From Verrucomicrobiota bacterium (GTDB taxonomy: Bacteria; Verrucomicrobiota; Kiritimatiellia; Kiritimatiellales; Pontiellaceae), in contig JAJRRI010000053.1 of NCBI GenBank assembly GCA_024279685.1, positions 1 to 51,708 on the forward strand: a stretch of DNA of 51,708 bases, read 5' to 3'. Within the stretch, counting starts at the first letter, position 1. Each line of letters begins with the position of its first letter. Under the pieces are notes generated by a model. That model was not told the origin of the DNA. It made no database searches and worked only from the letters and a program-made list of their open reading frames with translations. This document shows, piece after piece, positions 1-51,708 of this stretch. The position numbers and the translations under genes are program-made.

Positions 1-507
1 GAAAGGTAACGCCACGAGGTCTACCACCGTACTGATTTTATGGGGTAAAAAAATATTTCGTGTAAACTCATTCTTCAGAACTTCCTTTTTTTCCAGTTCG
101 AAAAACTCACGCTGGAGATCGTATTTATCGTACGTTTTCTTACGAGGTATCCTGAATATTTCCCACCCCGAATCATCCAATACCACAATCTCGCCCGTCC
201 GATCATCTTCGTACAAGCCAACGGCATAATGCACAATTCCATGTTCGTCGATCCAGCCTCGGAATCCCTTACGTATTTTCGGATCAAAACCCTTAAAGTC
301 GACCGGAAAACTCCCCGCAGGTTGGAGTAGCCGTTCCGTTAGCGAAGGTAAACTAACGGGAAAGTATTGCCGTTGAATCGAGATCAATCGCTCCCCAAGC
401 ACTCGCTCGCTATCGACAACCTTGATTTTCGGCTGGGATTTATCTAAAGGCTTTGCGAGGGAGGAAATCACCAAAGTAACACCAATAGTAACGAGTATTT
501 TCTTCAT
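1..507 (-). CDS. Secreted protein of unknown function, C-terminus cut by window edge
   Basis: A reading frame on the minus strand starts at ATG 507 and stays open to base 1, giving 169 codons without a stop, so the gene is truncated here. A purine-rich ribosome-binding site (GAGGAAGAGGG) lies directly before this ATG, which favours it over an in-frame ATG at 531. The first 20 residues (MKKILVTIGVTLVISSLAKP) form a short basic region and hydrophobic stretch typical of a signal peptide. The visible part then reads as a soluble, charged domain with a segment rich in Asp, Trp and Gly (about residues 85-125). I do not recognise a family. It is probably exported. It is divergent from the small regulator at 669. 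Confidence 0.6.
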   Translation of the reverse strand, partial: MKKILVTIGVTLVISSLAKPLDKSQPKIKVVDSERVLGERLISIQRQYFPVSLPSLTERLLQPAGSFPVDFKGFDPKIRKGFRGWIDEHGIVHYAVGLYEDDRTGEIVVLDDSGWEIFRIPRKKTYDKYDLQREFFELEKKEVLKNEFTRNIFLPHKISTVVDLVALPF

Positions 508-668
508 CCCTCTTCCTCTTTTTTGATTCATATCACTCAACACATGCACTCAATCAACTGACTTAGCATTAATAATTAAACATTTATGGATATTAGTGGA
601 TAGTGTCAACTATTTATTTTCGTTAAACTTGATCCACACTTGCTTACTCTCCGAAGTTAGAGGTGAAA

Positions 669-902
669 ATGAAAGGCAAGAAAACAGAGCAAGTGGCATT
701 TCGGGTAAGCGCAGAGGAAAAAGAGTTCCTAGAACGGGCTGCTGATGAAATGAATTTAAAACTCGGTGCATTAGCCGGTTCACTCGTCATCCAATGTGTG
801 AAATTCCGACAATCACATGGTAATCGTCTCGTCTGGCCACCCGAGTTCAATTACTACCCTGCCACTTCCAAGAGCCTTCAGGAAAAGGCTGACTCCGACT
901 GA
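669..902 (+). CDS. Small ribbon-helix-helix-like regulator
   Basis: This 77-residue protein begins KGKKTEQVAFRVSAEEKEFL, which is the pattern of a ribbon-helix-helix DNA-binding domain: a short beta strand (QVAFRV) followed by two helices. Such proteins are usually antitoxins or local repressors. ATG 669 is preferred over the in-frame GTG at 663 because the AGAGGTG element sits just upstream of it. The C-terminal 30 residues carry aromatic and proline residues and are less regular. No toxin gene is visible next to it; the downstream 110 bases hold nothing convincing. Function as a DNA-binding protein is an inference from the fold pattern only. Confidence 0.55.
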   Translation: MKGKKTEQVAFRVSAEEKEFLERAADEMNLKLGALAGSLVIQCVKFRQSHGNRLVWPPEFNYYPATSKSLQEKADSD

Positions 903-1014
903 TGTGCCTCACGAAAAAAGCCCCCCTCTAGCTGGCCTTCCGAATTCAACTATTATCGGTCCAGCTCAAAAATCGTACAGGAAGCCACTCAGGCATCTTA
1001 AACCTCGCCTATCT

Positions 1015-1245
1015 CTACGTCCGCACCGCTTCGTTGAGGTGGCCACAGCGTGGGCATCGGTCCATCGGGCGGCTACGGGCGAAGGCGTAGACGTGGTTGC
1101 ACTCAGCACATTCGTAGATGTTTTCTCTTTCACGCCCCGGACGATGCCAGGAGCGGATGCCGTAGAAAAGTGCAAGGATCACGGTGATTAATAGGGGCAC
1201 ACTGACGAAAAAAACTAAAAGGGTACCCAGTTGAAGCGGGATCAT
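1015..1245 (-). CDS. Membrane-anchored zinc-ribbon protein, end of tonB operon
   Basis: A 76-residue protein with one hydrophobic segment at about residues 5-30 followed by a basic stretch and a four-cysteine zinc ribbon (CAEC, then CPRC about 18 residues later). The ATG overlaps the tonB stop as ATGA, so it is translationally coupled to tonB and is the last gene of the exbB-exbD-tonB operon. The zinc ribbon would face the cytoplasm if the N-terminus is outside. Function is not known to me; its position suggests an accessory of the energy-transduction complex. Confidence 0.6.
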   Translation of the reverse strand: MIPLQLGTLLVFFVSVPLLITVILALFYGIRSWHRPGRERENIYECAECNHVYAFARSRPMDRCPRCGHLNEAVRT

Positions 1246-1964
1246 GGTGTCGCCTCTTTGGGGGCTGAGTAAATTTCGAGCCTACCTTCAATAGGGTCGG
1301 AACCCGCTCGGAATTTCAACTCGTGTAGCCAACGAAGAACCGCCTGATTTAACGCAGATTCCTTAAGTGGCTGTTCAATAAACACATGCTGGACGACCCC
1401 TTCTCGCGAAACGCTAATCTCGACCCTAATCTCCCACGCCGTATCGCCCGCCTGATTCAACGCCCGTGGCAGCACAAGACCTCCTTCCAACCGCTCTTTT
1501 AATCCGAAGTCTATCTGAATACGGCGGGCAGATGGCGATTGATCGATGAGTCGCACAATTTGGGTCGGCGGGGGCGGGGCGGTGGGTTCCCCGGCGGTCA
1601 GCATGAGTGCTTCAGAGAGCAGCTTCTCTCCGGCCGTACGTGCGGCGGGGTCAATCGGTAAATAGGTTTCTGTCTCTTCCGGTTGCGAAAAGATCAATTG
1701 CGTACTCAACTTGTCGTCCAATAAATCGCGACTGAACCCCATCGGCGACGGTAGTGAAAAAAGAACGGGCGAGCCAACGAGCCGGACACCGACCTCCAAA
1801 GGGGCATCAGATGGTGCGGATTGGTAGTATGTTTTCGGTGGAATCCGAACATTCATCGAAGCAGTACCATCCGCCGGGCGAACGGCTACGAACAACAGCA
1901 GATGCATAATCACGGCTAGACCGGTGGCCAGCCCAAAGGCCTGCTGCTTCCAAACCGGTGTCAT
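1242..1964 (-). CDS. TonB-like energy transducer
   Basis: A 240-residue protein with a single N-terminal membrane anchor (about residues 8-30), a long periplasmic linker that contains proline runs near residue 125, and a C-terminal domain (about 160-238) with the TonB/TolA-type pattern, including the strand around VEISVSREGVVQHVFIEQPL. TonB proteins link the inner-membrane proton channel ExbBD to outer-membrane receptors. The ATG overlaps the exbD stop as ATGA, and its own stop overlaps the next gene in the same way, so the operon is tightly coupled. The proline-rich spacer is short compared with enteric TonB. Confidence 0.7.
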   Translation of the reverse strand: MTPVWKQQAFGLATGLAVIMHLLLFVAVRPADGTASMNVRIPPKTYYQSAPSDAPLEVGVRLVGSPVLFSLPSPMGFSRDLLDDKLSTQLIFSQPEETETYLPIDPAARTAGEKLLSEALMLTAGEPTAPPPPTQIVRLIDQSPSARRIQIDFGLKERLEGGLVLPRALNQAGDTAWEIRVEISVSREGVVQHVFIEQPLKESALNQAVLRWLHELKFRAGSDPIEGRLEIYSAPKEATP

Positions 1965-2419
1965 GGATTTTCCTCGGTAGCGGAAATACGGGTCGCCATC
2001 GATACCTCGGAAATTCCGGCATTGAGGGCTAGATTCCAGGCTTGAATGACAACCCCGTGGGGTACGCGTTCATCAGCCTCTATAATTAGAGGGGCATGCG
2101 GGGTTTCAGCTACGGCAACTTGAAGAGCCTCCGCCAATCGCGCTTCGTTGAGGCGCTCATCGTTGAAATAAAACCAACCGCCTCGCGTGATCGAAAGCAC
2201 CATCGAACCAAACCGAGCGCCCCCAGTAAACGGTGCCGATGGTAATTTAATATTGATACCTGGTTGCATTACAAACGGTGAAACCGCCAGGAAGAACGCA
2301 AGAATAAGCAGGGCTGAATCCGAAAAGACAACACTGACGCTAAAGATACCCGCCGGCTTCCGCGTCGGCGTAAAGCGGCGGAGTTTCTGGCTTTGGCGAT
2401 GCGGATTAAAGGGTTTCAT
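1961..2419 (-). CDS. exbD: ExbD/TolR-family proton-channel subunit
   Basis: The protein of about 152 residues has one N-terminal transmembrane helix (about residues 30-50) that includes an Asp at its start (VVFSDSALLILAFFLAV), the expected proton-conducting residue of ExbD/TolR. The periplasmic domain follows, with the family signature around PGINIKLPSA and a C-terminal part ending in MATRIS. I place the start at ATG 2419, which overlaps the end of exbB by 14 bases; a longer in-frame extension to 2479 would lie entirely inside exbB and is rich in Ser and Thr. It works with ExbB and the adjacent TonB to use the proton gradient. Confidence 0.75.
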   Translation of the reverse strand: MKPFNPHRQSQKLRRFTPTRKPAGIFSVSVVFSDSALLILAFFLAVSPFVMQPGINIKLPSAPFTGGARFGSMVLSITRGGWFYFNDERLNEARLAEALQVAVAETPHAPLIIEADERVPHGVVIQAWNLALNAGISEVSMATRISATEENP

Positions 2420-3044
2420 CGGAAAGGTCGCCGTTGTTGCGGTCGTAGACGAGGAAGCGGTAGATTTCTTCGGCCGCATATTCCATATTAAGCGTTATAG
2501 CCTCCACGCGGCTCAGTAGAAAATTATAGGCCGCAAATGCGGGAATCGAAACGCAAATGCCGACCGCAGTGGTGATGAGCGCCTGCCAGATGCCCGCAGA
2601 AAGATCACCGATCTCCGCCAGCGGAGCGTTTTGTTCCATCATCATAAAAATACGGATCAAGCCAATGACCGTACCCATCAATCCTAATAACGGGGTAACC
2701 TGCGCAATCGTCAGTAGCCCGCCCATATTTTTTTCCAGCCTTGGAATCTCCCCCAACCCAGCTTTGGTGATGGTTTGCTTGAGCTCCTCCGGCGGTTCGT
2801 CGGCATGCAGTAGCGCGATGCGAACCATGTGCGCAACCGGACCGGGTGTTTGATCGCAAATTGAAACAGCCTCGGCGGTATTGCCTCGATTAACGATGGT
2901 GTAGATTCCATTCAAAAAGTCGTCGGACTTGATCTGCGCACGATGCAGGTGAAACACACGTTCCCAAAAGAGCACGGCCGCAGCAATGCTACACGCCATG
3001 ATCGGCCACATAATCCAACCGCCTTTAACTATTAGTTCCCACAT
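2406..3044 (-). CDS. exbB: ExbB/TolQ/MotA-family proton-channel protein
   Basis: A 212-residue protein with three membrane segments: about residues 10-28, 108-130 and 152-175. The second holds the MotA/TolQ/ExbB signature (VTPLLGLMGTVIGLIRIF) and the third has the family TTAVGICVSIPAF motif. ATG 3044 follows a good ribosome-binding site (TTGGAGGAACT). It forms the proton channel with ExbD. It lies 107 bases downstream of the TPR gene, in the same direction, and is followed by overlapping exbD and tonB. Confidence 0.85.
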   Translation of the reverse strand: MWELIVKGGWIMWPIMACSIAAAVLFWERVFHLHRAQIKSDDFLNGIYTIVNRGNTAEAVSICDQTPGPVAHMVRIALLHADEPPEELKQTITKAGLGEIPRLEKNMGGLLTIAQVTPLLGLMGTVIGLIRIFMMMEQNAPLAEIGDLSAGIWQALITTAVGICVSIPAFAAYNFLLSRVEAITLNMEYAAEEIYRFLVYDRNNGDLSDETL

Positions 3045-3151
3045 AGTTCCTCCAACATTGTCTATTTTTAAATTTTGATGGCTGATTTATGAAGCTCAAT
3101 CAGCGGGGGGCCTTTGGAAATTAAACCTAAAAAATTCGCGCCGAAGTAGCA

Positions 3152-5674
3152 TTATTCCACCTCTTTGGCCTGTTCAAAGAGCAACCAATTATCTTGTTTT
3201 ATTTTCTCGATCCGCTTGGCCGCTTCATCTCCCGCAGGAACTCCAACATCAAGCACGCGCTGATAAATCAACACGGCCTCCAGCCAGCTACGTTCCCGCT
3301 CCTTGAGGGCCGCCGCACCGAACGCCGCTCGCGTGAACCAGAGTGTGCTATAGGGCGAACGGTCCGCGGACTCATTAATAAAAGTGTAGACCACGGTCAT
3401 ATACCGATTAAATGCACGGTCGGGCGCGTTGGTTTTTTCGAGGCAGCGGCCGACTTTATATTCGGCCTGTAACTTGAGTGCGGATGAGGCGGAACTTCGA
3501 TCGAGAATAGCTTGATACGAATTCATAGCCTCGGCATAACGAGCCGGATTTTCGCTGGCGAGCGAAAACTGGCAATCGCCCTTACGCCCCCATGCAGCCC
3601 CGACGAGATGGCTTTCGGGATAGTTCTTAATAATCTCCTCAAAGGCCAATATTCCGCGGGCGAATTCACCAAGCTCGCTGAGGGCATCGCCCTGCGCAAA
3701 GCGAGTCTGCGGAAGCACATCGCTTTGCGAATAGGTTTTTGCGAGAAAACTGTAGCGCTCGATCGCCACGACATAATTAGCCTGTGCAGCTGAGGAGCGC
3801 CCGGCTCGATAGAGGGCTCGCGGTGCAAGGGCGCTCGCTTTAAAATGATCGGCAATGCGCATAAAAAGGGGCTCAGCTTTTTTATATTCGGCCTGATTGT
3901 AGTATCGCTCTGCCAGCCAGAACATGACCTCTGGAGTCCACGCCGAATCGGGGTATTGCTCGATGAAATCGAGACAGGTTTGCACCGCTTCGTCGACCTG
4001 TCCCAAGCTCCAAAGGCAAAATCCGCGCATATAGGTAGCCTGCGGGGCATATGGGCTTTCTGGATAATGGGTAATCACGGCCTCGAAAGCCGCTTTTGCA
4101 TCGGCGTAACGGCGTAAATATTTATAGAGGATCAGACCGCGTTGATGGAGACTGGTTACCGCCGCTGAGCCATCCGGATAGGTCTGACCCACTTGCGTAT
4201 ATTTATCCAGTGCCGCCGACCACTGCTGACCGGCGCGCATAACATCGGCCGAACCCAGAGCGGCCTTCTCGGCGAACGGGCTGGTTGGATGATTGACCTC
4301 GATGACTTGAAAGGTGGCCAGCGCCTCGGTGCGGCGCTCAATTTTTGCCAGCGAAAGTCCGAACTGATAGAGCGCATTCGGCAGGTTTTTATGGTTCGGG
4401 TAGTCGGTCACAAATGCCCGATAGCGCTTCTCGGCATCGGTAAATTTTTCGGCGCGGTAATAGGCATCGCCCGCTTTAAACAGCGCATTCGCCCGCTCTG
4501 AACTTCCCTCCTTCACGGCCTTATCAAAAGCCGTAGCCGCTTCGGCATAGCGCTCAAGCTCCCACAAGGATAAGCCCTTGCCAAAGTAGGCGAGAGCCAA
4601 ACCGGCAGAATCATCCGCCACATCGAGATAAACCTGATAGGCTTCGTCCGCTTCTCGGAACTGATTCGCTTGCAATAGCGCATGGGATTTTTCGAGTTGG
4701 AGCTCGGCGGCAACGATTTCATTCGGTGCTTCAGCCCGGCACTGTTCGAGTAGACGAAGCGCGTCGGCGGTATCGCCGGCTCGTAATAACATGCGTGCGA
4801 GTGAAAGCCGGAGGGGCACTCGCTGGCGGGCATCGGGCGAAAGATCGATGGCCTCACGCATCGCCAACGTTGCGGCAACCTGTGCTCCTGCTTTTTCCTC
4901 TAGCGCAGCGAGATCAACATAGGCATCAATTCGATAGGCCAACCGAGCACCAACATCGCGGGCCAACCCAGAGAGCAGTGCACGTGCAGGAGCAAGATTT
5001 TCGGCTGCGCCCTGCGTGTAGAGCACATGTGCGAGTGTAAGCTGGGCACGTTGCGTCGCATTCGAGTCCGACTCCTCTATGAGCGCTTCATAAATAGTGA
5101 TTGCTTCAGGGATTTTTTTCTGGTGAATCAGAGCCACGGCAAGATCAAACTGATTTTCGACCCATTCTGGATGGTCGGGAAAAGTTTTTGAAAACCGCAG
5201 GAACGAGGCTTCAGCTGCTTCTGCCCTATTCACGAGTTGCTCAATATATCCCCGCAAACGGAGGGCCGATGGAGCGTAATGACCGGCGGCCAAACGTTCC
5301 TTCGCCTCATCAAGAATCTTGAAGGACGCCTCATAATGCTTCAGCTCGAAGTGGGCACGGGCGCGCCAATAATCAAACCCCGGGTCACCGTTGTATAGCG
5401 CAAGGAAGTTGATGGTTTCAGTATAACGCTTCTGCCCCCACAGCGCCTGCGCAAGTAACAAGGCCGCCTCGTGTTCGGCGGCCTGGGTGGTACGGGAACG
5501 CAATACTCCGCGTGCCTGTTGTTCCGCCAGCGCAAAAAAACCGTCGTCTAGTGAGGCTTTAATATTGGGCAGATGGCTAGCCACCGGCGCAGGAACAGGT
5601 TCTTCAGCCCGCGCGGGAGTTGCCGCAAACAGGAGCGAAAAAATAATTAAAATGGATAACGAATAAGGCTGCAT
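3152..5674 (-). CDS. Large exported TPR-repeat protein
   Basis: The protein of about 840 residues has a signal peptide (hydrophobic stretch ending ATPARAEEP) and is then almost entirely tandem tetratricopeptide repeats, visible from recurring patterns such as YF.KG..LW.LERYAEA and AEYKKAEPLFMRI. No enzymatic motif is seen. TPR proteins of this size next to exbB/exbD/tonB are common in PVC bacteria and are thought to be periplasmic scaffolds. The start is uncertain: an ATG at 5674 and an upstream in-frame TTG at 5686 both lack a clear ribosome-binding site. Downstream in the same direction is the exbB operon, so co-transcription is likely. Confidence 0.75.
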   Translation of the reverse strand: MQPYSLSILIIFSLLFAATPARAEEPVPAPVASHLPNIKASLDDGFFALAEQQARGVLRSRTTQAAEHEAALLLAQALWGQKRYTETINFLALYNGDPGFDYWRARAHFELKHYEASFKILDEAKERLAAGHYAPSALRLRGYIEQLVNRAEAAEASFLRFSKTFPDHPEWVENQFDLAVALIHQKKIPEAITIYEALIEESDSNATQRAQLTLAHVLYTQGAAENLAPARALLSGLARDVGARLAYRIDAYVDLAALEEKAGAQVAATLAMREAIDLSPDARQRVPLRLSLARMLLRAGDTADALRLLEQCRAEAPNEIVAAELQLEKSHALLQANQFREADEAYQVYLDVADDSAGLALAYFGKGLSLWELERYAEAATAFDKAVKEGSSERANALFKAGDAYYRAEKFTDAEKRYRAFVTDYPNHKNLPNALYQFGLSLAKIERRTEALATFQVIEVNHPTSPFAEKAALGSADVMRAGQQWSAALDKYTQVGQTYPDGSAAVTSLHQRGLILYKYLRRYADAKAAFEAVITHYPESPYAPQATYMRGFCLWSLGQVDEAVQTCLDFIEQYPDSAWTPEVMFWLAERYYNQAEYKKAEPLFMRIADHFKASALAPRALYRAGRSSAAQANYVVAIERYSFLAKTYSQSDVLPQTRFAQGDALSELGEFARGILAFEEIIKNYPESHLVGAAWGRKGDCQFSLASENPARYAEAMNSYQAILDRSSASSALKLQAEYKVGRCLEKTNAPDRAFNRYMTVVYTFINESADRSPYSTLWFTRAAFGAAALKERERSWLEAVLIYQRVLDVGVPAGDEAAKRIEKIKQDNWLLFEQAKEVE

Positions 5675-5794
5675 ATAGTTTTTCAATAGTGGGTTCCCAT
5701 TATTTCTAATGCCGGGGAAATTTAAAGCCTAATTTTACCATCCTTGGTGCAGAAATTCATTTCCCTCCGATTAAATACCCGCCAGCGTACGGTC

Positions 5795-5878
5795 ATGGAA
5801 ATGGAACTCAATCGGCGGATCTTTCTCATGGTGCTGGGTGCAACTGCCATTGCCTATGCACCGCTTTTCTCCTCGTAG
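5795..5878 (+). CDS. Possible 27-residue membrane peptide
   Basis: A rightward frame of 27 codons starting at ATG 5795 encodes a basic N-terminus followed by a single hydrophobic stretch (RRIFLMVLGATAIAYAPLF). It ends five bases before a hairpin whose right arm is followed by TTTT on the plus strand, so the same structure can end a rightward transcript. There is no good ribosome-binding site. This may be chance between the convergent rpsD terminator and the TPR gene. Confidence is low. Confidence 0.22.
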   Translation: MEMELNRRIFLMVLGATAIAYAPLFSS

Positions 5879-5882
5879 CCAT

Positions 5883-5914
5883 AAAAAAGCCGCCCCTAAA
5901 TCGGAGCGGCTTTT
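5883..5914 (-). terminator. Rho-independent terminator of rpsD (bidirectional)
   Basis: The arms AAGCCGCCCC and GGAGCGGCTT pair across a 6-base loop. On the minus strand the stem is followed by six T residues, giving an intrinsic terminator 20 bases after the rpsD stop. On the plus strand the stem is followed by TTTT, so weak termination in that direction is possible. Confidence 0.85.
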
Positions 5915-5934
5915 CGCTTAACCAGAAAGTCCGA

Positions 5935-6537
5935 TTAACGAGCGTAGAATTCGACCACGCTTGAGATTTCGCAAACAACCGGAACTTCGTCCCGAGTAGG
6001 CAGGCGGTTGATCTCGGCCGTCAGTTCCTTATCGTTAGCCGTGATGTAATCGGGCGTCTTAGCAACCTGTTGCGCGAGTACGAAGCTGTCGAGTTCCTTA
6101 GACTTTTCGCGAACGGTAATCTTCTCGCCGATGCGCACGGAGTAGGACGGAATGTTTACTTTCTTTCCATTCACTCGGAAGTGCGCGTGAGAAACCATCT
6201 GACGGGCTTGATAGATCGAACGGCACAGGCCAGCGCGCAGAACGACGACGTCCAAACGGCTCTCAAGCATTTGAATCATCACTTCACCAGTGTTGCCCTT
6301 CTTGCGCGAGGCCTTGGTGAATACGCCACGAAGCTGCTTTTCGCTCATGTTGTACTGATAACGCAGACGCTGCTTTTCCGTAAGCTGACGACCGTAGTCG
6401 GACTGCTTGCCGCGCCGACGGCCGGGGCCGTGCTGTCCAGGCGGATTCGGGCGACGTTCGAGGAATTTTTCGGATTTCGGCGATAAAGCCACGCCTAGAC
6501 GACGAGCTTTCTTAATCTTTGGTCCATTGTATTTCAT
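5935..6537 (-). CDS. rpsD: Small ribosomal subunit protein uS4
   Basis: A 200-residue ribosomal protein S4: it begins MKYNGPKIKKARRLGV, has the family PNPPGQHG segment, and a clear S4 RNA-binding domain (ESRLDVVVLRAG through ARQMVSHAHFRVNG). It lacks the four cysteines of the zinc-binding form, so it is the C-minus type. S4 nucleates assembly of the 30S body and can repress its own synthesis. ATG 6537 has a strong ribosome-binding site (GGAGAAATAAA); an in-frame upstream extension to 6597 is rejected. The gene is monocistronic, with its own promoter and terminator, not inside a spc/alpha operon. Confidence 0.95.
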   Translation of the reverse strand: MKYNGPKIKKARRLGVALSPKSEKFLERRPNPPGQHGPGRRRGKQSDYGRQLTEKQRLRYQYNMSEKQLRGVFTKASRKKGNTGEVMIQMLESRLDVVVLRAGLCRSIYQARQMVSHAHFRVNGKKVNIPSYSVRIGEKITVREKSKELDSFVLAQQVAKTPDYITANDKELTAEINRLPTRDEVPVVCEISSVVEFYAR

Positions 6538-6695
6538 TTTATTTCTCCAATTCCCGCATACATCCTTCTGAATTAAGCCGATTGATCGGCCGCCCATTTA
6601 CAGTGTTCGAGTCTGGGCGCTCGCCCCGCATCGTGCGGTATTTATTTCTCTGGCGATGATCCTTCCGTCCGGATTCCGTTTTACGGGAAAACAAG
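6538..6695 (-). promoter_or_regulatory. Structured 5' leader of rpsD
   Basis: The predicted transcript has a leader of about 158 bases with several short inverted repeats: CCGTAAAACGG, CCGCACGATGCGG, GGGCGAGCGCCC and GCCGATCAATCGGC, the last ending about 45 bases before the ATG. A leader of this length and structure is unusual for a single ribosomal gene and is a plausible binding site for S4 autoregulation. This is inferred from visible repeats, not from a covariance model. Confidence 0.4.
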
Positions 6696-6701
6696 CGGGC
6701 A

Positions 6702-6729
6702 TTTATATAGAATCATTTCAACGAGTCAA
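6702..6729 (-). promoter_or_regulatory. Sigma-70-type promoter of rpsD
   Basis: On the minus strand a -35 box TTGACT (6724-6729) is followed after 16 bases by a -10 box TATAAA (6702-6707). This close match to consensus places the transcript start near 6695, upstream of rpsD and just after the RES toxin gene. Confidence 0.65.
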
Positions 6730-6755
6730 CTCCGTTTGGCCGCAAAGATTTGCGC

Positions 6756-7217
6756 CTATTTCAGGAGCCGCGGATCGAATTCAAACGGCTCGGGGATGCC
6801 GATCTCTAGTTTCCCGAAATTTAGATGCTTCGGATTAATTAGATAGTTATTTTCGCCAGGAATCAAGACGCTGGGCACCTTAAGGACAGAGGACAACCCT
6901 TCCTCCACCCACGCCTGCCCCATTTTCTGGCTAGAAGAGGGAAGCAAGGGGTTGCGCCAATCCTCTGGTAAATCCAAAAAATCGAGCGTCCGAATCTGCC
7001 GAGAGTCAATACGGACGGGGATACACAGATAATTATCCATTAGATCCGCTGCATCGACATGAACCAATATTTCCAGCGCGGCCAATGATTTGGATTCTGC
7101 GGTATAAACCATCGCTGTCCCGATCGGATTCCAGCGACCCCCATAAATCCGCGCTCCTTCGCCAGTAAAAGCCTCAGCCACGCGATAGGGTTTGACGATA
7201 CGCCAGACGGTCGGCAC
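6756..7217 (-). CDS. RES-domain toxin
   Basis: A 153-residue RES-domain protein. RES toxins of this kind degrade NAD+. The family landmarks are present: Arg in GGRWNP (about residue 26), Tyr in AMVYTA, and the Ser/Glu pair in SKSLAALEILVH. I choose the GTG at 7217, which shares its first base with the antitoxin stop (TAGTG), because the protein starting VPTVWRIVKPYRV is the normal RES N-terminus; the frame is open further upstream but only as an overlap with the antitoxin. It is the second gene of a RES-Xre toxin-antitoxin pair, translationally coupled to the antitoxin. Confidence 0.85.
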   Translation of the reverse strand: MPTVWRIVKPYRVAEAFTGEGARIYGGRWNPIGTAMVYTAESKSLAALEILVHVDAADLMDNYLCIPVRIDSRQIRTLDFLDLPEDWRNPLLPSSSQKMGQAWVEEGLSSVLKVPSVLIPGENNYLINPKHLNFGKLEIGIPEPFEFDPRLLK

Positions 7218-7726
7218 TAGGAGAAGACTCCATGCTCCATGCGACCGAGCAAGTTCACAACCTCTCGGCATCCGAGTTCGGTATCGGCCCAATCTAACGG
7301 TGCTTTTCCCTGTAACTGGGAACGAGGGGCTTTGAGCCATCGTACTGCAGAATCTTTCTCCCCAAGTACCTCGATGGCCCGAGAAACCAACCGGGAAACG
7401 CGTACCATACGTTCGGATTGATCGGCATTCAACCGCCCCGCCTGAATTCTACGCAACAGCGTCCGCTCCGCCACACCGGCCATGCGTGCGAGTTCCTTCC
7501 TGCTCACAGAAAGTTCTCGCGCCAGGCCATCGACGATTCCAGCGGGAAGTCCTTCTTTGATTTCGGCCACCTGACCCATCACATCGGCGGATTTCAGCCC
7601 AACGATTTTTAGATCCGGTTTCTTCTGTTGAGGAACGATTAACGAAACCTCATATTTCACTGCCGCTTCCTTCATAATTATTCCTTCAGCTTCCCATGTA
7701 TATTTTACTTTTTGGATTTTTTTCAT
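7217..7726 (-). CDS. Xre/ParS-type antitoxin of the RES pair
   Basis: A protein of about 169 residues. The middle part (about 70-115) is a helix-turn-helix with ELARMAGVAERTLLRR, and the C-terminal part (about 130-169) is the domain that neutralises RES toxins, with GKAPLDWADTELGCREVV. The preferred start is ATG 7726, which follows GGGAGGTGGA; an in-frame ATG lies ten codons upstream. The N-terminal 50 residues are not recognisable. Autorepression by binding the inverted repeats at the promoter is expected for this family. Confidence 0.85.
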   Translation of the reverse strand: MKKIQKVKYTWEAEGIIMKEAAVKYEVSLIVPQQKKPDLKIVGLKSADVMGQVAEIKEGLPAGIVDGLARELSVSRKELARMAGVAERTLLRRIQAGRLNADQSERMVRVSRLVSRAIEVLGEKDSAVRWLKAPRSQLQGKAPLDWADTELGCREVVNLLGRMEHGVFS

Positions 7727-7743
7727 TCCACCTCCCTCACCTA

Positions 7744-7782
7744 TGTCAATTGGCATTATTCATATTGACATATGACCGTCAA
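7744..7782 (-). promoter_or_regulatory. Promoter and triple half-site operator of the RES-Xre operon
   Basis: The region upstream of the antitoxin holds TGTCAAT (7744-7750), ATTGACA (7764-7770) and GTCAA (7778-7782). The first two form one inverted repeat and the last two another, so three half-sites share one centre. On the minus strand TTGACG and an AATAAT/ATAATG element 16-17 bases later form a plausible promoter inside the repeats, which suits autorepression. Confidence 0.55.
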
Positions 7783-7860
7783 CTCTTTTTTCCACTCCGC
7801 AGAGCTTGATTTCAAGCAAAGAGAGAATAGAGTCGGATTTTTTAGAAAAAGGACAACCTA

Positions 7861-8757
7861 ATGAAACCAACCCTTGTGATCATGGCGGCCGGCATGGGAA
7901 GCCGCTACGGCGGACTCAAACAAATGGATCCTGTTGGTCCTAACGGCGAAATCCTGCTCGAATATTCCGTGCACGACGCGCTACGTGCTGGGTTTGGTAA
8001 AGTCGTATTCATCATCCGCCGCGATTTTGAAGACGCATTCAAAGCGGCGGTCGGCGCCCGCTTTGAGGGGGAAATCGACGTTTCCTACGCCTATCAAGAA
8101 CTCGAAAACCTCCCCTCTGGCTTTTCTATACCCGAAGGACGCACCAAGCCGTGGGGAACCGGACAAGCCATTTTCTCGTGCAAGGATCTCGTGAACGAAC
8201 CCTTTGCGGTACAAAATGCCGACGACTTCTACGGCGCGGAGGCCTATCAAACGATCGCCGACGAATTCGCACAACTTCCAGAAGGCGACAGCTGCATGGT
8301 TGGCTATCTAGTTCGCAATACTCTCTCGCCGCACGGATCTGTTTCGCGCGGGATCTGCGGAACGACCCACGGTTTTCTTTCCAGCATTGCCGAACGAACC
8401 TGCATTAAAACTAATGCAGACGGAACCATTCAATATATCGAAAATGAGCAGGCCACCGATATGAGCGGCGATGAGATCTGCTCGATGAATTTTTGGGGAT
8501 TCACCCCCTCCTTCTTCCTAACGCTAGAAGAAAAATTCATCAGCTTCCTTCAAGAAAAAGGGCAGGAGCTAAAATCAGAATGGTACATCCCCGACATTGT
8601 TGATGAGATGATCGGTAGCGGCCAAACCCGCGTCAAGATGCTCCGCTCCAAAGGGCAATGGTTTGGGGTCACCTACCCCGAAGACAAACCGACCGTTTCC
8701 GCCAGCCTCAAGGCCATGCACAAAACAGGGCGCTATCCGGACAACCTTTGGGCGTAA
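7861..8757 (+). CDS. NTP-transferase family sugar-1-phosphate nucleotidyltransferase
   Basis: The 298-residue protein has a glycosyltransferase-A-type nucleotidyltransferase fold with the N-terminal MAAGMGSRYGGLKQ motif that binds nucleotide and the acidic pair in QNADDFYG (about residue 120) that binds metal. It joins a nucleoside monophosphate to a sugar 1-phosphate. The exact sugar cannot be told from sequence. ATG 7861 follows AAAAAGGACAACCT, a good ribosome-binding site. It diverges from the RES-Xre operon and converges with the symporter gene. Enzymes of this subtype are common in PVC bacteria and Bacteroidetes. Confidence 0.75.
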   Translation: MKPTLVIMAAGMGSRYGGLKQMDPVGPNGEILLEYSVHDALRAGFGKVVFIIRRDFEDAFKAAVGARFEGEIDVSYAYQELENLPSGFSIPEGRTKPWGTGQAIFSCKDLVNEPFAVQNADDFYGAEAYQTIADEFAQLPEGDSCMVGYLVRNTLSPHGSVSRGICGTTHGFLSSIAERTCIKTNADGTIQYIENEQATDMSGDEICSMNFWGFTPSFFLTLEEKFISFLQEKGQELKSEWYIPDIVDEMIGSGQTRVKMLRSKGQWFGVTYPEDKPTVSASLKAMHKTGRYPDNLWA

Positions 8758-8827
8758 CCCCTACCAACTAGCGCACGCTTTTAGTTGGGCATATTCGGCA
8801 GTCACCGAAACTACCCGACCTACATTC

Positions 8828-10723
8828 CTACTCAGATTTATGGGGATGTAACTTGCCCCAGATGGAAAAAAGGAAGAGAGCCGATGCTCCGGAAACCACG
8901 CCCAGCACGATCCCGCGAATCACGTCCCCGTAAATAAAAGCACCGATGCAGAAGAGCGAACAATAGACAAAGGCGCAACCCATGAAGACACAAAGGATTT
9001 CCAGCGGAACCTCCCACGCCTTGCCGTGCTCCTCGCCATCGATCATATCGCCTTCGGATACAGCCTGATCAACCAACCTTTTCCAGCCCGGCCCGCCGGG
9101 CTGGCACTTGCGGTAAAAGGTTCGTAGGGTTTCTTGTGATTCAGGACGCGTCACCAGCGTACCGATAATCCAGGCCAGCGTGGTTCCGAATACGGCAATC
9201 AGAAATTTGACGCTACCGCCTTCAAGCGTAAAGGAACCGATCTGTACATCCAATAAGGCTTCGCGCTCGCCGTTAAAACCAAACGTAAGTACCGCAGCCA
9301 CCACGGTGGTAAAGACCATTGCAAAAATTTCACTATAGGCATTGATACGCCACCAGAACCAACGCAGCAGATAGATCGCGCCGGAACCTGCACCGGAGAG
9401 TAGCAACAACTTGAATGCCTGTGTGGCATCGGTCAGTACCATTGCAAGTGCCCCTGCCAGAGCCATAAGTACGACCGTACAGATACGCCCCATCCGCACC
9501 ATTTCTTTCTCCGAGGCATCCTTCTTAATAAAGCGCTTGTAGAAATCGTTCACGGCGTAAGACGAACCCCAATTCAAGTGTGTACCGATGGTTGACATAT
9601 AGGCTGCAATGATCGAGGCAATCACCAGCCCAAGAAAGCCTGGCCCCAACTTGGAGATCATTGCCGGATAGGCAATGTCCTGACCAATGATGCTTTCATC
9701 GACGTGCGAAAATGTGCTTTGGATATCAGAGACTTCGGGATAAACCACCAGTGAAGCCAGCGCCACGATAATCCACGGCCATGGGCGCAGGGCATAATGA
9801 GCAAAGTTAAAGAAGAGCGTCGCGCCTACCGCATTCTTTTCATCCTTGGCTGCAAGCATGCGTTGAGCAATATAGCCTCCCCCACCCGGTTCGGCCCCCG
9901 GATACCATGCTGCCCACCACTGCACTGCCAATGGCATCAACAACATCGGGATCCACATGTTCGGATCGTTAAAGTCGGGGAAAATATTAATTTTATCCAC
10001 CACGTTCGCGTGCGACAATAATCTCGCCAGTCCAAACCCTTCGACGCTCTCCACCGCGCCAGCATTAACCGCAGTAATCCCGGCCTCCTTCACGGAGTGA
10101 ATTGCCGCCCATACTGCACCGAATGTCGCAATTGAATACTGAAAAAAGTCCGCCCAAATACACCCCTTAATCCCCCCGAGCGTGGCATAGATCACCACTC
10201 CGATCGAACCGAAAAAGACGCACTGTATTTTGCTCAAACCAAATAACAACTGGCCATATTTAATAATCGCCAGCGTAACCGCCGCCATGATCAGTACGTT
10301 AAAGAACACGCCAAGATAAACCGCGCGGAAGCCGCGCAGGAACGAGGCCGGCTTACCTCCGTAACGAAGTTCGTAAAATTCAAGATCGGTCATCACTCCC
10401 GATCGTCGCCATAGCTTGGCATAGATAAACACTGTCACCATGCCGGTAATCAGAAACGCCCACCAAAACCAGTTGGCCGCCACACCGCCATCCCGAACGA
10501 GTCCGCACACCAAATTTGGTGTATCGGCCGAAAAGGTACAGGCGACCATCGATACCCCCAGCAGCCACCACGGCATGCCGCGCCCTCCTAAGAAAAAATC
10601 TTCTGAGCTCTTCCCTGCTTGCCGCGAATGCCAAAGTCCAATTCCGACCACGATCACGAAAAATGCACCGATGATCGACCAATCCAAACCCGTCATCGAA
10701 ACCCCAACACTCAATTTTGCCAT
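8828..10723 (-). CDS. Sodium:solute symporter (SSS family)
   Basis: A 631-residue inner-membrane protein with roughly 14 hydrophobic segments. It begins with an SSS-type N-terminus (GIGLWHSRQAGKSSEDFFLG) and carries the family glycine-rich patch near GYIAQRMLAAKDEKNA. It takes up an organic solute with Na+. It is larger than the usual 480-550 residues because of an extended C-terminal cytoplasmic and membrane part. It lies 86 bases downstream of nagB in the same direction, so the substrate is probably an amino sugar or its oligomer. ATG 10723 follows GGGGTAAAGAGTA. Confidence 0.85.
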   Translation of the reverse strand: MAKLSVGVSMTGLDWSIIGAFFVIVVGIGLWHSRQAGKSSEDFFLGGRGMPWWLLGVSMVACTFSADTPNLVCGLVRDGGVAANWFWWAFLITGMVTVFIYAKLWRRSGVMTDLEFYELRYGGKPASFLRGFRAVYLGVFFNVLIMAAVTLAIIKYGQLLFGLSKIQCVFFGSIGVVIYATLGGIKGCIWADFFQYSIATFGAVWAAIHSVKEAGITAVNAGAVESVEGFGLARLLSHANVVDKINIFPDFNDPNMWIPMLLMPLAVQWWAAWYPGAEPGGGGYIAQRMLAAKDEKNAVGATLFFNFAHYALRPWPWIIVALASLVVYPEVSDIQSTFSHVDESIIGQDIAYPAMISKLGPGFLGLVIASIIAAYMSTIGTHLNWGSSYAVNDFYKRFIKKDASEKEMVRMGRICTVVLMALAGALAMVLTDATQAFKLLLLSGAGSGAIYLLRWFWWRINAYSEIFAMVFTTVVAAVLTFGFNGEREALLDVQIGSFTLEGGSVKFLIAVFGTTLAWIIGTLVTRPESQETLRTFYRKCQPGGPGWKRLVDQAVSEGDMIDGEEHGKAWEVPLEILCVFMGCAFVYCSLFCIGAFIYGDVIRGIVLGVVSGASALFLFSIWGKLHPHKSE

Positions 10724-10809
10724 TACTCTTTACCCCTTTTAAATAAAGTTCCTCACACGCACTCCTTGCGGAGCTCCGTGCCTTTGTATGAGACCCTCAT
10801 CGTTTATTT

Positions 10810-11598
10810 TCAGGCGTCCTTTTGCCATTCCGGCTTGCCGTCGTAAACCCATCGATAATACTCAGCAAGCTGCAACTTAGTTGCCGCGGGCTCGTCGATA
10901 AACACCTTGGCATTCGGGTGATGTTGCAAAATTGAGGCCGGCATGATCGCCGTCACAGGACCCTCCACGGTTGCGGCAATCCCATCAGCCTTGCCCTCAC
11001 CGAAAGCCAGCATTAGGTTCATTCGTGCATCCATAATTGTACCGATGCCCATCGTGATACAATGGTGCGGAACGCACGCCTCGTTCCCCTCAAAAAAACG
11101 CGCATTATCGGCTACCGTCTGTTGTGTTAATGTTTTAATACGCGTCCGTGATGCAAATGAGGAGGTAGGCTCATTAAAGCCAATGTGTCCATCAGAGCCA
11201 ATGCCCAATACTTGCACATCAATGCCTCCCGCCGCCACAATTTCACGTTCATACGCCGCACAGCTGGCCGGAATATCGACCGCCATTCCGTCAGGAATAT
11301 GAACATTTTCCGGCTTAATATTGATTTGGCTAAATAGATTTTCCCACATGAAGATATGGTAGGATTGTGGATGCTCCTTTTCTAACCCAATATATTCATC
11401 GAGGTTAAAGGTTGAGACTTCACTGAAATCCAGACCCTCCTCCTTATGCAACCGAATCAACTCCTTATAAAGTGTCAGCGGTGTACTACCCGTCGCCAGT
11501 CCCAGTACCGCATTCGGCTTCTCGCGCACGATCCGCGCCACCACCCGCGCCGCCGCCTCGCTCGCTACCTGTCTATTTTCTCGAATAATAATTTCCAT
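10810..11598 (-). CDS. nagB: Glucosamine-6-phosphate deaminase
   Basis: A 262-residue NagB, the normal family length. It has the phosphate-binding GLATGSTPLTLYKEL and the catalytic GIGSDGHIGFNEP segment with Asp and His. It converts glucosamine 6-phosphate to fructose 6-phosphate and ammonia, moving amino sugars into glycolysis. The ATG overlaps the PIG-L gene stop as TAATG, so it is coupled to the deacetylase gene. It is the third enzyme gene in the amino-sugar operon. Confidence 0.95.
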   Translation of the reverse strand: MEIIIRENRQVASEAAARVVARIVREKPNAVLGLATGSTPLTLYKELIRLHKEEGLDFSEVSTFNLDEYIGLEKEHPQSYHIFMWENLFSQINIKPENVHIPDGMAVDIPASCAAYEREIVAAGGIDVQVLGIGSDGHIGFNEPTSSFASRTRIKTLTQQTVADNARFFEGNEACVPHHCITMGIGTIMDARMNLMLAFGEGKADGIAATVEGPVTAIMPASILQHHPNAKVFIDEPAATKLQLAEYYRWVYDGKPEWQKDA

Positions 11599-12395
11599 TA
11601 GAAAATCTCTTTAATATTTATCGAATTCATCGGAATAGTTAGTCCTGCGTCGATGCATTGAACAAGTTCGGCACCCTGCCATTTGCGTAGTCGATAGAGT
11701 GTAGCGAAAGAAAAATCCGGCACCTCACCACCCTGCCCCCCGACCAGTTCACCGCCGCGCCGAACATTATCCTGCATCCACGCCGGCAGCAAAAGATGAT
11801 ACGGGTTGCGCGCCACTTCTTCGGTATGCAGTGAGGTTGCCGCCACAAGGTCTGCCACTGTTTGTGCATCAGCTTCGACCATTAAATTCGGATTATCCAT
11901 CGCCCCCCAGAATTCGGTCTCTACCACCATACAAGAAAAGTCAGGATCCATCTGCTTGAGCGCATCCATCACGAGAAAATGAGTCGAAACGTGCCGCGAA
12001 TTCCAATCCTTGGCATGCGGAACAAAAATAATTTCCGGCTGGAATTTTTCCAAAATAGCCACCACATCCACAATGTCCAACGAGCTGAAACCCTCCTTCC
12101 CGCCAGCGATTCCCCAGCCAAGATAACCGCAGGCCTCGGCCAACTCCGCCGCACGACCGGCCTGTCGTTCGAGGTTGCTCCCATAGGTGACGGGAATATT
12201 AATGATCCGTTTACCGGCTTCACGCATGAGCCGCAGGGGGAGTAATCCCGTGATGCATTCATCATCCGGGTGGGGGGAAAAAAGAAGTACTCTAGAGTCA
12301 GACTCTGAAAACTCCGTTCTCCCCGAAACTGAAAGACCCTTTGCCTTATGGATTCCAGCTTCAATATTTTGAACAAACTCAAGATATGGATTCAT
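11598..12395 (-). CDS. PIG-L/LmbE-family N-deacetylase
   Basis: The 265-residue protein shows the PIG-L zinc site: SPHPDDECITG near residue 35 (His and two Asp) and the downstream HVSTH pair near residue 135. PIG-L enzymes remove N-acetyl groups from N-acetylglucosamine derivatives. Its ATG overlaps the upstream kinase stop (ATGA) and its stop overlaps nagB, so it is produced together with a sugar kinase and NagB. In this context it may deacetylate GlcNAc or GlcNAc-6-phosphate in place of NagA, which is not present in the window. That role is inferred. Confidence 0.8.
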   Translation of the reverse strand: MNPYLEFVQNIEAGIHKAKGLSVSGRTEFSESDSRVLLFSPHPDDECITGLLPLRLMREAGKRIINIPVTYGSNLERQAGRAAELAEACGYLGWGIAGGKEGFSSLDIVDVVAILEKFQPEIIFVPHAKDWNSRHVSTHFLVMDALKQMDPDFSCMVVETEFWGAMDNPNLMVEADAQTVADLVAATSLHTEEVARNPYHLLLPAWMQDNVRRGGELVGGQGGEVPDFSFATLYRLRKWQGAELVQCIDAGLTIPMNSINIKEIF

Positions 12396-13798
12396 GAATT
12401 AATCCTCGGTAGACTTGCTGCAGCAACGGCTTGGCCGTGCCGTTTGTCCTGCTCGTTTGGGGTTACAATTTCAACCTGTCCCGCCAGCTCTGGAAACTCG
12501 GAAGACAGTACTTCACCGACTTTTTTAATCATGATATCTCCTCCCTGCCCGCTCGTTACTCGACCGAGCAAGAGCACTTTTCGGATCTCATAGAAATCGG
12601 CGTAGTGGGCTATCGTATAGCCTAGATAAACTCCGAGAGTAGAATAGATTTTAGCGGCGCGTTCATCGCCTTCAGCCATTAGTTTTTGCACCTCCACGAG
12701 CTGCTCAGAGAACGGCATGCCTGCTGGAAGTTCAATGCCGGCCAACGGCACCAGACGAGCCACAGCCTGCTGCGAGAAATACTGTACCCCACACCCCAGA
12801 TCACCCGACCATTCATCAACCGGAGCGTGCTCTCGATAATCCACAGGTGCAAAAGCCAGTTCGTTGAGCCATGACGTAATCGTGCCCTCAGGCGTCACAT
12901 AGCCCGCCGCTTGGCTCGTCCCCAGTGAAAGTCCCAACACTGCATTTTCTCCCATCGACATCGACCCCGCCAACGCCGTCACTTCGCCGTCATTCACCAC
13001 ATCAAACGGGATATTATTCCACTTTGTTTTCAGGTCAAAAAAGAGTCGACGCACCGTTGCTTCAAAATCGACATCCGACACCCCGCGAAAAAGAGAGGCC
13101 ACACGAATCTCGTTATTAACATACACACCCGCCGAGCTACCGCCGATGGCATCCACCCGGGGCAAATACGCCGCCGCACGCTGGAGCGTATCGTTAATCC
13201 CATCGATGTGATATTGCGGATTATTCTCAAAATAGGGATTCCATTCCACCTCTTCGGAGAAGACCACTTTACCATCGATTACGGCCGCACACTTGCGATC
13301 CGATCCTCCGAGATCAAAGCCAATTCGACAGCCATCGAGATGGCGGCCGAGTGCAACCGAGCGCTCGTAGGATTTTGGAATATCATCGACTTCACAAGCC
13401 ACGATTTCCACGTTTTGAAGATAGATTTTTTCTCCGAAAAGCGCGTAATCGAAGTGACGATCGCCCTCAGCAGAATAGATATCCGCCACCTTAGAGGTGA
13501 TGGAGTCGCAACCCGAAATCAGCACGATATTTCCACCCCGTTGCCACAACAGAAACTTGAGCGTGCGTTCCAGATAGAGCAAGGTCAGCGCCTCGTTTCC
13601 CTCAGACAACGGCAACACACGAGTTTTGAAGACTGAACAGGTTCCGCCCGGTTGAATCAGCGCAATAGAAACATCTACCGGCTTTTCGGATGCATCAACC
13701 CGAGCCTGGTATTCCCCGTTCCAAAGTGCGGCTGGAATAAATTCAGGATCAAGTTCTGGCTTAATTAACACCTTTATATTCAAAATATTATTCCTCAT
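12392..13798 (-). CDS. ROK-like sugar kinase with N-terminal extension
   Basis: A protein of about 468 residues. The ASKHA/ROK nucleotide-binding start is GFDLGGSDRKCAAV at about residue 157, with later motifs VVNDGEVTALAGS and LGLSLGTSQAAGYV. The first 150 residues are an extra domain not seen in ordinary ROK kinases of 300 residues, and the ROK zinc motif CxCGxxGC is absent. It is predicted to phosphorylate an amino sugar. ATG 13798 is used; it lacks a clear ribosome-binding site, and an upstream in-frame GTG at 13831 also exists. It is the first gene of the operon and is divergent from an AraC regulator. Confidence 0.7.
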   Translation of the reverse strand: MRNNILNIKVLIKPELDPEFIPAALWNGEYQARVDASEKPVDVSIALIQPGGTCSVFKTRVLPLSEGNEALTLLYLERTLKFLLWQRGGNIVLISGCDSITSKVADIYSAEGDRHFDYALFGEKIYLQNVEIVACEVDDIPKSYERSVALGRHLDGCRIGFDLGGSDRKCAAVIDGKVVFSEEVEWNPYFENNPQYHIDGINDTLQRAAAYLPRVDAIGGSSAGVYVNNEIRVASLFRGVSDVDFEATVRRLFFDLKTKWNNIPFDVVNDGEVTALAGSMSMGENAVLGLSLGTSQAAGYVTPEGTITSWLNELAFAPVDYREHAPVDEWSGDLGCGVQYFSQQAVARLVPLAGIELPAGMPFSEQLVEVQKLMAEGDERAAKIYSTLGVYLGYTIAHYADFYEIRKVLLLGRVTSGQGGDIMIKKVGEVLSSEFPELAGQVEIVTPNEQDKRHGQAVAAASLPRINS

Positions 13799-13838
13799 TT
13801 TAAGGGGAGAATACGAGAATCCCAATTCCACATAAAGA

Positions 13839-13903
13839 TCAATAATTTATCTGTATTGACTATAATTTAACAATATTGACTTTTTAGAGTTCGGCGGTAT
13901 TCT
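13839..13903 (+). promoter_or_regulatory. Shared divergent control region with 20-bp-spaced repeats
   Basis: The gap between the kinase and the AraC gene is AT-rich. It holds two copies of TATTGACT at 13854 and 13874, exactly 20 bp apart, and an inverted partial copy TCAATA at 13839. Two-turn spacing on one face suits an AraC-family dimer. TTGACT at 13876 with TATTCT at 13898 (16-bp spacer) would start a rightward transcript close to the AraC ATG. Confidence 0.45.
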
Positions 13904-13909
13904 AAACCC

Positions 13910-14755
13910 ATGAACGATTCGATACTCGCCGAACCAAAAGATTACTTTAAAGGTATTATTCAAAGCCAGCTACCGACTCCCACCGATATTCTGCTGTTCA
14001 TGCGCACCACCAAAGAGACCCTACAGCAGGAAGCCTTACTGAGTCGATCGCACCATCGCTTTGTCCTGATATTCAATCTTAAAACCAACGGTCATATCCA
14101 TGTCGACAACCGCGTACTTTCATTTTCTCCCGACCAAGCTTTACTGGTTCTGCCCTACCAATTTCACCACTATAGCCAGCTGGCATCATCGCGGCTGAAT
14201 TGGCTCTTTTGTACGTTCGAGTTCAAGACTGAAGCCTTTCTTGAGCCGCTGAGAAATCGTGTTTTGGATGCGCAGAAAAATACGCGAGATGCACTGCTGG
14301 AGGACTGGAAACGATGCATGCACCCGTCGTCCCAAAGCAAACTACAAGAGGAGCAATTGCAAGCCACGCTCATCAGGTTGCTTCTCATGTTAAAAAAAGA
14401 GGAACAATCCTCGAATATCACTCTTCCGCCCGAACCTCAACAGAGTCTAGTGCGAACCATCAACCAATGTATGTCCGAATGGCGCAGACGAACCGTTGTT
14501 GTTGCTGATTTAGCTGACAAATTAAATCTATCCGAATCGCGATTGCGCACCCTTTTCAAGGAGGCTGCCGGCATTCCTTTGGGGAGCCACATCCAGAACT
14601 ATCGATTCAATCGCGCCATGTCCTTGCTACGAACATCTGATCTATCGATTGCAGAAGTCGCCGAAGAAGCGGGCTTCGGTTCGCCGCAATCCTTCAGTCG
14701 TATCTTCAAGAAAACCACCGGCCAAACTCCGCGCGCCTATCGGCTTCGGGAATAA
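13910..14755 (+). CDS. AraC-family transcription regulator of the amino-sugar operon
   Basis: The 281-residue protein has an N-terminal cupin-like sensing domain (about 35-110, with HIHVDNRVLSFSPDQALLVL) and a C-terminal AraC-type double helix-turn-helix (about 185-281), ending with the signature EVAEEAGFGSPQSFSRIFKK. It is divergent from the kinase/PIG-L/nagB/symporter operon and very likely controls it in response to an amino sugar. There is no ribosome-binding site before ATG 13910, and the predicted promoter would place the start of the mRNA at or very near this ATG. Confidence 0.85.
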   Translation: MNDSILAEPKDYFKGIIQSQLPTPTDILLFMRTTKETLQQEALLSRSHHRFVLIFNLKTNGHIHVDNRVLSFSPDQALLVLPYQFHHYSQLASSRLNWLFCTFEFKTEAFLEPLRNRVLDAQKNTRDALLEDWKRCMHPSSQSKLQEEQLQATLIRLLLMLKKEEQSSNITLPPEPQQSLVRTINQCMSEWRRRTVVVADLADKLNLSESRLRTLFKEAAGIPLGSHIQNYRFNRAMSLLRTSDLSIAEVAEEAGFGSPQSFSRIFKKTTGQTPRAYRLRE

Positions 14756-14761
14756 ATGATC

Positions 14762-17623
14762 TCACGGACGAATCGGCAAATGCATTAGCGTGATCCCATC
14801 GAAGAAGCAGGGCTGACCCTCAGTCAGCAATCCAACGTGCGAAGGGGGCCATTCGCCTTCGACCTCCAACATCGGCTGGCCATTAAGTTCAATAATCACT
14901 CGATCCTTGAGCTTAACGCAACGGAAGAAATAGCTCGATTCCACCGCCACATTAACCCGCATCTCCTGTGGCCGGGATACCATGCCGGAGACTTCAAAAT
15001 CAGCATCGTCCGGTGAATTATCGTAGATTCCAATCCCCACATGACTTCCGATTTCCGGGCGGATGTTATGTGGATTAAGAATGCCCGGCTGTTGAATTTT
15101 CGGTTTGGGTTCGTCGGTGGTACGGAAACGTCCATCGCTCCAGAGCATCGGTTCGCGTTCGTTCGGAAGGCGGGCATAACGGATCGAAATATCGTCGAGT
15201 GGAACAAAGAATTCCTGTTGTAACGAGGTATATCCCCCTAACAGCCAACGGATTTCTAATCCCTTAATAATGGATTCAGAACGTAGCGTGTAGACCCACG
15301 CGGCGACCTCCCGATAGGCCGTCTTCTCATCATTCAAATGCCGCCTCGGAATGCTCCGAGCGAGCGATTTTACGAAAGGACCGACGGGTTGGCCATTACG
15401 CATACCCGACACCACCAGTTCGCGATTGCGTGTATCAATCATCGCCTTAAGATAGTTCTCCGAATCGGTAAATACCGGAAAGACTCCATACAACCGCACC
15501 TTACCCTCCTCCAATTTTTCGGTGCGGGCATTTACGGTAAATTCATATTGATCGAGCAGATCGCCCTTAAAGACGCGGCCAGAAACAGAGTGCCGCTTTT
15601 GTTCCAATCCGCGCCCTTCATGAAGCCTCCATTCGCCGGCGGGTCGTGTTCCGTTGGCGGCCGCTCCCCAGCCGGTGATGTGCTTGCCATACTCATCCCA
15701 GCCGACGGTATAAGTCACACCGTCGAACCGAGCCTTCGTATTCCGGCAATACAGCCCCGGAACAGCGGAGCCAAAAAGCTGAGTCTTAATCGGCTCCGGC
15801 GTCAGCTTAAATCCATCCAACATCAACTCAAAATTCCCGCCGTTTTTGATCACGCGTAGCCGATGCAAAGGGTTGCCCTTCACCGCAACATCTGGAGGAG
15901 CCTCCTGCCACCGGAAGGCCTGGGGCAATTTGAATCGATCCGATTCGATTTTCCCCGGCTCAAGTCGGTACGTCCACGTGTGCTCCGCTGGATTAAGGCT
16001 GATCACCAAATCCCGCTGTCCATCGCTATACGCCACAATTCCCACCTCGCCCTCACCGTTTTCTGGGAAACGAATGTAGGTTTCAAATAAATAGTGAACC
16101 GCGGGTTTCTACCGAAGATAGGCCTTGCCTACTCCCGCAGAGGCAACCTGTTGCAATGCACCGTCCACTACATGCCAATCGCCATCGCCAAATTCCCATG
16201 CCGACACCTCTTTCGTCGGGAATGAATCGCTGAACGTAGGCGGGGCCGGCGGCGGGTGATAGCCTGGTGTATAGGTCGTAGTCGGGCCATCCACCACCAT
16301 TTCGTTCCCATAGAAAAAGATGCGGTCGAGTCCCGGCCCGGCAATCCCATCCCAATAGGCCCGATACGTCAGCCATCGTTCGAACCCATTCGGCCCCTCG
16401 ATCACCCGCGGATTATCCAGCCCAGAGACGGTGGGTTCAACCGGCGCATCGCCGGCATCGAATAGGCCAAAATCAATGGCACGGAACTCCCCATTTTCTT
16501 TCGACTCGGCTCGCACGGCAAGCACGTTGCCTTCCGGCCTGAATGTGCCGCCGTCTAGACGTCTGTTAATGTATGTGGGCGTAGTGCCGGTCGACTCAAA
16601 TACCTTTTTTCCATTCAAGAACACCTGCACTGCACCTTCATGTCGGATATACAACACGGGCGTTTGGGGTTGCCCAACGGGGAGATCGAACGTACGGCGA
16701 ATCCAAATAGGGCCGGACTCCCATTTCGTGCGGAGCGATTGGATCCGTTCGCCTCCATCCTCGAACGGGTCGCCAAAGCCGCCTTTCCCCGATCGCCATC
16801 CCTTTAAATCAAAATCAACATTCATCCAACCCGGCGCGGGTTTCTTCAGGCTATAGCGCGCCTTCCACTCGGCATATTCGCCCGAGGGCAACAGCGTTTT
16901 ATAGGTCCGCGCTAGTCGCTCCATATTACGTACCATCAGCGGATTGGATGCTTTATCAGAATGATCGAATCGTAAAATATTCTCATTCACCGCCACGTTG
17001 ATTTCGCGCAATCCCGTTCGTGGACCGGGTTGATTGACCGCATAGAGCAGATAATAGTTTCCGCGATAATTCAGCATCTCCGGCTGGCCAAGATTTGAAC
17101 ATTCTAACGAGTCCCACTTACCCTGACGTCCATCCAACAATTGCTTCGGACGAGCCGCGGGCCTCCATGGCGTAGCCAAATGGTGCAACCAAATCTCTCC
17201 CGCGCCTTTACTTCCGGATTTCCGGCTCACAGCAAATAACGCACCGTCCCCATCCTGAAAAAGTCGTAAATGCTCGCCCGAAGGAGCCGACTCGATCCAC
17301 GTGGAAAATCCCTTATGGGGGTGAGCAGAAACCGCATAACCCTTCCCCGCCACATAGAGATAAAAAAGCCCATTACGATAGAGCAGCTCATTCGCACCGC
17401 CGGCAGGCCCTTCTAGTAGAGCCCCCGCCGACACCCAATCCATTAAATTTACGGAAGTCCAGATCCCCCCGGTGGTTTCAGAATCCAGTCCATAATACGC
17501 TCCATTGTAGCGTATTACCGACCCCGGAAACCCAACCGCCTGCGGATTATCCATGGCCAAAGAGCCCGTCACCATAAAGGCCACCAGTCCTCCACCTAAA
17601 ATTCGCTTGATCCACTCGCTCAT
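14762..17623 (-). pseudogene. Secreted GH43-like/LamG-domain protein with in-frame amber stop
   Basis: The frame runs from ATG 17623 (ribosome-binding site GGGAG) to the stop at 14762 but is broken once by TAG at 16109-16111. After the stop it resumes in the same frame for 21 codons (KPAVHYLFETYIRFPENGEG) before the next possible start at 16045. The product is about 953 residues: signal peptide (1-24), a beta-propeller like family 43 glycosidases (about 30-220), a galactose-binding-like sandwich (about 270-390), the end of the propeller, then two LamG/DUF1080-like beta domains. The stop falls inside the first LamG-like domain. It may be a nonsense mutation (CAG to TAG), a sequencing error or readthrough. 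It probably acts on extracellular polysaccharide. Confidence 0.7.
16109..16111 (-). other. In-frame TAG inside the GH43/LamG gene
   Basis: The codon TAG lies between CGG and AAA on the minus strand. The sequence before it ends VGKAYLR and after it continues KPAVHYLFETYIRFP, which together read as one LamG-like beta sandwich. The amber codon is the only interruption in about 950 codons. Confidence 0.8.
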
Positions 17624-17760
17624 CTCGCACTCCCTTTCATCACCGGAAACAGCATCCCACAAGATCGAAATCTTTCATAACCGTATCTCTTGATTTGTTA
17701 CCCTGAGGGTCGAACACGGAGCATGGCGATCCCTGACGGCTAAGATAGCCGTTGGATAAA

Positions 17761-17807
17761 TAAAAAGAGATCGCCAAGGGCCTCGGCTTGCCCACCGAGG
17801 CCTTGGC
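17761..17807 (-). terminator. Rho-independent terminator after tmRNA
   Basis: On the minus strand the arms GCCAAGGCCTCGG and CCGAGGCCCTTGGC form a long GC-rich stem with a loop of about eight bases, followed by TCTCTTTTTA. It starts eight bases past the tmRNA CCA end. Confidence 0.9.
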
Positions 17808-17815
17808 AAAGAGAT

Positions 17816-18168
17816 TGGTGGAGGCGGGGGGAATCGAACCCCCGTCCGAATAAGAGTCACAACAGCTTCTACGTGTGTAGTCAGGCATTAAAGATTCGCC
17901 GCCTCCGCTGCCGCCTGTCTGGGCCACTTTGGTCGCTAGGATCCTGTTGATTCTTGCTCCTCCCCCCGCATCCCCGGGTTTGGCGCCAGCCTGTTATCGT
18001 CGCCTCTATCCCTTAACAGGCATCAGGGTAGAGACGTAGCGGAACTATGCCGCTAGTGCGTAACTTTCGTCTGCATTTATGGTTTTTGGACTCCTTTTTA
18101 CGAGGCCTGGAGACCAACCTCGACACGCCACTGAAGCTTCAACTTACCCGTCGAAACCAGTCGCCCCC
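17816..18168 (-). ncRNA. ssrA: Transfer-messenger RNA (tmRNA)
   Basis: This 353-base RNA rescues stalled ribosomes. The 5' end GGGGGCGACTGGTTTCGACG and 3' end CGGGGGTTCGATTCCCCCCG..CCA are the tRNA-like domain; acceptor arms GGGGGCG and CGCCTCC pair with one G-U. A tag frame about 100 bases in reads NADESYALAA then TAG, close to the Escherichia coli tag ANDENYALAA; the exact resume codon (AAT or the next GCA) is not certain. Pseudoknot arms are visible downstream. The CCA is encoded. A one-piece, not permuted, tmRNA. Confidence 0.95.
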
Positions 18169-18187
18169 AATACATGGGAAGAGGCGT

Positions 18188-18216
18188 AGAGAACACCAAA
18201 ATGGTATAAACGTCAA
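18188..18216 (-). promoter_or_regulatory. Possible tmRNA promoter
   Basis: TTGACG (18211-18216) lies 17 bases before TTCTCT (18188-18193) on the minus strand. This would start the RNA about 13 bases before the mature 5' end, leaving a short leader for RNase P. The -10 box is a weak match, so transcription may also come from pheA upstream. Confidence 0.35.
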
Positions 18217-18232
18217 CCCGTGTAGTAAAAAA

Positions 18233-19297
18233 TTAGATCTCCGCCTTGGGATAGGAGCCGAGAATGGTCATCAGCGAGCAGTGCTCGTGCAACTCTTCAA
18301 GGGTGCGCGCCACAATTGGGTCGGCAGCATGGCCGTCGATATCGACGAAGAAATAGTATTCCCACGCCTTATTTTTACTGGGGCGCGATTCAATCTTGGT
18401 CATGTTAATGTCAGCGGCCTTGAAAACAGAGAGGGCATCGTAAAGCGCGCCGACCTTATGTTTCACGCCAAAAACGACGGAGGTTTTATCGATTCCTGTA
18501 GCCGGTCCATATTTCGGAGAAATCACGAGAAAGCGCGTGGTATTTCCACGCAGATCTTGAATATTTTCAGCAAGGACTTCGATGTCGTACATATCGGAGG
18601 CCATTACGCTGGCAATCGCCGCGGCACCGGGGGTTTCGAGCGCCAACTGCACCGCCTTGGTGGTGCTCTCCACCGGCGAGAGCTTTACTTGAGGCATGTT
18701 GGCGTTCAGCCAATTACGGCATTGCCCAAAAACCTCCTGCTTGCTGAAGATGAGATTTATTTCTTCTTTCGGATGGCTGGAGAGCAAGGTTAGCGAAATG
18801 GGCAGGTAGATTTCCGCACAAATTTTTAGCGGAGTCGTGGCAAACTGATCGAAGGTATGGGTCACGGCACCCTCGGTCGAATTTTCAACAGGAACCACCC
18901 CATAGTCGGCCGAGCGGCTCTGAACGGAATCAAATACTGCACTGATGGTTCCGGTCGGGATATAATTAACACTTACCCCAAACTTACCGCGAGCGGCTTG
19001 GTGCGTGAAGGTGGCTTCGGGGCCAAGGTAGGCAATTTTCATATCGGTTTCGAGCGATAGCGCGGCCGACATGATTTCACGGTAAATCGCGTGCGCCGAT
19101 TCCTCCGGCAATGGGCCCTCATTGAGCCGCTTGATTTTATCAAACACTGCGCGCTCGCGAGCAGGCACATAGATTTCAGCCCCGGTCTTATTTTTCTCCG
19201 CACCAATATTCAACACCACGTTAATGCGTTCGTTCAACAGACTAATAATTTCGCTATCGAGTGTATCGATCTGGTTTCTCAAGTCATCGAGATTCAT
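18233..19297 (-). CDS. pheA: Bifunctional chorismate mutase / prephenate dehydratase
   Basis: A 354-residue P-protein for phenylalanine synthesis. Residues 1-85 are an AroQ-type chorismate mutase (LRNQIDTLDSEIISLLNER). Residues 90-270 are prephenate dehydratase with the TTRFLVIS motif. Residues 280-354 are the ACT domain with the ESRPSK motif that binds phenylalanine. Length and order are normal. The ATG overlaps the scpB stop (ATGA), so it is coupled to scpAB. Its stop lies 65 bases before the tmRNA gene. Confidence 0.95.
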   Translation of the reverse strand: MNLDDLRNQIDTLDSEIISLLNERINVVLNIGAEKNKTGAEIYVPARERAVFDKIKRLNEGPLPEESAHAIYREIMSAALSLETDMKIAYLGPEATFTHQAARGKFGVSVNYIPTGTISAVFDSVQSRSADYGVVPVENSTEGAVTHTFDQFATTPLKICAEIYLPISLTLLSSHPKEEINLIFSKQEVFGQCRNWLNANMPQVKLSPVESTTKAVQLALETPGAAAIASVMASDMYDIEVLAENIQDLRGNTTRFLVISPKYGPATGIDKTSVVFGVKHKVGALYDALSVFKAADINMTKIESRPSKNKAWEYYFFVDIDGHAADPIVARTLEELHEHCSLMTILGSYPKAEI

Positions 19298-20043
19298 GAT
19301 TCTAATCCTTCTTCGGCCGCTTCTTCCGCGCCCTTTATTTCTTCGTTGAGTGCCGCGACCGATTCATCTTCCGTAGCTTCGGCGGAGGGTTTCTTTTCAC
19401 TGAGTTCCTTTTCCATTTCGGGAAAGGTTTCGGTGCTTTGCTTTTGGCCTTCTTCCGGCATCGCACGCTTGAGCTCCGAACTTCCAGGAAGATCTTCGAT
19501 CGTATTAATCCCAAAATGTTCCAAGAATCTTTGGGTGGTCCCAAACAGCCATGGCCGGCCGGGGAGCTCGCTACGCCGGACGACGCGGACGAGCTGCATA
19601 TCGATCAGCTTACGTAGCACGGCATCGACCGACACTCCACGCACTTCTTCAATCTCCGAGCGAAGGCATGGCTGGCGATAGGCTACGATTGCGAGCGTTT
19701 CGAGGGCCGGCTTAGAGAGGCGCATCGTCTGATTCTTTTCCAACAGTGCGCGAACAAATGGCCCGCAGGCGGCATCATTCTGCAGGCGATAGGCATCCGC
19801 CACCTTCGCCACATCCAGCCCCAACTTTGCTTTGGCCAAATCTTCCTGAAGTTCCTCCAGAGCCCCTTTAATTTGGGCGTCCGTCGCCTTGGCATATTGC
19901 TCGTAGGGGCCACTAAATCCGTTCCCCGTTTCGATCATCGCCTTACGCATACGCTTGATCGACAGCGGTTCCTTGGCCGCAAACAACAGCGCCCCAACAA
20001 TTTGTTTCAGTTCTGGAAGTACATCAACCGTGCTTTCGCTCAT
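19294..20043 (-). CDS. scpB: Segregation and condensation protein B
   Basis: A 249-residue ScpB, the kleisin-associated partner of SMC. Two winged-helix domains are visible: about 10-110 (LPELKQIVGALLFAAKEPL) and about 115-190 (LSKPALETLAIVAYRQP through SELPGRPWLFGTTQRF). The last 60 residues are an acidic low-complexity tail. The start is ATG 20043, following GGAGATTAGC; a longer frame to 20172 overlaps scpA and is not used. It is coupled to pheA. Confidence 0.9.
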   Translation of the reverse strand: MSESTVDVLPELKQIVGALLFAAKEPLSIKRMRKAMIETGNGFSGPYEQYAKATDAQIKGALEELQEDLAKAKLGLDVAKVADAYRLQNDAACGPFVRALLEKNQTMRLSKPALETLAIVAYRQPCLRSEIEEVRGVSVDAVLRKLIDMQLVRVVRRSELPGRPWLFGTTQRFLEHFGINTIEDLPGSSELKRAMPEEGQKQSTETFPEMEKELSEKKPSAEATEDESVAALNEEIKGAEEAAEEGLES

Positions 20044-20056
20044 GCTAATCTCCGTC

Positions 20057-20860
20057 CTAGAGTAATTCTCCACCCACGATCCCCTCTTCTTCGAGGGCTT
20101 CGATCCCGTCTTTCTCCGGCTCGCGCGGTTCGACCATAATAGTGCCGAAATGATCCTCCTGCACCGCCGCAATCCGGTTGAGCTTTATCAGTTCGAGCAC
20201 CGCAAGGAAAGTGCAGATAATCTCCTGCCGCGACTTCATGCCTGTAAATAAATCGGTAATGCTCAGCCGCTTCATCCTTTTCAGATTTTCGACGATATAG
20301 GTAATCTTCTGCGAAACGGTATATTCTTCCGCAAAAATTTCCTGCAGATCTTCCTCTTGCACCCGGCCCAACGCATCGTTCAACGATGAAATTAAATCGA
20401 AGATGCTCGCATCGCGCAAATCTACATCCGGAGGGGTGCCTAGCTCGACGTGCTCGCTCTCGCGGCCAAACACGTTTTCCATGTGTAGTTCGAGGTCTTC
20501 GAGGTGGTCGGCGGCGTCTTTAAATTTTTTGTATTCCACCAGCTGACGTACTAGATCCCATCGCGGGTCCTCCGCGTCCTCCTCTTCCATATCAGGCCGT
20601 GATTCTGCGGGAAGTAGCATGCGGCTCTTGATCAACATCAGCGTCGCCGACATCACAATAAAGTCGCCCGCAATATTCAAGTCGAGCACCTTCATCAGCT
20701 TGAGGTATTCCATATACTGGTCGGTCACCCGTCCAATCGGAATGTCATAAATATCCACCTCGTCCTTTTTGATCAGGTACAAAAGCAAATCCAGCGGGCC
20801 CTCGAACACTTCGAGCGTAATTTTGTAGTCGTCTTGAATTAAATCCATGGGGTTGTTCAC
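20057..20860 (-). CDS. scpA: Segregation and condensation protein A
   Basis: A 267-residue ScpA kleisin. The N-terminus carries the signature EVFEGPLDLLLYLIKKDEVD, and the C-terminal winged helix runs to about residue 250 (RQEIICTFLAVLELIKLNR). It bridges SMC heads and binds ScpB for chromosome compaction. The start may be GTG 20860 or the internal ATG 20848; AGGGA lies 3 or 14 bases before them. It is 14 bases upstream of scpB and 24 bases downstream of the restriction endonuclease gene. Confidence 0.92.
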   Translation of the reverse strand: MNNPMDLIQDDYKITLEVFEGPLDLLLYLIKKDEVDIYDIPIGRVTDQYMEYLKLMKVLDLNIAGDFIVMSATLMLIKSRMLLPAESRPDMEEEDAEDPRWDLVRQLVEYKKFKDAADHLEDLELHMENVFGRESEHVELGTPPDVDLRDASIFDLISSLNDALGRVQEEDLQEIFAEEYTVSQKITYIVENLKRMKRLSITDLFTGMKSRQEIICTFLAVLELIKLNRIAAVQEDHFGTIMVEPREPEKDGIEALEEEGIVGGELL

Positions 20861-20883
20861 ATTCCCTGTTAATAAAAATTAAA

Positions 20884-21786
20884 TTATATGCCCAGCACTC
20901 TCCGAACAGCATCATCTAAATCATCGCCTGATGGTAAATTGGATCCTCTGATAAAACGTTTGGAAAAATCTGATAAGGTAAATTTTAAACTTCGTTTAAA
21001 AATCAAATCCCGTTGTTCACCCGGTAGGGCTTCAGGAGACAGCCCATAGGTATGAACCGTAAGAATATCACTGGCTGACTTCCTTTTCCGCTGAATATCA
21101 CGCCCAATAACATCTTCGAATTTTTGGTACACGATATCAGGTAATATAAAATAAAGCCCATGACTCACCAGTGAAGAACGAGAATAGATCAGTCCCTTCC
21201 GAATCAGCTGAGGAATCAATCGTTTATGCACGTTTGCCCAATTCATTCCATGCTCGGAGGATGGTATGCTCGTTGTTGAAGCATCCACGTTTTTGTAGGC
21301 ATACCAACAATCTCGATAATTCCCCGTAATATCAATACTTTGCACCTCTACCCCAACGTACTCGATCAATTCGCCCTCCTGCACCTTGGCAAGCACCCAG
21401 TCCATGGACATATGCCCACCAATATTCACTTCTTTGCCTGAATTGTGTCCCAAGGCAACTACACAGGTTTCTTTTCGCTCCCGGACAGGAATAAATTCCT
21501 CGTAGGTAAAAAAATCAATCTCATCACCAAAAACCTCAGCAGAAACTTTTCGTAAGCAATTGTATTTATTCGCATACAACCTATTTGGACAAATAATACA
21601 GTCCCCATATGGGCTAGTTACACTACATGTTCCATAAACAATGCTCTTGTCGTGGTTCGTCTTAGTACAGGCCTTGTTAATGAATGGACATGCTTCCAGG
21701 TTCCAAAGGGAGCGGCTGGAGGAGCTCAAATCGGCAGGAGCGTATCCGAAGATTTCAACGAGATCCTTTTTGGGACGGTTAAGCAT
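20884..21786 (-). CDS. NotI-family type II restriction endonuclease
   Basis: A 300-residue protein with the NotI family N-terminus: VEIFGYAPAD, then cysteines 33, 40, 54, 63 and 66 (CPFINKAC, YGTCSV, CIICPNRLY), which in NotI bind iron. About residues 129-149 form the catalytic region, Asp in SMDWVL followed by VGVEVQS; as I recall, NotI also has E-x-Q in place of the usual E-x-K. The frame is intact. The ATG overlaps the methyltransferase stop by eight bases. The cleavage site cannot be deduced; an 8-bp GC-rich site is typical of NotI itself. Confidence 0.8.
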   Translation of the reverse strand: MLNRPKKDLVEIFGYAPADLSSSSRSLWNLEACPFINKACTKTNHDKSIVYGTCSVTSPYGDCIICPNRLYANKYNCLRKVSAEVFGDEIDFFTYEEFIPVRERKETCVVALGHNSGKEVNIGGHMSMDWVLAKVQEGELIEYVGVEVQSIDITGNYRDCWYAYKNVDASTTSIPSSEHGMNWANVHKRLIPQLIRKGLIYSRSSLVSHGLYFILPDIVYQKFEDVIGRDIQRKRKSASDILTVHTYGLSPEALPGEQRDLIFKRSLKFTLSDFSKRFIRGSNLPSGDDLDDAVRRVLGI

Positions 21787-22969
21787 AAAATACCTCTTTG
21801 ATCATTTGGTGGATTTCATCGCCAATCGCTTTTCCAAGCAATGGAGGAACTGCATTACCAACTTGTTCATACTGCTGGGTAACTGTTCCCGTAAAACGAT
21901 ACGTATCAGGAAAAGACTGAATTCTTGCCGCTTCGCGAATCGATATAACCCTGTCCTGAGTTGGATGAAAGAAACTCCCCCAATGAGGATCACACTTTGT
22001 TAATACAGTTGAACAGAGACCATCTGGAGAAAGCCTTCCATACCTTTTGGTATGATCGCTTCGCCGGGCGCGTTGAAGCCCTTTTGGCAATAGTTCAAAT
22101 GGCACGTCCCGCCAGCTACCACCTTGAGGGATATGCTTGAGTCGTTCTAGGTTGATTTTCGCCAGTCGATTACATTTATGGTTTTTAAGAGACGAGGATC
22201 CCTTTCTTAAGTATCGCTGATAGTCGCAGGACGGTTCAGAAGCATATTTCTGGTTTTCATTAACAACTTCGGGCGTAATTGCTGGAAGATCGGACATGGC
22301 ATCCCAAACCGTCGTAGGTTTTTTCAATTGACCACTAAATAACGGATCAACCTTTAAGCAGAGCGTTTTCGCGCCCGTAAAATTTGCGACGGCTTTCGCA
22401 TCGTATTGAGGCTGTGGGAACCGAATAGAAAATCCTACTTTTCTAATGCCAATAAATACCGTGCGGAAACGCATTTGCGGAACCCCGTAGTGACCCGCAA
22501 ACAGAATACGATGATCTACGCTGTATCCCAGCGTCTCCAGCTCCTTGTAAATTTGCTCCACTACGGTGCCTTTCCCCATGGAAATAATTCCGGGAACATT
22601 TTCGATCAGAATGGCCTTCGGCTTTAAACAAGAAACAACTCGGATAAACTCCTTGAATAAATGATTGCGTTCATCATCAAGAGATCGAATCGGAGCATTT
22701 ACAGAAAAACCCTGACAGGGTGGCCCCCCTGCCACTAAATCTACCTCCCCTTCCTTGACTCCTCAAAGAACCTTAATTTCCTCTTCTGGCACACCGCGAA
22801 TATCACCAGAAATCATCACCGCTTGTGGATGATTTTCTTGGTAGGTTTTCGCATAACAAGGAACCAACTCATTCGCAAGCACAGAGGCGAACCCTGCCAT
22901 GCGAAGACCGCAGGACAATCCTCCTGCCCCTGAAAATAAATCTACAACCTTGTACCTATCGTTCTTCAT
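21779..22969 (-). pseudogene. C5-cytosine DNA methyltransferase with in-frame TGA (broken or split)
   Basis: The frame from ATG 22969 (ribosome-binding site TTGGAG) has motif I (DLFSGAGGLSCGL), then II and III (ISGDI), and is broken by TGA at 22763-22765. The same frame resumes with motif IV, GGPPCQGFS, motif VI ENVPGI, VIII QMRFRTVFIG, IX and X (YEQVGNAVPPLLGKAI). Together about 395 residues, a normal size. A GTG at 22735 with GGGGAGG eight bases upstream could restart translation right at motif IV, giving a split enzyme as in some two-subunit C5 methyltransferases. It should protect DNA from the adjacent NotI-like nuclease. Whether it works as drawn is unknown. Confidence 0.8.
22763..22765 (-). 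other. In-frame TGA in the C5 methyltransferase
   Basis: TGA follows KVL and precedes GVKEGEVDLVAGGPPCQGFS in the same frame. A CGA to TGA change would explain it. The bases AAGGGGAGG after it form a strong ribosome-binding site for GTG 22735. Confidence 0.8.
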
Positions 22970-22972
22970 CAA

Positions 22973-23935
22973 TTACTCCAAGCCGACCGCTTGCCGGGCA
23001 TTTTTAAGTGTTTCACGGGCGAGTACTGAGGCCTTTTCAGCCCCTTGACGCAACACGTCATTCACATAATCCATATCGGCGGAAAGTTCGGTGCGTTTCT
23101 CGCGCATCGGCCCGAAGTGCTCATTCATCTTCTCAAGCAGTGCCGTCTTGGCATGTCCATAACCCATACCGCCCGCGCGGTAGCATTCCGCCAGTTCCGC
23201 CTGTTCCTCTGCGGAGGCAAAAAGTGTATAGAGCGCATAGACGTTGCACGTGTCTGGATCCTTTGCATCTTCCAGCTCCTTACTATCGGTCAATATTTTC
23301 ATGACCCGCTTCTTGAGCGGCTTGCCTTCGTTAAAAATTTCAAGGGTATTGCCGTACGACTTCGACATCTTCTGCCCATCGACGCCCGGCACCACCGCCA
23401 CATCCTCACGGATCGAAGGCTCGGGAATGGTGAATACTTCACCAAAAGCGTTATTAAAACGAATCGCTAAATCCCGGGTCACTTCCACATGCTGCTTCTG
23501 GTCGCGGCCGACCGGAACCACGTTGGAGTTGACCGCCAGAATATCGGCCGCCATCAGTACGGGATAGGCAAAAAGGCCGTGCGAGGCCGCCATGCCCTTC
23601 GCGACCTTATCCTTATAGGAGTGGCAACGTTCCAACAGGCCCATCGGCGTCAGCGTCGAAAGTAACCAAGCCAGCTCGTGAACCTCCGGCACATCGCTCT
23701 GGCGATAAAATGCCGTTTTATTCGGATCAATCCCGCACGCCAGAAAGTCTAAAGCCACATCCATCGTCATTGAACGGAGAGCGGCAGGATCTTGCACCGT
23801 AGTCATTGCATGATAGTTCGCGATAAACAGATACGCCTCGCCTTGCTCCTGTAGCTCGATCGCCGGCTTCATCATCCCGAAATAGTTTCCGATATGTAAT
23901 TTACCCGACGGCTGTATGCCCGAAAGTATTCTCAT
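22973..23935 (-). CDS. trpS: Tryptophanyl-tRNA synthetase
   Basis: A 320-residue class I synthetase. It begins MRILSGIQPSGKLHIGNYFG with the HIGH-like HIGN, and carries KMSKS in GQKMSKSYGN at about residue 195. It charges tRNA-Trp. ATG 23935 follows GGAGTGAATTTA; a longer frame to 23974 is not supported. The methyltransferase ATG begins three bases after this stop, so the restriction-modification pair is transcribed from the trpS side. Confidence 0.95.
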   Translation of the reverse strand: MRILSGIQPSGKLHIGNYFGMMKPAIELQEQGEAYLFIANYHAMTTVQDPAALRSMTMDVALDFLACGIDPNKTAFYRQSDVPEVHELAWLLSTLTPMGLLERCHSYKDKVAKGMAASHGLFAYPVLMAADILAVNSNVVPVGRDQKQHVEVTRDLAIRFNNAFGEVFTIPEPSIREDVAVVPGVDGQKMSKSYGNTLEIFNEGKPLKKRVMKILTDSKELEDAKDPDTCNVYALYTLFASAEEQAELAECYRAGGMGYGHAKTALLEKMNEHFGPMREKRTELSADMDYVNDVLRQGAEKASVLARETLKNARQAVGLE

Positions 23936-23991
23936 TAAATTCACTCCAAACTCTTTACCCACAAACAGGAGCAAGTTTTACCCGTTATCCA

Positions 23992-24021
23992 AACTCGTTA
24001 CAAATCCATAAGTAACGAGTT
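23992..24021. repeat. Perfect 10-bp inverted repeat upstream of trpS
   Basis: AACTCGTTAC (23992-24001) and GTAACGAGTT (24012-24021) are perfect inverted copies separated by ten bases, 57 bases upstream of the trpS start. No T-run follows on either strand, so it is unlikely to be a simple terminator. It could be an operator or a leader-RNA hairpin. Confidence 0.7.
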
Positions 24022-24263
24022 ATCTCGGTACAGCCCCTTCCTGCTAGAGCATTTAACCGTTAAAGCGCCATACATACTTACAGCACTCGATTTCATAGGC
24101 ACAGCGATATCAGGTCTCCGCCCATGTACGATTCATTGCATGCGATTGAAGAAGGGAATGGTCCTTCTGCAAATGATTTGGTTTTAAATAAACTTTCCAT
24201 TTCCGATTTTTCTCCGAAAACTGAGCCACTCAGGAAAATAGTGCAAACAAAGGAGATCTAGGC
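24022..24263. other. Intergenic stretch without a convincing gene
   Basis: Between the trpS leader and the tRNA-Asn terminator I see no RNA gene. A rightward 45-codon frame starts at ATG 24124 and ends at 24261, but has no ribosome-binding site and no family resemblance. Confidence 0.4.
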
Positions 24264-24299
24264 ATAAAAAAAACGAACCAAATTTGACTCTGGTTCGTC
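24264..24299 (-). terminator. Rho-independent terminator of tRNA-Asn
   Basis: On the minus strand ACGAACCA pairs with TGGTTCGT across a loop of about 10 bases and is followed by eight T residues. It begins ten bases past the tRNA CCA end. Confidence 0.9.
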
Positions 24300-24309
24300 T
24301 AAGAATGAT

Positions 24310-24384
24310 TGGCTCCTGCGGTAGGACTCGAACCTACAACCAAGTGATTAACAGTCACCTACTCTACCATTGAGCTACGCAGGA
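24310..24384 (-). tRNA. tRNA-Asn (anticodon GTT)
   Basis: The minus strand folds as a tRNA: acceptor arm TCCTGCG with CGCAGGA, D-arm GCTCAATGGTAGAGT, anticodon loop CTGTTAATC with GTT, and T-arm GTAGGTTCGAGTCCTAC. The discriminator G is followed by an encoded CCA. Confidence 0.97.
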
Positions 24385-24403
24385 ATTCTCGAAAGAAGCT
24401 GAA

Positions 24404-24438
24404 AAGGTACATGAATACTCGGGGAAGTCAACTCCCCG
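24404..24438 (-). promoter_or_regulatory. tRNA-Asn promoter with inverted repeat over the -35 box
   Basis: TTGACT (24426-24431) and TACCTT (24404-24409) are 16 bases apart and point at the tRNA about 20 bases downstream. The -35 box lies in the loop of the inverted repeat TCGGGGA / TCCCCGA (about 24419-24438). The stem could affect promoter use or be the remains of a recR-end hairpin. Confidence 0.5.
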
Positions 24439-24507
24439 AATTCAACTTTTTAAATCCCATTACAAGGCCTCGTAAACCGGTTTAATTTTACCGATAACGG
24501 GATCGTT

Positions 24508-25113
24508 TCACACCATCTCCTGCCGACCAGAAATGGCTCGTGCAAGCGTGGAAGAATCGGAGTATTCAATCGCACTACCCGCAGGAAGGCCAAAGGCGAT
24601 CCGACTGACCTTTACTTCGCGCGTCGCTAATACTTCTTTGAGGTAGCTGGCCGTAGCATCGCTTTCAACATCCGTGCCGAGCGCAATCAAAATTTCTTCA
24701 ATCTCCTCGTCCGCGATGCGCTGGAGAAGCCGATCCACCCGCAGGTCCGCCGCACCGGTTCCGTGCATGGGCGATAGCTTGCCCATTAAGGCATGGTAGC
24801 GCCCATGGAATCCGCCTGATTGTTCGATTTTCATGATATCGCTGGGCGTCTCTACCACGCAAAGAATTTGAGCATCGCGGCGGGGTTTAATGCATAGCCC
24901 GCAAGGATTTTCCAAGGTCAGCGTCATATTGCCACACCGCTCACAGCAGGCGATCCCTTCATCGGCTTCCAGTAAGGCATTCGCTAAAATTCGCATCAAT
25001 CCTTTTTGATCCTGAACCACAGCCATGGCCATGCGCTCGGCCGTGCGGCGGCCGACGCCCGGGAGGCGGCTCAAAGCTGCCACGAGGTTATCGAGAGGGA
25101 TTAGATGCTTCAT
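24508..25113 (-). CDS. recR: Recombination mediator RecR
   Basis: A 201-residue RecR with the helix-hairpin-helix start (ALSRLPGVGRRTAERMA), the four-cysteine zinc finger (CCERCGNMTLTLENPCGLC, about residues 57-75) and the Toprim domain (ILCVVETPSDIMKIEQSG). It loads RecA at gaps with RecO and RecF. It is the last gene of the dnaX-ybaB-recR run, 42 bases after ybaB, a conserved arrangement in bacteria. Confidence 0.95.
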   Translation of the reverse strand: MKHLIPLDNLVAALSRLPGVGRRTAERMAMAVVQDQKGLMRILANALLEADEGIACCERCGNMTLTLENPCGLCIKPRRDAQILCVVETPSDIMKIEQSGGFHGRYHALMGKLSPMHGTGAADLRVDRLLQRIADEEIEEILIALGTDVESDATASYLKEVLATREVKVSRIAFGLPAGSAIEYSDSSTLARAISGRQEMV

Positions 25114-25155
25114 AGAAAAAGGGTTTAAATTTTAAATCGGAGGCTCTGATTCCAC

Positions 25156-25476
25156 CTAAAAGGGGAGGTCGATACCGGCAGGAAGTCCCATTTCCCCCGT
25201 TAGTTTACTCATTTCCTTACCCATGGTGTCCTGAGCCTTGCTCAGCACTCCATCAACAGCGGCTAGCACGAGGTCTTCAAGCATATCTACATCGTTCGGA
25301 TCAACGGCGTCCGGATTGATTTTAATGCTTTTTATTTTTAGGTCGCAGGTGGCCACCGCCGTCACCATTCCGCCGCCCGCAGAAAACTCTACTTCCATTT
25401 TCCCGAGTTCCTTCTGCTTTTTCTTCATATTTTTTTGAAGATCAGCCGCCTGCTTCATCATTTTCATCATGTTCAT
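25156..25476 (-). CDS. ybaB: YbaB/EbfC nucleoid-associated protein
   Basis: A 106-residue YbaB/EbfC family protein with an N-terminal Lys/Met-rich helix (MMKMMKQAADLQKNMKKKQK) and the family core through MLEDLVLAAVDGVLSKAQ. It binds DNA as a dimer. It sits between dnaX and recR as in most bacteria. ATG 25476 has AAGGATTAACCCAT upstream. Confidence 0.93.
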   Translation of the reverse strand: MNMMKMMKQAADLQKNMKKKQKELGKMEVEFSAGGGMVTAVATCDLKIKSIKINPDAVDPNDVDMLEDLVLAAVDGVLSKAQDTMGKEMSKLTGEMGLPAGIDLPF

Positions 25477-25521
25477 ATGGGTTAATCCTTATCTTTCTGG
25501 TGATTAAATTCTCAGGAAATC

Positions 25522-27168
25522 CTATTCCCGTATTTCGGAAATTTGGCCATTAAAGGCTTCCACTACCGTTTTCACAACGGGATTCGCATACCATTTCGCT
25601 TCGCCGGTGTGACTCGCTGCAGGATTGTTGCTCGCCGTCGGAAGCACAGGATTCGCCGATAACGACGGGCGTTGATCGGGCTTGAGGGGTTCGAACACCA
25701 TACCGAGAAGGCGCCCCACACGTTTTTCGACCTCTCGAGCCAGCGCAAGTTTAATCCGGGGGTTGTCGAAACGCTCCAATTCGTTGGAAAATTCGGGATC
25801 GAATCCTACCACGAGGTGCGTGGCATCTGTACGTAGCGGAACGGTATCGAGAAAATAACGACGGGAAAGCGGGTCGGCTTTCGAAATATGGGCAACGATA
25901 TCGGGCCAATTTTTCAGCAGGAGGGGGGCCTCATCCCCGGGCGATGGCTTTTTTTTTTGCGGCGCGGTGGAGTTATCTTTCGAAGGCGAGTCGGCAATTA
26001 CAGCGAAGGCTGGCGCGCCAGATTTAAAGTTTTTTTTTAGCTCAGCCACCTGTTTAAGCAGCTCATTGAGCGTTACGGTTTCGGCGGCGCGCGAACAGCG
26101 AATCAGGCCGGTTTCAAGCAGGGTTTTCTTCGAGAGAGCATACCGCATGCGACCATCGGTTTCGACCAATGCATCGATAATGCGGAGTACACGACCGGCC
26201 TCAGTTTCGGCGGCCAGGTCCGTATAGAACTTCATTTGCGCCTCTGGCAGTTCGAGGACGGCTGCATCTTGTCCGGCATAAAGTACAATGAGCAAATTTC
26301 GGAAGTGTTCCATCAATTCCATCACCACGCGCTGGAGGTCTTTTCCAGCACGGTCCATCTCGGCAATGATATTAATGAGGCTGGGGATATCAGACTTCAG
26401 GATGGCGACGGACAGATTTTCAAGGACGTGGCGCGACACCAGGCCAAAGACAGTAAGTACATCGTCTTCTTCAATCGCTTTTCCTCGGAAGGAGATAATT
26501 TGATCGAGCGCGGATTCAGCATCGCGCAAACCGCCTTCGGCACCGCGTGCGATGGCCAGCAAAGCGTCTTCGGAAATGGTAACGCCCTCTTCGTCGCACC
26601 CTTTCCGAAGGCGATCGACGATGTCCTGTACGGAGATTCGACGGAGGTCAAAACGCTGACAGCGCGAGAGGATGGTGGGTAAAACCTTGTGTACGTCCGT
26701 CGTGGCAAAGATAAATTTAACGTGCGGCGGCGGCTCTTCGAGCGTCTTGAGAAGCGCATTGAAGGCCTGTGTCGAGAGCATGTGTACTTCGTCGATGATA
26801 TAGATTTTAAATAGGCTGCGGGAGGGAACATAGCGAGCGTTGTCGCGAAGGTCGCGGACTTGATCCACCCCGTTGTTGGAGGCTCCGTCGATTTCAATGA
26901 CATCGAGATTGTTCCCCGCCATCACTTCTTTGCAGGAGTCGCATACGTCGCATGGATAAGGCGTTGGACCTTTCTCACAATTGAGTGCCTTGGCCAGAAT
27001 TCGCGCGGAGGTCGTTTTTCCAATACCGCGGGAACCAATGAAGATATAGGCGTGCGCCACCCGGCCCGTCTCGATGGCATTGGTCAGTGTTCTAGTGACG
27101 TGTTCCTGCCCGACTACATCAGCAAATTGCTGCGGGCGCCATTTTCGTGCTAATACTTCATAAGCCAT
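25522..27168 (-). CDS. dnaX: DNA polymerase III subunits gamma/tau
   Basis: A 548-residue clamp-loader ATPase. It has Walker [10 protein letters not shown] (about residue 45), the zinc cysteines CDVCDSCKE (about 74-82), DEVHML Walker B, and the SRC sensor ([11 protein letters not shown]). The AAA core and oligomerisation domain run to about residue 370; the rest is the tau-type tail. A run of ten A residues at codons for QKKKPS (about residue 404) could allow slippage and yield a short gamma form. The SRP RNA lies upstream and ybaB and recR downstream. ATG 27168 follows AGGA. Confidence 0.95.
25949..25958 (-). other. A10 slippage site in dnaX
   Basis: The dnaX coding strand reads CAA AAA AAA AAG, ten A in a row, and contains the heptamer A AAA AAG used in Escherichia coli dnaX. 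Shifting by -1 gives AAA then GCC ATC GCC CGG GGA TGA, a stop within six codons; the +1 frame also stops soon. A stem GCCATC / GAT..GGC follows. A product of about 410 residues would match a gamma subunit. Confidence 0.6.
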
Positions 27169-27254
27169 GAATTAAATGTCCTGTCGAAATTAGTGCTGTG
27201 CACCCCTAGTCGATCGTCGGCCCGCAGCAAAGGTTTTGGTTTCGCGCTCCGCTC

Positions 27255-27343
27255 CGGATATTTCTGGCACCCGAAAAAACAAAGTTTACCGCTGCTGCCT
27301 TCCGACCCTGACGGGGTTCGCCCGTTCTCGTCGCCTAAAAACC
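27255..27343 (-). ncRNA. ffs: Signal recognition particle RNA (small type)
   Basis: On the minus strand GCGAACCCCGTCAGG, then GTCGGAAGGCAGCAGCGGTAA, is the SRP RNA core: the tetraloop GGAA is flanked by the Ffh-binding asymmetric bulges. Flanking arms GGCGACGAGAAC and GTTTTTTCGGGTGCC pair to close the stem. Ends are estimated from base pairing and may be off by about ten bases. It lies just upstream of dnaX in the same direction, as scr does in Bacillus. Confidence 0.85.
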
Positions 27344-27712
27344 ATCGCTTCAACACGTTCCACCAAAGATTACCGCCAGCCTTCTGCCTCATAGGGGAAT
27401 TCAATCCTGCTATAGCGGATTGCAGGTTACAGGCGACCGCTAAACGCCCATCTAGCACAGCAGAGAACAACATACGTGGAGCCATGATCGAAGGCAAGCC
27501 TCCAAGACAATAAGAAGGACTACAGAAGAGTAAAAAAATAGTGTGACAAGGCGCGGAATGATATGGAAGTTGGTTTTATTTTATTGGGGAACTTGTATTT
27601 CTGGGGGTGACTTCTCTCGGCGATCTCGCCGGGATGGGTGGCACAGAAACCAAGGCCGCGATCGTCGGATATTTCCATACCCACCCTCGCAGTCAGAGCG
27701 CATCGATTCGGG
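27344..27712. other. Intergenic region upstream of SRP RNA
   Basis: I see no gene between the SRP RNA and the lptF/G stop. The palindrome CGGCGAGATCGCCG lies near 27630 and ATCCGCTATAGCAGGAT near 27410-27425, the latter possibly a promoter element for the SRP RNA. No clear terminator for the upstream permease is visible. Confidence 0.35.
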
Positions 27713-28840
27713 TTAATTGGCTCTGCGAAGTAGAAATAGACCGCCGAACTGACCCACCACGATCGGTATCCAAGGAATGAGCCATGGGTAGAGCGCGGGC
27801 GTTTTATCGAAGGTATCGGAGAGGATCATAAAGATGTAGTAGACGAACATGATTGCCAAACTCATGACCATACCGATGGAAGACTCCTTGCGGTGCGAGG
27901 TCATCCCTAATGGGATAGCGATCAGGACAAACATGAAGGGCGAAAGCGCTAAGGCGATGCGTTGGTTGGCTTCCACTAGATTTCGGGAACGCTCGATCTG
28001 GGTGTCTTTTTCATTGAGCTGGGTGTTTTCTATTTCCGCATTTCGAATGTGGTAAGCCAGTTCAAAAATGGTCATGTTTTTTCGTTTTTTAGCCACGTTC
28101 TTTTCCCCGAGCAACTCGTTAAAATCCAGTCGAATGGGATAGTTCCGGGCGTTCACATAGCGAGTCTTACTGGAGTCGGCGGGATCGTTGGGGTCGGGGA
28201 TTTCGATGCGCACGTCGAAGAGGTCGATCTTCAGTTCTCCCTTTTCTTTATCGGCGGTCATGATGCCACTACCCGCACGGATGCTGCCCGTCACCTCGTC
28301 CGTCTCCCTGTCGATTTCATAGACGACGAGGTCGCGCACTCGGTTCTTATTTTTTTTTCCGACGTAGATCATATAGCCTGGGAATTCGCGGATGAATCGC
28401 CCTTCCTCCAACAACTTGATCGGATCCTCCACGCCCATGCCTTTGATCAATTGTCGGTTCGCATAGGTGGTCGAGGGGTAGACGACACAGTTGTTGTATA
28501 GACAAATTCCTGAAAGCAAGAGCGAGATGAACACGATGGGCGATGCGATCTGCCACATGCTCAATCCGCTACTTTTCATTGCGCTAATTTCGCTGTCGGA
28601 AGAGAGCCGGCCAAAAACGAGCAACGTTGCAAAAAGGGCACTAATGGGAATCGAATAGGCGAGCGAGTAGGGAATATTATAGAGGAAAAAACGCCCGACC
28701 ACACCGATGGAGATCCCACGCGCCATAATATCGATCACCTTGTAGATGGCCCCAATCGTAAAGGCAAAGGTAATTAGCAACATCGCCACGGAAAAAATGA
28801 TCAGGTAATCTTTCGCTAAATATTGATTCAGTTTGCGCAA
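27713..28840 (-). CDS. LptF/LptG-family LPS export permease
   Basis: A protein of about 375 residues of the YjgP/YjgQ type. About six membrane segments are visible: three in the first 110 residues, three from about 290 on, with a jellyroll-like periplasmic domain between (about 130-260). Such proteins form the LptB2FG complex that pulls LPS out of the inner membrane. I use TTG 28840 because AGGAG lies seven bases upstream; an earlier TTG at 28867 lacks one. Whether it is LptF or LptG cannot be decided. It is divergent from the lipid A acyltransferase gene. Confidence 0.85.
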   Translation of the reverse strand: MRKLNQYLAKDYLIIFSVAMLLITFAFTIGAIYKVIDIMARGISIGVVGRFFLYNIPYSLAYSIPISALFATLLVFGRLSSDSEISAMKSSGLSMWQIASPIVFISLLLSGICLYNNCVVYPSTTYANRQLIKGMGVEDPIKLLEEGRFIREFPGYMIYVGKKNKNRVRDLVVYEIDRETDEVTGSIRAGSGIMTADKEKGELKIDLFDVRIEIPDPNDPADSSKTRYVNARNYPIRLDFNELLGEKNVAKKRKNMTIFELAYHIRNAEIENTQLNEKDTQIERSRNLVEANQRIALALSPFMFVLIAIPLGMTSHRKESSIGMVMSLAIMFVYYIFMILSDTFDKTPALYPWLIPWIPIVVGQFGGLFLLRRAN

Positions 28841-28965
28841 AATTCGTTCTCCTAAGAAAAGGTACAATGTACTGACGAAGCCGAGCTAGCTCAAGTTAAG
28901 AGGCAATCGAGTTGCTGTCCTTTGTGAATCTCGTTTTAATGCAATCCAATCAATATTGGATATCC

Positions 28966-29883
28966 ATGAACCTACGTGAACAGATTGAATACGCCGCAAC
29001 GGCGGGAGTCCTGAAACTATGCCGCGTCCTCCCCGAAGGAGCCGTCTATTCCTTATTCAAGGGCTTCGGCTTGCTCATCCATGCCACTGCGGGGCGACGT
29101 CGCAGGCTTTCCCTTCGTAATACGGAAATCGTATTCCCCGAAAAAACACCGGCTGAGAGAAAGCTCATTGTAAAAAAAGCCTACCTCAATTTAACCGAAT
29201 CCATGGCCTTAAACACCTTGATCACCACCGGAAAAATATCCGACCAGCGCCTAATGGATATGGTCAACCCGACGGACTGGGAAAAACTTCACCTGCGACT
29301 TGCCGAATCAGAAACGGGCCTATTATTTTTCTCAGGGCACCTGGGGAACTGGGAGCTGATGGCCCAATATATTGGAATGAAAATCAAGAAAGAGTTCGGG
29401 ATTCCTTTCAACGCGATCGCCAGAAAAACCAATAATCAATTACTTGAAGACCGCATTGTGCGCCCTTCACGCGAACATTTCGGGGTGAATGTACTCTACA
29501 AAAAAAATGCCCTGATGCGTTCCGTTAAAGCGCTCAAGAGAGGTGAATCCGTCGGAACAATGATCGATCAACGCCTCAGTCTCCGGGAAGGAATTTCGGT
29601 TGATTTTTTTGGCAAGGCTGCGGGTACGAGTGCCATGCCCGCGCTGCTTCAGATTCGATTTGGCATTCCTACCCTTCCCTTTTTTATGATCAAATACGCG
29701 CCCCGAAAATATCGATTTTTGATTGGTGATCCCGTCCCATGGACCGACACCGGAGCTCCGATGAAGGAACAAGCTCAAGAACTAACCCGCATCCATCAAA
29801 AAATTCTAGAAGACATGATCAAAGAGTATCCAGATCAATGGTTCTGGATGCATAACCGTTGGGGCCTTCCAAAGGAAAAATGA
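28966..29883 (+). CDS. Lipid A acyltransferase, LpxL/LpxM family
   Basis: A 305-residue HtrB/LpxL-like late acyltransferase. The catalytic HX4E motif is in SGHLGNWELM (about residue 128), after a membrane-associated N-terminus. It transfers an acyl chain to lipid A on the inner membrane. The start ATG 28966 is chosen because MNLREQIEYAATAG fits the family; the longer frame from 28912 adds a hydrophobic stretch. Its stop TGA overlaps the ATG of the next gene. Confidence 0.9.
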   Translation: MNLREQIEYAATAGVLKLCRVLPEGAVYSLFKGFGLLIHATAGRRRRLSLRNTEIVFPEKTPAERKLIVKKAYLNLTESMALNTLITTGKISDQRLMDMVNPTDWEKLHLRLAESETGLLFFSGHLGNWELMAQYIGMKIKKEFGIPFNAIARKTNNQLLEDRIVRPSREHFGVNVLYKKNALMRSVKALKRGESVGTMIDQRLSLREGISVDFFGKAAGTSAMPALLQIRFGIPTLPFFMIKYAPRKYRFLIGDPVPWTDTGAPMKEQAQELTRIHQKILEDMIKEYPDQWFWMHNRWGLPKEK

Positions 29884-30836
29884 TGATGAGCGCATTGATC
29901 ATTAGCGATGGAAAACCTGGCCACTTCAATCAATCCATTGCCTATTGCAAACACCTGGGATTGGATTACGAAATCCTCGAAGTCGCCTATAAAAGTAAAA
30001 CGCACAAAGCCTTCTCTTACCTCCTCGATCGCCTAGGCATCTACTCGAAATCACTCTTTTCCAAAAACCCAAAGCCTAAAGCCCAAGGCCTTTCCTTCAT
30101 CGTCTCCACCGGCTCCACCACCTACTACGCCAATAAACTACTCGCCAAAAAATGGAGTCTTCCCAACATCGCCATCCTCCACCCTAAAGGCTATCGGCTC
30201 GATTTTACCCACATTTTTTGTCCCTTTTACGACCACCCGCCCCAACGCAATAACATTACCGAACTCCCCCTCAACCTCTGCGCCGCCGACCCCGCCTTCT
30301 TCCAAGACCAAGCGGCACGATTTGCGACCCAACACACGCCCAAAAAGCCAGCGATCGGCATCATCATCGGCGGCCCCAACGCCGTCTCCGACATTGATCC
30401 CGAACAGATCCGAAGCCAGTTGACCCAAATCTTCGCGTTGACAGAAGGCATGGAGCGCTGGGTCACTACCTCCCGCCGTACCCCGCCCGAAGTGGAACAG
30501 ATTATCGAAAGCTTCCCGTTCGACTACCAACTCATTAACTCGCGCGATCCCTACAACCCCGTTCCGGCCTTCATCCAGCTCTGCGAACGGCTCTTCGTGA
30601 CCTCCGATTCCGCCTCCATGCTCAGCGAATGCGCCAGCTTCGGCACCGCCAAAGTGGAGATCCTGATGAACCGGCAAACAAAATCGCCCAACAAGTTCGA
30701 GGAGCTCATCCATGGGTTGGAGGACCTCGGAGCCGTTCACGTATTTGATGGAACGCTCGGAACGGCCGATACGAAGATCGATCTCTCCGAATTGCTCCGC
30801 AAGCAAATAGCCGGTTTATCCTTAAAGTTCAATTGA
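29880..30836 (+). CDS. ELM1-family (DUF1022) glycosyltransferase-like protein
   Basis: A protein of about 318 residues of the ELM1/DUF1022 family, named after a plant mitochondrial fission protein. The N-terminus SDGKPGHFNQS and the central IIIGGPNAVSD and SDSASMLSECASFG patterns fit. Bacterial members are GT-B-like and often neighbour LPS genes. The start is one of three ATGs (29880, 29883, 29886); 29880 overlaps the lpxL stop. The function in the envelope is inferred from the neighbours. Confidence 0.7.
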   Translation: MMMSALIISDGKPGHFNQSIAYCKHLGLDYEILEVAYKSKTHKAFSYLLDRLGIYSKSLFSKNPKPKAQGLSFIVSTGSTTYYANKLLAKKWSLPNIAILHPKGYRLDFTHIFCPFYDHPPQRNNITELPLNLCAADPAFFQDQAARFATQHTPKKPAIGIIIGGPNAVSDIDPEQIRSQLTQIFALTEGMERWVTTSRRTPPEVEQIIESFPFDYQLINSRDPYNPVPAFIQLCERLFVTSDSASMLSECASFGTAKVEILMNRQTKSPNKFEELIHGLEDLGAVHVFDGTLGTADTKIDLSELLRKQIAGLSLKFN

Positions 30837-30861
30837 CAGCGAACGCCCGCCGACTTACTTT
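30833..30861 (+). promoter_or_regulatory. Likely vapBC promoter
   Basis: TTGACA at 30833-30838, overlapping the previous gene's stop, is 17 bases before TACTTT (30856-30861). It would start the toxin-antitoxin mRNA about 20 bases before the antitoxin ATG. Confidence 0.4.
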
Positions 30862-30887
30862 AATCTTACCAATAAAAGAGGTTAATC

Positions 30888-31142
30888 ATGATATCCACCA
30901 AGTTATCGAGCAAAGGCCAAGTCATTATTCCAAAAGCGATCCGATCCAGACATCACTGGGAAACGGGGCAGGAGTTCATTGTGATCAACCAGAAAGACAA
31001 CATCATCCTCAAACCCAAAGCACCATTCACCGAAACCTGTCTCGGAGAAGTTGAAGGTTTCCTGAAACATAACGGGAATCCCCTTTCACTTGAAGATATG
31101 GACAAAGCCATTCAGACAGGAATAAAGAGGCTGCATCAATGA
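30888..31142 (+). CDS. vapB: AbrB/MazE-type antitoxin (VapB)
   Basis: An 84-residue antitoxin. The N-terminus KLSSKGQVIIPKAIR is the swapped-hairpin AbrB DNA-binding domain; the C-terminal half wraps the toxin. ATG 30888 follows AAAGAGGTTAATC. It overlaps vapC by ATGA. It likely represses its own promoter. Confidence 0.88.
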   Translation: MISTKLSSKGQVIIPKAIRSRHHWETGQEFIVINQKDNIILKPKAPFTETCLGEVEGFLKHNGNPLSLEDMDKAIQTGIKRLHQ

Positions 31143-31528
31143 TCGCAGTCGATACTAATATTATTGTGCGGCTTCTGGTTCAAGACCATGAGCTACAATA
31201 CAAACAGGCGCACAAGATCTTCCACAAAGAAAATCTTTTTGTTCCCGACACCGTCCTGTTTGAAACAGAATGGGTGTTGCGCTACGCATACAAGTACTCA
31301 GGGAAAATGATTCACCAAGGCCTCATTCGACTACTCGGCCTTCCGAATGTCAGCGTAGTCGATGCAGTAAAAATCCACACTGCGCTCGAATGGTACAAAA
31401 ATGGAATCGATTTTTCCGAAGCCCTGCACCTTGCGGAAAGCGAGCACTGCGACCGCCTCGTCACGTTCGATAAAAAGTTTATCTCTAAATCAAAAAAACT
31501 ATCAACCTGCACGGTCACATCACCCTGA
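31139..31528 (+). CDS. vapC: PIN-domain toxin (VapC)
   Basis: A 129-residue PIN-domain ribonuclease. The four acidic active-site positions are visible: Asp5 (AVDTNI), Glu near 43 (LFETEWVL), Asp near 94 (GIDFSEAL) and Asp near 112 (TFDKKF). VapC toxins cut tRNA or other RNA. It is the second gene of a type II pair placed inside the LPS cluster and ends five bases before the next glycosyltransferase ATG. Confidence 0.9.
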   Translation: MIAVDTNIIVRLLVQDHELQYKQAHKIFHKENLFVPDTVLFETEWVLRYAYKYSGKMIHQGLIRLLGLPNVSVVDAVKIHTALEWYKNGIDFSEALHLAESEHCDRLVTFDKKFISKSKKLSTCTVTSP

Positions 31529-31533
31529 TCCCT

Positions 31534-32640
31534 ATGCACATTGCCCAACTATTGCCGGAATTAAACCAAGGAGGGATTGAAACCCTGATCCTCAGCCTCA
31601 ACCGCGAACTCGTCAAACGCGGGCATCGATCCACGGTTATCTCTAATGGAGGAACGCTGGCCGGCCAAATCGAAAACGATGGCGGACGACACATCACCCT
31701 CGACCTCTGCTCCAAAAACCCGCTGACCGTTCCTTTTCGCGTCAGCGCCCTCCGAACTCTGCTCTCCGACCTCCGCCCCTCCATTCTCCACGCCCATAGC
31801 CGCGTTCCCGCCTGGCTGGCCTGGTTTTCCAATAAAAAGCTCAACATCCCGTTCATCACCACCGTGCATGGATTCAACAGCGTCAGCAAATATAGCGCAA
31901 TCATGACCCAAGGCGACCGGGTCATCTGCGTCAGCCACCCGATCAAGGACTATATCCAGCAACACTATAAACCCGCAGATACCCGCATCGATATAATCCA
32001 CCCCGGCATCAACCCAGCCGAGTTCAATCCCGAAACGCTGGATCGCGATTGGATCAACAAATTCAAGGCGCAGTTCGGGCTCGATGGAAAATTTATCGTC
32101 ACAACGGTCGGGCGCATCACGGAATTGAAGGATTATGAAACCTTTATCCGGGCCATCGACCTCTGCGCAAAAAACGAGCCGAATATCCTCGGCCTGATCG
32201 TGGGCGGCGTGCGCCACGATAAACAGGATTATTACGAGCGTCTCCAGCAACTCGTCCGCGAGCTTCAACTTGAATCGCATATCCATTTTACAGGCAGCCA
32301 AACGCACCTCGCCGAGATCTACACGCTGAGTGCCCTACTCGTCTCCTGCTCAAAAAAACCCGAAAGTTTTGGGCTCACCCTCATCGAATCTCTCGCCATG
32401 AACACCCCAGTCATTGCCACCCGGCACGGTGGACCGCTCGATATTATCCACGAAGGGAAAAATGGATGCCTCTTCGAACCACAACACCCTGAGGAGCTGG
32501 CCAAAAAAATGAGCGCAGAAAGCGCCCATCCCGCCACCTCCCTTCGGCTCGATACGTTAAAACGATTCGGGATTGATCGCATGCTCGACGCCACCATCGA
32601 AACCTACCAAAAAACAATTCAAGTTCGCGAAAAAAAATAA
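31534..32640 (+). CDS. GT4-family glycosyltransferase
   Basis: A 368-residue GT-B enzyme. The N-terminal half begins MHIAQLLPELNQGGIETLIL, typical of sugar transferases in LPS clusters; the C-terminal half has VGRITELKDYETFIRA and the EX7E motif in KPESFGLTLIESLAMNTPVI. It likely adds a sugar to a lipid-linked oligosaccharide at the inner membrane. It starts five bases after vapC and is followed by a 170-base gap before the ABC exporter. Confidence 0.9.
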   Translation: MHIAQLLPELNQGGIETLILSLNRELVKRGHRSTVISNGGTLAGQIENDGGRHITLDLCSKNPLTVPFRVSALRTLLSDLRPSILHAHSRVPAWLAWFSNKKLNIPFITTVHGFNSVSKYSAIMTQGDRVICVSHPIKDYIQQHYKPADTRIDIIHPGINPAEFNPETLDRDWINKFKAQFGLDGKFIVTTVGRITELKDYETFIRAIDLCAKNEPNILGLIVGGVRHDKQDYYERLQQLVRELQLESHIHFTGSQTHLAEIYTLSALLVSCSKKPESFGLTLIESLAMNTPVIATRHGGPLDIIHEGKNGCLFEPQHPEELAKKMSAESAHPATSLRLDTLKRFGIDRMLDATIETYQKTIQVREKK

Positions 32641-32813
32641 ACCCTCTATTCTCGCCGGACAAAAAAGAGAGGCCCCGCCTATGCGGCTAGCCGCCCACAA
32701 AGCCAAGTCATATTACCTTCGGTTTAAGGGAGATGAATTTCCCATGTTTGCTCTTTGCTCTTGAGTCTCTTTTTCTGGTATTCTTGTGCTCTATTTTACA
32801 GGTACATTAGCGT

Positions 32814-34631
32814 ATGAGTTTCGCAAAAAAAGAACCCTTAAATTGGAAGATCCTTAAGCGACTGTTTCCTTATGTTAAACCATACCGCTTGCGTCTATTT
32901 TCAGGAATTTTGTTTGGTCTCCTTTACGGCGTGGCCTCATTCGGGGTACTGGCCGCTCTGGGCTGGACGACTGGACTCATTTCTGGCGATGATCTAAGTA
33001 ACATGGCTTCAGCGCCGGGTCTTCCGGCGATGCCCCAAGGCGGAGAAGGGCGACTCGAACTCAATCAGGTGATCAAAGCGGTCGCGCTACTCCCCCTTAT
33101 TGCGGTGCTTCAGGGACTCATCTTTTTTGCCGGAAAGTATTTCGTCGAATGGGTCGGGAATCGAGTGGTTGCGGATATTCGCCTGAAACTTTTCGCGCAT
33201 ATCCATGCCCTGCCGATGCAGTTTTTCTCGCAAAGCCGCGCGGGTGATTTGATTTCGCGAATCACCAACGATACCAGTATTCTTACTGGGTTTGTGGCCA
33301 ATGTGATTGCCGATGCCATCCGCGCTCCCTTCACCCTGATCGGCTCCATCGCCATTATGTTCTGGCGCGACTGGGAGCTTGCTCTCATGGCCTTGGTGGT
33401 CTTCCCCCTCTGCATCGCACCCATCGCCCTCATCAGCCGCCGAATTCGAAAGGCGGCCAAAAGAGGGCAGGAAAATACTTCGGATATGCTCTCGGTGGTT
33501 CAGGAGTCTATCGGCGGAGCGGTGGTGGTTAAGGCCTTCCAAATGGAAAAAGAAGAGGAGGCCCGATTTCACACCTTTAACACGCAGGTATTTAAGATGA
33601 CCATGCGCCAAGCCCGCGGATTCGCCCTCGGCGAACCCCTCATGACCGGAGCTTCCGCCCTCTCCATGGCTGGCATCGTGGTCTATGCATATATGAACCA
33701 GTTACCCCTTTCGGTACTCATTACCTTTGGTGCGGCCATGATCAACATGTACAAACCGGCCAAAAAACTGAGCCAACTTCACATGCAAATTAACCGAGTT
33801 ATCCCCAGTGCAGAACGAGTTTTTGAGATCCTTGATACCGAAAACACCATCTCCAACCGACCGGAAGCCACCCTATTTCAAGGCCCCGTGGAATCCGTTG
33901 AGTTTAAAAAGGTCTCCTTCGCATATGGAGATAAAAAGGTCCTCGACGATATCAACTTGACGGTGAACTCAGGGCAAAGCATCGCTTTCGTCGGGAGTTC
34001 GGGCGCAGGAAAAACCACGCTGGTTAACCTGATCCCTCGTTTCTTCGATGTAACGGAAGGCCACGTAGAACTGAACGGAAAAGATCTTCGAAATTATACG
34101 GTGCACTCTCTCCGGAAGCAGATTGGTATTGTGACTCAGCGAACCATTTTATTTAACCGTAGCGTGGCCGATAATATTTCATACGGTAGTCAAGATGCCA
34201 CACGCGAACAGATTGAACGTGCCGCCCAACGCGCCAACGCCCATCAATTTATTACGGAACTTGAAAACGGCTACGACACCGTGATCGGCGAACAAGCCGC
34301 CCTGCTCTCCGGTGGCATGGCGCAGCGTGTGGCTATTGCTCGGGCGTTGCTCCGCAACCCACCGATTCTCATTCTTGATGAAGCCACTAGTGCGCTCGAC
34401 AATGAAAGCGAGCGGCTCGTCCAGGGGGCCCTCAATGAACTCATGAAAGATCGCACCGTTTTCGTCATTGCCCACCGCCTATCTACCATCATCCACGCCG
34501 ACTCCATCGTGGTGATGGACCAAGGAAAAATCGTCGAACAAGGTCCCCATACCGAACTGCTCAAAAAAGCGGGGAAATACAAATATTTCCACGACATGCA
34601 GTTTTCCGAAACCGCACCGAAGACAGAATGA
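32814..34631 (+). CDS. MsbA-like lipid A/lipid exporter ABC transporter
   Basis: A 605-residue half transporter: six membrane helices (about 20-330), then an ABC domain. Walker A GSSGAGKTT, Walker B ILILDEATSALD and the His switch VIAHRLSTI are present. The signature reads LLSGGMAQRV with Met in place of the usual Gln. Its place between LpxL and polysaccharide genes fits flipping of lipid A core; lipid or oligosaccharide export cannot be excluded. A gap of about 170 bases separates it from the GT4 gene and may hold its promoter. Confidence 0.85.
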   Translation: MSFAKKEPLNWKILKRLFPYVKPYRLRLFSGILFGLLYGVASFGVLAALGWTTGLISGDDLSNMASAPGLPAMPQGGEGRLELNQVIKAVALLPLIAVLQGLIFFAGKYFVEWVGNRVVADIRLKLFAHIHALPMQFFSQSRAGDLISRITNDTSILTGFVANVIADAIRAPFTLIGSIAIMFWRDWELALMALVVFPLCIAPIALISRRIRKAAKRGQENTSDMLSVVQESIGGAVVVKAFQMEKEEEARFHTFNTQVFKMTMRQARGFALGEPLMTGASALSMAGIVVYAYMNQLPLSVLITFGAAMINMYKPAKKLSQLHMQINRVIPSAERVFEILDTENTISNRPEATLFQGPVESVEFKKVSFAYGDKKVLDDINLTVNSGQSIAFVGSSGAGKTTLVNLIPRFFDVTEGHVELNGKDLRNYTVHSLRKQIGIVTQRTILFNRSVADNISYGSQDATREQIERAAQRANAHQFITELENGYDTVIGEQAALLSGGMAQRVAIARALLRNPPILILDEATSALDNESERLVQGALNELMKDRTVFVIAHRLSTIIHADSIVVMDQGKIVEQGPHTELLKKAGKYKYFHDMQFSETAPKTE

Positions 34632-34689
34632 TTACAGTACGGAGTAAGACCATCCTAAACTATAATTCTACCCTAGCGAGGCCTAAGCA

Positions 34690-35445
34690 ATGAATGAGAC
34701 CGTCAACATCGTTACGCTGAAATGGGGCACCATGTACGGCCCAGAATATGTTAACCGCCTCTATCACGGCGTAAAGCGGCATCTCAAACGCCCGTTCCGA
34801 TTTATCTGTTTCACGGAAGACACGACCGATGTCGAAGAAGGGATCGAGTGCCTCGACTTTCCCGACTTTCCAGTAAACCCCCTCTTTGTGTGGAGTGCGT
34901 GGCGCAAATTTAGCCTTTTGCGCGACGACGTTCCTTTTGACGGGCTCTCAATGTTCCTTGATCTCGATGTACTGATCACTGGGTCGCTTGACAAATTTTT
35001 TGAGTTTGGCCCGCCAGAGGATTTCCCGATTATCCACAACTGGGTTGAACCCCGAAAAACCCTCTTTCGTAAAGCCCCCGACATTGGAAATTCCTCCTGC
35101 TTCCGCTTCATGGCAAAACAACATTCCTACGCCTACGAACGGTTCATCGCCGAAGACGAAGCCATGGTCGCCGCCTATCCCACCGAGCAAGCTGGCCTGA
35201 CCGACACCGTCCGCGAATTCAAAACCTACTGGCCTGACGAGTGGGTGCGTAGCTTCAAGCGCCACTGCCAGCGCTCTTTCCCCATCAACCGCCTTCTCCC
35301 TGCCAAATTTTGCCCCGAAGCCAGCATTATCGCCTTTCATGGAAAGCCTAATCCCGATCAGGCCATCGCTGGGTTCAAAGGCACAAAACCCCACCACTAC
35401 GTTAAACCCACCGAATGGGTAAAAACCCAATGGATCGACCTGTAG
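34690..35445 (+). CDS. Glycosyltransferase, GT8-like with DXD motif
   Basis: A 251-residue protein with a GT-A core. FLDLDVLITGSLDKFF at about residue 95 holds the DXD metal motif, and SACIIAFHGKP-type C-terminal patterns (SIIAFHGKPNPDQA) are seen. It is likely a retaining GT8-type glycosyltransferase, but the family assignment is tentative. ATG 34690 follows GAGG. It is the first of a run of close-spaced polysaccharide genes. Confidence 0.7.
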   Translation: MNETVNIVTLKWGTMYGPEYVNRLYHGVKRHLKRPFRFICFTEDTTDVEEGIECLDFPDFPVNPLFVWSAWRKFSLLRDDVPFDGLSMFLDLDVLITGSLDKFFEFGPPEDFPIIHNWVEPRKTLFRKAPDIGNSSCFRFMAKQHSYAYERFIAEDEAMVAAYPTEQAGLTDTVREFKTYWPDEWVRSFKRHCQRSFPINRLLPAKFCPEASIIAFHGKPNPDQAIAGFKGTKPHHYVKPTEWVKTQWIDL

Positions 35446-35454
35446 ATTGCTATA

Positions 35455-36120
35455 ATGATTAAACATGTCTATAAAAAATTTCGCCAAAAGATCAAAGAGC
35501 GGAAGCACAGGTTTACCTTTGAATCTCCCGTGTCTATTTCTCCGCGTGCCATCATCGACAAGCGTTCGGTCATTGGAAAATACACCTACATCGGCGACTG
35601 CAAAATGCTCAGTCCCGTCAAAATGGGACGCTACTGCTCGGTCGCCCACGATGTGTTTGCGGTGGAAGGCAACCACCCGTTCCATGAACTGACCACCCAC
35701 CCGTTCACCTACACCAACCAGTTGTTCGGTTTCGATAAGGACTATCGCGACATTCCCTTTAAGGAAAAACGAAGTGCAGAGATTGCGGCGCAACCCGCCG
35801 AATCCTTTTTTGCCGCCGACATCGGCAACGATGTCTGGATCGGGGCAAAAGCCGTTATCATCGGCCCGATCACCATCGGGAACGGTGCCGTCATCGGTGC
35901 CGGAGCCATCGTAAACAAAGATGTTCCCCCTTACGCTATTGTCGCCGGTATGCCGGCCAAAGTATTGCGATATCGTTTTGTTCCCGAAACGATCACCCAG
36001 CTCGAAGCCTTGAAATGGTGGGAGTTTTCGTTGCCTGAGATTCGCCATCTTGAGTTTGATAATATTCAAACCTGTATTTCGCAGCTTAAAACGCTACGCA
36101 ACGGCTTAAAGGACAGCTAA
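35455..36120 (+). CDS. Hexapeptide-repeat acetyltransferase
   Basis: A 221-residue left-handed beta-helix acyltransferase of the CatB/WbbJ type. Hexapeptide repeats run from about residue 25 and again at 120-165 (IGNDVWIGAKAVIIGPITIG, then VNKDVPPYAIVAGMPAKV). It probably acetylates a sugar of the polysaccharide. Its stop overlaps the ATG of the following gene (TAATG). Confidence 0.85.
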   Translation: MIKHVYKKFRQKIKERKHRFTFESPVSISPRAIIDKRSVIGKYTYIGDCKMLSPVKMGRYCSVAHDVFAVEGNHPFHELTTHPFTYTNQLFGFDKDYRDIPFKEKRSAEIAAQPAESFFAADIGNDVWIGAKAVIIGPITIGNGAVIGAGAIVNKDVPPYAIVAGMPAKVLRYRFVPETITQLEALKWWEFSLPEIRHLEFDNIQTCISQLKTLRNGLKDS

Positions 36121-37534
36121 TGATGCCGAAGCCCGAGTTATGGTCAAAGGCACGAAAGCGCGTCGTCGAGGCAGAAAAAGTATTTCGACAGATGGAACAG
36201 CGCTTAATAGAAAACCCTGCAAGAAAGCGGCGAAAAAACTCACCAAATTTGCTGTGAGAAACTATACCTCGCACTATTACTCCGAAGTCCTTGAAAACTA
36301 TTATCTAGGCCTCGTAAAAAAGAGTTCCCATAAATTCAAACCTTGCCCTGTGAAATCTGGAAGCGTCTTACATGTAATGACATCCGCTTATCTTAGCGGT
36401 GGCCACACTCGTATTGTTGAGCGTTGGATCGATTCCGCACCAACGGACGAGATGCATTCCGTTGTTTTGATTCGCCAGCGCAAGAAGAAGCAAATTCCCG
36501 CCCGCTTACAATGGGTGGTTGCGGAAAAAAAAGGAACCCTCGTGCGGTTTCCCTATCTTCTTTCCATGGTATGGAAGGCGAATCAGCTCCGAAAAATGGC
36601 GATGGGCTATAAAACCATTGTACTCCACCAAAACATGACTGATCCCGTGCCTTTAATGGCTTTTGGCGACACCGCATTCCCTCGCCCTGTCATCGTGTTC
36701 AACCACGCCGGACACAGCTTTTGGATCGGTCGGAATGCGGCCGATCTGGTGATCGACATTGAAAAGTCGCAAAACCAGATCACTCATCACAAACGCGGCA
36801 TTAAAAATAGCCTCCTGCTGAATCTTCCCTACGACAGCTCGGAAAGCCCCGATCGCCCAGAAAAAAAAGTTCTCCGAAAGCAATTCGACCTCCCTGAAAA
36901 CAGCCAAGTTCTGGTCTCTATGGCATCGGCTTATAAATACACCCCCGTACTCGACTACAACTTCCCCGAAATGCTCCACACCATCCTGCAACAACACACA
37001 GACGCCGTTGTCCTGATCATCGGGGTCGCCAGCCAACAATCACCCGATTGGGAACGATTGGAGATGGACTTCCCCAATCGGGTTCGCTTGCTGGGGATTC
37101 TTGAAAACAAGGAAGTCTCTCCTTACCTCCAAGCCGCCGACCTCTATTTAGACTCTTTCCCCTACAGCTCCTTCACCTCGATGCTCGATGCCGTCGCTGA
37201 GGGGCACCTTCCCGTCCTCTGCCTGCATAACCCCATTGGCACCCTCTCCTTTATCGAAGGGACGGACGCGGATGTTATAACCATCGAGACCATGGTCGAA
37301 CGCAGCATCGAGCTATTGGCCCACCCCGAAAAAAGGGAGAAACTCTATCGCCTATTGCGCAAAAGGATGGAGCAGATGACGCATGTGGATCTTTTTCAGC
37401 AAAAAGTACACGAGGCCTATGCGCTTGCCAAAAGCATTCAAAAAAATAAGGATCGATTCCTTCCCATAGATAATAAAATAACCGAGTTTGATATTCTTTC
37501 AAATGAACTCTGCATCGAAAGGAAAAAACAATGA
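36120..37534 (+). pseudogene. Glycosyltransferase needing a -1 frameshift near its start
   Basis: Translation from ATG 36120 (ribosome-binding site AAAGGA seven bases upstream, overlapping the prior stop) reads a sensible N-terminus, MMPKPELWSKARKRVVEAEK, for 40 codons but then soon stops. The C-terminal 430 residues continue one frame back. A shift of -1 at A AAA AAC (36233-36239) joins them into a 471-residue GT-B-like protein with the SAYLSGGHTRIVERW and LYLDSFPYSSFTSMLDAV patterns. The alternative start at 36140, in the downstream frame, lacks a ribosome-binding site and gives a Lys/Arg-rich nonsense-like start. Either frameshift mutation, sequence error or recoding. Confidence 0.65.
36233..36239 (+). 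other. A AAA AAC heptamer at the frame junction
   Basis: The codons CGA AAA AAC form a classic -1 slippery heptamer. Slipping back one base gives AAA then CTC ACC AAA TTT, entering the frame of the glycosyltransferase body. Confidence 0.5.
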
Positions 37535-38004
37535 GCAAACCCTTCATTCATCCGCTCTCCGATGTGCAAAGCGACCAAATCGGAGCCCTCACAAAAATTT
37601 GGCAATATTGCGTGGTTCTTCCCGGAGCAACGATCGGCGAAGAGTGCAATATCTGCTCGCACTGCTTCATCGAAAACGATGTAAAAGTCGGAGACCGGGT
37701 AACCATCAAATGCGGCGTACAATTATGGGACGGGCTTCGCGTGGAGGACGATGTATTTATCGGGCCGAATGTCACCTTTACCACCGATAAACATCCTATT
37801 TCACGAAATGATTCCTTTTCACCCGCAAACACTCATATCGGAAAAGGAGCGGTGATCGGTGCAAACGCCACGATTCTACCCGGCATCCGCATTGGCGAAA
37901 ATGCTCTTATTGCGGCAGGAGCGATTGTGACCCATGATGTACCGTCCAACATGCTCGCCGTCGGTGTCCCTGCACAAATTAAACCAAAAAAGAGGAGCTT
38001 ATGA
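37531..38004 (+). CDS. Acetyltransferase, FdtC/QdtC-like
   Basis: A 157-residue hexapeptide acyltransferase with repeats throughout ([20 protein letters not shown], later [18 protein letters not shown]). It overlaps the gene before it (ATGA) and the ketoisomerase after it. Next to FdtA- and FdtB-like genes, it most likely acetylates the 3-amino group of the dTDP-3-amino-3,6-dideoxyhexose. Confidence 0.8.
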
Positions 38005-38411
38005 GCCAACTTGATCAGGTTAAAATCGTCGATCTTCCAAAAATAACAGACCCCCGAGGAAATCTAACCTTCATTGAAGGAGGCGACCATACCCCCTTTG
38101 ATATTCAGCGCGTCTACTACCTGTACGATGTTCCCGGCGGAGCGGAGCGCGGGGGGCACGCCCATAAGGGTTTACAACAACTGATCATCGCCATGTCTGG
38201 GAGCTTCGATGTGGTGCTCAACGATGGCTCGACCAAGCAACGTTTTCATCTCAAGCGCTCCTATTTTGGACTCTATGTGCCCACGATGCTCTGGCGCGAG
38301 CTCGATAATTTTTCGTCGGGCGCGGTTTGCATGGTCTTAGCCTCGAATAAATACGATGAAGAAGATTATTATCGCAATTACAACGATTATTTACAGGCGT
38401 TGAAAAATTAG
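38001..38411 (+). CDS. dTDP-4-keto-6-deoxyglucose 3,4-ketoisomerase (FdtA/QdtA family)
   Basis: A 136-residue cupin of the WxcM/FdtA type. The His-rich motif [14 protein letters not shown] at about residue 50 and a second strand near [12 protein letters not shown] fit the fold. It converts dTDP-4-keto-6-deoxyglucose to the 3-keto form. ATG 38001 has AGGAG upstream and overlaps the prior gene. FdtA and QdtA differ in product stereochemistry (galacto or gluco), which cannot be told here. Confidence 0.85.
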
Positions 38412-38412
38412 C

Positions 38413-39504
38413 ATGAAAGTCCCATTTCTAGATCTACAAGCATTAACCCAGCTCGTTCGCCCCGAGCTCGATCAAGCCTATAAACGAGTCCTCGACTCAG
38501 GTTGGTTTATCCAAGGGTTGGAATGCGAGCAATTTGAAGCCGAATTTGCAACGTATACCCAATCCAAACACTGCATTGGCGTGGGCAATGGTTTAGATGC
38601 CCTCCGGCTGATCTTACTCGGCTATGGCATTGGCCCTGGTGATGAAGTTCTCGTACCCTCTCAAACCTTTATTGCCACTTGGCTGGCCGTCAGCGAAACC
38701 GGAGCCACCCCCGTTCCTGTCGATATTAACCCGCGCACCTATAACATCGATCCGGCTCTTGTAGAGAAGGTCATTACGCCTAAAACAAAAGCGGTCATCC
38801 CCGTTCACCTCTACGGTCAACCCGCCGACATGGACCCCATCATAACCGTAGCCAAAAAACACCAACTCAAGGTCATCGAAGATGCCGCTCAAGCCCACGG
38901 AGCTCTGTATAAAAATCGCCCCTGCGGATCGCTCGGCGATGCCGCCGCCTTTAGCTTTTATCCCGGCAAAAATCTTGGGGCCTTTGGCGACGGTGGTGCC
39001 GTAACCACCCACGACCCCGAACTAGCCGAGCGTATCCGCGTGATTGGAAACTATGGGAGTTCTAAAAAATATCACCACGAAATCCAAGGCTGTAATTCCC
39101 GGCTAGACGAACTTCAAGCCGCCTTCCTGCGGGTTAAACTGGCCCGATTAGACGACTGGACAAGCCAGCGGAGAGCCATCGCAGAACAATATACCCAGCA
39201 CCTTCCTGAACCTATGCCCCCTTTTGCCCCTGAATGGGTTCATCCGGCTTGGCATCTCTATGTCATCCAAACCGCCCACCGAGATGCCCTTCAGAAAAAA
39301 CTAGCCGAAAGCGGGGTTCAAACGCTCATTCACTACCCTATTCCCCCTGCCGATCAGCCAATTTATTCGAACTCAACGACCTCCTTGGCTCACGGAAAAA
39401 CAGCCTCCGAATCCTGCTTAAGCCTACCCATAGGCATTCACTTGAATTCGGATCAGATCGAGTGGGTCAGCCAAACAATTCGGATCGCAGAGGACTCCTT
39501 TTAA
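38413..39504 (+). CDS. DegT-family sugar aminotransferase, FdtB/QdtB-like
   Basis: A 363-residue PLP enzyme. The PLP lysine is in [18 protein letters not shown] (about residue 185); the cofactor aspartate lies in [11 protein letters not shown]. The N-terminus [10 protein letters not shown] fits. It aminates the 3-keto sugar made by the upstream ketoisomerase. One base separates it from that gene's stop. Confidence 0.92.
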
Positions 39505-39507
39505 TTC

Positions 39508-40947
39508 ATGTTTTTTAACTCGCTAGATTTTGCGATCTTTCTGCCCATCGTATTTGTGCTCCATTGGTTTCTGGCCTCAAAAGGAACTCAAACACAAAAC
39601 GCCCTGTTGCTTTCCGCTAGCTACTTTTTCTACGGCTGTTGGGACTGGCGCTTCCTTTCACTGATTCTATTCAGTACCGTCGTTGATTACATCGTAGGGT
39701 TGGCCTTGGCTCGGCATGAAGAACAGCACAAACGAAAACTACTCGTTCTCACCAGTATTTGTGTAAACCTCGGGTTCCTCTTCGCTTTTAAGTATTTTAA
39801 TTTTTTCTTGGATAACCTCACCACAGCCTTTTCCTTTTTCGGGCAACCCCTTCCCATCCAAGGCCTTTCCATTGTGCTACCCGTCGGGATTAGTTTCTAT
39901 ACCTTCCAAACCCTGAGCTATAGCATTGATGTCTATAAACGGAAGCTGGAACCCACGCGTGATTTTATTGCATTTGCCACCTTCGTAAGTTTTTTTCCCC
40001 AGTTGGTGGCCGGACCCATTGAGCGAGCCACCCATCTGCTCCCCCAATTTTACACGAAACGATCCTTCAACTATTCTCAGGCGGTCGACGGGCTTCGGCA
40101 AATACTCTGGGGGCTGTTCAAGAAGGTGATCATTGCAGATAACTGCGCTCAATATGTAAATCAAGTTTTTGATAATCCAGCAGCTCATACCGGATCCACC
40201 CTACTGCTGGGAGCCATCTTCTTCGGCCTACAGATCTATGGTGATTTTTCCGGCTATTCCGACATGGCCATCGGTACCGCTCGGCTTTTTAATATCCGCC
40301 TAAACCAAAACTTTGCCTTCCCCTACTTTTCCCGCGATATTGCCGAGTTTTGGCGGCGATGGCATATTTCGCTCTCCACCTGGTTCCGCGACTATGTGTA
40401 CATTCCATTAGGCGGAAGTAGAGGTGGATCTTTCATTAATCTGCGCAATGTCATCATCGTCTTTCTCCTCAGCGGGTTCTGGCACGGTGCCAATTGGACG
40501 TTCATCATTTGGGGGGCACTTAATGCCCTCTATTTTATTCCCTTACTCTTGATGAAAAAGCACCGCACCCATTTGAACCATGTGGCTGAAAACCGATGGT
40601 TCCCCTCGTTAAGAGAGTTTTTTCAAATGTTAATCACCTTCGGTATGGTTACCTTGGCATGGGTATTTTTCAGATCGGCCAGTATTGCCCAAGCCATCGA
40701 ATACCTCGGGGGAATTTTCTCTCCTAGTTTATTCAAAGCACCCGATACCCTTCCTGAAGATGCCGTCTTTATTATGATTGGGATTTTCATTCTGTTGGAA
40801 TGGATCGGGCGCTCGGGGCAGTATGCCATTGAAACCATCGGACTTCGCTGGCCCCGCCCCTGGCGGTTCTTATTCTACTATTTGATTATCGTGTTAATCT
40901 TCCTCTACCGAGGAATCGGTCAGGACTTTATTTATTTCCAATTCTAG
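39508..40947 (+). CDS. MBOAT-family O-acyltransferase
   Basis: A 479-residue membrane protein with about eleven helices. The family motifs are clear: QIYGDFSGYSDMAIG, FWRRWHISLSTWFRDYVYIP and the catalytic-region WHGANWTFIIWG (His near 330). It transfers acyl groups across the membrane, as in AlgI or PatA, to an exported polysaccharide. It starts three bases after the aminotransferase stop and pairs with the SGNH-like gene after it. Confidence 0.93.
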   Translation: MFFNSLDFAIFLPIVFVLHWFLASKGTQTQNALLLSASYFFYGCWDWRFLSLILFSTVVDYIVGLALARHEEQHKRKLLVLTSICVNLGFLFAFKYFNFFLDNLTTAFSFFGQPLPIQGLSIVLPVGISFYTFQTLSYSIDVYKRKLEPTRDFIAFATFVSFFPQLVAGPIERATHLLPQFYTKRSFNYSQAVDGLRQILWGLFKKVIIADNCAQYVNQVFDNPAAHTGSTLLLGAIFFGLQIYGDFSGYSDMAIGTARLFNIRLNQNFAFPYFSRDIAEFWRRWHISLSTWFRDYVYIPLGGSRGGSFINLRNVIIVFLLSGFWHGANWTFIIWGALNALYFIPLLLMKKHRTHLNHVAENRWFPSLREFFQMLITFGMVTLAWVFFRSASIAQAIEYLGGIFSPSLFKAPDTLPEDAVFIMIGIFILLEWIGRSGQYAIETIGLRWPRPWRFLFYYLIIVLIFLYRGIGQDFIYFQF

Positions 40948-40949
40948 CG

Positions 40950-41870
40950 ATGAAAAACTTTCTTAAAAAAATACTGCTCTTCACATTGCCCCTACTCCTC
41001 GTAGCCGCATTCCTCGAACTTGCGGCACGAAAGGTGCCTAACGATTACGCATTGAAACGCGCCCTGTTTGATGATCAATCGAAAGAGACCGAAGTTCTCA
41101 TTCTAGGATCCTCGCACACCTACTTTGGCATCAACCCCGACTGGATGACCCAGAAAGCATTGAATGCCGCAAACGTTTCCCAAACACTCAATGTTGACGC
41201 ATGTATTCTCGAACAGTTTTTCGCTGATGCGCCCAACCTACAAGCCGTAATTCTTCCCATATCCGCGTTCTCTCTTTTCACCCGAATCGAAGAAACCTCA
41301 GAAGCGTGGCGTTGCGCCTACTATGCAATTTATCAAGATATTCATCTCACCAATAACTTTCAATATCAATTTGAGATCCTTAGCCTCGCCCCCAACTCCT
41401 TCATCACTAAACTACGAAAATACTATTTAAGAGGACGCAATCCACTCATTTCTTCCCCCACCGGCTGGGGATCAACATTCCGTTCCGAATATGCCTTAGA
41501 GCTAGATGATACTGGGGCCACCGTTGCCAAAGCACATACGTCAGCCCCTGTGAATTCTTTAAGTAGAAACAAAACGATTATTGAGCAGATCGCTGACCAA
41601 CTGAATCAACGGGATATTCAATTGGTCCTACTAACAACCCCCACCCACTCGAGCTACTACAATCATCTAGATCAATATCACATGCAGTTAACTGAGGAAA
41701 CATGCCGAGAAATTGAAACCCAACTTCCTAATACTCATTATATTAATTTACAAACAAACTCTTCCTTTTCCCCATCAGATTTCTATGATGCTAATCACCT
41801 CAACAACCTTGGGGCCAAAAAGCTTTCAGAAAAGCTCTCTCAACTGTTAAACTCCCTGATAACGCCTTAG
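40950..41870 (+). CDS. SGNH-like periplasmic partner of the MBOAT acyltransferase
   Basis: A 306-residue protein with an N-terminal membrane anchor (about 5-25) followed by a SGNH-like domain: ILGSSHTYFGI near residue 55 provides the Ser, and FYDANHLNNLG near 285 the Asp-His pair. Such proteins move the acyl group to the sugar together with an MBOAT. It starts two bases after the MBOAT stop. Confidence 0.75.
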   Translation: MKNFLKKILLFTLPLLLVAAFLELAARKVPNDYALKRALFDDQSKETEVLILGSSHTYFGINPDWMTQKALNAANVSQTLNVDACILEQFFADAPNLQAVILPISAFSLFTRIEETSEAWRCAYYAIYQDIHLTNNFQYQFEILSLAPNSFITKLRKYYLRGRNPLISSPTGWGSTFRSEYALELDDTGATVAKAHTSAPVNSLSRNKTIIEQIADQLNQRDIQLVLLTTPTHSSYYNHLDQYHMQLTEETCREIETQLPNTHYINLQTNSSFSPSDFYDANHLNNLGAKKLSEKLSQLLNSLITP

Positions 41871-41886
41871 ACTGGAGCGCTACCAA

Positions 41887-42066
41887 ATGCCCTCGATCAT
41901 TGTATTTTCAAAAGACCGCCCCATGCAGTTGCATGGCTACCTTGAAAGCCTGCTCTATTTTTCCGATGCGCAGGAATCCGATATCACCGTCCTTTATTTT
42001 GAAGTAAATGGCATCGACTACAGTCGGGTCATCAAGGCCTTTCCATCGGTGAACTGGGCCTCGTAA
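41887..42066 (+). pseudogene. 5' fragment duplicate of the gene at 42834
   Basis: A 59-codon frame (MPSIIVFSKDRPMQLHGYLE...) is about 81% identical (48 of 59 residues) to the first 59 residues of the gene at 42834, then diverges and stops at TAA 42064. Both are preceded by TGGAGC. This is a broken copy of that gene's start, left by duplication or recombination. Confidence 0.85.
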
Positions 42067-42099
42067 ATCGATTTACCCATTCAATTGAGAATCAATCAT

Positions 42100-42798
42100 A
42101 TGAAAAGCGAAAAAAAACGGCGATTCAAGAAGAATCTTTTAGCGTTTAAGGAATCAATAATAACCGAGCGTTTTAGCCTGAATAAAGATGATTTTTTTAT
42201 CCTTTTAGATGAGGCCACTGAGAACACCAGCTTTGACAGGCACTATGTCTACCATACGGCGTGGGCCGTCCGTAAACTCAAGGAGACAGCGCCGGAAAAA
42301 CATGTCGACATTGGCTCCTCTCTTTATTTTTCCGCACTGGGATCTGTTGTCGCCCCTATACTTTTTTACGACTATCGTCCGGCGCAACTTTTTCTTCCCG
42401 AATTGGAGACGGCACATGCCAATCTGCTGGATCTCCATATGCAGGATAATTCCGTCCACTCGTTATCCTGCATGCATGTGATTGAACATATCGGCCTAGG
42501 GCGCTATGGCGACCCTATCGACTACGACGGTGACCTCAAAGCCATCGATGAGTTAAAACGAATTCTAAAACCTGGTGGAAACCTCTTCTTTGTCGTCCCG
42601 ATTGGTTGCAAAGCAAAAATCCAATACAACGCCCATCGAATCTATACCTATGACCAGATCCTTAATTACTTCTCTGATTTCAAACTGAACGAATTTTCAT
42701 TCATCGAGAATAATGGAATCAATCCCATCTTAACGAACCACGACCCTTCCAGCATAGAGGAAGAATATGGCTGTGGATGCTTTTGGTTTAGCAAGTGA
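42100..42798 (+). CDS. DUF268 methyltransferase-like protein
   Basis: A protein of 232 residues of the DUF268 type, which resembles class I SAM-dependent methyltransferases. The segment KHVDIGSSLYFSALG (about 70) replaces the usual motif I, and HVIEHIGLGRYGDP (about 130) and LKRILKPGGNLFFVVPIG are conserved. DUF268 genes are common in polysaccharide clusters and their substrate is unknown. ATG 42100 is preferred over an upstream TTG at 42085. Confidence 0.75.
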   Translation: MKSEKKRRFKKNLLAFKESIITERFSLNKDDFFILLDEATENTSFDRHYVYHTAWAVRKLKETAPEKHVDIGSSLYFSALGSVVAPILFYDYRPAQLFLPELETAHANLLDLHMQDNSVHSLSCMHVIEHIGLGRYGDPIDYDGDLKAIDELKRILKPGGNLFFVVPIGCKAKIQYNAHRIYTYDQILNYFSDFKLNEFSFIENNGINPILTNHDPSSIEEEYGCGCFWFSK

Positions 42799-42833
42799 CG
42801 GGATTTTAAACATTAATCTGGAGCAAATAAAAC

Positions 42834-43631
42834 ATGCCATCCATCATCATATTTTCAAAAGACCGCCCCATGCAGTTGCACGCCTATCTGGAAAGCTTGT
42901 TGTTGTTTTCTGATGCAAGGGAAGAGGATATCACTGTTCTCTATTTTGAAATAGGTGGCATCGACTACAGCCGAGTCGTCAAGGCCTTCCCTGCCGTAAA
43001 CTGGGTGCCGGAAACCGACTTTTATTCCAACCTTGTTGCTACACTAGATAAAGCGGAACCCTTCACCATGTTTGGTTGCGACGATGTCGTGTTCACCGGT
43101 TCGTTCAGCCTAAAAGAGGCGGCGGATGCCTTGGAGGCCGATAAAGCGTGCTTCGGCTTTAGCCTACGGTTGGGCAAGAACATAAAACCGCTCCCAAAGA
43201 AGATCTCGAAACAACGGGCTTATCTAAAGTGGGAGTGGAGTACTAAACGCGCCCACTACAATTATCCGTGGGAGCTCGACGCCACCCTCTACCGAAAGGC
43301 TGATATTCTGGGAATTCTTTCGACCTGCAAGCAAAAGATCAATAACCCAAACTATCTGGAAGCCAACATTTCCCTGCAACCCCGCGAGTTTATTTCCCGC
43401 CCCTGCATGATGTGCTTTAACGATACCAGCAAGGCCATCGTCATTACCGTCAACCGGGTTCAGGATACCCACTGCAACCCCTTCGATGCCGCTTTGGATA
43501 CGGATGTTAAAACGCTGAACACGCTTTACAATGAGGAAGGCAAAGGATTAGACATACAAACCATTGCCAAAATGAAATCCCGTGCCATTCATGTGGGCAC
43601 GGAATTTTTTAAACTAAAAACCATCATCTAA
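42834..43631 (+). CDS. Uncharacterised GT-A-like glycosyltransferase candidate
   Basis: A 265-residue protein. The N-terminus IIIFSKDRPMQLHAYLESLL and the acidic pair in MFGCDDVVFTGSF near residue 80 look like a GT-A nucleotide-sugar fold with a DD metal motif. I do not recognise a named family. The 5' part is duplicated at 41887. ATG 42834 has GGAG 11 bases upstream. Function in polysaccharide assembly is inferred from context. Confidence 0.55.
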   Translation: MPSIIIFSKDRPMQLHAYLESLLLFSDAREEDITVLYFEIGGIDYSRVVKAFPAVNWVPETDFYSNLVATLDKAEPFTMFGCDDVVFTGSFSLKEAADALEADKACFGFSLRLGKNIKPLPKKISKQRAYLKWEWSTKRAHYNYPWELDATLYRKADILGILSTCKQKINNPNYLEANISLQPREFISRPCMMCFNDTSKAIVITVNRVQDTHCNPFDAALDTDVKTLNTLYNEEGKGLDIQTIAKMKSRAIHVGTEFFKLKTII

Positions 43632-43646
43632 ACAAAGGGGCGCATT

Positions 43647-44260
43647 ATGGGACTCATCTATAAAGGTATGCCGATTGATCTTGTTCAAAATATCTCCGCC
43701 ACCCACAAACCGGAAATCTTTGTTGAAACGGGAACCTATTTTGGGGATTCAGTCGCCGAAGCGGAACCCATGTTTCCTCTTTGCTACTCCATCGAAATTG
43801 TCGACGAATTATATGCCCAAGCACAAGAACGCTTTAAAGATCAACATAACATTAAACTGCTCCATGGAAATAGTGCCGCGAAAATTGCAGAGATTGATTT
43901 CTCGGATTGCAAATCCGCCTTCTTTTGGCTAGATGCCCACTATTCCGGTGGAGTAACCGGCGGAGAAGGAGAATGCCCCCTGATCAAAGAGATCGAATAT
44001 ATCTCGGCTCTGCCCATCGATACCTACATCTTTATCGATGATGCGCGGTTTATCCTAAGCCCCTACCAAGGGGAACGCTACTGCACCCTCGAAAAACTAT
44101 TCTCTATCTTACCGAAAAAAAACTATAACGTTGTTATTAACGACATCGTTATGTCTACCCCTCCTTCAGCAAAAAACTGATCGACGACTACTGCATGCTC
44201 CATACCGCCCCGAAAAAAATACCCATAAAATTAAATCCAAACGCGTGCGAGCCTTCCTAA
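43647..44260 (+). pseudogene. Methyltransferase-like protein, probable -1 frameshift near the end
   Basis: The 177-residue frame from ATG 43647 (GGGG upstream) has a class I methyltransferase-like core: FVETGTYFGDS and FFWLDAHYSGG, with TYIFIDDARF. It ends at TGA 44178 straight after GCA AAA AAC. Reading one base back there, at A AAA AAC (44171-44177), continues KLIDDYCMLHTAPKKIPIKL to TAA at 44258, giving about 204 residues. The tail is short, so the evidence is weaker than for the gene at 36120. Confidence 0.5.
44171..44177 (+). other. A AAA AAC heptamer before the stop of the methyltransferase-like gene
   Basis: GCA AAA AAC TGA contains the slippery heptamer A AAA AAC directly before the stop; -1 slippage extends the protein by 27 residues. 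Confidence 0.4.
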
Positions 44261-44336
44261 AACCTCTATTAGGCGACTGATAAAGTATAAAATCCTACCA
44301 ATCCTCAACCTTACATAAACCAGCAGTTCCTCTACT

Positions 44337-45284
44337 ATGTCCTCCCGAATAAAACTATTCTTCAAAAATATAGAGTACCTGGCCAAATATAACCTGCAAG
44401 ATTTGGCTCGCAGAGCGGCTTGGCTGGAAAACATGCCCTATGAGATTTCGGATCAACTTCAGAAAAAAAAGATACAAATTCCTCAAATGTCAGATCGTTT
44501 TGAAACCCTCGCCATCATGATCGAAAGAAAAAGTTCCGTATGTCGATACGGCGACGGTGAATGTAATCTGGCTCAAAATATTTCCATCCCCTGTCAGACC
44601 GCCTCTCCGCAACTAGCGACTCGCCTCCAGGTCATCTTAAAATCGAATCAGAAAGATATACTGATTTGTTTGCCCGATACATTCGGTTCACTGAATCAAT
44701 ATACCGCGCATGTACAAACCTTTTGGCGCTCGTACCTCGCAAAGCATCGCGCCAGCTTCTATCAACTCATCAATCTAAACAAACCATACTACGACACCAT
44801 GGTCTCTAGACCCTACATCGACTATGCTGACCAATCCCTAACCGGTCATTTTTACACTCAGTTTAAAGAAATATGGAACCATCGAAATGTCGTCATTGTG
44901 GAGGGGAAAAAAACAAAAATGGGGGTCGGGAACGATCTCCTGAAAGGTGCTCAGTCCATCAAACGGATACTGGGACCAGAACTCAACGCATTTGATCGCT
45001 ATGACAAGCTTTTGGAAGTCGCGCAGCAACAACCCAAAGATTCACTATTCCTCATCTGCCTTGGCCCTACGGCCACCGTATTAGCCTACGATCTAGCTCT
45101 AGCTGGATTTCAAGCCATCGATACAGGGCATCTCGATATCGAATACGAATGGTTCCTTCGCAAAACAACCGAACGTATTAAAATCATGGGAAAGTATGTC
45201 CTAGAAGCTCCCGAAGGAACCAAGGTGGAAGATTCGTCTGACGCCCAATATGAACAAGAAATCATTGCAACGGTGAATCAATAA
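44337..45284 (+). CDS. GT-D (DUF1792) family glycosyltransferase
   Basis: A 315-residue protein with the DUF1792/GT-D signature: CRYGDGECNLAQ near residue 65 (DGE metal site) and GHLDIEYEWFLRK near 270. DUF1792 enzymes add glucose in streptococcal serine-rich glycoproteins; here a role in polysaccharide assembly is likelier. No ribosome-binding site is clear at ATG 44337. Confidence 0.85.
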   Translation: MSSRIKLFFKNIEYLAKYNLQDLARRAAWLENMPYEISDQLQKKKIQIPQMSDRFETLAIMIERKSSVCRYGDGECNLAQNISIPCQTASPQLATRLQVILKSNQKDILICLPDTFGSLNQYTAHVQTFWRSYLAKHRASFYQLINLNKPYYDTMVSRPYIDYADQSLTGHFYTQFKEIWNHRNVVIVEGKKTKMGVGNDLLKGAQSIKRILGPELNAFDRYDKLLEVAQQQPKDSLFLICLGPTATVLAYDLALAGFQAIDTGHLDIEYEWFLRKTTERIKIMGKYVLEAPEGTKVEDSSDAQYEQEIIATVNQ

Positions 45285-45304
45285 AAACCAATCCAACACA
45301 TACA

Positions 45305-46141
45305 ATGAAGCCCCCCTCCCTCAGCCTTATTATTATTTCATACAACAGCGCCGGCATTATTGAGCAATGCCAGCGAGAGTTACTGGATGCCATGCCCTTC
45401 CCCACTTTGATCGTGGATAATGCCAGCCCCAACCAAAGCACCACGGTCTTAAAAAAAGAGTTCCCAAGGGCGGAAATTATCGCTCTAGAACAAAACATCG
45501 GCTATGGCCGCGCCGCCAATGTGGGACTACGAAAAATAAAAACACCGTATGCCCTATTGCTCAATCCCGATCTGACCGCCCCCTCCTAGCAGATTAACAA
45601 ACTACTCAATCACGCTCAAAACGATACCTCCAACACGGCGATCTGGGGGCCGGCCTCCCAGAAAAAGGATGCCACCGGTGAGTCGCCGCAAAGCGTCGAA
45701 TGGGTGAGCGGGTGCGCCATGCTCTTCGACATGAATAAACTGAGAGAGATTGGCTTTTTCGATGAAAATATATTCCTCTTTGCCGAAGAGACCGAACTCT
45801 GCGAACGCACCATTAAAGCAGGATATGAAATTAAGCTCTGCCGCGATGTCTATTTCAACCACCTCGTGGGTCAGGCCTCACCGCCCAATCCCAAAATAGA
45901 GTATATGAAATGGTGGCACTTTGGCTGGTCGCAATGCTATCTCATGACCAAACACAACCATACCACCTGGTATAAAAATCCGCTTCGAAAATGGATCAAC
46001 TACCGCATCCATAGCTTCACCTCCAACTCGTCCACCAAACGGTTAAAATGGGGAGCAAAAGCCGATGGAGCACGCGCCTTTATCCGCAGAGAAAAAGCCT
46101 TTGATAAAAATGGAAACGCCAAACAATCCAACATTGATTAA
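45305..46141 (+). pseudogene. GT2 glycosyltransferase interrupted by in-frame TAG
   Basis: The frame from ATG 45305 to TAA 46141 encodes about 278 residues of a rhamnosyltransferase-like GT2: LIIISYNSAGIIEQ, LIVDNASPNQS, RAANVGLRKI, LLLNPDL, then GCAMLFDMNKLREIGFFDE. It is broken by TAG at 45587-45589, after LTAPS and before QINKLLNHAQND. The downstream half has a possible GTG start at 45704 that lacks the N-terminal nucleotide-binding region. A CAG to TAG change would explain it. Confidence 0.8.
45587..45589 (+). other. In-frame TAG in the GT2 gene
   Basis: TAG separates LLLNPDLTAPS from QINKLLNHAQND in the same frame. The residues on both sides fit one GT2 domain. Confidence 0.8.
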
Positions 46142-46150
46142 CGGACACCT

Positions 46151-47194
46151 ATGAGCCTCCAGCCGATCAGGGTAAAAATGTTATGTGCAGGGGATGCTGG
46201 ACACTGGCTACGCCAACTGCCCAGCGAGAGTCCTTTTATGGGATCGTGCCAGTTTATTTTCGACTTAAACGAGCGTGACTACGACTGGCTGGTTGTTTAC
46301 GACGAGTTCCCTCCACTAAACAATGAGCGGCGGTCTATCCGCACGGAAGAACTCAGCTGTCCTTCGCAGAATACATTGCTAATCACCGTTGAACCCTCCA
46401 ACATTAAATCCTACGGACGGAGCTATACTCGGCAATTTGGTTGGATACTCACATCACAACCGGAGTGGGCATTGCCCCATCCCGGGCGCATCTATTCGCA
46501 ACCCGCTTTGCTCTGGTTCTACTATGCAAACCATCGCCACTCATACAACGAAATGGCCGCCAATCCCCCACTGGATAAGACCCAAACCATTGCAACGGTA
46601 TGCTCCAATAAACAGCAACGCCATACGGTTCATAATCAGCGCTATGAATTCACGCACGCCCTCAAAAGACAGATTCCTGAGCTGGAAATCTTTGGACGAG
46701 GAATCCAGCCGATCGAAGATAAATCCGAGGCGCTGGATTCCTACAAATACCACATCGCCATCGAAAATTTTATCGGGGAACACCACTGGACGGAAAAACT
46801 GGCCGACCCCTTCCTCGGCGCATGCCTGCCCTTCTACTATGGGTGTCCCAACGCCACCGACTACTTCCCCCCCGAAAGTTTTATTCCCATCGACATCAAT
46901 AATGTCGATGAAGCCGCTGAAATCATTCGACAGGCCATCGCCAATAACGAATATGAAAAACGCCTACCCCATATCCTTGAAGCCCGGCGCAGAGTAATGG
47001 AGGAATACAACCTCTTCGCGGTGCTGGCTCGGGAAGTTGAAGAACGGAATGTGCCGAAAAATACCCCCGAAGAACGACAACAAACCATCCTTTCTCGGCG
47101 AGCGCTACGCAAGCGACCAGCCGTTCTCGTCGCTGACCTCTTCGACAAGGCTCTCCTTAGAATACGAAATAGGGCTGGAAAAACAAATCACTGA
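46151..47194 (+). CDS. GT10-like (fucosyltransferase family) glycosyltransferase
   Basis: A 347-residue protein. The C-terminal GT10 pattern is clear: YKYHIAIENFIGEHHWTEKL, then ADPFLGACLPFYYG and PPESFIPIDI (about 200-260). GT10 enzymes transfer fucose or related sugars from a nucleotide donor. It ends the rightward cluster and meets a convergent small gene. Confidence 0.85.
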   Translation: MSLQPIRVKMLCAGDAGHWLRQLPSESPFMGSCQFIFDLNERDYDWLVVYDEFPPLNNERRSIRTEELSCPSQNTLLITVEPSNIKSYGRSYTRQFGWILTSQPEWALPHPGRIYSQPALLWFYYANHRHSYNEMAANPPLDKTQTIATVCSNKQQRHTVHNQRYEFTHALKRQIPELEIFGRGIQPIEDKSEALDSYKYHIAIENFIGEHHWTEKLADPFLGACLPFYYGCPNATDYFPPESFIPIDINNVDEAAEIIRQAIANNEYEKRLPHILEARRRVMEEYNLFAVLAREVEERNVPKNTPEERQQTILSRRALRKRPAVLVADLFDKALLRIRNRAGKTNH

Positions 47195-47210
47195 CCCGAT
47201 CGCTACATAC

Positions 47211-47375
47211 TTAATGAATTGAGAGCCTTTCGTAGTAATCGTCTCTCTTTTCCTTCAATCGTTTGTTCAAGCCCAAGACCAGCATACTCATCCAGCGGTA
47301 TGGCTGGTGTTTTTTCATACTTTCAGTGCGGTTTTTGGCCAGCGCTTGTCGGGAAGAAAAATAGATTCCACTCAT
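47211..47375 (-). CDS. 54-residue basic small protein coupled to a membrane protein
   Basis: A leftward frame starts at ATG 47375, which overlaps the stop of the upstream membrane protein as ATGA, and ends at TAA 47211. The 54-residue product is strongly basic (MSGIYFSSRQALAKNRTESM at the start) with an amphipathic C-terminus. I do not recognise it. The overlap points to translational coupling; the short length keeps confidence moderate. Confidence 0.45.
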   Translation of the reverse strand: MSGIYFSSRQALAKNRTESMKKHQPYRWMSMLVLGLNKRLKEKRDDYYERLSIH

Positions 47376-47944
47376 TTCTTAGAAATTGATGTCGAGAAGA
47401 ACGCGGCGGGTAGTAAAAGTGAATATCCGATGGTTTCGAAAATTTCCTCCCAAAATTTAGCTAGGTCGGTCTGAGACCCGTGGTCAAACAAGGACCCGAA
47501 TAGCAGTAGGGTAACGGCAGCAACCATTAAAGAGGCTGTGCGCGATCGGGCTATTCTTATGAAAGAGCCTTTCCACACAGAGTACGATTGGATCGCGAGC
47601 ACACAAAGCGCGATCCAGCCCAAGCCCATAATCAAGTTTCGCCCCGTGCCACTACCCATCCAAATCACCCATTGCGGTACCGCAAGTTTGTCGATATCCA
47701 ACTCTCTTAAAATAATCGATGGGCTCAGCCAGGCTCCCATCCAAAGAATGAAGCGGTAGATACGCTCCACCCGAAACGACTGAACCACGAAAATAAGTCC
47801 ACTTAGAAGAAGTAGCGCAACCTGTGTGTTTTCAAGCGCACCATTCTCTTTCGCTACCGTATAAGCATCCCCAGCGAATGCTGAAGATACAAAAAAAACG
47901 AACCCTGCTATCAACGGATAGAATGTTTTGGGGATAAATATCAT
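47372..47944 (-). CDS. Uncharacterised multi-pass membrane protein
   Basis: A 190-residue protein with about five hydrophobic segments. Charged residues sit next to or in them: LRELDIDKLAVPQWV (about 80), HGSQTDLAKFWEEIFET (about 155). No family is recognised. It diverges from the ABC transporter at 48089 and is followed by the small gene at 47375. Confidence 0.65.
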   Translation of the reverse strand: MIFIPKTFYPLIAGFVFFVSSAFAGDAYTVAKENGALENTQVALLLLSGLIFVVQSFRVERIYRFILWMGAWLSPSIILRELDIDKLAVPQWVIWMGSGTGRNLIMGLGWIALCVLAIQSYSVWKGSFIRIARSRTASLMVAAVTLLLFGSLFDHGSQTDLAKFWEEIFETIGYSLLLPAAFFSTSISKK

Positions 47945-48088
47945 TCGTCGAATTCTAAAGAATATAGATTCTAATTTAAAACCCTATTCTTGATATTCTA
48001 CCTGTGCCATCACCCCGCTCCAATTTTATCCCACCCTACATTTCACAGGTGTGGCGATATCTCCATAGGGAAGGAAGATCTTTAACAG

Positions 48089-49927
48089 GTGCTTCAATCC
48101 TTCAACCCAAGCTTGTATTTCGGCGGTCAGGCTTTACCTTCATTGATTCCAACTCGGAGACGATCGATTCAGCATACTGAGATTAAACTAGGCCGCTACC
48201 TCATTCCCCATCGCAAAGCAATTATTGCAACGGTGGGGTGCGTCCTGATCGCTGTGGGTATTAACCTCTACCTGCCCTATATCATGCGGCTGGTGATTGA
48301 TGGACTGTCCGAAAAAACATTGGATCGAACCACGCTGATACACCTGATGCTGACCTACTTTGTGCTCGCCGCCGTGTCGGTCGTTTTCTCGCGGTTGCTG
48401 CGCAGTATCCCGCTCAAACTCTCGCACAAGGTTGAGTATGTTTTGCGCAACGACGTATTCAATCACCTGACGAAGCTCGATCAGGAATACTACCGCAGTG
48501 AACGTACGGGCGATTTGATGACACGCCTTTCGTCGGACATTAACATTATCCGCGCCTCCATCGGCCAAGGTCTACTCCAAGGCATCCGCACCCTTGCCGT
48601 ACTTATATTTGCCTCGATCGTCATGGCGCTTACCGACCCCGGACTGGCACTACTGGTCTTCTCGCTTTACATCCCGATGGTTGGAATTTTCTTCCTGATT
48701 CTGCGCAAGATGCGGCGGCAGCAAAAAGAGTTGCAGGAGCATGTTTCTGAGGTATCGAACTTTTGCCAAGAGAGCTTTTCGGGCATCCGCACCCTCAAGG
48801 GCTTTGCGCTGGAGCGGCGGCGCAATGCGCAGTTCGAGGGGTTGAATGACGGACTGGTTGCAAAGAATATGATGTTGCAAGTGTCGCGCCAGATCCTCTG
48901 GCCGTTCATGGCATTCTGGTTCAGCCTCGGCATGATTCTGATCCTTAACTTCGGCGGCCGTAAAATCATCGGGGGTGAGCTAACGCTCGGTACGCTTACA
49001 CAGTTCATCCAATATCTCCTCTATATGCAATGGCCACTACTCGCCCTCAGCTGGACCATGAGCATGATGCAGCGCGGCAAGGTCAGCTGGATCCGCATCA
49101 AAGAAATTTTGGAACAGGAACTACGCATATCAGGAACCGAATCACATAAAAACAACGATCCCGAGGCCTCCATGGAGGCCTCGATTGTCTTCCAAAAGGT
49201 CGATCTAGACATTAATGGGCAAACCTTTCTCCACGGTATCGACCTCGACGTTCCCGCCGGAACCACGCTGGGCATCACTGGCCCGACGGGGAGTGGAAAA
49301 ACCCTGCTCGTCTCGCTCGTCGCGCGGTTGATGGATCCTACCCAAGGCTCCGTCTGGGTCGGCGGACGGAATATTCGTACCCTCCCGCTCGCTGACCTAC
49401 GGAGCAGGATTGGTTTTGCGGCTCAGGAACCGATGCTCTTTGCCCGGACGCTCGAACACAACATTGGCTTCGGCGTAGCGAAGCCCGATAAAAACCTGAT
49501 TAGCTGGGCCGCAGAAATCGCTCACCTGCGCGGCGATGTGGAGGGCTTCCCCGATCAATACCAGACGATGCTCGGCGAGCGCGGCGTAACCCTCTCCGGT
49601 GGGCAGCGCCAACGCACCGCCATCAGTCGGGCCATCGCCCGCCGCCCCGACATCCTCATTCTCGACGATGTGCTTTCCGCAGTCGATACACAAACAGAGG
49701 CGGCGATCATGGGAAAACTCCAACCGGTTATGGCCGAGCGGACCACCCTATTCGTGAGCCACCGCATTTCAACCCTACGCTATGCCGACGAAATCATCGT
49801 GATCGAAGAGGGGCGCATTACCCAGCGCGGCACGCACGCCGAACTCATCCGACAGCCCGGCTACTATGCCGAGCTAAATACCCTACAACAGCTTGAAAAA
49901 CAGCTTGAAGCAGATCCCCTGTGGTGA
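48089..49927 (+). CDS. Second MsbA-like ABC exporter
   Basis: A 612-residue half transporter: membrane domain about 50-340, ABC domain after. Walker A is GPTGSGKTL, signature LSGGQRQRT, Walker B ILILDDVLSAVD and the His switch VSHRISTLR. It is the normal LmrA/MdlB-type heterodimer or homodimer architecture; the substrate is unknown. The GTG at 48089 is used because no upstream ATG is in frame; AAGGAAG is about 13 bases before it. It is distinct from the exporter at 32.8 kb. Confidence 0.85.
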   Translation: MLQSFNPSLYFGGQALPSLIPTRRRSIQHTEIKLGRYLIPHRKAIIATVGCVLIAVGINLYLPYIMRLVIDGLSEKTLDRTTLIHLMLTYFVLAAVSVVFSRLLRSIPLKLSHKVEYVLRNDVFNHLTKLDQEYYRSERTGDLMTRLSSDINIIRASIGQGLLQGIRTLAVLIFASIVMALTDPGLALLVFSLYIPMVGIFFLILRKMRRQQKELQEHVSEVSNFCQESFSGIRTLKGFALERRRNAQFEGLNDGLVAKNMMLQVSRQILWPFMAFWFSLGMILILNFGGRKIIGGELTLGTLTQFIQYLLYMQWPLLALSWTMSMMQRGKVSWIRIKEILEQELRISGTESHKNNDPEASMEASIVFQKVDLDINGQTFLHGIDLDVPAGTTLGITGPTGSGKTLLVSLVARLMDPTQGSVWVGGRNIRTLPLADLRSRIGFAAQEPMLFARTLEHNIGFGVAKPDKNLISWAAEIAHLRGDVEGFPDQYQTMLGERGVTLSGGQRQRTAISRAIARRPDILILDDVLSAVDTQTEAAIMGKLQPVMAERTTLFVSHRISTLRYADEIIVIEEGRITQRGTHAELIRQPGYYAELNTLQQLEKQLEADPLW

Positions 49928-49929
49928 TT

Positions 49930-51453
49930 CTAAATGAGGAGAGGAATAAGCGCCGTGACGATCGAAAGAGCGATTAAACCGTAAGCAAATTTCCGCTGCC
50001 GAGTGGTGAATAGAGCAATCCATCCGGCGTACCAGAATAGGAGTGCAGTCAGGGGCGGCGGCGCAATAAAACCATACGCGTTGGGAAGTCCACCCACTGC
50101 GGCGACGGTGCCGAGCTGGGCATTGATAAAGACCAGTGCTGCATAGTTAAATAGTTCGGCGGCAGGCGGAATGAGAATGGCCAGCCACCCCGAAAGTACA
50201 ATGCAAAAGGTGAGGGGCACCACCACGAGGTTGGCGAATAACGAGACCGTGGAATAGGTTCCGAACAAGAGGGCCGTCAGCGGAACCGAGGCAATCAACG
50301 CGGCCACCGAAGTGCCCCCCAATGAAAGTACATAGGCGCGCACCGCGCGCCGCCATCCTTCCCCGCGAAAAACGAACCCCTGCGGAATGGCCGAAAAAAC
50401 CATTACGATGAAACAGACGACGGTGAAGGAGTAGATAAATCCAACGGAGCGAATTTCCAAGGGGTTGATCAAAAGAAGCAGGATGGCCGCGAACGCAATG
50501 GAAGATGGAACATCCGGCTTGCGGCGGAAGAGCGGCGAGAGAAAGTAGACCGCCGCCATCGTAAAGGCTCGTAGTGCACTGGACTTCATTCCGGTCACCG
50601 CCACATAGAAGAGCAATAAGGGTAACAGTCCATATCCCCACCGATCGCGGGGGAGTCCGGTGGCCTGAAGCACAACAATGATCAGCATTCCAACAATACC
50701 GACGTGTAGTCCGGAGATCGCGAAGATATGTAAGGTTCCTGTACGTCGGAATAATTGATGAGTTTCAGGCGGGATGGCTTTGCGATAGCCCAGCAGAAGC
50801 GCTTGATAAACGGCAAGTTGAGCCGAATACTCTTCAATTCCATTCGACAGGGTTTGCGCGGCAGATGCGCGCAGTTTCTGCCCCCAAGCAACGGGTAAAA
50901 ATCGCGGGGGCTCATCCAGCACGTTCCAGCCGCGAGAGGCCGAAAGTGACAATTCGATGGGCTCGCCGCCGGGAAATTTTCGAGTGCGTAGTTCGCCGGA
51001 AAAGTGAATACGCTCACCTCTCCGAAAGCCCATTGAAGAATGACCGCCCGAAATACTCACTTGGATACGACCCCGACACGTTTTCCAATCATCGGATGAG
51101 TTTATGCCCTCGCAGTCAAACGGAAACGTCCAGCTCCCACGGTCACCCGAACCGTAGACATAGAACTCCGGCGTTCCGGCTACACGCCCTATGAGCTGGA
51201 CAGGAGACCGTGGCAAGCGAGGAAGCAGTCGCTCGATGTCTGTTGCAGTGGGCGGTGCGGAAACCGCAGCAAAGCGGCAGGCGGCCACCAGCATCACACA
51301 ACTGAAGATCAATAGCGTCGATGCACCTGTCCGGAAAAATACTCCGGCCAATAAAAAAAGTAGCCCGGCAGCGACGAATAAAAATCCAAAAGAAAAGAGC
51401 CCGGTGGCTCCCATCATCATGCCCAGCACAACGGCTAAGGCGAGCCCAACCAA
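49930..51453 (-). CDS. ComEC/Rec2-family DNA uptake channel, short form
   Basis: A protein of about 507 residues with the ComEC N-terminal OB-like domain and the competence domain (IFAISGLHVGIVGMLIIVVL, about residue 250), with roughly ten membrane segments. The C-terminal metallo-beta-lactamase domain of full-length ComEC (about 250 residues more) is absent. ComEC moves single-stranded DNA across the inner membrane. The start is unclear: TTG 51453 fits, the frame is open up to the TAG at 51505, and no ATG lies between. It is divergent by tail from the ABC gene and follows a GT4 gene. Confidence 0.75.
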   Translation of the reverse strand: MVGLALAVVLGMMMGATGLFSFGFLFVAAGLLFLLAGVFFRTGASTLLIFSCVMLVAACRFAAVSAPPTATDIERLLPRLPRSPVQLIGRVAGTPEFYVYGSGDRGSWTFPFDCEGINSSDDWKTCRGRIQVSISGGHSSMGFRRGERIHFSGELRTRKFPGGEPIELSLSASRGWNVLDEPPRFLPVAWGQKLRASAAQTLSNGIEEYSAQLAVYQALLLGYRKAIPPETHQLFRRTGTLHIFAISGLHVGIVGMLIIVVLQATGLPRDRWGYGLLPLLLFYVAVTGMKSSALRAFTMAAVYFLSPLFRRKPDVPSSIAFAAILLLLINPLEIRSVGFIYSFTVVCFIVMVFSAIPQGFVFRGEGWRRAVRAYVLSLGGTSVAALIASVPLTALLFGTYSTVSLFANLVVVPLTFCIVLSGWLAILIPPAAELFNYAALVFINAQLGTVAAVGGLPNAYGFIAPPPLTALLFWYAGWIALFTTRQRKFAYGLIALSIVTALIPLLI

Positions 51454-51504
51454 GGGGCGGCGTGGTGCAATGCATAGTGCAAGATCGACGATGGCTCCCC
51501 TTTC

Positions 51505-51708
51505 CTACCCTTCCTTGGATAGCTGGTGATAGATCATACGGATTTTATGTTTAAAGCTGGAGTACGTGTGGCGGTCAGCCACAAGTTGCTGGCCTTCGTG
51601 TGCAACGGCCAATGAAAAAAGTGGCTCTTGGATTACGCGGAGCAGCCCTTCGGCTATTGAATCCGAATTGGGTAATACACGTACTGAGGTTTTTTCGGTC
51701 AGCACCTC
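51505..51708 (-). CDS. C-terminal end of a GT4-like glycosyltransferase, cut by window edge
   Basis: The minus-strand frame enters at base 51708 and ends at TAG 51505. The 67 residues read EVLTEKTSVRVLPNSDSIAE and end YHQLSKEG, as in the C-terminal helix of GT4 enzymes. The 5' part lies outside the window, so only the tail can be judged. Confidence 0.5.
   Translation of the reverse strand, partial: EVLTEKTSVRVLPNSDSIAEGLLRVIQEPLFSLAVAHEGQQLVADRHTYSSFKHKIRMIYHQLSKEG

Follow-up and report, generated by a model that had tools for sequence, protein, structure and literature searches.

Natural two-chain C5-cytosine DNA methyltransferases have been described: the break in M.AquI and M.EcoHK31I is close to the target-recognition region or behind it and not before motif IV, and the known natural splits, like the best artificial split of M.SssI, fall somewhere from motif VIII to the end of the recognition region (PMC3404938). 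Among the type II restriction endonucleases NotI has a Gln in place of the usual Lys and an Fe-Cys4 site (PMC4081073). In the window, by which we mean the whole analysed stretch of DNA (51,708 nucleotides), a NotI-family endonuclease gene lies next to a methyltransferase frame in which an in-frame TGA is present. The features of this locus are listed below.

21779..22969, minus strand: C5-cytosine DNA methyltransferase (MTase) frame, 396 codons plus stop, with one in-frame TGA
22763..22765, minus strand: the in-frame TGA at codon 69, after motif III and before motif IV; relatives have Leu or Phe here; consensus error most likely
20884..21786, minus strand: NotI-family type II restriction endonuclease (REase), 300 aa, frame without stop
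22733..22750, minus strand: SD-like element, GGGGAGG (22750-22744) followed by an in-frame GTG (22735-22733)
approx. 20870..22972, minus strand: inserted restriction-modification (R-M) cassette, between trpS (22973-23974) and scpA (which starts at 20860)

The initial annotation had described this locus as an intact NotI-like nuclease beside an interrupted C5 methyltransferase, and both identities, together with the assignment of the two genes as an R-M pair, were confirmed by the family matches and by the conserved pairing. The endonuclease frame is indeed intact: the open reading frame 21786..20884 on the minus strand has no internal stop over its 300 aa. Its product matched the PADLOC model REase_II PDLC03465 over the full length (436 bits) and the Pfam family NotI (PF12183) with 27.4 bits, above the curated cut-off of 22. 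Asp129, Glu147 and Gln149 align with Asp160, Glu182 and Gln184 of NotI (structure 3bvq), which we take to be the catalytic residues of that enzyme. The same three residues and Cys33, Cys40, Cys54 and Cys66 are invariant in ten sequences (the REase and nine homologues), and judging from these residues the protein would have the variant PD-(D/E)XK active site, with Gln for Lys, and the Cys4 metal site that define the family. Plasmid homologues carry the annotation 'NotI family restriction endonuclease'; the plasmid and phage matches are less than 40% identical to the REase. No relative was found when viral_contigs was scanned with the REase, and a second NotI-family gene was not encountered.

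The TGA of the MTase frame is also where it had been reported, and it is the sole stop of the frame, with motif III (GDIR, residues 55-58) on one side and motif IV (GGPPCQGFS, residues 81-89) on the other. When the TGA is read as one residue, the MTase matches the Pfam family DNA_methylase over profile positions 1-323 of 324 with 227 bits; beyond the TGA the frame stays open in the zero frame, with its motifs intact and no further lesion. A comparison with close relatives, which the initial annotation had proposed as a check, was made with eight homologues, and none has a stop over the compared stretch: this applies to five relatives with a complete MTase (63-71% identical), which also have the same gene order, and to three more distant MTases (48-51% identical). 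At codon 69 Leu stands in seven of the eight and Phe in one, and the CGA (Arg) formerly considered for this site is not suggested by them. There is no obvious backup enzyme, the only other C5 MTase found being about 25% identical. This second MTase (529 aa) adjoins three genes that match A, B and C of the PADLOC candidate defence system PDC-M33 (whole locus: L078, G000:C26, 11127-16295, minus strand).

On the minus strand trpS (stop at 22973) is followed by the MTase frame from ATG 22969 and then by the REase from ATG 21786. In the window the start of the REase overlaps the stop of the MTase (ATGCTTAA); in the relatives shown the two genes abut or overlap. The same order, with the MTase just upstream of the REase, was observed in six of six genomes of other genera (REase identity 61-70%); five of these supplied the complete MTases compared above, and in the sixth, L006, only the end of the MTase is on the contig. 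An endonuclease gene is thus found beside a methyltransferase gene as a conserved pair, as in type II R-M systems. In all 16 same-genus relatives in which trpS was found, trpS and scpA are directly adjacent with a spacing of about 20-180 nt, and the 2.1 kb R-M pair was not found between them in any of these 16. The GC3 of the cassette is 0.40-0.42 versus 0.62-0.64 in the flanking trpS and scpA, and no mobility gene adjoins the cassette. On this comparison of gene order and composition the pair is best read as a type II R-M cassette, horizontally acquired and inserted after trpS. In some members of a sister family the trpS-scpA gap is about 0.8 kb. The wider surroundings of the cassette include a tmRNA gene (window 17816-18168, minus strand; tag ADESYALAA) and a tRNA-Asn gene (window 24310-24384, minus strand).

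A second interrupted gene is present in the window, a GT2 glycosyltransferase frame (45305-46141, plus strand) whose only in-frame stop, a TAG at 45587, falls within the Pfam domain; a sequence error of the same kind is the probable cause. Because of this second case 778 kb of the draft (178 contigs, 94% complete), the window included, was sampled for interrupted genes. The following further interruptions were found in the draft.

metG (methionyl-tRNA synthetase), L045 = G000:C1, 9552, minus strand: in-frame TGA inside the Pfam domain; Trp in relatives
thrS (threonyl-tRNA synthetase), L098 = G000:C61, 11803, minus strand: in-frame TAA inside the Pfam domain; mostly Glu in relatives
iron alcohol dehydrogenase (Fe-ADH), C11:9603: in-frame TAG inside the Pfam domain
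alpha/beta hydrolase, C18:12294: in-frame TAG inside the Pfam domain
ABC-F protein, L183 (G000:C160), near 35,355: in-frame TAA at the start of the second ABC domain; outside the 778 kb sample
typA, L182 (G000:C157), near 26,600: frameshifted, the C-terminal half in another frame; outside the 778 kb sample

Frames of RHS-repeat proteins with an in-frame TAA and TAG were also seen (L083, G000:C31, 11353 and 12441, minus strand); these stops could be real decay or errors.

Both metG and thrS occur in one copy in the whole genome, and at both sites sense codons stand in the relatives, which are up to 97% identical. Since both genes are single-copy and essential, their stops are almost certainly absent from the living organism, with the qualification that the genome is 94% complete and therefore unassembled second copies are not fully excludable. 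It should be emphasized that strong proof of error comes from metG and thrS alone, and that each of the other interrupted genes may be a true pseudogene. As a lower bound, six stops inside domains were counted in the 778 kb, and by extrapolation about 20 domain-internal lesions would be expected in the whole draft. Stops in ABC domains (1 of 27 here versus 0 of 87 in two finished relatives) are consistent with this, although not significant by themselves. A codon-usage scan for split genes did not discriminate (11 candidates here versus 9 in the finished-genome control), and a homology census of 778 kb here against 800 kb of the genome G024, with no stops here in 53 alignments, was too small; for these reasons we have relied on the single-copy essential genes.

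Beside what was observed, namely the anatomy, homology and insertion of the pair and the equivalent stops that essential genes of this draft contain, we infer with good confidence that the draft consensus has a wrong base, or the base of a minority variant, at the TGA (22763-22765). Whatever introduced the stops into metG and thrS would account for this TGA too, with no special biology needed. Error had been one of the fallback options named in the initial annotation, and it is the best supported one, given the equivalent stops in single-copy essential genes. The MTase is then probably whole in living cells, where it would be made as a single chain from ATG 22969 and, as its Dcm-type family suggests, would protect the recognition sites of the host, while the REase, as a NotI-family PD-(D/E)XK enzyme, would cut unmodified invading DNA; both enzymes would be active. 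The intact REase, which should need a working MTase, agrees with a consensus error, and the otherwise intact MTase frame, its motifs and the predicted catalytic residues of the REase are as would be expected if the R-M system works.

The initial annotation had favoured a two-part methyltransferase like M.AquI, in which residues 1-68 (motifs I-III) end at the TGA, translation restarts at GTG 22735 and the two chains assemble and protect the genome. The GGGGAGG that had prompted this proposal is present, it ends 8 nt upstream of the in-frame GTG, and the reading frame starting there encodes 318 aa; moreover, C5 MTases tolerate splitting, with M.AquI and M.EcoHK31I as natural two-chain enzymes (PMC3404938). 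Nevertheless the element itself is the sole positive evidence for what is a possible arrangement, and it is most probably coincidental, formed by the codons of the conserved GEVDLV stretch. At the site of the GTG the five relatives, none of which has an interrupted frame, show GTA, GTT, GTT, TTA and CTT, and neither GGGGAGG nor GGAGG is found in any of them, so that the second start is not conserved in close homologues. The element is also unremarkable: within the 44.6 kb of the window that are coding there are 13 cases of GGAGG at a distance of 5-11 nt upstream of an in-frame start codon (ATG, GTG or TTG) internal to a gene. Furthermore, a split between the TGA and the GTG would drop residues 69-78 from both chains, including Gly74, Glu75 and Asp77, which are three of the 114 invariant MTase columns; residues 69-78 are the immediate lead-in to the strand predicted for motif IV at 78-81 (structure model of modest quality, pLDDT 72). 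In an enzyme of the M.AquI type all motifs and connecting residues would be contained in one or the other chain, but here these three would be in neither, and the break would lie outside the interval from motif VIII to the end of the recognition region where the known natural and best artificial splits are placed (PMC3404938). A two-part enzyme is therefore unsupported, and we regard it as very improbable.

We consider it slightly less credible still that the TGA is read through by a near-cognate tRNA, a suppressor tRNA or selenocysteine insertion to yield a low level of full-length MTase. The zero frame does continue free of lesions past the TGA, and with Leu or Phe in the relatives the enzyme might accept the insertion of a hydrophobic residue; however, TGA is a normal terminator here, which ends 17 of the 45 genes of the window, and the scanned contigs contain no suppressor anticodon. 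No tRNA-Sec above the cut-off was found in the sequence scanned, where the best matches checked were tRNA-Ser, tRNA-Leu and tRNA-Arg, and selenocysteine at the TGA was rejected on this ground. As the stops of the other genes are also TAA and TAG, one suppressor would not be sufficient, and recoding explains none of them, since TAA, TAG and TGA are all represented and TGA also serves as an ordinary terminator. A +1 frameshift at CTT-TGA, a site which we would liken to that of prfB, was rejected as well: the homology lies in the zero frame, and a TAG closes the +1 frame seven codons on. The least improbable of the alternatives, though still unlikely, is that the TGA is real and the MTase is dead, a nonsense mutation having recently hit an R-M system that is in decay. 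The cell would then survive because the REase is hardly translated once translation has stopped early, or because it is otherwise silent. Recently acquired genes often decay, and with the overlap of the two genes the translation of the REase could be reduced as well by a nonsense mutation upstream of it. On the other hand the lesion is single in an otherwise conserved frame, the frame and all the catalytic residues of the REase are intact, neither an obvious backup MTase nor a second NotI-family gene was found, and the background of spurious stops already accounts for the TGA.

For the interpretation of stops this draft is to be treated as error-prone. A more general lesson of method is that, where a draft genome shows an apparently lethal combination of genes, it should be compared with the background of stops that the draft has in its essential genes. 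A real stop in an enzyme that still worked would mean a new split point for C5 MTases, which the evidence makes unlikely.

Compared with the known systems, the MTase shares with the Dcm-type C5 MTases of type II R-M systems (PF00145, TIGR00675) a full-length match, all the main motifs and the fixed pairing with an endonuclease; all of the relatives compared are without the stop, whereas the deposited sequence of this MTase has one in-frame TGA. With M.AquI and M.EcoHK31I it has in common the enzyme class and, in the deposited sequence, the presence of two open reading frames. M.AquI, however, is split inside the variable region and the small chain of M.EcoHK31I holds only motif IX (PMC3404938), while here the break precedes motif IV and leaves a gap of ten residues. 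The REase shares the Asp/Glu/Gln active-site residues, the four cysteines, a full-length PADLOC match and a Pfam match over the cut-off with the NotI family; NotI itself differs, with a chain of 383 aa versus 300 aa and a very low sequence identity. The interruption is probably not real, and the R-M system of this locus adds a further member to a family that is already well populated.
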